A stretch of 34,867 nucleotides of DNA from Chitinophagales bacterium. GTDB taxonomy: Bacteria; Bacteroidota; Bacteroidia; Chitinophagales; JANQFB01. The stretch lies in assembly GCA_028278085.1 (NCBI GenBank), contig JANQFB010000191.1:1-34867 (forward strand), written 5' to 3'. Under the pieces are notes generated by a model. That model saw only the letters and a list, made by a program, of their open reading frames with translations. It was not told the origin of the DNA and did no database searches. Both the position numbers and the translations under genes were made by a program. This document shows, one piece after another, positions 1 through 34,867 of this stretch (positions within the stretch are counted from its first letter, which is position 1; each line of letters opens with the position of its first letter).

Positions 1-1242
1 GGTCAACCACATATGTGAGCCGAAGGAGGCTTTTTTATTCCTGCCCATATAAGGTCCGCCGCCTTGTTTTACCCACCAGCGAACCCTGAACTTGGAGGCA
101 TGGGTAACATCTCCCCAATCCACCATAGCATTGGTGGCATGGATCGTAGGAGCAGACATTCCTGTAGCCGCATCAACCTCGTTATTCGGGAAAAAGCTGA
201 AACTGCCATACTTTTCGCCGGAAATAAGGTCCAGGTCTCCGTCATTATCGATGTCGGCGAGGGTGGGTGTTGAATTGTCGCCGATATCCGTCAAATTAAA
301 GGGATTGGATTGTGATGCCGCAAAGGCCGGACTAGAAACGGAACCGGTATTTTCAAAGAAATGGAAATTCCCGTCATTCACACCCGATATCATATCCAGG
401 TCACCGTCGCCGTCGAGGTCACCAAATGAAGGTGTCGGAACAGGGCCTACCACACTCAAACCAAAAGGGTTACTTTGTACCGCGGCAAAGGCCGGGCTTG
501 AAGCGCTTCCGGTATTCTCGAAGTAGGTAAAAGCGCCGGTATAGATGCTCGACATGATGTCGTAGTCGCCGTCGTTATCCAGGTCAACGAAGCTAGGCGC
601 AGAAACCAGGCCCGCTGTAGCAAGCCCGAAAGGATTCGTTTGCACCAGCCCAAAATCAGGTGAGGAAGCGGTTCCGGTATTTTCAAAATACTTAAAATTC
701 CCAAACTGTTCGCCGGACAACAAGTCAAGATCACCATCATTATCCAGGTCGGCCAGGGTGGGTATGGAAAAAGGGGTACCTACGGTGGTCAAGCTGAATG
801 GATTGGTTTGAATGGTACCGAAATCAGGGCTCGACGCACTGCCGGTATTCTCGAAAAATTTGAAATTCCCGGTTTGGTCACCGGAAAAAAGGTCCAGGTC
901 TCCGTCATTATCAATGTCTACCATCCTGGAAGAAGTCAGATCCCCGGCATCTGTCAGGGAAAAGGCATTGATCTGCTCAGTGCCAAAACAGACAGCAGCC
1001 TGTGCGTTTTGATTGGGCAACGCCAGGCAAGTAGCCGTCGCCACAACAATAGCTCCGAGCTTCAGGCGTGTTTGCAATTGCGTCAGTTGCAGGAATAGCA
1101 GGTCTATTTGCTTTTGCAGCCACTGGATCCTCTTTTTAACGGAGTGGTCCGGATTGGCCATCCGGACCAGTCGTTCCTTTTTCCTCCGGTATTTCTTGAA
1201 CCGGGATAAAAGGTGGTTGAAACGGTCTAGTTTTCGATTCAT
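1..1242 (-). CDS. FG-GAP/VCBS-repeat exported protein, N-terminal part (3' end outside window)
   Basis: An open frame runs 414 codons from the ATG at 1242 to the window edge with no stop. The N-terminus is unusual: about 65 basic, helix-prone residues, then a hydrophobic stretch ending in a signal-peptidase-like AQA (residues about 68-87). Five near-identical units of 55-56 residues follow, each with a calcium-binding D-x-D-N-D-G-D-x-D core and the phrase FENTGSASSP; the cores recur every 165-168 bp (ending at 918, 750, 585, 420 and 255). This is the FG-GAP/VCBS beta-propeller repeat of secreted and surface proteins. After the repeats (residue about 365 on) the sequence resembles the start of a fibronectin type III domain. 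A C-terminal type IX sorting domain is likely by family habit but would lie outside the window. The ligand or role cannot be told. The gene is divergent from the lipoprotein operon at 1497. Confidence 0.88.
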   Translation of the reverse strand, partial: MNRKLDRFNHLLSRFKKYRRKKERLVRMANPDHSVKKRIQWLQKQIDLLFLQLTQLQTRLKLGAIVVATATCLALPNQNAQAAVCFGTEQINAFSLTDAGDLTSSRMVDIDNDGDLDLFSGDQTGNFKFFENTGSASSPDFGTIQTNPFSLTTVGTPFSIPTLADLDNDGDLDLLSGEQFGNFKYFENTGTASSPDFGLVQTNPFGLATAGLVSAPSFVDLDNDGDYDIMSSIYTGAFTYFENTGSASSPAFAAVQSNPFGLSVVGPVPTPSFGDLDGDGDLDMISGVNDGNFHFFENTGSVSSPAFAASQSNPFNLTDIGDNSTPTLADIDNDGDLDLISGEKYGSFSFFPNNEVDAATGMSAPTIHATNAMVDWGDVTHASKFRVRWWVKQGGGPYMGRNKKASFGSHMWLT

Positions 1243-1496
1243 ATTTAATCATTTATATCTCCGGAAGGAGATAAGTTAAGGGGCAGAAACCTAAGATAAT
1301 GAACTTTAGTAAAATTTTTAAGGTTTTGATCCGTTAATGGTAACAAATTGATCTAACGGATTATTTTGGGTGATCTCCGGGATTGGAGTGCCGAAAAATC
1401 TTGTCTGCAAATCCGTGTCCGGTGCCGGTTAGGGCATGGGTTTCAACTTAAATTTTGTAAATTCGTTTGATCAGTTCCCTCTCCAAAAAGCCTGGT
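1243..1496. other. Divergent intergenic region with small hairpin
   Basis: This 254 bp gap separates the FG-GAP gene (-) from the lipoprotein operon (+), so promoters in both directions must lie here. No perfect TAnnTTTG box is visible. Near matches are TATCTTAG on the minus strand (around 1294-1301) and TAAATTCG on the plus strand near 1458. A 7 bp inverted repeat, TATCTCC/GGAGATA with a GGAA loop (1256-1273), would sit in the 5' leader of the FG-GAP gene, 14 nt before its ATG. Its role, if any, is unknown. Confidence 0.3.
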
Positions 1497-2021
1497 ATGC
1501 CTAAAAAGCTTCTTCATACAGGGTTGTTCGTATTGCTTTCCATCTTTTTTTTCGGATGCCCCGGGGATAATAATCTTTACCGGGAAGGCTATAAACCGAT
1601 CTACCTGGAGGACAACCTTGCCAAAAAGGTTTATTCAACGGATCCCATCCCGATGCAGAAGCCCGGCAAATCCGTATTTGATCAGCACTTCCTGTATATC
1701 AATGAACAGCTAAAAGGCATTCATGTGCTGGATAATTCCGATCCGACAAATCCGACACAATTGGCTTTTTGGCATATTCCCGGTAACCTGGATATGGCAT
1801 TTTACGGAAATATGCTCTATGCCGACAATGCCACCGACCTGGTGGTGATCAATGTCAACGATATTTATAATATCCGGGAGATCAGCCGGGATGAAAATGT
1901 TTATGAGCAACAGGCCTACCCGAGTCAAACGGATGTAGAATTCGAATGCGTGGATCCCAACAAAGGAGTGGTGATTGGCTGGGAGTTCACTGAACTGAAG
2001 AAACCTTTATGTTTCCGGTAA
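1497..2021 (+). CDS. LVIVD-repeat lipoprotein (short form)
   Basis: A 174-residue predicted lipoprotein. The N-terminus MPKKLLHTGLF leads into a hydrophobic core and a lipobox-like FFFGC, so the mature protein would be lipid-anchored at a Cys near residue 21. The body has repeats of the LVIVD kind, with phrases such as GIHVLDNSDPTNP and DLVVINVNDIYN separated by about 40 residues, typical of beta-propeller blades in Bacteroidota surface lipoproteins. It ends in GWEFTELKKPLCFR. I chose the ATG at 1497 because it gives a normal lipoprotein signal; the same frame can be opened by a TTG at 1467. It is the first gene of a run with overlaps or very short gaps. Substrate and partner are unknown. Fewer blades are present than in a full propeller, so it may pair with the next gene's product. 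Confidence 0.8.
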   Translation: MPKKLLHTGLFVLLSIFFFGCPGDNNLYREGYKPIYLEDNLAKKVYSTDPIPMQKPGKSVFDQHFLYINEQLKGIHVLDNSDPTNPTQLAFWHIPGNLDMAFYGNMLYADNATDLVVINVNDIYNIREISRDENVYEQQAYPSQTDVEFECVDPNKGVVIGWEFTELKKPLCFR

Positions 2022-2026
2022 GAGGG

Positions 2027-2782
2027 ATGAAGAATGGAGGCAAAGCCGCATGGTGGTTGGTGATGCTGGCCCTGGTACCGGCATTTCCGGGGTGCGAGGA
2101 TGAGTTGCCCTTTCCTAACCGGCAGGGGGTCGGCGGGTCTTTACACCGGCTGTTTATCCATCACAACTTTTTATACGGGATCGACAACCGCTACCTGAAC
2201 ATTTACGACCTGTCTAATCCCGGCCATCCTGTTTTCATCAGGGATTGGGCGCTAGGCTTTAACATCGATAATTATGCCCTGGACGATAGCCTGTTGGTGG
2301 TTGTTTCCCGTGGGGGCTTGCAGTTGGAAAGCCTTTTGAATCCCGTTCAGCCCGACCAGTTAAGCACCTATGAGGATGTTTCCAGTTGTGAGTCGGTGGT
2401 TATCAATGACGAATTCGTCTATACCATGACCAGGTTTGAAGAAAATTGCGACTGGAAATGGGACGGGCAAATTACCATCATTAATATCGAAGAACGGGAT
2501 GAACCGCTCCAGGAGGCCATTGAATATGTAAACACGCCTTTTGGCATGGCCATCGATAGCCATTTATTGTTTGTTTGCGGGGGTGATTCGGGTTTAACGG
2601 TTTATGATGTCAGCGATCCCCGGGTTTTTAACATCCTGGACCAGGTGAACCATATCAATGCCCGGGAAGTTTACCTGCACGACAGCCTGGCCCTTATCCA
2701 TGGTCCGGACGCTATCTATCAGCTAAGCTATGCGGATCCCTCGAATTTATTATTGTTAAGTACGCTCGACCTCGAAGAATGA
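2027..2782 (+). CDS. LVIVD-repeat lipoprotein
   Basis: A 251-residue lipoprotein, using the ATG at 2027, which directly follows a purine-rich AGAGGG and puts the lipobox (AFPGC) near residue 23. An ATG at 2009 would add six residues and overlap the upstream gene. Several blade-like repeats are visible, including YLNIYDLSNPGHP, ITIINIEERDEP and LTVYDVSDPRV, the LVIVD-type motif also seen in the preceding gene, so the two look like diverged neighbours of one family. The gene begins 5 nt after the upstream stop and its own stop overlaps the next start (ATGA), suggesting translational coupling. Function is unknown; such proteins are usually exposed on the outer membrane or in the periplasm. Confidence 0.82.
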   Translation: MKNGGKAAWWLVMLALVPAFPGCEDELPFPNRQGVGGSLHRLFIHHNFLYGIDNRYLNIYDLSNPGHPVFIRDWALGFNIDNYALDDSLLVVVSRGGLQLESLLNPVQPDQLSTYEDVSSCESVVINDEFVYTMTRFEENCDWKWDGQITIINIEERDEPLQEAIEYVNTPFGMAIDSHLLFVCGGDSGLTVYDVSDPRVFNILDQVNHINAREVYLHDSLALIHGPDAIYQLSYADPSNLLLLSTLDLEE

Positions 2783-3486
2783 ATGGTATAAGGCCGGTAA
2801 AGGGTTACATCTGTTTTTGGATCATTACCGTTTTAATGGCCCAGGCCACTTCCGGATTTGCCGGCAAGGAAGATTCCCTGAAATTGAAGGATCCGGCGCA
2901 TCGGCTGCTGCTGAAGGGCTCACCGTTAAGCCTCGCCGACCCTCTGCCTGCCATTCAATTAGGACTGGAGCACAGGAGCCCCTATGGTTGGTCGTTGCAG
3001 GCGGAATTCGGTTATATCCACCAATATTTCAATCCCCTGGTTGCTGCACTGGCGCCTTTCGATAACCTGTCCGGATACCGCTTCCGGAGTGAGATCCGTT
3101 TATACGGCTCACCACCTTACGAAAAGATCTATTGGGCGGGAGAATTTTTTTACCTCGACTATAACATGGACCATTATCAATCTTTCGGCTATAATTGCTT
3201 TGACCAGGAATGTTCCTGGTACGAATGGGCCAAAGTCCATACCCTGAAAAAAGGCATGGGCCTGCATGCTAAATTAGGTTTCCAGGAGGCTTTTTATCAG
3301 CGGTTTTATATTGATATTTACGGCGGCCTTGGCTTCAGGCGGATTGAAATTTCTTCCGAAAACGAACCTGCCGAGGGGATCAAGCAAATCGACCGGGACA
3401 TATATTTTCCATACCGGCTGAATAACGGTTTATTGATCATTCCCAGCATGTCATTCGGATTTAAGTTCGGTTGGGCTATTTTTTAA
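2779..3486 (+). CDS. Exported protein, probable small outer-membrane beta-barrel
   Basis: A 235-residue protein not recognised at family level. It starts with a Sec-type signal peptide (hydrophobic residues about 10-28, ending SGFAG). The rest alternates polar and aromatic residues in short amphipathic strands (for example GYRFRSEIRLYG, LHAKLGFQEAFY) and ends in SFGFKFGWAIF, a terminal aromatic strand of the kind recognised by the BAM machinery. The start overlaps the previous stop by 4 nt, so it is co-translated with the two LVIVD lipoproteins and may form a complex with them. It could instead be a periplasmic beta-rich protein. Confidence 0.75.
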   Translation: MNGIRPVKGYICFWIITVLMAQATSGFAGKEDSLKLKDPAHRLLLKGSPLSLADPLPAIQLGLEHRSPYGWSLQAEFGYIHQYFNPLVAALAPFDNLSGYRFRSEIRLYGSPPYEKIYWAGEFFYLDYNMDHYQSFGYNCFDQECSWYEWAKVHTLKKGMGLHAKLGFQEAFYQRFYIDIYGGLGFRRIEISSENEPAEGIKQIDRDIYFPYRLNNGLLIIPSMSFGFKFGWAIF

Positions 3487-3496
3487 TGATCTTATA

Positions 3497-4690
3497 ATGC
3501 TGACCCATAGACAACTTTTTCTGCAACATGTAGCTCAAACCAGCAATTTTCCTTTAGGCCTGGAGATTGTCGAAGCGGAAGGGGTATACCTCTACGAAAA
3601 GTCAGGAAAGTCATATATGGACCTGATCGCCGGCATTAGCGTCAGCAATTTAGGCCATCGCCACCCCAGGGTGGTGGAAGCGATCAAAAAACAAACGGAT
3701 CACTACCTCCACCTGATGGTTTACGGAGAATATATTCAAAACCCGCAGGTATTGCTGGCCAAACGGCTTTCGGATGCACTTCAAAATAAGCTGGATGCCG
3801 TTTATTTTGTCAATTCGGGTAGTGAAGCCACGGAAGGAGCGATCAAACTGGCCAAACGGTATACCGGCCGATCGGAGATCGTTTCTTTCAAACAGGCCTA
3901 TCATGGCAGCACCCAGGGAGCTTTAAGTGTAATGGGGTCGGAAGTGTTCCGGCAGGCGTTCCGCCCCTTGATACCGGGACATCGGCAAATTCGTTTCAAT
4001 CATTTGGAAGACCTTTCAGCCATTACCGGTAATACGGCCGCTGTAATCGTGGAAGCTGTACAGGGAGAAGCAGGGGTTATCCTGCCGGAAGACGGATTCC
4101 TGGAATCCCTGCAATCCAAATGCCATGATCATGGCGCTTTATTGATACTCGATGAAGCCCAAACAGGCTTTGGCCGAACGGGCCGGTTATTTGCCTACCA
4201 GCATTACCTCGACCAACCCGATATACTGCTGATGGCCAAAGCAATGGGTGGAGGAATGCCGTTGGGCGCTTTCATGGCATCCCGTGAGATCATGTCATGC
4301 CTCACCCACGACCCGGTTTTGGGGCATATCACGACCTTTGGCGGACACCCGGTTTGCTGTGCCGCAGCATTGGCGCACCTGGATGTTTTGCTGGAAGAAG
4401 AATGGATCCAGCGTGTTCCGGCCAAAGCGGAGCTATTCCGGGAAAACCTCAGGCATCCGGCTATCCTGGATATCAGAAATGCCGGACTGCTGATGGCACT
4501 GGTATTCGAAGATCCTAGCTTGAACCAGCAGGTCATTCAACATTGCCTGGCGGGCGGCCTGATCACCGATTGGTTCTTATTTGCCGATAATTGCCTGCGC
4601 ATTGCCCCGCCATTGATCGTCTCCGAAGAAGAAATTCAAACGGCATGCGGGATCCTGCTAAAAAGTATCGAACAGGCTTATGCACATTAA
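3497..4690 (+). CDS. Class III (acetylornithine/GABA-type) PLP aminotransferase
   Basis: A 397-residue fold-type I, class III aminotransferase, a normal length for the family. Visible landmarks are the cofactor phosphate-binding NSGSEATEGAIKLAK (residues 106-120), the DEAQTGFGRTG stretch with the pyridine-N-binding Asp219, and the MAKAMGGGMP motif with the Schiff-base lysine at about Lys248. Enzymes of this class move an amino group from acetylornithine, ornithine, GABA or similar omega-amines to 2-oxoglutarate. The exact substrate cannot be read from sequence, and the absence of neighbouring arginine-biosynthesis genes argues against calling it argD. It starts 10 nt after the beta-barrel gene and is followed closely by a lipoprotein gene, so it looks like a cytosolic enzyme embedded in an envelope-protein operon. 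Confidence 0.9.
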   Translation: MLTHRQLFLQHVAQTSNFPLGLEIVEAEGVYLYEKSGKSYMDLIAGISVSNLGHRHPRVVEAIKKQTDHYLHLMVYGEYIQNPQVLLAKRLSDALQNKLDAVYFVNSGSEATEGAIKLAKRYTGRSEIVSFKQAYHGSTQGALSVMGSEVFRQAFRPLIPGHRQIRFNHLEDLSAITGNTAAVIVEAVQGEAGVILPEDGFLESLQSKCHDHGALLILDEAQTGFGRTGRLFAYQHYLDQPDILLMAKAMGGGMPLGAFMASREIMSCLTHDPVLGHITTFGGHPVCCAAALAHLDVLLEEEWIQRVPAKAELFRENLRHPAILDIRNAGLLMALVFEDPSLNQQVIQHCLAGGLITDWFLFADNCLRIAPPLIVSEEEIQTACGILLKSIEQAYAH

Positions 4691-4700
4691 TAAACCCGAT

Positions 4701-5678
4701 ATGAACCCTCATCCCGGTAGGCTGTTTACCGGATCGATCCTGCTGGCGGGGTTGATCCTTTTGCTGGCAAGCTGCATGAAGAAAGAGAAAGACTTTATCA
4801 TCACGGCTTTGACCTCCAATACCGACCATCATTTAAGGACGGTTCATTTTTACAATGAAAGTTCCGGGTTTGCGGCCGGAGGGATCAGGTATTTTAACGG
4901 AACGGTCGTCAACACCGGAAATGGGGGACAACGCTGGCAAAAAGACAGCATACTCGATAAGATCATTTTCGACCTGTATGGCCTCAACGATTCGGTCATT
5001 TTTGCTGCCTGCCTGGATGGTAAGATCCTCCGATCGACCGACCGGGGCAATAGCTGGACCACTCATCAAAACGATCCGTGGATACCCCTTTATGGGATTG
5101 ATTTTGTCAATGACAGTACCGGTTTTGTGGTCGGCGGGGGAGGATACCGGACGGGCATTATTCTCAAAACCACCGACCAGGGCCTATCATGGGAACCGAC
5201 CCTGATCAAACGGGAAATGAGATGCGTCGGTTTTTTTGATGAGAACAGGGGCTTTGCCGCAGGTTTCGGCATGCTCTTAAAAACCGATGACGGCGGTAAA
5301 ACCTGGGACTCAACCGGTATAGACGGGGACCTTTTCCGGCAGTTATGTATACCCGGGGCTTCTACCGGCTATTTGATCGGTAATAACGGAACCATCCTGA
5401 AAACGGAAGACCGGGGGGATAGTTGGGATAGATTGAGGAACGGGAACAGCCCCTTTCCTCCCAAACTGTATTTTCGCGGGGCCTATTTCATCGATCATCA
5501 AAAAGGCTATATTGTCGGGCAGCATGGCCTGATGCTCACCACCGGCAACGGTGGAAGGCAATGGAAACGGGTCAAATCTTTTACCCAGGAAGACCTCCAG
5601 GATGTATGGGCTACGTCAGGCGGGATTGGATATGTAGCCGGGGAAAACGGCAGCCTATTCAAGTTCAGAGATCCTTGA
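4701..5678 (+). CDS. Ycf48-like/BNR-repeat propeller lipoprotein
   Basis: A 325-residue lipoprotein. Residues 1-25 form a signal ending in the lipobox LLASC. The rest is a beta-propeller with repeated units of the form ILKTxDxGxxW (examples: ILRSTDRGNSW, ILKTTDQGLSW, LLKTDDGGKTWD, ILKTEDRGDSWD), interleaved with phrases like GYIVGQHGLML. This is the pattern of Ycf48-like and BNR/sialidase Asp-box repeats, seen widely in exported Bacteroidota proteins; it does not imply a photosystem or sialidase role. I prefer the ATG at 4701, 10 nt after the aminotransferase stop. An in-frame ATG at 4680 overlapping that gene would only lengthen the signal peptide. It closes the operon that starts at 1497. 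Confidence 0.83.
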   Translation: MNPHPGRLFTGSILLAGLILLLASCMKKEKDFIITALTSNTDHHLRTVHFYNESSGFAAGGIRYFNGTVVNTGNGGQRWQKDSILDKIIFDLYGLNDSVIFAACLDGKILRSTDRGNSWTTHQNDPWIPLYGIDFVNDSTGFVVGGGGYRTGIILKTTDQGLSWEPTLIKREMRCVGFFDENRGFAAGFGMLLKTDDGGKTWDSTGIDGDLFRQLCIPGASTGYLIGNNGTILKTEDRGDSWDRLRNGNSPFPPKLYFRGAYFIDHQKGYIVGQHGLMLTTGNGGRQWKRVKSFTQEDLQDVWATSGGIGYVAGENGSLFKFRDP

Positions 5679-5705
5679 TGTGTTAAATCTGTGTTAAAAT
5701 TGCGT

Positions 5706-5713
5706 TATTTTTG
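5706..5713 (+). promoter_or_regulatory. Candidate -7 promoter element (TATTTTTG)
   Basis: TATTTTTG matches the Bacteroidota housekeeping -7 consensus TAnnTTTG and lies 65 bp upstream of the DUF3109 ORF. No convincing -33 element is seen at the usual spacing, so the call rests on the -7 box alone. Confidence 0.35.
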
Positions 5714-5777
5714 CTATAAATATGCGTCAAATATGTGTTTTCATATTTTTCGGATCCAATCCTAAATCCGGGTCGAT

Positions 5778-6368
5778 ATGATCGCTATTGAAAAAACTTT
5801 GGTCAGTGAAGCATTGATCGAGGAGCAATTTACTTGTAACCTCAATGCCTGCAAAGGCGCCTGCTGCATCGAAGGTGATTCGGGGGCTCCCCTGGAGGAT
5901 GAAGAGCTCGGCATCCTGGAAGACGAATATCCGCAATACCGGGATTACCTGACCGATGAGGGACGGCAGATGATCGAAGACCAAGGACATTACACGATCG
6001 ATCCGTCCAATGGCGTTTTTAAAACACCGGTACTGGACAACGGCGCCTGTGCCTACCTGACCTATGAAAAGGGCATCGCCTTATGTGGGATCGACAAGGC
6101 CCATGCTGCCGGTCATACTATTTTTAAGAAACCGGTTTCTTGTCATCTATACCCGGTACGGATCAAACGATTGCCCGATTATGACGCTGTCAATTACGAG
6201 GAATGGGATATCTGCAAAGACGCCTGTACCCTTGGAGCATCGCTCAAAATCCCGGTTTATGTCTTCGTCAGGGAGGCATTGATCCGGAAATACGGACAAT
6301 CTTTTTATGATACGCTGCATGCAACGGCGGAGTACTTGAAAAACAGGCAAGAACAGGATCAGTCATGA
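5778..6368 (+). CDS. DUF3109 family cysteine-cluster protein
   Basis: A 196-residue cytosolic protein of the DUF3109 family, common in Bacteroidota. The N-terminal half has the pattern FTCNLNACKGACC (Cys20, 25, 29 and 30), followed by further cysteines in GACAYL, ALCGI, VSCHLYP and DICKDAC. The spacing resembles YkgJ-type zinc/iron-cluster families and suggests metal or Fe-S binding, but no activity has been assigned that I can name with confidence. There is no signal peptide or membrane segment. A possible promoter lies 65 bp upstream. It converges on the macrodomain operon across a non-coding stretch. The length and cysteine set look complete. Confidence 0.85.
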   Translation: MIAIEKTLVSEALIEEQFTCNLNACKGACCIEGDSGAPLEDEELGILEDEYPQYRDYLTDEGRQMIEDQGHYTIDPSNGVFKTPVLDNGACAYLTYEKGIALCGIDKAHAAGHTIFKKPVSCHLYPVRIKRLPDYDAVNYEEWDICKDACTLGASLKIPVYVFVREALIRKYGQSFYDTLHATAEYLKNRQEQDQS

Positions 6369-6500
6369 CCTTTCATTGGTGTTTGGTTAAAATAACTACC
6401 GTCGCTTTCAAACTCTTAGTATTATTGAAGCTATGCGAATCTCAAACAATCATGGGCGGCGAAATAGTATTTTGAACCTCAAATCATGTACCTCCATAAA

Positions 6501-6670
6501 GAATATCGATTAACGAATGGAGATTTAAGAAGTTGGGAGTCAATCATCTACTTCTAAAATCGTTAATCGACATTCCTTGCGCCTTCGCTGTAGCCAGCTA
6601 TGGCGTAAGCGTTGTTCGATATTCAAAATACGGACAACACTAGGTTAATTTGAATTTTCCCGGACACTAC
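6501..6670. repeat. Palindromic intergenic element (REP/MITE-like or IS remnant candidate)
   Basis: The whole 6369-6725 gap between two convergent genes lacks a supported ORF, but this part is highly structured. Outer arms 6501-6516 and 6560-6575 pair over 16 positions with one mismatch (shared core TCGATTAACGA/TCGTTAATCGA). Inner arms 6524-6533 and 6550-6559 pair over 10 with one mismatch, leaving a 16 nt loop and a 7 nt bulge. A second hairpin follows: 6576-6583 with 6602-6609, including one G-U. The first nine bases, GAATATCGA, also pair perfectly with 6616-6624, so alternative folds exist. Two related 10-mers, CGGACAACAC (6631-6640) and CGGACACTAC (6661-6670), close the element. This layout suits a dispersed palindromic repeat or a mobile-element remnant; copy number cannot be judged here. 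Confidence 0.55.
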
Positions 6671-6725
6671 TGATGATCTTTTGCCGATTTACCCCTTGAG
6701 CGCCCATCATAGCATTATCCAGCAG

Positions 6726-7292
6726 TCAGCCGGCATCCATCAGGGGCAGGGTCGCCAGTGGCTGATAAGTAGGACCATCGGCAGCCAGGTGGGATGACCA
6801 TAAGATACATTGATCCACATTCAGCAATTCCGGCGATCTTTTTAAGCTGAGGTCCAATACATGCGTAGCCCTGAATTGCTTAAAACGGGCAAGGGTGATA
6901 TGCGGCCAATTGGAAGGATGATCTTTTTGAAGCTCCACGTGTTTCCCTACTCCGCTTTCTACCGTTTCGACCAGCTCGTCGAAAGCCGCTTCTGCAGCAT
7001 ACCTGGCCCAGATCATTCGAGGCCTTTGCTCGGGCGGCATCAGGCATATTTCCTGAAAGCGTAGTTGGAACGGGGGAATATTGGCGATCCCCTGTTTCAG
7101 GTCGGTAATGAGCTCATCGATCAATGTTGCTTCCACATTACCCAAAAAGCAAACGGTTAGATGGTAGTTTTCCGGCCTGACCCAATTGATGCCATAATAC
7201 TTCCGGTTCGTCCGGGCGATCTTTGCCAGGCTAGTTTTTAATGGCTTGGCAGCAGGTATGCCGACGAACAAGCGGTGACTACCGGATAACAA
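6726..7292 (-). CDS. thpR: RNA 2',3'-cyclic phosphodiesterase (2H family, ThpR/LigT-like)
   Basis: A 188-residue 2H phosphoesterase. Both catalytic HxT tetrad halves are present: YHLTV (His44, Thr46) and PHITLARF (His131, Thr133), each preceded by the expected strand, plus the N-terminal HRLFVGI. The family opens 2',3'-cyclic phosphates at RNA ends to 2'-phosphates; relatives in eukaryotes open ADP-ribose 1'',2''-cyclic phosphate. The start is a TTG at 7292; no in-frame ATG fits, and it places RLF at the usual distance from the N-terminus. It overlaps the acylphosphatase gene by 14 nt and is last in a three-gene operon with a macrodomain protein, which suggests cyclic-phosphate metabolism rather than an isolated RNA-end function. 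Confidence 0.88.
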   Translation of the reverse strand: MLSGSHRLFVGIPAAKPLKTSLAKIARTNRKYYGINWVRPENYHLTVCFLGNVEATLIDELITDLKQGIANIPPFQLRFQEICLMPPEQRPRMIWARYAAEAAFDELVETVESGVGKHVELQKDHPSNWPHITLARFKQFRATHVLDLSLKRSPELLNVDQCILWSSHLAADGPTYQPLATLPLMDAG

Positions 7293-7548
7293 AATCTTTA
7301 AAATGTTGAATGGGTGAGGTACTTACCTTGACATCCTTAACCAAGGCCAATGAAGGCCCCTCCTTACACCAGCGCAGGAATCGATCCAGTTGCTCCGGGT
7401 TGCCTTCGGCTTCCAGGTACACCGAACCATCGGCTTCGTTCTTAACAAAACCCTTTATGCCCATTGATACGGCAATATCGCGTGCGGAAGCCCTGAAATA
7501 AACGCCCTGCACGCGACCGGTTACCCGGATATCGATATGGTTGATCAT
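7279..7548 (-). CDS. acyP: Acylphosphatase
   Basis: An 89-residue protein of the standard acylphosphatase length and fold. The signature GRVQGVYFR holds the catalytic arginine (about Arg19), and GFVKNEADGSV holds the catalytic asparagine (about Asn37). Acylphosphatases hydrolyse carboxyl-phosphate anhydrides such as acetyl or carbamoyl phosphate in the cytosol; the physiological substrate is rarely known. I use the ATG at 7548, which starts MINHIDIRV as in other family members. The longer frame to 7602 would add 18 non-conserved residues and overlap the macrodomain gene. It lies 13 nt downstream of that gene and overlaps thpR by 14 nt. Confidence 0.9.
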   Translation of the reverse strand: MINHIDIRVTGRVQGVYFRASARDIAVSMGIKGFVKNEADGSVYLEAEGNPEQLDRFLRWCKEGPSLALVKDVKVSTSPIQHFKDFVIR

Positions 7549-7561
7549 GACTTTAGCCCCT

Positions 7562-8062
7562 TCAGGCATTAATTTGGTGATAGGCCTGATAAGTTTTATC
7601 ATCGAAACAAACGAAAATGATCTTTTCGACCTTTTTTACCTGTTTCAGCATTTCGCTGACGGTATCGATGGCAATTCCGGCCGCTTTATCCAGCGGAAAC
7701 TGGAAGGCCCCGGTGCTGATCGCAGGAAAAGCCATCGATCTCAGCTCTTTTTGTTCTGCGAGTAAAATACTATTCCGATAGCAATTGGCCAGTAAGACGG
7801 CCTCGGACTGGTAGCCTCCTTTCCAAATCGGCCCTACCGTGTGGATAACATAAGGGGAAGGCAATCGATAGCCCTGGGTTATTTTTGCTTCTCCGGTATC
7901 ACAGCCATTAAGCGCTTTACATTCTTTCAACAGCTCCGGACCAGCAGCCCGGTGAATAGCGCCATCCACTCCACCCCCGCCTAATAGTGTCCGGTTGGCG
8001 GCATTAACGATGGCGTCGACTTCATAGGTTGTGATGTCGCCTATTTCGATCTTAATTTGCAT
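7562..8062 (-). CDS. Macrodomain protein, probable O-acetyl-ADP-ribose deacetylase (YmdB-like)
   Basis: A 166-residue single macrodomain of the MacroD/YmdB group. Visible motifs are IVNAANRTL (residues 18-26) with the conserved Asn, GGGGVDGAIH (28-37) with the catalytic-type Asp33, the TGEAKIT segment, VIHTVGP, and the phosphate-binding loop STGAFQFP. Family members bind ADP-ribose and hydrolyse O-acetyl-ADP-ribose, ADP-ribosylated aspartate/glutamate, or ADP-ribose 1''-phosphate. It is the first gene of the operon with acylphosphatase and thpR, which makes an ADP-ribose phosphate-processing role plausible (inference). A -7 box, TACATTTG, lies just upstream at 8086-8093. Confidence 0.9.
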   Translation of the reverse strand: MQIKIEIGDITTYEVDAIVNAANRTLLGGGGVDGAIHRAAGPELLKECKALNGCDTGEAKITQGYRLPSPYVIHTVGPIWKGGYQSEAVLLANCYRNSILLAEQKELRSMAFPAISTGAFQFPLDKAAGIAIDTVSEMLKQVKKVEKIIFVCFDDKTYQAYHQINA

Positions 8063-8085
8063 GTACCCTTGCCAGTGTTCCTTTC

Positions 8086-8093
8086 CAAATGTA
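8086..8093 (-). promoter_or_regulatory. -7 promoter element (TACATTTG) for the macrodomain operon
   Basis: A perfect match to TAnnTTTG on the minus strand, 24 bp from the macrodomain ATG at 8062, implying a leader of roughly 15-20 nt. The -33 element is not clear. Position and orientation fit transcription of macrodomain, acyP and thpR as one unit. Confidence 0.5.
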
Positions 8094-8186
8094 AAAAATT
8101 TGAGGCAAACTACCTTAAACTTTTCCTGGCTAAGTATAATGATTTGCCAGCCATTTCTTGTCCAGGATCGAAATCATCCTTACCGG

Positions 8187-8222
8187 AGCGCACCTATCTG
8201 CACAACGAACTATAGGTGCGTT
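8187..8222. other. 11-bp inverted repeat between divergent genes
   Basis: AGCGCACCTAT (8187-8197) pairs with 8212-8222 (ATAGGTGCGTT) over 11 positions, including one G-U pair, with a 14 nt loop. It lies 58 bp before the GT39 start and upstream of the macrodomain promoter. No T-run follows on either strand, so an operator or leader hairpin is as likely as a terminator. Confidence 0.35.
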
Positions 8223-8279
8223 AAGCATTCCTGGCGGAAAACCATCCCGTAATCCTGCTGTTTATTTATTTTCGTAGGA

Positions 8280-9971
8280 TTGAAACGCATTAGTACTCAC
8301 CCATCACTGCATTATCTTTTCCTCCTGCTTTGGCTGCTATTGAACCTGGTCCAGGCAGGATTCACGGAATTATCACACGATGAAGCCTATTACTGGTTGT
8401 ATGCCAAATACCTGAACTGGGGACATTTTCACCAACCCCCGATGATCGGGTGGCTGATCCGGGCCGGTTACACTTTTTTTGACAATGAGTTGGGCGTGCG
8501 ATTGGCTTCGGTCCTATTAAGTACCTGCTCGCTTCACTTGCTGCAAAAGATGTTGTCCGGGAAAGATGTCATTCTTTTTTGGACGATCATTTTCTCTACT
8601 TTCCTGATCAATATCGGCGGTTTTTTTGCCGTTCCCGACAGCCCGCTTTTTTTCTTTACCGTGTTGTTCCTATACGGGGTTCAAAAGTTTCTGAGGGATA
8701 AGCAGGCTATCTATGCCTTGTTCCTGGGCGTTATCGCGGCGGCTATTATCTACAGTAAATATCATGGTATTATGCTGATGGGTGCCGCTGTTTTGGTCAA
8801 CCTGAATTTATTGAAAAAACCGGTATTCTGGCTGATACCGGTGGTCAGTCTCGTTTTGCTTATTCCGCATATCTATTGGCAAGTGGATCATCAATTCCCG
8901 GGTTTTCAATACCATGCGAAAGAAAGGTTCGGCGAAGCATTCGAATGGGAACATATCAGCGCTTATCCCCTGGGTCAGTTGATCATCCTGGGGCCCCTTA
9001 CCGGTTTCATCTTATTGTGGTCGGCTTTTGCTTTTAAACCGGCGACTCCCTTCGAAAGAACGTTAAAATGGTGTATGATCCTGGTTTTCGGTTTTTTGTT
9101 CCTGGTATCGTTTTATGGCAGGGTTGAAGCCAACTGGACGGTTTGCGGGTTTATTCCGCTGATCATTATCGGGCACGCTTATCTTTCGAAGCATCAGCAT
9201 TGGCGGAAATGGTTTTATATCCTGGCGATCCCCAATATCCTGCTGATCACTGGACTGAGAGTACATTTGATTTATAAACTTGTGGATCCGGATATTGCCT
9301 ATAACAAAACGGATGAATTTCACGGCTGGGATGACTTTGCCGAATTGGTGACCTCGATAGCCGGAGACCGGCCAGTGATCGCCAACTCCTACCAGATGGC
9401 CTCGAAGTTGAGTTTTTACAGCGGAAAAACGGTGCCTTCCATTAATGTACACCGAAGAGGGAATGAGTATGACCTTTTACAATTGGATACGGCTTTTTAC
9501 GGCCGGGAGATCCTGTTTATGCATGCCTATCATATGCCCGACGATACCTTGATCATCCGGCCGGATAAGGAAAAAGTATACCTGGGGAGGGTTTACCACT
9601 ACCGGAACTTCAGAAAAGTAACCATCACGCCAGATCAGCCTGAACTGATTTTTAAGGCCGGTACGGAAGTCAGCATCCCTGTAACGATCATCAACCCGTA
9701 TCCATATCCCTTAACCGATCACCCTTCCTACCGGAATCCCGTCCATCTCAGCTATCATATTTACAAGGACCATGAATATTACGAATGGGATGGCTTGAAA
9801 ACAAAGCTGGAACAGGATATCCATTCGCGGGATCAGCAAGAGATGCGTCTGAAAATACCCGAAGAACCCGGGATCTACGAACTGGAGCTCTGCCCCGTCA
9901 GCAGAAACTTCCTGTGGTGGCAGAATTGGAAACGGTTTCGGTTGACCGTGTTGGAAAACCAGGAGGAATAG
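8280..9971 (+). CDS. GT39-like membrane glycosyltransferase (ArnT/PMT superfamily)
   Basis: A 563-residue polytopic membrane protein. About ten hydrophobic helices occupy residues 8-350. The first periplasmic loop has LSHDEAYYW (Asp34-Glu35), the acidic catalytic pair of the GT39/ArnT/PMT superfamily, followed by YLNWGHFHQPPMIGW, also typical. These enzymes transfer a sugar from a polyprenyl-phosphate donor to lipid or protein at the outer face of the inner membrane. Residues from about 440 form a soluble beta-rich domain with an Ig-like appearance. Acceptor and sugar are unknown. The start codon is a TTG at 8280, giving MKRISTHPS; no ATG is available nearby. The TonB receptor gene follows after 45 nt on the same strand. 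Confidence 0.85.
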   Translation: MKRISTHPSLHYLFLLLWLLLNLVQAGFTELSHDEAYYWLYAKYLNWGHFHQPPMIGWLIRAGYTFFDNELGVRLASVLLSTCSLHLLQKMLSGKDVILFWTIIFSTFLINIGGFFAVPDSPLFFFTVLFLYGVQKFLRDKQAIYALFLGVIAAAIIYSKYHGIMLMGAAVLVNLNLLKKPVFWLIPVVSLVLLIPHIYWQVDHQFPGFQYHAKERFGEAFEWEHISAYPLGQLIILGPLTGFILLWSAFAFKPATPFERTLKWCMILVFGFLFLVSFYGRVEANWTVCGFIPLIIIGHAYLSKHQHWRKWFYILAIPNILLITGLRVHLIYKLVDPDIAYNKTDEFHGWDDFAELVTSIAGDRPVIANSYQMASKLSFYSGKTVPSINVHRRGNEYDLLQLDTAFYGREILFMHAYHMPDDTLIIRPDKEKVYLGRVYHYRNFRKVTITPDQPELIFKAGTEVSIPVTIINPYPYPLTDHPSYRNPVHLSYHIYKDHEYYEWDGLKTKLEQDIHSRDQQEMRLKIPEEPGIYELELCPVSRNFLWWQNWKRFRLTVLENQEE

Positions 9972-10016
9972 GTATACTTTATCATTTTCTTATTAAAATC
10001 TTATTTTAGATGGGTC

Positions 10017-12389
10017 ATGTGGCGGATCTTTTTCCTTTTTATTTTATTGATCTTCAGCAGGGAGGCCGCACTAGCCCAGGATGTTAGCCAGACGCTTCGC
10101 GGAAAGGTACTGGATAAGGCTTCGAAATTCCCGTTGGCCGGGGCTTCGGTGATCCTGTACCGCGATACCATCATGGTCAACGGTACGGCTACGGACAGCG
10201 CCGGTAAATTCCGGTTGGATAATATTGCCCTGGGCCGATACCAACTCCGGATCAGGTTTATCGGCTACCGGGAACATAGCATTCCCAATGTGGTCCTGCA
10301 TTCGGGCAAGGAAGTCATCATGGAGATCTTCCTGGAAGAATCGGTGATCACTGGGGCGGAGGTCACGGTGATAGCCAAAAAAAGAAAGGATCTGCCACTC
10401 AATAAAATGGCTTCGGTGAGCGCCAGGACCTTTACCATCGAAGAAACCTCCCGCTATGCCGGCAGCCGGGACGACCCTGCCCGTATGGCCGCAAACTTTG
10501 CCGGGATCAGGGGCGCCGATGATTCCCGGAACGATATCATTATCCGCGGCAATTCACCAACCGGCGTATTATGGCGGGTTGAAGGTATCGATGTTCCGAA
10601 TCCCAATCACTTCGCTTTATTCGGCACAACCGGCGGACCGGTAAGCATCCTGAATAATAAAAACCTGGCTAATTCCGACTTCATGACAGGCGCTTTTCCG
10701 GCGGAATATGGCAATGCCATTGCCGGGGTTTTTGACCTGAACCTCCGCAACGGGAACAATGAAAAACATGAGTTTACCGGTCAATTCGGTTTTCTGGGGG
10801 TAGAATTATCCGCGGAAGGGCCGATATCCGGCTCCCGCGGCTCTTCCTACCTCATCACTTACCGTTACGCAACCCTAACCCTGATGCAGCTTATGGGGAT
10901 CAACTTCGGAGTAGCGGCCATCCCGAAATACCAGGATGTTAATTTCAAATTGAACTTCCCGACCAAAAAAGGCGGGGCCATTTCCATATTCGGCATCGGT
11001 GGTGCCAGTGATATTGCCTTACTGGATAGCAACCGGGATACAGCCGACTGGTCATTTGGCGATAGCGGCAAGGATGTTTTTTTCGGTTCCCGAATGGGCG
11101 CTTTGGGGATCTCTCATTTGCATTTGATCAATAGATCGAGCTATGTCAAAACTTCCCTGGCCACCACTTATGACCATATGTACAGCCAACACGATTCTTT
11201 TACGCGGGTTTCGGATATTCCTCAAAATGTTTACCGCAGCAACTTCAGCCAGCAAAAGATCAGCTTATCCAGCGCCTGGTACAAGAAGTTTTCTACGAAA
11301 GTTCATGGAAAAGCGGGCTTCATCGCCGATCAACTGATCTTTGATATCATTGACAGCACCTATAGCGGCTCCTTAAATTTACTGGCACCAACCACCGGTT
11401 TTGTCGGAAATTCTTATCTGCTGCAGCCTTACTTTCAACTTAAATTTCAATTCACCAATGACCTGATCCTCAATACCGGCCTGCATTACCAGCATTTTGC
11501 CCTGAACAATAGCCGTTCGCTCGAGCCCCGGGTCGGGTTGAAATGGAATTTTACCGGTAGCCAGGCCATCAGCGCCGGGGTGGGTTTGCATAGCCAATTA
11601 CAACCGATCTATGTTTACTTCCAGCAAATCGGCGATAGCAGTGGGGTTTTCCATCATCATAACATGGACCTTGACCTGACCAAAAGCCTCCATTATGTGA
11701 TCGGTTACGATAACCGGCTGACCGACCATCTGCGGGTAAAAGTCGAGGCATATTATCAACATATCTATGATCTGCCGGTCGATACCATGCCATCTTCCTA
11801 TAGCATGATCAACCAGGGCGCTGATTTCAACTTTACCTTTCCCGGGAAACTGCAAAACGCCGGAACCGGTGAAAATTACGGCATTGAAGTAACGGTTGAA
11901 AAATTCTACGATAAACAATATTACCTGCTACTCACCGGAGCCTTGTTCGAGTCGAAGTATACCGGCAGCGACGGCATCGAGCGAAATACGGACTACAATG
12001 CCAGGCATACCTTGAATATTTTAGGCGGTAAAGAATTCAACCTGGGTAGCCGAAAACAAACAATATTGACCCTTGGGGGCAAAATAACCACCGCCGGCGG
12101 CCGCTGGTATAGCCCCATCGACACGGCCTTGTCAAGGCAAGCTCAAAAAGCCGTATTTATCGACCCCCTGGCTTATACCCGGCAGTTCGACGATTATTTC
12201 CGGGCAGATATCAAGTTGAGTATCCGCCGGAACAGTAAAAAGATCTCCCAGGAATGGGCGCTGGACCTGATCAATGTTTTCAATACGCAAAATGTATTGA
12301 CCCAATCATTCGACGTGAAGAACAATGTACTCCGTGATGAATACCAACTGGGCTTTTTTCCTGTGTTTAAATATGTGATCGACTTTTAG
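10017..12389 (+). CDS. TonB-dependent receptor with N-terminal carboxypeptidase-regulatory-like domain
   Basis: A 790-residue outer-membrane receptor. A signal peptide (residues 1-20, ending ALAQ) is followed by a CarboxypepD_reg beta-sandwich at about 24-112 (GKVLDKASKFPLAGASV ... IGYREHSI), a plug domain at about 130-250 (IIIRGNSPTGVLWRVEGID, MTGAFPAEYGNAIAGVFDL), and a long beta-barrel ending in a terminal Phe. Such receptors import a ligand across the outer membrane with energy from TonB-ExbBD. There is no adjacent SusD-type gene, so it is not an obvious glycan-uptake pair, and the ligand is unknown. A near-match -7 box (TATTTTAG) sits at 10002-10009, so it may have its own promoter as well as read-through from the glycosyltransferase gene. 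Confidence 0.88.
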   Translation: MWRIFFLFILLIFSREAALAQDVSQTLRGKVLDKASKFPLAGASVILYRDTIMVNGTATDSAGKFRLDNIALGRYQLRIRFIGYREHSIPNVVLHSGKEVIMEIFLEESVITGAEVTVIAKKRKDLPLNKMASVSARTFTIEETSRYAGSRDDPARMAANFAGIRGADDSRNDIIIRGNSPTGVLWRVEGIDVPNPNHFALFGTTGGPVSILNNKNLANSDFMTGAFPAEYGNAIAGVFDLNLRNGNNEKHEFTGQFGFLGVELSAEGPISGSRGSSYLITYRYATLTLMQLMGINFGVAAIPKYQDVNFKLNFPTKKGGAISIFGIGGASDIALLDSNRDTADWSFGDSGKDVFFGSRMGALGISHLHLINRSSYVKTSLATTYDHMYSQHDSFTRVSDIPQNVYRSNFSQQKISLSSAWYKKFSTKVHGKAGFIADQLIFDIIDSTYSGSLNLLAPTTGFVGNSYLLQPYFQLKFQFTNDLILNTGLHYQHFALNNSRSLEPRVGLKWNFTGSQAISAGVGLHSQLQPIYVYFQQIGDSSGVFHHHNMDLDLTKSLHYVIGYDNRLTDHLRVKVEAYYQHIYDLPVDTMPSSYSMINQGADFNFTFPGKLQNAGTGENYGIEVTVEKFYDKQYYLLLTGALFESKYTGSDGIERNTDYNARHTLNILGGKEFNLGSRKQTILTLGGKITTAGGRWYSPIDTALSRQAQKAVFIDPLAYTRQFDDYFRADIKLSIRRNSKKISQEWALDLINVFNTQNVLTQSFDVKNNVLRDEYQLGFFPVFKYVIDF

Positions 12390-12401
12390 GGCGAACGCTG
12401 T

Positions 12402-12429
12402 GCTCAACCTGACCGGTGGCAGGTTGAGC
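12402..12429 (+). terminator. Perfect 10-bp hairpin after the TonB receptor gene
   Basis: GCTCAACCTG (12402-12411) and CAGGTTGAGC (12420-12429) are perfectly complementary with an 8 nt loop, 13 bp after the receptor stop. It is well placed as a terminator or mRNA-stabilising hairpin, but no immediate T-run follows, so intrinsic termination is uncertain. The rest of 12430-12673 shows no supported gene. Confidence 0.5.
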
Positions 12430-12673
12430 AACTGGCGGAAAATTCACTTTTAACGGTCGATTTTAGGCGTTTTGTCGAAATTTCTTTTTACCAACGTAAC
12501 AAAAGCGCTGCTTATATCGAATAAAAGTGATAGATCATCCCCGTTGTTTTAATTGGTCTAATTGTCAGGTCTGACGGAGTTGAAAGTTGTTTTGGGTTAC
12601 GGTTTTCGCTCCTGTCAGGCTTTTTTTGTGCCCTTCCTTTTCCAGGCCAAGCCCTTCGGCAAACAACCGGCGG

Positions 12674-12958
12674 CTATTCTTCCACTTTAACTTTCAGCAC
12701 ACCGTTATTGATATACCAATTGCCTACCCGGTCGAGATTGACATCGATCTCATCATCATAAGTCCACTTTTTGACATTTACATCGAGCTCCTTATAAACT
12801 TTCCATTCCACCACTCTCACATCGAGTGTATTGCCGACAGGAAAATTGCTATTATTGGCATGAGCTTCAGGTAGGATCTTTGCATTTTGACAGATGAGGA
12901 TGATCAATGCCGAAGCGATCACGGTCAAAATGGTTTTCAGGTAAACATCATTTTTCAT
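12674..12958 (-). CDS. Small exported/membrane-anchored protein of unknown function
   Basis: A 94-residue protein with an N-terminal hydrophobic helix (about residues 8-25: TILTVIASALIILIC) followed by a short, charged, strand-like domain rich in V, D and K (DVRVVEWKVYKELDVNVKKW, INNGVLKVKVEE). I set the start at the ATG at 12958, which puts the hydrophobic segment at the N-terminus; the frame could extend to 13015 but without a recognisable signal. The helix could be a signal peptide or an anchor. The family is not one I can name. It converges with the TonB receptor gene and is divergent from the AT-rich pair that follows. Confidence 0.65.
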   Translation of the reverse strand: MKNDVYLKTILTVIASALIILICQNAKILPEAHANNSNFPVGNTLDVRVVEWKVYKELDVNVKKWTYDDEIDVNLDRVGNWYINNGVLKVKVEE

Positions 12959-13148
12959 GGTATTGGATTTTAGTAAGGTTCTACAATGCGTTGATATCTT
13001 ATATCGATCTGACATTAAAATACAACTTTATAAGCCATATTTCACGATGAGATTTTTGATATAGGTTTTTTCTGTCGAATATTCTATTGCACAGACTTTA
13101 ATTATCTTTTTATTTTATTAATTTTATCATGAATTTAAATAATAGGTC

Positions 13149-14678
13149 ATGGGAAAATTAATAATATCGCTTCTTACAATACTATTGATGGTCGGTTGCC
13201 ATAAAAATCAGCGTTATGTAGCAACTATTCCAGCCGACTTTGACCCCGATAGTCCTGCCTTCCAGGAACTCTTAGTAGAATTTATTGAAAATCATATGAA
13301 TCCGGTATGTAACTGCCGGGATATTTTAGAGGATCTTGATGAGTCAAATTATGATCGGAAATTGGCTTTGCTCTCGACAGGTTTAATTGAAGTTGTTCAA
13401 GATAAGGTACTATGCGATAGAATCTATACGGAATGCCGTCAAGCGAATCAACATAGCGTTTCCTTATCAAAACTGCTATTGCCTGACTTTAAAAAGAAAA
13501 TGAATGAATCGATTAAAAATTATGGTGGTTTTTCCCAAAACTCCCAGCATGATTTTGTTGAGCAAATCTCTAAAAAGCTGATCTATCAGCAAAGACTTTA
13601 TGATACGGAGTTGTATATCCCTAACTTCGATCATGCCGACTTTACACAAGACCCTATATTGGCAGTGGGTATAGCCATTGACGATAGTGACAATATTTTT
13701 AAATGGGTAAAAGATCAAAAAGGATTTTGGACTTGTGGAAGTCTAAGCGAATCTGAGGTTTTAAATGCAACCTCGAAAGGTAAAAACAGGCCAATTATCA
13801 TTGTAAATCCCGGACTGTATAATGATCCAGGTGTATGCGGAAATGGGATCTGTGAAGGATTTGCGGGAGAAGATCAAAATTCATGTCCACAGGATTGTCA
13901 TTATAACTGTGGCAATTGTACTTGTGAAGCCAGAAGAGGGGAAGACAATTCAAATTGTCCTGATGATTGCCCTCCAAACCCCTATGATTGCGGGGATGGT
14001 TTTTGCGATTTATCTATCGGTGAAACAAATTGTAATTGCCCGAAAGATTGTATATCTAATAAAGGGCCTTGTCCGGATTGTTCTAATGGTATCCAGGATT
14101 GCAACGAAACAGGCATAGATTGTGGGGGGCCGGATTGTAATCCCTGTTGCGTAACATCCAGCGGCCCATGTGCGGATGGCAACAATAAGATAGGAATAGT
14201 TTTAAAAAAGTTGAGGATCGATACAAGATATGAAAGATGTGGGAAATCTGAAGTATGGGTTAATTCAAATGAATGGAGTAGTTTATCTTGTGACATTGGA
14301 AATCGCCCTCAAGGAGCGCAATATGGAAAATTATGGACTAAAATTAAGCCAAATCAAATAGGCGTTACAATATCTGCAGGCTTGGTAGTAGATTTCCAAA
14401 CTGGTACAACTGTAACTCCCATATGGAGTGAAAATTGCCCTGACAGAATGTGGGTGATCTATGAATATGATTGGTATGTAAGGGGTAGAAATTCGCAAGA
14501 ATTAATTTGCGATTGTGGTGGCAACCCTTTACCTGGCTTGTATTACAAAGCTAAATTTGGCCTTGAATTTTATTGGTCACATTGTTCAGAACCCGGATAT
14601 TGCCGGTATCATTACGATGGTGCGATTTACGAATGGACCTCATCTAATGCATACTTTTATTCCGAAAAAGGCGACTGA
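13149..14678 (+). CDS. Cysteine-rich repeat lipoprotein of unknown function
   Basis: A 509-residue lipoprotein: the signal ends in LLMVGC, with lipidation at about Cys17. Residues 20-225 form a mostly helical domain with paired cysteines. Residues about 230-341 hold three tandem cysteine modules of the form CGNGxCExxxGEDxxxCPxDC, then a variant module with the phrase DCGGPDCNPC. The C-terminal 170 residues are Trp/Tyr-rich and beta-like. The modules are the small disulfide-bonded CGNGxCE...CPxDC type found in exported bacterial proteins; function is unassigned. Base composition is clearly more AT-rich, with more AAT/TTA/ATA codons, than the flanking genes, suggesting recent acquisition or weak selection. 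It is followed 85 bp later by another AT-rich exported gene. Confidence 0.8.
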   Translation: MGKLIISLLTILLMVGCHKNQRYVATIPADFDPDSPAFQELLVEFIENHMNPVCNCRDILEDLDESNYDRKLALLSTGLIEVVQDKVLCDRIYTECRQANQHSVSLSKLLLPDFKKKMNESIKNYGGFSQNSQHDFVEQISKKLIYQQRLYDTELYIPNFDHADFTQDPILAVGIAIDDSDNIFKWVKDQKGFWTCGSLSESEVLNATSKGKNRPIIIVNPGLYNDPGVCGNGICEGFAGEDQNSCPQDCHYNCGNCTCEARRGEDNSNCPDDCPPNPYDCGDGFCDLSIGETNCNCPKDCISNKGPCPDCSNGIQDCNETGIDCGGPDCNPCCVTSSGPCADGNNKIGIVLKKLRIDTRYERCGKSEVWVNSNEWSSLSCDIGNRPQGAQYGKLWTKIKPNQIGVTISAGLVVDFQTGTTVTPIWSENCPDRMWVIYEYDWYVRGRNSQELICDCGGNPLPGLYYKAKFGLEFYWSHCSEPGYCRYHYDGAIYEWTSSNAYFYSEKGD

Positions 14679-14726
14679 AATCCATAAAACAAATATTATT
14701 TGCTTGATTTTTACGTTCATTTAATA

Positions 14727-14752
14727 ATTTATCCAGGTAATTCTGGATAAAT
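14727..14752. other. Perfect 10-bp inverted repeat between the AT-rich pair
   Basis: ATTTATCCAG (14727-14736) and CTGGATAAAT (14743-14752) are perfect complements with a 6 nt loop, ending 11 bp before the next ATG. It could be an operator, a leader hairpin or a processing site. There is no T-run, so a terminator is less likely. Confidence 0.4.
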
Positions 14753-14763
14753 AAGCATATAGT

Positions 14764-15390
14764 ATGAATTGGCAGTTAATAGTTAAATACATTAGTAGAA
14801 TTTTTCTGGCTATCTCTCTTCTATGTGTAATCAACGGACACGCTCAACCAATAGATTCCGATGATAAGTTAAATGTTTACATGGACATGGGTTTAAATTA
14901 TATCCCTTATGATGAATTAACAGGTCCGGTAATCGGTTTAGGTATAAAGCATCATAAAAGCGGATTTACCTTTTTTTATCGTAAACATCTTAATTTTTAC
15001 ACTGGATATTCAACTACAAATGCCTTCCATAGATTTGGTAACTTTCCTACTTATAAATTTCAAATTCTTAATTTCTATATTTCAAATAATTTTGAATTAA
15101 GTTATCCTATGTTCTCGACTAGAAAAAAGCCATTATGGATCGGAATAGGCTACGGGTGGTTATATAACGATACAAGAAAAAGGCGCGAAGAACGGTATAG
15201 TGGTTATTCTATCATATTTAGCTCAATACGATATAAGATAGATTGGCTTTTTTTTGGAATTAGTGGGGGATATCCGATTCCTCCCAAAGGATTTTATAGA
15301 TATTATGAAAGAACCAATATTCTTTTCCCAATCTCCTTTTCCTTAATCTACAGATTTAACCCTCGATTAAAATCAAAAAATCTCGGTTAA
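14764..15390 (+). CDS. Exported beta-barrel-like protein of unknown function
   Basis: A 208-residue protein with a signal peptide (hydrophobic residues about 11-26, ending GHAQ). The remainder is rich in F, Y and alternating strands (GLGIKHHKSGFTFFYRKHL, PLWIGIGYGWLYN, IDWLFFGISGGY), consistent with a small outer-membrane barrel or an exported beta-sheet protein. No family is recognised. It shares the strong AT bias of the upstream Cys-rich lipoprotein, and the two probably form one transcription unit, with a hairpin in the gap between them. It could be the membrane partner of that lipoprotein, which is inference from adjacency only. Confidence 0.7.
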   Translation: MNWQLIVKYISRIFLAISLLCVINGHAQPIDSDDKLNVYMDMGLNYIPYDELTGPVIGLGIKHHKSGFTFFYRKHLNFYTGYSTTNAFHRFGNFPTYKFQILNFYISNNFELSYPMFSTRKKPLWIGIGYGWLYNDTRKRREERYSGYSIIFSSIRYKIDWLFFGISGGYPIPPKGFYRYYERTNILFPISFSLIYRFNPRLKSKNLG

Positions 15391-15464
15391 TTCTAATTAA
15401 TGATTCAATTTTAATTTCAAAAATCAAAATCCGACAAGAATTTTTTATTTTAAGCCCTTCTAAG

Positions 15465-15481
15465 CCCCCTAGGGGTCTTTT
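15465..15481 (+). terminator. Possible terminator: CCCCTAGGGG palindrome plus T-run
   Basis: A GC-only palindrome in otherwise AT-rich DNA, 75 bp after the beta-barrel gene, followed by TCTTTT. The stem would have to open at the centre, so the hairpin is short and the call is weak. Confidence 0.3.
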
Positions 15482-15520
15482 GAATATAAATGGTCAAACC
15501 AACAAAAAAAATCGATCCTG

Positions 15521-16036
15521 ATGGCTCTGGTGAAGTCGCTCAATAATCACACCCCGGAACTGGGAAAAGACACCTTTCTAGCTGATAATGCTACAATTAT
15601 AGGTGATGTAATTTTAGGATGTGATTGTTCGGTCTGGTTTAATGCTGTGATCAGGGGAGATGTCAATAAAATCAGGATCGGCGACCGGGTCAACATCCAG
15701 GATGGCGCCATCATCCATTGCACTTATCAAAAAGCGGCGACCACGATCGGCGATAATGTTTCCATCGGACATCAGGCGATCGTGCACGGATGTACTTTGG
15801 AGAAAAATGTCTTGATCGGCATGGGTGCGATCGTGATGGATCATGCCCTGGTAAGATCCAACAGCATCATTGCGGCCGGTGCGATCGTGTTGGAGCATAC
15901 GGTTGTGGAATCCGGAACTTTGTATGCCGGGATCCCTGCAAAAAAGGTCAAGGATCTTGCACCCGATCAGATCCGGCAATTGATCGAAGATACGGCAGCG
16001 AATTACCAATTATACGCAAGCTGGTATAAGGATTGA
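15521..16036 (+). CDS. Gamma-carbonic anhydrase family (left-handed beta-helix) protein
   Basis: A 171-residue hexapeptide-repeat protein of the YrdA/PaaY/gamma-carbonic-anhydrase group. The left-handed beta-helix repeats run from about residue 20 to 130 (for example ATIIGDVILG, VSIGHQAIVHG, VLIGMGAIVMD). The three histidines expected to ligate the metal at trimer interfaces are present at His66 (IIHCTY), His84 (GHQ) and His89 (VHG), and a short C-terminal helix follows. Many members lack measurable carbonic anhydrase activity, so CO2 hydration is only one possibility; thioesterase-like or other roles are known for relatives. Base composition returns to the window norm here. It ends 23 bp from the convergent Ig-like gene. 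Confidence 0.9.
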   Translation: MALVKSLNNHTPELGKDTFLADNATIIGDVILGCDCSVWFNAVIRGDVNKIRIGDRVNIQDGAIIHCTYQKAATTIGDNVSIGHQAIVHGCTLEKNVLIGMGAIVMDHALVRSNSIIAAGAIVLEHTVVESGTLYAGIPAKKVKDLAPDQIRQLIEDTAANYQLYASWYKD

Positions 16037-16059
16037 TCTTGTGCTGATTGAAATGGCTT

Positions 16060-17691
16060 CTAGTCGTCCAGTTCCATTTGCACCTCTATTTCCCAATTCG
16101 CCCGGAGATCGATGGCCCCACTATATTTAAAAACTCTTTCCGGCTGTCGTTTTTCCAGGTAATGGCCGGTATCCCATTGACGGTTGTTGTTCCGGTCTTC
16201 GATAACCCTGATACTATATTTATCCGGGAGCAGGTAATCGAATGTTAAGGTTTTTTTGCCTAGCGGTCCGATCGCTGTTTCACGTGAAACATTTTGCCTG
16301 GAGTCATAGAGTCTTATGATATAGGCATAGTTGTTAACCATGGTATCCAATTCAAATTGAATGATCCCATATTCCTCTTTTTTCCGGGTGGTAAAGGTGA
16401 TGGCAATGGTATCATTTTTCAATCCATATACATCGGTTATAGCGCCGGGATCCATCCGCAACTGGTAGGATATGCCTTGCTTCCAGGTGGTTTCCAGGAG
16501 CAACTGCCGGCGAATAGTATCTCCGAATGCTATCTTGGGTCTGATCTTGATTTTATTCGTATCAGCCAATAAAACAATTTTTCCGGTATCAATATGACGG
16601 ATCGGATTCCCGGATGACAGCTTTATCGGACTATTAATGTCAAAAAAGGGTTCGATATTATGTTTGAAGCGGAATTTATGGGTTTTTAATAAACTATCCC
16701 TTGGCATGCTTTTCAACATGATGGTTGTGGTATCCAAAGGCTTTTTCCCTCGATAGATGACCACATCCATGGAATCGAGCTCCGGATCAAACACCCAGAA
16801 CAGCAAGGTATCTTTAACGGTGCTATACTCATAATGGGGACTATATTGTGAATGGGTTAACCTAAGGGGAACCAGGCGAACGCTATCGGCAGGCTTGCTA
16901 AAAACAAATTCAACCTTGCCATACCGCTTATGGATGGTTTCCAGGCATTCCAGTTTTTTATCCGGAATTTCATCAAACAGCATCATTTGGTATCGTTTAC
17001 CAAGCGTATCCACCCGAATCAGGGTATCCGAAAAGGCGATCGATTCATTCGGTTGGTCGAAGAGATAATTGAAGTTTTGATCTTTAAGGGCAAATAATTT
17101 GTAGGTACCGGCTTTCAGATAATTGATCACAAATTCTCCGCTGGATTTTGTTTTGGTGAAATAATATGGTGACTGGAGGTAAGGTACCGAATCTCTATGA
17201 TCCGGGTAAAGCATCACCAATATATCAGCTTCGGTCGACAGATCCTTTGCCCAAACCACTTTCCCTGAAATCATCAAAGAATCTACATAATCCCCGGTTG
17301 AAAATACATACTGAAAGTTCTTTAGCTTATTACTTTCGGTATTGTCGATAATACTTTCGCCAAAGTTGATGTTGTAGGTGGCACTGTCCAGCAGGGAATC
17401 TTTCAGTTGAACAATAATCGATTTTTTCCGGATCCTGAATTCCGGCTTTTTCTCCAGTGGGGGGGAGATCAGGATCTGTGAGGGATTGTTCAGTTGAACA
17501 AACTCGTCAAAAGTCAAGATGATCTTGTCGTGCTTAAATTGTGTGCTCAAATGTGGCGGGGTCGATCCCAGCAGCTTGGGGGGAGTGGTATCTTTCGCCC
17601 CTCCGGAGGGACTAACGACATTGGCGCAGGAAAAGAAGAGCGTTATCGATAATAAACCCCATACAGCATGAATGATCCGAGCGGATATCAT
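16060..17691 (-). CDS. Ig-like domain lipoprotein (Bacteroidota conserved, downstream of mnmG)
   Basis: A 543-residue lipoprotein. The signal ends in TLFFSC, and the mature N-terminus [19 protein letters not shown] is a signature I associate with a conserved Bacteroidota family carrying a Big_5/SbsA-type Ig-like domain (about residues 35-130: TPPHLSTQF ... YVFSTGDY). Further beta-rich segments follow, including [18 protein letters not shown], a carboxypeptidase-regulatory-like fold near 185-215, and a C-terminal segment with [18 protein letters not shown]. The molecular role is unknown; it is probably a periplasmic or outer-membrane structural or assembly factor. Its ATG overlaps the mnmG stop by 4 nt, indicating translational coupling. 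The gene contains a perfect parS-like palindrome at 16276-16291 encoding NVSRET. Confidence 0.82.
16276..16291. promoter_or_regulatory. parS-type ParB-binding site (TGTTTCACGTGAAACA)
   Basis: This is the fully symmetrical 16 bp parS sequence known from many chromosomes, here inside the Ig-like gene. ParB binding to such sites nucleates the partition complex and SMC loading near the origin. No other perfect copy was seen in the window; the second candidate is at 19596-19611. Confidence 0.85.
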
Positions 17692-19550
17692 CTTCCCATA
17701 TATACCATAATCACGGAAATGTCTGCAGGAGATACACCGCTGATCCTGCTGGCTTGCCCTATCGTAGAAGGCTTGATGGCATTCAGTTTTTCCCTGGCCT
17801 CGGCCGACAGCGCCGTTAGGGAATTATAGTCGATGTTGTTTGCTAATTCAACGGCCTCCAGCCGGTTGACCTTTTCTACCATTTCTTTTTCCTTAGCGAT
17901 ATAGCCTTCATATTTCATTTGGATCTCGGCTTCTTCCAGGTATTCATCATCAAACCGTTTTAAGGACTCATCGATCGAAGGGTGCCAGGACCTAAGCATT
18001 TTCAGATTGATCTGAGGCCGGCTTAATATATTGATCAAACGGGTACTCTGTTTGATCGGGGTGGTACCGGCAGCTTCCAGGTAAGCATTGATATCATCGG
18101 GAGAAAGGCTGGTTTTCCGGAAAAGAGAGAATATTCTTTGAATGGCTTCATTTTTCTCCTCTACCCGCTTCATCCTGGAAGCGGTGGCCAATCCAAGTTT
18201 ATATCCGATCGGGGTTAGCCGAAGGTCGGCATTATCCTGCCTCAGCAATATCCGGTACTCCGCCCTGGAGGTGAACATCCGGTATGGTTCTTCGGTGCCT
18301 TTATTGATCAGATCATCGATTAATACGCCTATATAACCTTCCGATCTTTTCACCACCACCGGTTCTTCTTCGACAACGACTCGGTGGGCGTTAATGCCGG
18401 CCATCAAACCCTGGCATGCAGCTTCTTCATACCCGGTCGTACCATTGATCTGTCCGGCAAAGAAGAGATTTTTAATCTTTTTTGTTTCCAGGGTCAGGTC
18501 CAGTTGCGTCGGCTGAAAATAATCATATTCAATGGCATATCCGGGGCGGAACATTTTTGCAGACTCGAATCCCGGGATCATCGTTAAAGCCTTATACTGG
18601 ACATCCTCCGGAAGCGAGGTCGAGAAACCGTTGACATAAACTTCCACCGTATCCCATCCTTCCGGCTCCACGAAGATCTGGTGCCGGTCCTTATCGGCAA
18701 ACCGGTCGATCTTGTCTTCTATGGAGGGGCAATACCTGGGGCCTTTGGCTTTGATCCTGCCGGTAAACATCGGGGAATACTCGAATCCGGATCTTAAAGC
18801 GTCATGAACCTTACCGTTGGTGTAGGTGATATAGCAAGAACGCTGCTTTTTAATGGCATTCGTACCGGTGAAAGAAAAAGTTTGAGGATTATCATCGCCC
18901 AATTGTTCTTCCATCCGATCATAATTCAAGGAGCGCCCATCAATCCTGGGTGGGGTTCCGGTTTTCATCCGGCCAATGGTAAATCCATGATCGACCAATT
19001 GCTCGGTTAAACCGGTAGCGCTTTTCTCCCCGACTCTTCCGCCACCGAATTTCTTTTCTCCAATATGGATGAGACCATTGAGAAATGTCCCGTTAGTTAA
19101 TACAACGGATCTTGCAGGGATTTCCATCCCCATTTTCGTCTTAACACCTACTACCTTTCCCGACTTCACCCCTAATCCGCTTACCATGTCTTGCCAGAAG
19201 TCCAAATTAGGAATGCTCTCCAACATCATCCGCCATTTATTCGCAAACAGCATCCGGTCGCTTTGCGCCCTCGGGCTCCACATGGCAGGGCCCTTGGAAC
19301 GATTTAACATCCGAAATTGAATCATAGTTTCGTCAGTTACAATCCCGGAGAATCCTCCTAAAGCATCGATCTCCCTTACGATCTGTCCTTTGGCTACCCC
19401 ACCCATGGCCGGATTGCAGCTCATTTGGGCGATGGTTTGCATATTCATGGTGATCAGCAAAACGGATGATCCCATGTTAGCTGCAGCAGCCGCGGCCTCA
19501 CAGCCGGCATGCCCACCTCCCACAACGATTACATCATATGTTTTGAACAT
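17688..19550 (-). CDS. mnmG: tRNA uridine-5-carboxymethylaminomethyl(34) synthesis enzyme MnmG (GidA)
   Basis: A 620-residue FAD enzyme of normal family length. The Rossmann motif [10 protein letters not shown] is at residues 11-20, and [21 protein letters not shown] (about 48-68) and the [15 protein letters not shown] stretch are hallmark sequences. With MnmE it installs the carboxymethylaminomethyl group on wobble uridine 34 of certain tRNAs using methylenetetrahydrofolate and FAD; MnmE is not in this window. The C-terminal helical domain that binds MnmE is present (LSAEAREKL ... [13 protein letters not shown]). The ATG is preceded by a 69 bp gap to ybeY holding a parS-like site. Downstream it overlaps the Ig-like lipoprotein gene by 4 nt. 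mnmG is classically an origin-proximal gene, which agrees with the parS sites. Confidence 0.97.
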
Positions 19551-19595
19551 TTCCGGTCTTTTACAATAACTGATTTACTGCTTTGAACGGTTTTA

Positions 19596-19611
19596 TGTTC
19601 CACGTGGAACA
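19596..19611. promoter_or_regulatory. parS-type ParB-binding site (TGTTCCACGTGGAACA)
   Basis: A 16 bp perfect palindrome differing from the site at 16276 by one symmetrical change, within the range of known parS variants. It lies in the 69 bp gap between ybeY and mnmG, 45 bp upstream of the mnmG ATG, so ParB occupancy could also affect mnmG transcription (inference). Confidence 0.8.
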
Positions 19612-19619
19612 TTTTTATC

Positions 19620-20060
19620 CTATGAAGCTTCAGCAAGCAGTTTTAAATAGGTATCCTCCTTTTGCCTGATCTCCTGTACCTCGTACTCGTTTTTGTCATT
19701 ATAGCCCATCAGATGCAACAAGCCATGAACCATCACCCGGTTTAATTCCAACTCCCAATCACAATGGTAAGTATCCGCATTCTCCCGGACCCGTTCGATG
19801 CTGATAAATAGATCGGCTTCAATCTTATTGATCTCCTCGCTATTGTCAAAAGTGATGATATCCGTATAGTTATCGTGATTCAGATACTTCAGGTTGATCC
19901 CGTGCAGGTATTCATCACTGCAAAATATTATGTTGATGGAATCAATCTCATAACCTTCCTGCGCAGCTACCTGCATCAACCAATTCTTAGTGATTAATGG
20001 GTAGGGCAGTGAATATGAAATGTCTTCCGTAAAGATCTGGATATCCGGAGCTGCTGTCAT
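19620..20060 (-). CDS. ybeY: Endoribonuclease YbeY (rRNA maturation factor)
   Basis: A 146-residue UPF0054 protein acting in 16S rRNA 3'-end maturation and ribosome quality control. The metal motif HGLLHLMGYND (residues 112-122) has His112 and His116, but the third ligand position, His in E. coli, is Asp122, a substitution I believe is usual for Bacteroidota. The conserved core LNHDNYTDIITFD (60-72) is also present. The start overlaps the stop of the upstream ATP-binding gene by 1 nt (TAATG), so the two are coupled. It is followed by the parS-containing gap and mnmG. Confidence 0.93.
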   Translation of the reverse strand: MTAAPDIQIFTEDISYSLPYPLITKNWLMQVAAQEGYEIDSINIIFCSDEYLHGINLKYLNHDNYTDIITFDNSEEINKIEADLFISIERVRENADTYHCDWELELNRVMVHGLLHLMGYNDKNEYEVQEIRQKEDTYLKLLAEAS

Positions 20061-20458
20061 TAAACCTTGAATTGTAATTCAAGGGTGCTGCCCTTATCGG
20101 AAAACACGACCAGGTCGGAAAGGTGTTTCATCAGAAAAACGCCGCGTCCGGTGGGCTTATCGATATTTTCCGGTGCTGTGGGGTCTGGCAAGTTGTTGTA
20201 ATCGAAACCTGTTCCCTGGTCCCTTATGGTGAAGGTAATGGCAACACTCGATTTTCTTAGTGAAATAGCAACTACTTTTTTCTCATCGGATTGATTTCCA
20301 TGGATGATCGCATTGTTGGCTGCCTCTGTTAAAGCCACCAACATATTACCATATATCTCATCGTCAATTTCAAACACTTCGCGAACCTCCTCAGCAAATT
20401 TCTCAACTTCGATGATGTTTTCTGGTTTCGAAGGAAATTTCAATTCCTTTTGTTCCAT
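20060..20458 (-). CDS. RsbW/SpoIIAB-like ATP-binding protein (HATPase_c_2)
   Basis: A 132-residue GHKL-fold protein of the anti-sigma-factor kinase type. The N-box EAANNAIIHGN (residues 45-55), G1 box DQGTGFD (80-86) and G2 box GRGVFLM (104-110) are intact, so ATP binding is expected. Relatives bind a sigma factor or phosphorylate a STAS anti-anti-sigma protein. No sigma or STAS gene is adjacent, so the partner is unknown. I take the ATG at 20458 over a TTG at 20467. It lies 30 bp downstream of the DUF4175-type gene and is coupled to ybeY by a 1 nt overlap. This position beside core genes suggests a constitutive housekeeping role. Confidence 0.87.
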   Translation of the reverse strand: MEQKELKFPSKPENIIEVEKFAEEVREVFEIDDEIYGNMLVALTEAANNAIIHGNQSDEKKVVAISLRKSSVAITFTIRDQGTGFDYNNLPDPTAPENIDKPTGRGVFLMKHLSDLVVFSDKGSTLELQFKV

Positions 20459-20488
20459 TGTTAGCAAGATGTTTTGATTTTTGTTGAT

Positions 20489-23400
20489 CTAATTAAAACT
20501 GATTTTTTCAAAATAGTCCTCTACAAGATCTTTATAAAGGGGCTTAAGATCAGGAGGTACGGTTTTGTATAATTCAATTTCATTTTCTTTCTTTTTTAAA
20601 TACTCCTCCAGCGAAGGGGGTATATCCCTTTCGTATTCCTGTGCGGTTTCCGATTTCCGCTTATTTTCCTTTTCTCTTTGACGCTCCGCATCGGCAGCTT
20701 CCAGTAAACGGGTGAGTATTTCCTGTTGCCGCTTTAACATTTCTTCGGTTAAGCGCTTATTCACCAGGTCGGTTTCGGTTTTTTCCATCTCATCCATCAA
20801 TTTATCCAGATTCCCCAGGCTACCTTTTCCATCTTTATTTTCTTCCTGGTTATATTTTTGTAACGCTTCCCTTATAGCAGCCTGTGTAGCCGCAGCTTTG
20901 GCAAGATCCTTGCTCATTTTCTTTTTCCCCTGTTGGCCGGGTTTTTTCCCATCTTTCAATTGCTGCTGCAATTCAGAGATCTGATCATTCAATTGCTGCT
21001 GCATATTGGATAGCTTGGGGATCTGGCTGCTGCTTCCACCGGGCTTCTGACAATTCTGGTTACCCGGCATCTTATTGGCCATTTGATTCTGCATTTGCTG
21101 CATGGCCTCACTTAGCATCAATGCCAGGTTATTGACAGCAGTCATTACATACTGCTGCCGGCTGGTGGCTTGCGGGGTTTTTCGGTTTTCCAGGGCACGA
21201 ATGCCTTTTTCCAGGTTCTTGTTAATATTGGCGATCTGCTCATTCACAAATGATTCGATCTGAAATACGCGCTTACTTAAAGCAAACAAACTATCCTGCA
21301 CCATCCGGGCATCTTCTTTTAATTTGTGTTGCTGTTGAACCAACTCTTTATACTTAGGATTATTGATGTTAACCTTTTTGACCTCTTCCATTAAGGATTC
21401 CTGGTCGAATGATAATTTAACCAGGTTTTCCAGGATCTGCCGGATCGCATCCAGGTCTACCTGCATCTGGTCGGCATCCATGTCGTTTTTCATCTGCTGC
21501 AGGTTATTAGCCATCTCCTCCATTTTTTGAGCGGCGCCTTTCTGATGCTGGGAAGCTTTTTTCTTTTTGTTCTCTTCCAAGGCCTTTTCACTATTGTCCA
21601 ATTCCTGCTGGATACTCTCCTGGTCTTGCTTGGTATCTTCCATATCTTTGGGGAACTCCATGTCATTATTCATCCCTTCCAATTCCTCCATATCCTTTTT
21701 GATATCCTCAAACTTCTCTTTGATCTCTTCCTGCTTTTCAGAGAGCTCGGAAGTTTCCGCATCCTTCTGATCGGTCTCCTCGCTTAACTCCTGTTCCTCT
21801 TGGGCAAGATCTTCCAGTTTATCGATCACATCGGTCAGTTTGTTGTCAAACTCCAGTTGTTTGAATAACTCGAGCATCCGGTCCAACTCATTCGCCAGCT
21901 TTTCTTCCGTAAACTCCATATCTTCCAGATCTTCAAGCATTTGCTCCTTGTTCAACTCATCCATCAAGGATTCCAGCTTCTCAAACATCTGCTTCATTTC
22001 ATCCGGTAACAGCTCATCGAATAACTCCTGCAGCTTTTGTTGCTTTTCTACGATTTCCTGACTAAGCTCCTTATAATCAGACTGTTGTGCCAGATTTTCT
22101 TTGAATTTATCCTTAACTTCTTCCACATTATTTTCCAAGGCCTGATGCTTCTTCATCAGATCCTTCATTTTTTCCTTATCCTCCCATGACAATTGCTTCT
22201 TGCTGATCATCTTATCCTGAAGATCTTTCATCTCCGATTGTAAGGCTTTGGCATCTTTAATGGAAGCATCCAGCTTTTCCTTGATGTTTTCATTGTTTGC
22301 TTCCGTGAGGGCTTCAAACTCTTCGGCAGAAGGCATCTTATAACTCATCAAGCTGGTTTTACTGCTCTTGCTACCATTGATGCCGTCGTTATCCCACACC
22401 TCAAAATAATATACCAGTTTGTCTCCGGGACCGAGATCGATCTTGTTTAAGTCCCAGTAATATTCGTACTTGCTGCTTTTCGACCCTTTGCTGAACGAAA
22501 TGGGAACGGAAAAACTTTCGGTATTTTCGGGCTTTTCATGCTCGAGGGTATAATTGAAGTTCAGCCTTTTAATGCCATAGTCGTCGGAGGCTTCGCCGCT
22601 GAAATAGAGATATTTTTTATTGGTACTGTCTTTGTATTCCACCACATGAATAACCGGATACCTGTCCGGAACCACATTAATGACATAGGCAATCGAATCG
22701 GCCTTATGTACCTTCTTATTGGAAACACCGATTTGATAAGGCGTACTTTCGAACAATTGCCGCTGTAAAACAAAATGTTCTTTGCCTTTTTTCTCGGCCA
22801 ATAAAGTCGTATCCTCGAACGTCAATTCAATCGATTCGGTATTCTTGGTGTAAAAGTTCCACATGACCTTGCTGCCTTGGGGAACAACCAGGTCGCCGAT
22901 ATTGTTTAAATTTTCCGGGGCCTGGCCGGTATATTCCGGGTAATGAAGGCTCACATCGAATTTCATGATCGAAGGCTTGGGCAAAACCCTGATCGTATAG
23001 CTTTTGGAATAATGTCCGTCGGCAAATAACCTGAATTGATGATCCTGCCGGATCTTCACGATCATATATTCGAATTCGGTATTGGATTTTTTCCGGAGTT
23101 TGTACTGGTGATCGTTGAAGTCGATATAAACGGACTTGGGTAAGATATTCCCTTTCACTTTTACCGCTAAGCGGAAATCTTCGTATTGAACAACTTCCAT
23201 GTTATCATTCAGCACCTCGAAGTCAAAGGGGGCTTTCGGCGCAAAATAGATGCCATTATAGATCAGCCGGGTAGTACTTTCTTTTAAGACATTAGGGGAA
23301 GAAAGCAACAAAATACCCATCAGGAACAATGGCGCCAGGGCATATTTCAAATACCTCCGGTTTTCCCTGAAGTTTATGGCCGATTTAATTGGGATCGGTT

Positions 23401-23827
23401 TGAGCTTTTCGATCTTTTGATCAATGCTGGCGGTGATCAGTTCTTTTTGCCGATGGCTGTCTGACAATTGTTTTAATTGGAGGATATTGGTCAGTTTATC
23501 CTGGACCTCCCGGAAGTGCGTACCGATGATCTTAGCGGCCTGTTCGTAGCTGATGATCTTCCCCAGGTTAAAATAATGCCCGGCAGGGATCAACAAAAAC
23601 TTAACGGCTGCAGATCCGCAAACAGCCAGGTATCCCCAAAACAGGAAAGTCCGTAGTGTGGTGGAAAATCGGAAAAAGTATTCGGGAATGGTGATGGAAA
23701 GAAAAAGAATAAGGATGATGGCGCTGGTATAGATCGCACCTCTTATGAGTTGGTTTATGTAGTATTTCCGGATAAATTCATCAAGCCGCTTAACCAAGAA
23801 CTTATAGTTATCCTGCATTCGTTCCAT
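20489..23827 (-). CDS. DUF4175-type inner-membrane protein with long coiled-coil domain
   Basis: A 1112-residue protein. Three hydrophobic segments near the N-terminus (about residues 30-50, 60-80 and 158-176) anchor it in the membrane. Residues about 190-500 are a beta-rich exported region (for example DVSLHYPEYTGQAPENL, FSGEASDDYGIKRLNFNY). Residues about 510-1060 are almost entirely E/K/Q/M-rich heptad coiled coil (such as LQSEMKDLQDKM and KMEEMANNLQQMKNDMD), ending in a short acidic/basic tail. This architecture matches the large DUF4175-like proteins of Bacteroidota, whose function is not established; a structural or mechanosensing envelope role is a guess. It heads the operon with the RsbW-like gene, ybeY and mnmG. 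Another in-frame ATG at 23818 is equally possible. Confidence 0.85.
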   Translation of the reverse strand: MERMQDNYKFLVKRLDEFIRKYYINQLIRGAIYTSAIILILFLSITIPEYFFRFSTTLRTFLFWGYLAVCGSAAVKFLLIPAGHYFNLGKIISYEQAAKIIGTHFREVQDKLTNILQLKQLSDSHRQKELITASIDQKIEKLKPIPIKSAINFRENRRYLKYALAPLFLMGILLLSSPNVLKESTTRLIYNGIYFAPKAPFDFEVLNDNMEVVQYEDFRLAVKVKGNILPKSVYIDFNDHQYKLRKKSNTEFEYMIVKIRQDHQFRLFADGHYSKSYTIRVLPKPSIMKFDVSLHYPEYTGQAPENLNNIGDLVVPQGSKVMWNFYTKNTESIELTFEDTTLLAEKKGKEHFVLQRQLFESTPYQIGVSNKKVHKADSIAYVINVVPDRYPVIHVVEYKDSTNKKYLYFSGEASDDYGIKRLNFNYTLEHEKPENTESFSVPISFSKGSKSSKYEYYWDLNKIDLGPGDKLVYYFEVWDNDGINGSKSSKTSLMSYKMPSAEEFEALTEANNENIKEKLDASIKDAKALQSEMKDLQDKMISKKQLSWEDKEKMKDLMKKHQALENNVEEVKDKFKENLAQQSDYKELSQEIVEKQQKLQELFDELLPDEMKQMFEKLESLMDELNKEQMLEDLEDMEFTEEKLANELDRMLELFKQLEFDNKLTDVIDKLEDLAQEEQELSEETDQKDAETSELSEKQEEIKEKFEDIKKDMEELEGMNNDMEFPKDMEDTKQDQESIQQELDNSEKALEENKKKKASQHQKGAAQKMEEMANNLQQMKNDMDADQMQVDLDAIRQILENLVKLSFDQESLMEEVKKVNINNPKYKELVQQQHKLKEDARMVQDSLFALSKRVFQIESFVNEQIANINKNLEKGIRALENRKTPQATSRQQYVMTAVNNLALMLSEAMQQMQNQMANKMPGNQNCQKPGGSSSQIPKLSNMQQQLNDQISELQQQLKDGKKPGQQGKKKMSKDLAKAAATQAAIREALQKYNQEENKDGKGSLGNLDKLMDEMEKTETDLVNKRLTEEMLKRQQEILTRLLEAADAERQREKENKRKSETAQEYERDIPPSLEEYLKKKENEIELYKTVPPDLKPLYKDLVEDYFEKISFN

Positions 23828-24088
23828 ATCAAAATTGTCCTTTTCTGTCTAAATAATACCATAAGATATTAACCTTAGTATTACGCTCATGTTCAGAAAA
23901 GGTTTCACTTATTTTTTTAGTATTTGTTCGCCATCATTTTACAGCCTGCTAAGGAGGAAAACCAGCCCTATCAACCTTCCGTTTCCGGAATTGATGTGGT
24001 ATTTTTCCGGGGGTCAGCCCCGGCAGCCAGAAGATTTCCTATATTATAAGCTAAGGATATAAAATGCGCTGATCAGGCTCCTGATAAA
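23828..24088. other. Intergenic region with two short hairpins
   Basis: This 261 bp stretch follows the ABC-binding-protein gene and precedes the DUF4175-type gene, both on the minus strand. It holds a 5-6 bp hairpin (24072-24077 with 24080-24085) just after the upstream stop, a weak terminator candidate, and a GC-rich CCGGGG/CCCCGG stem at 24007-24023 without a T-run on either strand. The DUF4175-type promoter must lie in 23828-23930, but no perfect -7 box is seen. Confidence 0.35.
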
Positions 24089-25846
24089 TTAGCTTTCTTT
24101 CATTTCAAGAGGCTTAAAAGATACCTTTCTGAAATCCCGGAACTCCATCGGGTTCTGATGGAAATTTTCCACGTAGGGAGCGATCAGGCGATAAATTTTT
24201 TCATAGTACAGCGGAACGATCGCTGCGTCGTCCATTAATGTTTGATCAGCCTGGAGATATAGCATATTTCGTTCATCCGGATCTATCGTGGTCAGGGCTT
24301 TGGTAATCAAAGAATCGTAGGCTGAGCTGTAATAACGTTCGTTGTTCATGTATGATTTATCGGTACTATTGACCGGAATATGAATGCCATAAAGTAAATT
24401 GAGGAAATTCTCCGGATCGGGATAATCCGCAATCCAGCCTCTCCTCCAGAACATCGCCTTGCCTGATTCTCTTTTCTCCAGTAGCTGGGCCATCGGCAAT
24501 GATTCGATCAAGAGGTTAATATTCAGGTTTTCTTTCAGCATCTTTTGGATGGCTTCGGCTAATTGTTCATGCGATCCACCGCCTCTGCTGATCACCAGGG
24601 TTATTTCGGGGAAACCTTCTCCGTTCGGGTAACCGGCTTCTGCCAGGAGCTGTTTGGCTTTGTCAGGATTGAAATCATATCCTTTAATGGCTTTGGTATC
24701 ATAGCCGACCAAGGCCGGGGGAACGATCCCGTAGACGGCCTGAATGGCAGTTCCCTTTAAGGTGAAATCAACAATTTTCCTCCGGTCGATGGCATAATTA
24801 AATGCCTGGCGGATCAGTTTGTTTTCGAAGTATTCACTAGCATGCAGAAAACCATAGTATTCAATGGATAAGGAAGGTACTTTTTGCAAAGCATATTTAC
24901 TGTAATCCGTATTCAGGACCCCTCTTTTATCGAGGATCTCGTCGATCATCTCCAGGGGCAGCTTATACAGCATATCGAGGTTACCCTTTTTGAATTCGAG
25001 CAGTTCGGCCTTTTTCTCTTTAATGAAGCTTACCTTAATGGCATCCAGGTAGGGCAGTTGATTGCCGTGCTGATCTTTACCCCAATAATTATCATTCCTG
25101 ACCAGGATGACGGCTTCATTCTCTTTTTGTTCTTTTAGTTTAAATGGTCCGGTACCTACGCACTTCATTCGAAGCTGATCTTCTCCGTATTTATCAAAAG
25201 CTTCTTTGGCAAGGACTACTGCATAGGGCATTGCCAATACCTGTAAAAAACTGGCGAAGGGTTTCATTAAATGGATCTCCAGGGTATAATCGTCGATAAC
25301 CTTTACCCCTTCCACGCCACCGGCAAGTGGCTTATTATTCATGGTCGACTGATAAAAGGAATCAGCCCCGATAACCCTGTTCTTGAAGATCCAGAACCCT
25401 TTATTGTTAGCGCTGGCGGTACATAGTTTGTCAAAGCTGAATTTAAAATCCTTCGCGGTAACATTCCTTCCTTTGCCACCGTCAAAACAAGGATCATCGT
25501 GAAAGTTCACATCTTTCCTTAAATGAAAGGTATAGATGGTGGCCGTACTGTCCATTTCCCACTTTTCAGCCAAACGGGGTACAATGGAAAGATCCTTTTG
25601 TGACAGTCCGATCAAGCCTTCATAGATCTGACCCAAAATATGTGCGGAATGAATAATGCCTCCGCTGGATAACGGATACAGGCTTTTTAAATTCTCAACC
25701 TCATTGTAGTGGAAGGTGCCGCCATAAAACATATCCCCTTCAGCCGGTCTCAGATCTTTCAAGGGGTCTCTCTTATTGCCGCCGCAACCGAATACCATCA
25801 ACGCAACCCCGATCAATAGCAGCTTTTTATAATGGCCTTTTCCCAT
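24089..25846 (-). CDS. Family 5 solute-binding lipoprotein (peptide ABC transporter type)
   Basis: A 585-residue lipoprotein of the OppA/DppA family. The signal ends in MVFGC, with lipidation near residue 21. The family pattern is clear: FHYNEVENLKSLYPL, IYEGLIGLSQKDLSIVPRLAEKW, YTFHLRKDVNFHDD, TGPFKL, RQAFNYAIDRRKI and the C-terminal MLYLQADQTLMDDAAIVPLYY. Such proteins capture peptides or other solutes for an ABC importer. No permease or ATPase gene is adjacent, so it is an orphan binding protein whose transporter is elsewhere. I reject the frame's earlier ATG at 25888 because a perfect -7 box (25866-25873) lies downstream of it; the ATG at 25846 gives a normal lipoprotein signal and a short leader. 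Confidence 0.9.
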   Translation of the reverse strand: MGKGHYKKLLLIGVALMVFGCGGNKRDPLKDLRPAEGDMFYGGTFHYNEVENLKSLYPLSSGGIIHSAHILGQIYEGLIGLSQKDLSIVPRLAEKWEMDSTATIYTFHLRKDVNFHDDPCFDGGKGRNVTAKDFKFSFDKLCTASANNKGFWIFKNRVIGADSFYQSTMNNKPLAGGVEGVKVIDDYTLEIHLMKPFASFLQVLAMPYAVVLAKEAFDKYGEDQLRMKCVGTGPFKLKEQKENEAVILVRNDNYWGKDQHGNQLPYLDAIKVSFIKEKKAELLEFKKGNLDMLYKLPLEMIDEILDKRGVLNTDYSKYALQKVPSLSIEYYGFLHASEYFENKLIRQAFNYAIDRRKIVDFTLKGTAIQAVYGIVPPALVGYDTKAIKGYDFNPDKAKQLLAEAGYPNGEGFPEITLVISRGGGSHEQLAEAIQKMLKENLNINLLIESLPMAQLLEKRESGKAMFWRRGWIADYPDPENFLNLLYGIHIPVNSTDKSYMNNERYYSSAYDSLITKALTTIDPDERNMLYLQADQTLMDDAAIVPLYYEKIYRLIAPYVENFHQNPMEFRDFRKVSFKPLEMKES

Positions 25847-25865
25847 CTTTACAAATTTTGTCGGG

Positions 25866-25873
25866 CAAATATA
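25866..25873 (-). promoter_or_regulatory. -7 promoter element (TATATTTG) for the solute-binding gene
   Basis: A perfect TAnnTTTG on the minus strand, 19 bp before the chosen ATG, followed upstream by a T-rich tract where the -33 element is expected. It decides the start codon, since the longer frame would begin upstream of the promoter. Confidence 0.55.
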
Positions 25874-26333
25874 AGGTTTTTTGAACAAAAAAAGTTAAAT
25901 AACCGGCTTTAAATAAAGGACTAAGCAATCAGAACAATTCAACCTATTTATGCTATTTATTATCAGTGGTTTATGTGATTATTGCTTCGGATTAATTCCG
26001 GGATAAATCTCCCGGATTTCAGATCAACCCGCTTTTCATTCATAAGTATAAATACGGATAGAATATCGGGATCCGATCAGCCCTGTATTCATAAACGGTA
26101 AACATATTTATCGGATATATAAGGATATGAAAATCGGGTTAGAATCGATTAGGCTTGGGTATCATTCCGAGTATTAGGCCGTCGGTTTTTTTGATCCCTC
26201 CATAATTATGCTTAATTTAAGGTCATCAGCCGGTTCGATCATGTAACCGGCTTTTTCGACTGCTCCCCATGTACGATATAGTCTTGTGTGTTTTTGAAAA
26301 ATAAATATTAGTTTTATTTTAAAATGTCCCGCG
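25874..26333. other. Long divergent intergenic region with hairpins, no supported gene
   Basis: About 460 bp of AT-rich DNA between divergent genes. It contains a 7 bp inverted repeat TCCGGGA/TCCCGGA (25997-26016, loop TAAATC), a run of seven T after CCGTCGG near 26178-26190, and a full terminator-like hairpin at 26228-26256. I see no ORF with coding character, no tRNA fold and no perfect plus-strand -7 box other than the one at 26334. A small RNA or a long structured leader is possible. Confidence 0.4.
26228..26256 (+). terminator. Rho-independent terminator-like hairpin with no upstream gene
   Basis: AGCCGGTT (26228-26235) and AACCGGCT (26245-26252) are perfectly complementary with a 9 nt loop, and the plus strand continues with TTTT. 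It is oriented to stop plus-strand transcription, yet the nearest gene on that side is transcribed leftwards. It may end a small RNA or antisense transcript, or attenuate transcription entering 26344. Confidence 0.5.
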
Positions 26334-26341
26334 TAAATTTG
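26334..26341 (+). promoter_or_regulatory. -7 promoter element (TAAATTTG) abutting the DUF5686 start
   Basis: A perfect TAnnTTTG ending only 2 nt before the ATG at 26344. A transcript started at the usual distance would begin at or within the start codon, so the mRNA would be leaderless, or the gene is transcribed from a promoter further upstream. Confidence 0.4.
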
Positions 26342-26343
26342 AG

Positions 26344-28824
26344 ATGTTCCGTCTTAAGTATTATTTCCTATGTCTATTTACCGTTAGTTTAACTGTCACC
26401 TCATTCAGTCAAACGGTCAAACTGACCGGCCGCGTGATCGACGGGCACACCGAGGAGCCCCTGCCTTTTACCAATATTTACCTGAATGGCACCACTACGG
26501 GCACAACCACAGATCTCGACGGTTATTATACCCTGACCACTGAACGCACCTCTGACTCGTTGACGGCTTCTGCGATCGGTTATGAGAAAATGAGCCATTT
26601 TATCGGCCATGCACCGGAGATCACCCTGAATTTCAAGCTCAACCGTACCAATTTCAACCTGACGGAAGTAGTGGTGATAGCCGGGGAAAACCCGGCCCAC
26701 ATCCTGCTCCGGGAGATCATCAAAAACAAACCCAATAACGACAAAGAAAAACTCGACTTCTATCAATTCGAAGTATACAATAAGCTAGAGATCGATATTG
26801 ACGAGATCTCCGAGGAGTTCAAACAAAGAAAGTTCTTTAAGCCCTTTAATTTCATTTTCGAGAATATCGACAGTGTTTCGGAAGAAAAGCCCTTCCTGCC
26901 GATGTTCCTGACCGAAACGCTTTCGGACTTTTATTACCGGAAGAACCCCAAAGCGGATAAAGAGATCATCCAGGCCTCGAAGATCTCCGGGGTTAAAAAC
27001 GAAAGTGTTACGCAATTCCTGGGTAGCATGTACCAGGACATTCATATTTACGACAACTGGATCCCTGTTTTAGGAAAAGATTTTATCAGCCCGATCTCCA
27101 ACAGCGGCTTGTTCTACTATAAATACTTTTTGGTCGACAGTGCCTTCATCGACGGGAAGTGGTGCTACCAGATCAATTTCAAGCCCAAGCGGAAAAGCGA
27201 CAATACGTTTATCGGTGATTTCTGGGTCAACGATACCTCCTATGCCATCAAAAAGATCAGCATGCAGGTGGCCAAGGATGTCAATATCAATTTCGTTGAG
27301 AAGCTAAGTATTTTCCAGGAGTTCTCTTTGGTCAACAACCAATACTGGATGCTGAAAAAGGATAAGCTGATCATCGATTTTATTTCCCCGGACAGATCTC
27401 CGGGCCTGATCGGCCGGAAGACAACATCCTATGCACACTTCAAGATCAATGATCCCGGTACGAGTAATTATTTCCAGGAGCAGGGCGATATCATTGTATC
27501 GGAAGATGTATTCGATAAATCCGAGGAATTCTGGCAAGAGGCCCGGCATGAGGAGTTATCTGCAAACGAAGAGGCTATCTATGCCATTGTCGATACGCTG
27601 AAAAGCATTCCCCTGTTCAAAACCTATGTCGATGTGATCACCATTGTCGTGAGCGGTTATTATATCCTTGGAAAATTCGAACTGGGCCCCTATTTTACTA
27701 CTTACAGCAACAATGTGGTGGAAGGCCACCGGTTCCGGTTCGGCGCCAGAACCAGCAACGATTTCAGCACCCGCTGGATGATCGGCGGGCATATCGCTTA
27801 TGGTACGAAGGACAATGCTTTCAAATACGGCGGACATACCAAGTATTTCCTCTCCAAGAATCCCAGGCAATCGGTCGGGGCAAAATATGTGAATGATGTC
27901 AATGTATCGAGCCAGCATAAGGATGAATTCGGCCAGGATAACCTCTTCTCCGGAGCCTATCGCCGGGATATTCCTCAAAAGCTGCTGAAAATCGAAGAAA
28001 AAAAGGTCTTTTACAGCCGGGAATGGAATTTCGGTTATTCCAACAAGATCACTTTTTCCAACAGGATCATCGATCCCTACTTTGACTTCGACTATATCAC
28101 CAACCGGGAAGGACCTGTACCCACGGATACGATCTCGGTGATCAATACTTCGGAGGTTATGCTGGATGCCCGCTTTGCTTTCCAGGAAAAATTTGTTTCC
28201 GGCGAATTCGAAAGGATCAGCTTAGGCACCAAATATCCCATTCTGCACATGCGGTATATCCTGGGGATGAAAGATGTCCTGGAAAGCCAATTCAGCTATC
28301 ACAAGCTGGAACTCTCGGTATCCGATAACTTCTCGATCAATCCGATCGGCCAGTTCCATTACATTATTTCAGCCGGTAAGGTTATCGGAAACCTGCCTTA
28401 CCTGTTATTGGAGGTTCACCCGGGTAATGAAACCCATTTTTACAGCAAATATGCCTTCAACAACATGAACCAATATGAGTTTGTGAGTGATATATATGCC
28501 ACCCTGTTCATCAACCATTCTTTTGACGGCTTTCTGTTGAACAGGATCCCGCTGATCCGTAAGCTCAAATGGCGTTCCCTGGTCGCCGGAAAAGCGGTCA
28601 TCGGTCAACTGAGGAATGAAAATTTGCTGGCCAACGATCTCACTGTAAATTTCACCAAAGTGCCCTACCCGGTGCCCTATGCCGAGATCGGAACCGGAAT
28701 AGAAAATATCTTCAAGATCTTCAGGGTCGATGCCATATGGCGGCTAACCCACCTGGATCACCTGCCGACAGAACCCACACCGCAGCGGGTGAGCTTAAGA
28801 CTGAGCCTCCAGGTCGAATTCTAA
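26344..28824 (+). CDS. DUF5686 outer-membrane protein with carboxypeptidase-regulatory-like domain
   Basis: An 826-residue exported protein. A signal peptide (residues 1-23, ending SFSQ) is followed by a CarboxypepD_reg domain at about 25-110 (GRVIDGHTEEPLPFTNIYL, IGYEKMSHF), then the long DUF5686 region: DFYQFEVYNKLEIDID, a middle segment with GDFWVNDTSYAIKKISM, and a C-terminal barrel-like half with many aromatic strands that ends RLSLQVEF. It lacks a TonB plug, so it is not a TonB-dependent receptor. DUF5686 proteins are widespread in Bacteroidota outer membranes and their function is not established. It is divergent from the solute-binding gene, and its stop is 14 bp from the convergent cyclophilin gene. 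Confidence 0.87.
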   Translation: MFRLKYYFLCLFTVSLTVTSFSQTVKLTGRVIDGHTEEPLPFTNIYLNGTTTGTTTDLDGYYTLTTERTSDSLTASAIGYEKMSHFIGHAPEITLNFKLNRTNFNLTEVVVIAGENPAHILLREIIKNKPNNDKEKLDFYQFEVYNKLEIDIDEISEEFKQRKFFKPFNFIFENIDSVSEEKPFLPMFLTETLSDFYYRKNPKADKEIIQASKISGVKNESVTQFLGSMYQDIHIYDNWIPVLGKDFISPISNSGLFYYKYFLVDSAFIDGKWCYQINFKPKRKSDNTFIGDFWVNDTSYAIKKISMQVAKDVNINFVEKLSIFQEFSLVNNQYWMLKKDKLIIDFISPDRSPGLIGRKTTSYAHFKINDPGTSNYFQEQGDIIVSEDVFDKSEEFWQEARHEELSANEEAIYAIVDTLKSIPLFKTYVDVITIVVSGYYILGKFELGPYFTTYSNNVVEGHRFRFGARTSNDFSTRWMIGGHIAYGTKDNAFKYGGHTKYFLSKNPRQSVGAKYVNDVNVSSQHKDEFGQDNLFSGAYRRDIPQKLLKIEEKKVFYSREWNFGYSNKITFSNRIIDPYFDFDYITNREGPVPTDTISVINTSEVMLDARFAFQEKFVSGEFERISLGTKYPILHMRYILGMKDVLESQFSYHKLELSVSDNFSINPIGQFHYIISAGKVIGNLPYLLLEVHPGNETHFYSKYAFNNMNQYEFVSDIYATLFINHSFDGFLLNRIPLIRKLKWRSLVAGKAVIGQLRNENLLANDLTVNFTKVPYPVPYAEIGTGIENIFKIFRVDAIWRLTHLDHLPTEPTPQRVSLRLSLQVEF

Positions 28825-28838
28825 AGAGGGGGAAACCC

Positions 28839-29486
28839 TTATTTCATCCTGATCTTCATTTTCACATCCTGTAGCGGCCGGTTCCTCCCGGCAACCCTTA
28901 CGGCAGCAATTTTATCGACGACTTCAAGGCCTTTGACCACTTCTCCGAATACCGTATAATCGTTGTCCAGGTGCGGGGCTCCGCCAATGGTTTTATAGGC
29001 TTCCCGCTGTTTGGAAGTGTATTTCAGTTGTTTGCTGCTTTCAATCTGGTTGAGCTGCGACTCGCTCATAACTGTTCCCTGAACTATATAAAACTGGGAA
29101 CCGGAAGAGGCTTTTTCGGGATTGATATTATCCGGCAGCCTTGCCGCCGCAACGGCGCCTTTCTTGTGATACAAGCCCGGCAGGATCTCCGCCGGCAGGG
29201 TGTAACCGGGCCCACCGTTCCCCAGGCCTTTCATGGGCGAAGCATTCTTGGATTCGGGATCCCCGCCCTGAATCATGAAAGTGTTGATCACCCGGTGGAA
29301 TAAAAGGTCATCATAGTAGCCTTTCTTAACGAGCTTTATGAAATTATCCCGGTGCTTAGGGGTTTGATTATAGAGCTTAATGGTGATCTCTCCATAATCG
29401 GTCGTTATGATTGCCCGGGGCTCCTTTTCGCCCTTGCAGGCCGCTAGCGCAAGGATCAGCCCTGATACAATAATTTTTCTCAACAT
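28839..29486 (-). CDS. Cyclophilin-type peptidyl-prolyl isomerase, lipoprotein
   Basis: A 215-residue periplasmic cyclophilin. With the ATG at 29486 the N-terminus is MLRKIIVSGLILALAAC, a standard lipoprotein signal with lipidation at Cys17; the longer frame to 29543 would bury it behind 19 polar residues. Catalytic-domain landmarks are FHRVINTFMIQGGDPE (the arginine in FHRV is the key catalytic residue), SSGSQFYIV and DNDYTVFGEVVKGLEVVDKI. An insert at about residues 120-165, between SQFYIVQG and LDNDYTVFG, is rich in S, Q and K. It catalyses proline cis-trans isomerisation of exported proteins. A near-perfect -7 box (CAAATTTG) lies at 29510-29517. Confidence 0.92.
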   Translation of the reverse strand: MLRKIIVSGLILALAACKGEKEPRAIITTDYGEITIKLYNQTPKHRDNFIKLVKKGYYDDLLFHRVINTFMIQGGDPESKNASPMKGLGNGGPGYTLPAEILPGLYHKKGAVAAARLPDNINPEKASSGSQFYIVQGTVMSESQLNQIESSKQLKYTSKQREAYKTIGGAPHLDNDYTVFGEVVKGLEVVDKIAAVRVAGRNRPLQDVKMKIRMK

Positions 29487-29509
29487 ATCTAGCAGGTTTA
29501 ATGTTTCCG

Positions 29510-29517
29510 CAAATTTG
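29510..29517 (-). promoter_or_regulatory. Near-consensus -7 element (CAAATTTG) for the cyclophilin gene
   Basis: Seven of eight positions match TAnnTTTG when read on the minus strand, 23 bp upstream of the ATG at 29486. The box falls inside the longer reading frame, which supports the shorter start. Confidence 0.35.
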
Positions 29518-29586
29518 AGATTTTTTTCAGATTTGCCGGTCAAAAATTATCAGACATTAACAGGTACCTTTAACAAAGCAGCTAGG

Positions 29587-29925
29587 TCAAAGACCAAAAT
29601 ATTCTATGATGCGGGTTTTTAGGAGGGTTTCCTGCTCTTTTGTGGTTAATTTCGGCAAAGATCTGACGGGTACCCAGTGCGGCCAGCCATCGACATCTCT
29701 TCCCTCAAAAACATAATAACCTTCCTGGCTTAGCAGATGGCAAATGGCCACATGCATGAGGTCTTGCTTTTCCTCCTTGGTATAGGCCGCTTTGACCTTA
29801 CCGAGCTCATTGATCCCGATAAGCATCAAGATAGCATCGAGGTCCGGCAGCTTTTCTTTGTTGAATTGCTTTTGAACCATGGCCTGCACCTGTTCCCAGC
29901 GTGTTTGCATGAGGTCCATGATCAA
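29587..29925 (-). CDS. Small conserved protein of unknown function (omega-amidase operon)
   Basis: A 112-residue cytosolic protein. The sequence is compact and looks conserved: DAILMLIGINELGKV, KQDLMHVAICHLLSQ and the tail EGRDVDGWPHWVPV, with no signal peptide, cysteine cluster or catalytic motif that I recognise. I recall similar uncharacterised proteins in other Bacteroidota but cannot give a family name. The start overlaps the stop of the upstream omega-amidase gene by 4 nt, so it is translated from the same mRNA as the amidase and aminotransferase. In-frame ATGs at 29919 and 29910 are alternatives. Confidence 0.75.
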   Translation of the reverse strand: MIMDLMQTRWEQVQAMVQKQFNKEKLPDLDAILMLIGINELGKVKAAYTKEEKQDLMHVAICHLLSQEGYYVFEGRDVDGWPHWVPVRSLPKLTTKEQETLLKTRIIEYFGL

Positions 29926-30695
29926 GTGATTTTGAAGGGATCCGCATCCCGGAAAAAGGGATAGCTTTCCTTGAATTCCAGGAGTTTCGAAGCCGATAAG
30001 CGCACAGTGGCCAGGTCTTCCCCCGGATCACACTGGTAAAGGTATTCCCCTTTATAATCGATGATGGCGCTATCACCGGAATAACTGATGTCTTTTCCAT
30101 CCTTGCCTACCCGGTTGACGCCTATGACATAAGCCTGGTTTTCAATAGCCCGGGCCACCAACAAGTTTTTCCACGCATAATTACGCCTTTCCGGCCAATT
30201 GGCGACATAGAACAGCAGCTCATAGTCTTCCCGGTTCCTGCTCCAAACCGGAAATCGCAGATCATAGCATACCTGGGGGCAAATACGCCAATCCCGCCAT
30301 TGAAAAACCGGCCGGTCCGTTCCCCCCGAATAGGTCTCCTCTTCTTTAGCCAAACGGAAAAGGTGGCGCTTATCATAATATTCGACCGAGCCGTCAGGCC
30401 TTGCCCAGATCAGGCGGTTTACAAACTTATCGCCGGCGTTAATGATCAGGCTTCCGGTAACGACCGCATCTTTGCTTTGTGCCATGTTGCTCATCCACCC
30501 GACCGAGTTGCCATCCATGGGTTCGGCAAAGGTTCCGGCGGCCATGGTAAAACCGGTGGTGAACATTTCAGGAAGGATGATCAGGTCGGTATCGACCGTA
30601 TACAAGCTTAATTTCCGGTCAAAATGCTCGAGGTTCTTTGCCGGATCTTCCCAAAATAAGGAAGTCTGCAGGACCGTAACTTTTAGATCTTGCAT
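29922..30695 (-). CDS. Omega-amidase (nitrilase superfamily, YafV/Nit2-like)
   Basis: A 257-residue carbon-nitrogen hydrolase with the full Glu-Lys-Cys triad: Glu43 in LPEMFTTGF, Lys109 in YDKRHLF and Cys143 in VCYDLRFP. The RHLF variant after the lysine and the CYDLRFP signature mark the YafV/Nit2 branch, which hydrolyses alpha-ketoglutaramate and alpha-ketosuccinamate to 2-oxoglutarate and oxaloacetate. It overlaps the upstream aminotransferase gene by 13 nt. That pairing is the known glutamine-transaminase/omega-amidase logic: the aminotransferase makes alpha-ketoglutaramate and this enzyme removes it, driving the transamination. Its own stop overlaps the start of the 112-residue unknown. 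Confidence 0.92.
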   Translation of the reverse strand: MQDLKVTVLQTSLFWEDPAKNLEHFDRKLSLYTVDTDLIILPEMFTTGFTMAAGTFAEPMDGNSVGWMSNMAQSKDAVVTGSLIINAGDKFVNRLIWARPDGSVEYYDKRHLFRLAKEEETYSGGTDRPVFQWRDWRICPQVCYDLRFPVWSRNREDYELLFYVANWPERRNYAWKNLLVARAIENQAYVIGVNRVGKDGKDISYSGDSAIIDYKGEYLYQCDPGEDLATVRLSASKLLEFKESYPFFRDADPFKIT

Positions 30696-31849
30696 AGTTT
30701 TTCAGCAGCTTCTTTAAGGGTTTCCTCGGATTTGGCAAAGCAAAACCTCAGTACCTTATGGTCGATGGATTTATGGTAAAATACCGATACCGGGATGGCG
30801 GCGATCTTATGTTCCTTGGTTAGCCTGACTGCAAAATCCGTGTCCTTTTCTTTGCTGATCTGCTTATAGCTCAACAACTGGAAATAAGTACCCGTAGAGG
30901 GCAACCCCTGGAACCGGCTGTCTTTGATCAGGTCGTAAAAGAAATCCCTCTTTTGCTGGTAAAAGTCCGGTAACGACAGGTATTCGTCAGCGTTGTTCAT
31001 AAACTCGGCCAGCGCAAATTGTATCGGAGCGTTGCACGAAAAAACCTGGAATTGATGGATCTTCCTGAATTCCTTCATCAGGTATTCGGGAGCCAGGCAA
31101 TAACCGGTTTTCCAACCGGTATGGTGATAGGTTTTTCCGAATGAAAACACGATAAAACTACGCTCCGCCAGCTTGGGATAACGGGCAATACTCTGATGCT
31201 CCAGGCCATCGAAGATGATATGCTCGTATACTTCATCGCTGAGAATCAGGATATCGCTGTTTTGGGTCAGTTTCTGGAGCTGCATCATGTCGGCCGCCGA
31301 CAGCGTGGTACCGGTGGGATTATGGGGCGTGTTCAGGATGATCAAACGGGTTCTTTGGTTGATGCGTTTTTTTACGTGATCCCAGTTGATGGTATAGCCG
31401 GGAGCCTGCAGTTCGATATAGACCGGCACGCCGCCATTTAGCTGTATCGCCGGTTCATAGGAGTCATAGGCCGGTTCGAACAGGATCACTTCATCCCCTT
31501 CATGCACCACAGCGGTTATCGCTGCAAATAAGCCCTGGGTGGCGCCGGCGGTTATGGTAATTTCCGTTTCCGGATCATACTTGGCGGTATAGCGCTTGTC
31601 CATTTTGGCCGCGATAGCCTCCCGTAATGGCAGGATGCCCGGCATAGGGGCATATTGGTTGTTGCCGGCCTTCATATGATCGTTTACCAAGCGGATAAGA
31701 TCCGGTGAGCCGGAAAAGTCCGGAAAGCCCTGGGAAAGATTTATGGCGCCTTCCTTTTGAGCCAGGCCGGACATGATGGTAAATATGGTCGTGCCGGTTT
31801 TGGGTAACTTCGACCGCAGCCTGGATAGTTTTGAGGGTTGCTTGATCAT
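30683..31849 (-). CDS. Class I/II aminotransferase, methionine/glutamine type (YbdL/KAT-like)
   Basis: A 388-residue fold-type I aminotransferase. Motifs visible are INLSQGFPDF near residue 36, NTPHNPTG at about 173-180, LSDEVYEH, and SFGKTYHHTGWKTGY with the Schiff-base lysine at about Lys239. The sequence is closest in style to YbdL methionine aminotransferase and kynurenine/glutamine transaminase K, which use glutamine or methionine with 2-oxo acids (including the methionine-salvage ketoacid). The ATG at 31849 is preferred to a TTG at 31870. It heads an operon with the omega-amidase, which consumes its alpha-ketoglutaramate product. Whether methionine salvage is the true role cannot be decided, since no other salvage gene is near. 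Confidence 0.9.
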   Translation of the reverse strand: MIKQPSKLSRLRSKLPKTGTTIFTIMSGLAQKEGAINLSQGFPDFSGSPDLIRLVNDHMKAGNNQYAPMPGILPLREAIAAKMDKRYTAKYDPETEITITAGATQGLFAAITAVVHEGDEVILFEPAYDSYEPAIQLNGGVPVYIELQAPGYTINWDHVKKRINQRTRLIILNTPHNPTGTTLSAADMMQLQKLTQNSDILILSDEVYEHIIFDGLEHQSIARYPKLAERSFIVFSFGKTYHHTGWKTGYCLAPEYLMKEFRKIHQFQVFSCNAPIQFALAEFMNNADEYLSLPDFYQQKRDFFYDLIKDSRFQGLPSTGTYFQLLSYKQISKEKDTDFAVRLTKEHKIAAIPVSVFYHKSIDHKVLRFCFAKSEETLKEAAEKLCKI

Positions 31850-31915
31850 AGCTCCGGGTAAAGATGACAAATTAAGGTTAATACCATGTTAATGAAGCTT
31901 TAGCTTAAGATTAAT

Positions 31916-31941
31916 AAAACCGGCTATAGGTAAAAGGCCGG
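31916..31941 (-). terminator. Intrinsic terminator after manC
   Basis: On the minus strand CCGGC (31941-31937) pairs with GCCGG (31924-31920) and is followed by TTTT (31919-31916) and further A/T. It begins 25 bp past the manC stop and separates that operon from the aminotransferase operon downstream. Confidence 0.55.
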
Positions 31942-31965
31942 ATACCTGGAAATCGGGCGGAATCG

Positions 31966-33051
31966 CTAGAGGAACTCATCCCCCAGCTTACGCTTGATAT
32001 CTGTGGTGATCTGTTTGATCTCCTGCTCATTTGATTTTCTGCAGATCAGCAGGGTATCTTCGGCATCTACCACGATATAATCTTCCAGGCCTTCGAGCAC
32101 CACCAGTTTGTTTTCCGGAACCATTACCATGCAGTTGGAAGAGTCATAGATCATAACATTTTTTCCGGAAACGGCATTCCCCAGGTAGTCTTTGTCATAT
32201 TTTTCATATAACGACGCCCAGGTTCCCAAATCGGACCATCCGAAATCCGAAGGGATCACCGAAACGTTGTTGGCTTTTTCCATGATGGCATAATCGATGG
32301 AAATATTGGTGCATAAGGCATATGATTTCTTGATAAAAGCTTTTTCTTCGGGCGTATTGTATACCTTTTTGCCATCCATGAATATGTCATACATTTCGGG
32401 CAGATGTTTTTTAAAGGCTTTCAGAATGTTCCGGACTTTCCAGATGAACATACCGGAATTCCATAAAAAATCACCGCTTTCCAAAAAGGACTTGGCAATT
32501 TCATAGGTCGGCTTTTCGGTGAACGTTTTTACTTTATACACACCCTTGTCGCCTTTATTCTCGAGATACTGAATATAGCCATATCCTGTATCGGGTCGGG
32601 TCGGTTTGATCCCCAGGGTGATCAGACAGTCCTTTTTATCGACAAAGTCAAGGGCTTTCCGGATATCGTCCACAAACAAATCCTCATTCATGATAAGATG
32701 GTCGGAAGGGGCGACCACCATATTGGCATCGTCCTGCAAGGCATTGATCTTTGCCGAAATATAGGCAATACAGGGACCTGTGTTTCGCCGGAGCGGCTCG
32801 CCGAGGATCTGTCCGTCATCAATATCGGGTAATTGTTGTTGTGTCAATTCCCGGTAAGCCTCATTGGTTACAATGTAGATATTCTCTTTCGGGCAGATCT
32901 TCAAAAACCGTTCATAGGTCATCTGCAGTAAGGTTTTACCTACGCCCAGGATATCCAGGAATTGTTTGGGTTTGGACAACCGGCTTTGAGGCCAAAACCT
33001 GCTGCCGATCCCCCCGGCCATTATCGCCACATATATTTTAGATTTTTCCAT
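31966..33051 (-). CDS. manC: Mannose-1-phosphate guanylyltransferase
   Basis: A 361-residue single-domain enzyme making GDP-mannose from mannose-1-phosphate and GTP, the precursor for mannose, fucose and related sugars in surface polysaccharides. The nucleotide-binding GGIGSRFWPQSR (residues 13-24) with SKPKQFL (26-32), the VVAPSDHLI stretch and the FTEKP motif are intact. The phosphomannose isomerase domain found fused in bifunctional AlgA/ManC enzymes is absent. It begins 2 nt after the stop of the kdsD-like gene, so the two are co-transcribed, and a terminator follows. This suggests joint supply of envelope sugars. Confidence 0.93.
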   Translation of the reverse strand: MEKSKIYVAIMAGGIGSRFWPQSRLSKPKQFLDILGVGKTLLQMTYERFLKICPKENIYIVTNEAYRELTQQQLPDIDDGQILGEPLRRNTGPCIAYISAKINALQDDANMVVAPSDHLIMNEDLFVDDIRKALDFVDKKDCLITLGIKPTRPDTGYGYIQYLENKGDKGVYKVKTFTEKPTYEIAKSFLESGDFLWNSGMFIWKVRNILKAFKKHLPEMYDIFMDGKKVYNTPEEKAFIKKSYALCTNISIDYAIMEKANNVSVIPSDFGWSDLGTWASLYEKYDKDYLGNAVSGKNVMIYDSSNCMVMVPENKLVVLEGLEDYIVVDAEDTLLICRKSNEQEIKQITTDIKRKLGDEFL

Positions 33052-33053
33052 GC

Positions 33054-34025
33054 TTAAACCAAGCCTTCTTTTATGAGGTCATGTAAATGGAGCATGCCCA
33101 GGTACTTTTGATGGTCCAGAACGATCAACTGCGTGATACTGTTCTTTCGCATCAGCGCCAGGGCGTTGACGGCCAGCTCATCATGCTGGATCGTTACCGG
33201 TGTTTCACTCATAATATCGGTGGCTTTCAGTTGACTGACTGCCTGGTCTCTTTCCAGCATGCGGCGGATATCACCATCGGTAATAATTCCTTTGACCTCA
33301 TCCGCTTCCGAAAGGACGGCTGTTGCTCCAAGTCGTTTGGAAGTGATCTCAATGATGACCGTATTGACCGGCGCATCCATGGATACGCGCGGAACCGGAT
33401 TATGAATAAATATATCGTCGACCCTCAGGTAGAGCTTCTTTCCCAGGGCTCCACCGGGGTGTATTTTGGCAAAATCCTTTTGAGAGAAACCTTTCAATTC
33501 CAGCAAACTGATGGCAAGGGCATCACCCATCGCCAATTGGGCGGTGGTACTGGCCGTAGGAGCCAGGTTATTCGGACAAGCTTCCTCGGGAACAGAGGCA
33601 TCCAGTACAAAGTCGGCATGCCTGGCCAGAAATGATCCCGGCTGCCCGACAATGGCCGCCAGCTTATTACCGTTATTTTTGATTAAAGGGATCAAAACTT
33701 TTATTTCCGGGGATTCTCCGCTTTTCGAGAGGCATATCAGAATGTCCTCTTCCAGAACGGCACCCAAATCGCCGTGAATTGCATCGGCAGCATGTAAAAA
33801 TATTGAAGGGGTTCCTGTTGAATTAAGTGTAGCCACTATCTTATTGGCGATAATGGCGCTTTTACCGATCCCGGTAAGCACAATCCGACCGCTGCTGTGA
33901 TAAATTTCCCGTACAAGTGCAATAAAATCCTCATCGATCCGATGTTGTAAGGCTACCAGTGCATCAGCCTCAATTTTAAGGGTTTTGAGGGCGGTTTGTT
34001 TTACGTTTTCAGCCGAAAATTTCAA
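33054..34025 (-). CDS. kdsD: KpsF/GutQ family arabinose-5-phosphate isomerase (SIS + CBS domains)
   Basis: A 323-residue sugar-phosphate isomerase. The SIS domain (about 1-200) contains GIGKSAIIANKI and CLSKSGESPEIKVL, and KIHPGGALGKKL holds the histidine implicated in catalysis; two CBS domains follow (about 205-320, for example DGDIRRMLERDQAV and MRKNSITQLIV). It interconverts ribulose-5-phosphate and arabinose-5-phosphate, the first step towards Kdo for lipopolysaccharide. The start codon is a TTG at 34025 (MKFSAENV); no ATG is available upstream. It heads a two-gene operon with manC. Confidence 0.92.
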   Translation of the reverse strand: MKFSAENVKQTALKTLKIEADALVALQHRIDEDFIALVREIYHSSGRIVLTGIGKSAIIANKIVATLNSTGTPSIFLHAADAIHGDLGAVLEEDILICLSKSGESPEIKVLIPLIKNNGNKLAAIVGQPGSFLARHADFVLDASVPEEACPNNLAPTASTTAQLAMGDALAISLLELKGFSQKDFAKIHPGGALGKKLYLRVDDIFIHNPVPRVSMDAPVNTVIIEITSKRLGATAVLSEADEVKGIITDGDIRRMLERDQAVSQLKATDIMSETPVTIQHDELAVNALALMRKNSITQLIVLDHQKYLGMLHLHDLIKEGLV

Positions 34026-34095
34026 TCAATTCAAGTTAAAAATAAATATTAACATTAGTGTGCAAAATTATTAAAAAAATGATATTTTTAGGTTA
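34026..34095. other. Divergent promoter region kdsD / recQ
   Basis: A 70 bp AT-rich gap that must hold both promoters. On the plus strand TATTTTTA (34083-34090) is one base off the TAnnTTTG box, 5 nt before the recQ ATG. On the minus strand no perfect box is present. The two genes' promoters probably overlap. Confidence 0.35.
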
Positions 34096-34867
34096 ATGAA
34101 AGTGGAGAATATGGTTGGTGTTGCTGACAATTTAAAAAGCGCCTTACAAGAAAATTTCGGCTTCGATTCCTTTAAGGGAAACCAGGAAGCCATCATACAA
34201 AGCTTATTATCGGGAAAAGATACTTTTGTGATCAAACCCACCGGTGGCGGAAAATCACTTTGCTATCAATTACCGGCCATTTTATCCGATGGAACGGCCA
34301 TCATCATTTCTCCGCTGATCGCCCTGATGAAAAACCAGGTCGACCAGGTCAGGTCCTATAGCCAAAAAGACAATATTGCCCATTTCCTGAACTCCTCCCT
34401 GAACCGCTCCCAGATCAAGAAAGTGAGAACGGATATCCTGGAAGAGCGGACCAAGATGTTGTATGTAGCGCCGGAAACCCTGACCAAACCGGAGAATATC
34501 GATTTTTTCCGGGGTATCAACGTATCCTTTCTGGCGGTCGATGAAGCGCATTGCATATCGGAATGGGGGCATGACTTCCGTCCCGAATACCGCAGGATCC
34601 GGGAAATGATCAATGCTATCGGCGGAAAGATCCCGATCATTGCGCTTACGGCAACGGCTACACCTAAGGTGAAGTCGGACATTGTCAAGAACCTGCAGAT
34701 GAATCATCCGGAGATCTTTATCTCTTCTTTTAACCGGGCGAACCTGTATTATGAAGTGAGACCTAAGGGCAATAAGGACGAAGTTGTTAAAAACATCATA
34801 AAATTCATCAAAAGCAACCCTAACAAATCCGGTATCATCTACTGCCTGAGCCGGAAATCCGCCGAGG
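34096..34867 (+). CDS. recQ: ATP-dependent DNA helicase RecQ, N-terminal part (3' end outside window)
   Basis: An open frame of 257 codons runs off the right edge. The RecQ signatures are all in order: FGFDSFKGNQEAI near the N-terminus, Walker A TGGGKS (residues 49-54) within KPTGGGKSLCYQLP, SPLIALMKNQV, the Walker B DEAH box (149-152) followed by CISEWGHDFRPEY, the aromatic-rich loop specific to RecQ, and TATATPKV. RecQ unwinds DNA 3'-5' in recombination, replication-fork repair and suppression of illegitimate exchange. The second helicase domain begins at the edge (GIIYCLSRKSAE). The ATG at 34096 is preferred; ATG at 34111 would also work. Confidence 0.95.
   Translation, partial: MKVENMVGVADNLKSALQENFGFDSFKGNQEAIIQSLLSGKDTFVIKPTGGGKSLCYQLPAILSDGTAIIISPLIALMKNQVDQVRSYSQKDNIAHFLNSSLNRSQIKKVRTDILEERTKMLYVAPETLTKPENIDFFRGINVSFLAVDEAHCISEWGHDFRPEYRRIREMINAIGGKIPIIALTATATPKVKSDIVKNLQMNHPEIFISSFNRANLYYEVRPKGNKDEVVKNIIKFIKSNPNKSGIIYCLSRKSAE

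Follow-up and report, generated by a model that had tools for sequence, protein, structure and literature searches.

What is the nested palindromic structure that lies between two convergent genes of a Chitinophagales bacterium: a mobile repeat, a structured RNA or something else? The window, i.e., the whole stretch of 34,867 nucleotides analysed here, is contig C17 of a draft genome (6.12 Mb, 590 contigs). The structure occupies an intergenic gap, outside 23S rRNA, between a DUF3109 protein gene on the forward strand (5778–6368; Pfam PF11307, E = 5e-70) and a convergent LigT/2′-5′ RNA ligase-like gene on the reverse strand (6726–7292; Pfam PF02834, E = 6e-20). We found that it belongs to a family of non-coding elements dispersed over the genome, in which outer inverted ends enclose a palindrome of 7-nt words; in this copy, a second palindrome later split the first. 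In the same genome, a PF05635 gene is flanked by the arms of this element, and most of the PF05635 genes tested across the class lie between inverted arrays of such words. At first sight, the repeat in the window is an ordinary MITE-like one; it leads, nevertheless, to a regular arrangement around a very common gene family that seems not to have been described before.

Architecture of the element in the window

The pairings and the two 10-mers of the preliminary description were all found at their coordinates on recheck. The arms at 6501–6516 and 6560–6575 pair at 15 of 16 positions, those at 6524–6533 and 6550–6559 at 9 of 10, those of the second hairpin (6576–6583 and 6602–6609) at 7 of 8, and the alternative pairing of 6501–6509 with 6616–6624 is perfect (9/9). 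That so much complementarity exceeds chance was also borne out: the DNA fold of 6495–6680 reaches −29.9 kcal/mol, whereas shuffled sequences average −15.9 (z = −4.65), and none of 200 shuffles did as well. Folded as RNA, the same region gives z = −4.21 against shuffles, and the fold is strong on either strand.

The whole element, comprising outer ends, inner palindrome and inserted hairpin, spans 6374–6676 on the forward strand, as does every part given below, and begins 5 bp after the stop codon of the DUF3109 gene. In local alignments, likeness to the copies in C478, C577, C261, C42, C229, C481 and C114 ends about there, and pairwise comparison among copies places its reach at approximately 6374 leftward and 6674–6676 rightward. 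The left outer end, CATTGGTGTTTGGTTAAAATAA (6374–6395), follows a pattern seen in eight full copies and in one further element in C441, and is an inverted match to the right outer end, CCGGACACTACTGATGA (6660–6676). The latter includes the second 10-mer, CGGACACTAC (6661–6670); the first, CGGACAACAC (6631–6640), has a related form only in the C478 and C589 copies.

Between these ends lies the inner palindrome, which is built of 7-nt words (GAATATC|GAACAAG|GATTAAC|GATTTTA|GAAG). In the window, the left arm (6501–6533) reads GAATATC GATTAAC GAATGGA GATTTAA GAAGT, and the bulge within it (6517–6523) is exactly one word, 7 nt, long. Across copies, the left arm runs GAATATC|GAACAAG|GATTAAC|GATTGAA|GATTTAA|GAAG and is mirrored by a right arm of GAACAAG|GAACACC|GATTAAC|GATTTTA|GAAG. 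The period is visible in the mean self-identity of the left arm, which is 0.564 at lag 7 and 0.13–0.35 (maximum 0.347) at lags 2–6 and 8–12. Compared with its sister in C478, the window copy has exactly one GAATATC word fewer. The 16-nt loop (6534–6549) varies among copies and holds no ORF; its counterpart in a cassette of contig C64, described below, is a gene.

The right arm is interrupted. Its inner part, ACTTCTAAAATCGTTAATCGACATTCCTTG (6550–6579), is followed by a 35-bp palindrome (6580–6614), which is the second hairpin and has no counterpart in C478, and then by the outer words TTCGATATTC (6615–6624). The junction in C478 reads ATTCCTTG|TTCGATATTC, so that the outer words directly adjoin CCTTG; the window carries CGCC...AAGCGTTG between these two parts. 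The insertion has thus moved the outer words outward, which accounts for the nine-base alternative pairing. TTG occurs both before the insertion (6577–6579) and at its end (6612–6614), a possible 3-bp target duplication. As an independent repeat, the 35-bp hairpin was ruled out: it occurs at three places in the genome (C17, C379 and C589), each inside this element family.

Some further palindromes were noticed at such positions. Unrelated ones sit at one shared position within the right arm, at CCTTG^TTC, in the window (6579/6580) and at loci L073, L083 and L150 (3/28 right arms plus the window), measuring 35 bp in the window and 33 bp in Neomarinimicrobiota. At L034, L087, L220 and L228, the arms are split by other GC-rich palindromes. 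Elsewhere in the window, a 14-nt unit, CCAATATCCTTTTC, is present in two copies (15314–15342).

Dispersed copies and their outer ends

A search of the genome with the element returned 21 matches including the window and, as C478 is split into two of them, the element has 19 other places. Their flanks are unrelated, and 17 palindromes could be aligned. The feature is therefore not a single-copy one, and the proposal of a MITE-like dispersed element is supported by these counts. Compensatory change, which the preliminary description named along with many copies as a sign of a mobile repeat, was seen on both sides in 1 of 18 pairs; pairing is retained within this genome mostly because the copies are alike. 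Nor did the suggested preference for gaps between convergent genes hold: of the 19 places, six are convergent, five tandem and five divergent, one lies over a 65-aa ORF and two are undecided.

The left outer end is common to eight copies (the window, C478, C577, C261, C42, C229, C481 and C114), as a pattern search repeated, and the mirrored right end is clear in seven of them, C114 being the exception. The consensus ends are ATTGGTGTCCGGTTWAAAT... and ...CCGGACAACATTGAT, the left one being also written ATTGGTGTCCGG.... Six copies consist of the inner palindrome without outer ends (C379, C282, C544, C286, C42:676 and C291), and those in C113 and C589 are fragmentary. Units measure 110–300 bp. 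Like MITEs, the copies are multiple, dispersed and devoid of ORFs, and the full ones carry terminal inverted repeats, which the core-only copies lack. No clear target duplication was seen at the element ends, which are too degenerate for the boundary to be placed. A search of a plasmid collection with the element gave zero matches.

The outer ends also occur apart from this palindrome. Their pattern has 22 matches in the genome at up to three mismatches versus 8 for the reversed control; at up to two mismatches, nine remain, i.e., the eight known copies and C441. The C441 element (L171; G000:C441:25344–25364, minus strand) has the outer ends of the window copy around different inner words, GAATGAG and GAATGAA. 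In the search for an autonomous partner with these ends in the same genome, no transposase was recognised among the four ORFs of L171, as judged without a family search. On the earlier idea of an eroded insertion-sequence end, these results bear only indirectly: inverted outer ends are present, with no transposase found beside them. A second outer-end family, AGTGTYTGTCYATAAAGT, has 36 matches in four Bacteroidales/Bacteroidetes genomes, with a mirrored partner at 22 of 30 loci. It encloses GAACAAG-type palindromes at 10 loci (eight different elements, because in two cases a pair of loci marks the opposite ends of a single one) and, by eye, CAAAT-type palindromes at nine (L212, L213, L216, L227, L232, L234, L235, L238 and L239). 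The CAAAT-type elements are MITE-like, eight of them in genome G098 and L213 in G100, and one short element (L221) has neither type of palindrome. Since C441 and the AGTGTYTGTCYATAAAGT family hold differing palindromes, outer ends and inner palindrome are separable; we take the former to be a MITE-type module and the latter an S23-type one.

Word arms around S23 genes

The genome has six matches to PF05635 (S23/23S-IVP, a four-helix-bundle family). One of these genes, in C64, is enclosed by the two arms of the element, 573 bp apart from start to start, and its product has a relative of solved structure (2rld, E = 5e-12). The left arm, ending in AGAAGGAG (...GATTTTAGAAGGAG), immediately precedes the ATG. 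The right arm scores 33–40 of 42 against 13 gene-less copies, 20–26 of 42 against the window (24), L018, L019, L029 and L034, and low against L020 (10) and L035 (8), which both lack that part. For the left arm, scores go from 18 (the window) to 33, apart from L020 (9). The window arms (left 18, right 24 of 42) thus fit this cassette less well than those of most sister copies. Flanks of the other five S23 loci of the genome score 10–13, which is background level. Arms of the element's own word family therefore do surround an S23 gene in this genome, and C64 is a candidate parent for the inner arms, its role in mobility being putative; no parent was found that has the outer ends. No S23 residue was seen in the gene-less copies of this genome, nor any copy with both outer ends and an S23 gene. 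As its arms enclose a loop of just 16 nt, without an ORF, the window copy is not itself an S23 cassette, only a proposed derivative of one.

Matches to PF05635 are present in 48 of 60 genomes sampled at the level of the class (Bacteroidia). We compared 36 S23 loci: 29 from the class, being the best of the matches listed for 29 of these 48 genomes, six from the genome of the window and L039, which entered via arm similarity. The 120 bp upstream of each gene were matched to the reverse-complemented 120 bp downstream, with a cut-off score of at least 16. This was reached by 24 of 36 S23 genes (23/35 without L039), by 4.0% of 1260 cross-locus pairs and by 1 of 39 other ORFs from the same loci, which were picked mechanically and have coding flanks in some cases. 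Twelve S23 loci fell under the cut-off; one of these is C64, whose right arm is outside the 120 bp compared. Autocorrelation at lag 7 exceeded z = 2 in 23 of 36 S23 loci versus none of the 39 control ORFs; among the S23 loci, other lags did so as well (lag 14 in 18/36, lag 8 in 10/36), and at a few the best period is 6 or 8.

The words themselves vary by locus (AGCTTAT, TATTGAG, TAGTTAT, GTTCGAA and others), while both arms of each locus match. S23 relatedness, considered as what dictates the words, proved weak (Spearman 0.15 over 630 pairs, some high scores being due to shared coding flanks), and pairs with 57–63% protein identity can have unrelated words.

Several S23 loci have features worth recording in themselves. 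S23 genes recur in particular operon gaps (L187, L198, L200, L203; L009, L189, L190, L194, L197, L199), namely in sufB–sufC (4/36) and beside a thiolase gene, apparently in fadJ–fadA (4/36 by motif, plus L190 and L009 by eye), and many of them have different arm words. At L244, the S23 gene sits amid long arrays of words like GAGCGAAA and GAGAGAAA (approximately 7–8 nt), mirrored downstream as CGCTCTTTCACTCTAT. Two PF05635 matches (G091:C43:22553–22876 and G047:C51:8487–8807) are inside long frames of 471 and 492 aa, possible fusions.

Gene-less and deleted forms are found in other genomes too. In named genomes, at least 105 stretches match a 19-mer of the arm, where approximately 2 would be expected at equal base frequencies. 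Among the matches listed, hosts are mostly Bacteroidota, along with Ignavibacteria, Neomarinimicrobiota, KSB1, Calditrichaceae, a Chlamydiota bin and one Enterococcus; the Enterococcus match and L090 look like chance coding matches. Of 114 arm sites, 8 have an S23 match no farther than 500 bp away, versus 5 of 1482 control points, a count whose first profile missed L014, one of the 36 loci; most arm sites therefore do not adjoin an S23 gene.

Deletion derivatives retain the start and the end of an S23 gene between their arms. At L102, MNK is fused to LISIFVKSLETAQNNLKQ-stop, i.e., to the other end of the gene; L068 and L071 retain the start alone. In G098, a full-length cassette (L245) coexists with derivatives at five places (L256, L257, L260, L261 and L262) that share its arms and have different flanks; one deletion is common to L256, L257 and L261, and those of L260 and L262 are larger. 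This is the pattern of an autonomous element with non-autonomous offspring, in which the S23 protein would have its part.

Origin of the element and comparison with known systems

We consider it likely that the element in the window derives from an S23 hairpin cassette, is MITE-like in lacking the gene, and lies inside a miniature inverted-repeat element. The inner palindrome would be what remained of such a cassette after loss of the gene, just as transposons give rise to MITEs, and would spread as non-coding DNA. RNase III removes the hairpins of 23S rRNA intervening sequences (IVS), and a transcript of the element would form a long hairpin of that kind, so that an insertion may be tolerated. 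As for movement, we put forward tentatively, and at less than even confidence, that there were two ways: copies with outer ends might have been moved by a putative transposase acting on ATTnnTGTCCGG, and copies without them by the mover of the S23 cassette.

The alternative that survives best is an ordinary MITE, on whose outer ends (ATTnnTGTCCGG) a DDE-type transposase would act in trans, the palindrome being a mere central hairpin and its likeness to S23 arms an unimportant later capture. In its favour are the left end common to eight copies, the different words between the same ends in C441 and the AGTGTYTGTCYATAAAGT ends, which hold GAACAAG-type or CAAAT-type palindromes in a Bacteroidales genome and neither type in L221 of another. 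However, core-only copies exist (C379, C282, C544, C286 and C42:676), the ORFs of L171 include no recognised transposase beside the outer ends, and word arms recur at S23 genes throughout the class. We regard this alternative as possible, though on the unlikely side.

A passive origin is improbable. Here, slippage and hairpin template switching would lengthen the 7-nt arrays and produce their mirror images, rearrangement would scatter the copies, and nothing would be selfish. Sister copies do differ in word number, as the window and C478 do, and words are locus-specific while the arms of each locus match; yet several of the 19 other places are alike over the entire unit, and three G098 derivatives at unrelated sites share one deletion, both of which require copying of whole units.

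It is very improbable that the feature is primarily a functional structured RNA, as had been suggested, or a bidirectional terminator that the host retains in a convergent gap. The strong fold on both strands and the convergent neighbours of the window copy would suit such a role, but convergent, tandem and divergent gaps hold copies in about equal numbers, an insertion interrupts the right arm in the window and covariation is confined to one of 18 pairs. In Rfam, no family scored above its gathering threshold for the window element (nuoG, 19.3 versus 33 bits). Transcripts of the element would nonetheless fold.

Least credible of all is an REP element moved by a RAYT (TnpA_REP) transposase, another early suggestion: the palindrome is dispersed and the REP-associated transposase search did return three Y1_Tnp genes in the genome, but no clear element copy lies beside them (five of six flank comparisons within the shuffled range, one borderline at 23 versus a shuffled maximum of 22), the unit measures 110–300 bp rather than 20–40 bp, and few of the 20 copies have GTAG (three) or CGTC (one) in their core region.

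If the S23 cassette is the source, as we favor, the consequences extend beyond this locus. To our knowledge, the function of S23/four-helix-bundle proteins has long been unknown. The reproducible context of their genes, with mirrored arms and multiplied deletion derivatives, turns them into a testable mobile-element hypothesis, and since arms stay mirrored while their sequence varies by locus, a copying mechanism is called for. S23 hairpin cassettes would also offer an origin for rRNA intervening sequences and explain a class of palindromic repeats of Bacteroidota. More speculatively, and at well below even odds, PF05635 genes and their mirrored arms may form a widespread class of hairpin elements, mobile or selfish, in Bacteroidota and neighbouring phyla. 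Their copying or maintenance would be aided by the S23 protein, diverging copies would acquire new words in both arms at once, gene-less palindromes would be their non-autonomous offspring, and rRNA IVS would be copies that landed in rRNA.

Among the papers listed by literature searches that cover a minority of subscription journals, none deals with S23 genes outside rRNA that have mirrored 7-nt arms. Heptamer direct repeats, TAACTGA and others, have been reported upstream of start codons, five Bacteroidetes included (PMC4679880, accessible part). TAACTGA is one fixed heptamer in direct repeats, and that part of the paper mentions no S23, IVP or four-helix protein; the words of the present element vary and its arms are inverted. 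Avd of diversity-generating retroelements is a structural relative of PF05635, according to a portion of PMC10053308, and two four helix bundle genes are merely listed in a portion of PMC5524665.

REP sequences are palindromes of 20–40 bp with a GTAG or CGTC foot, as described in an excerpt of PMC3733652. Like REP/BIME systems with their RAYT, our palindromes are intergenic and dispersed; unlike them, they are of another size, carry no consistent GTAG/CGTC tag and have no RAYT with matching flanks. The likeness to MITEs lies in small, non-coding, multicopy units with inverted ends, as deletion derivatives of a gene-bearing parent. The candidate parent here, in contrast, encodes a four-helix-bundle protein and not a transposase, and the arms are variable 7-nt words.

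The 23S IVS with an S23p ORF, known from Leptospira and Coxiella, differ in position, since the elements described here are in intergenic gaps outside rRNA, use many different 7-nt words and are mostly gene-less. In the Coxiella IVS, as given in the accessible text of PMC4990558, the S23p ORF is preceded by a purine-rich, SD-like AGAAGA and then by tandem heptamers (GACAGAT) in a number that varies among strains; transposition or mobility of the IVS is mentioned there as hypotheses only. Still, within what that text describes, the IVS and the C64 cassette are alike in that each forms a long hairpin whose loop carries a PF05635-type ORF, and the Coxiella heptamers before the ORF resemble the cassette arm, whose end, AGAAGGAG, stands just before the ATG.
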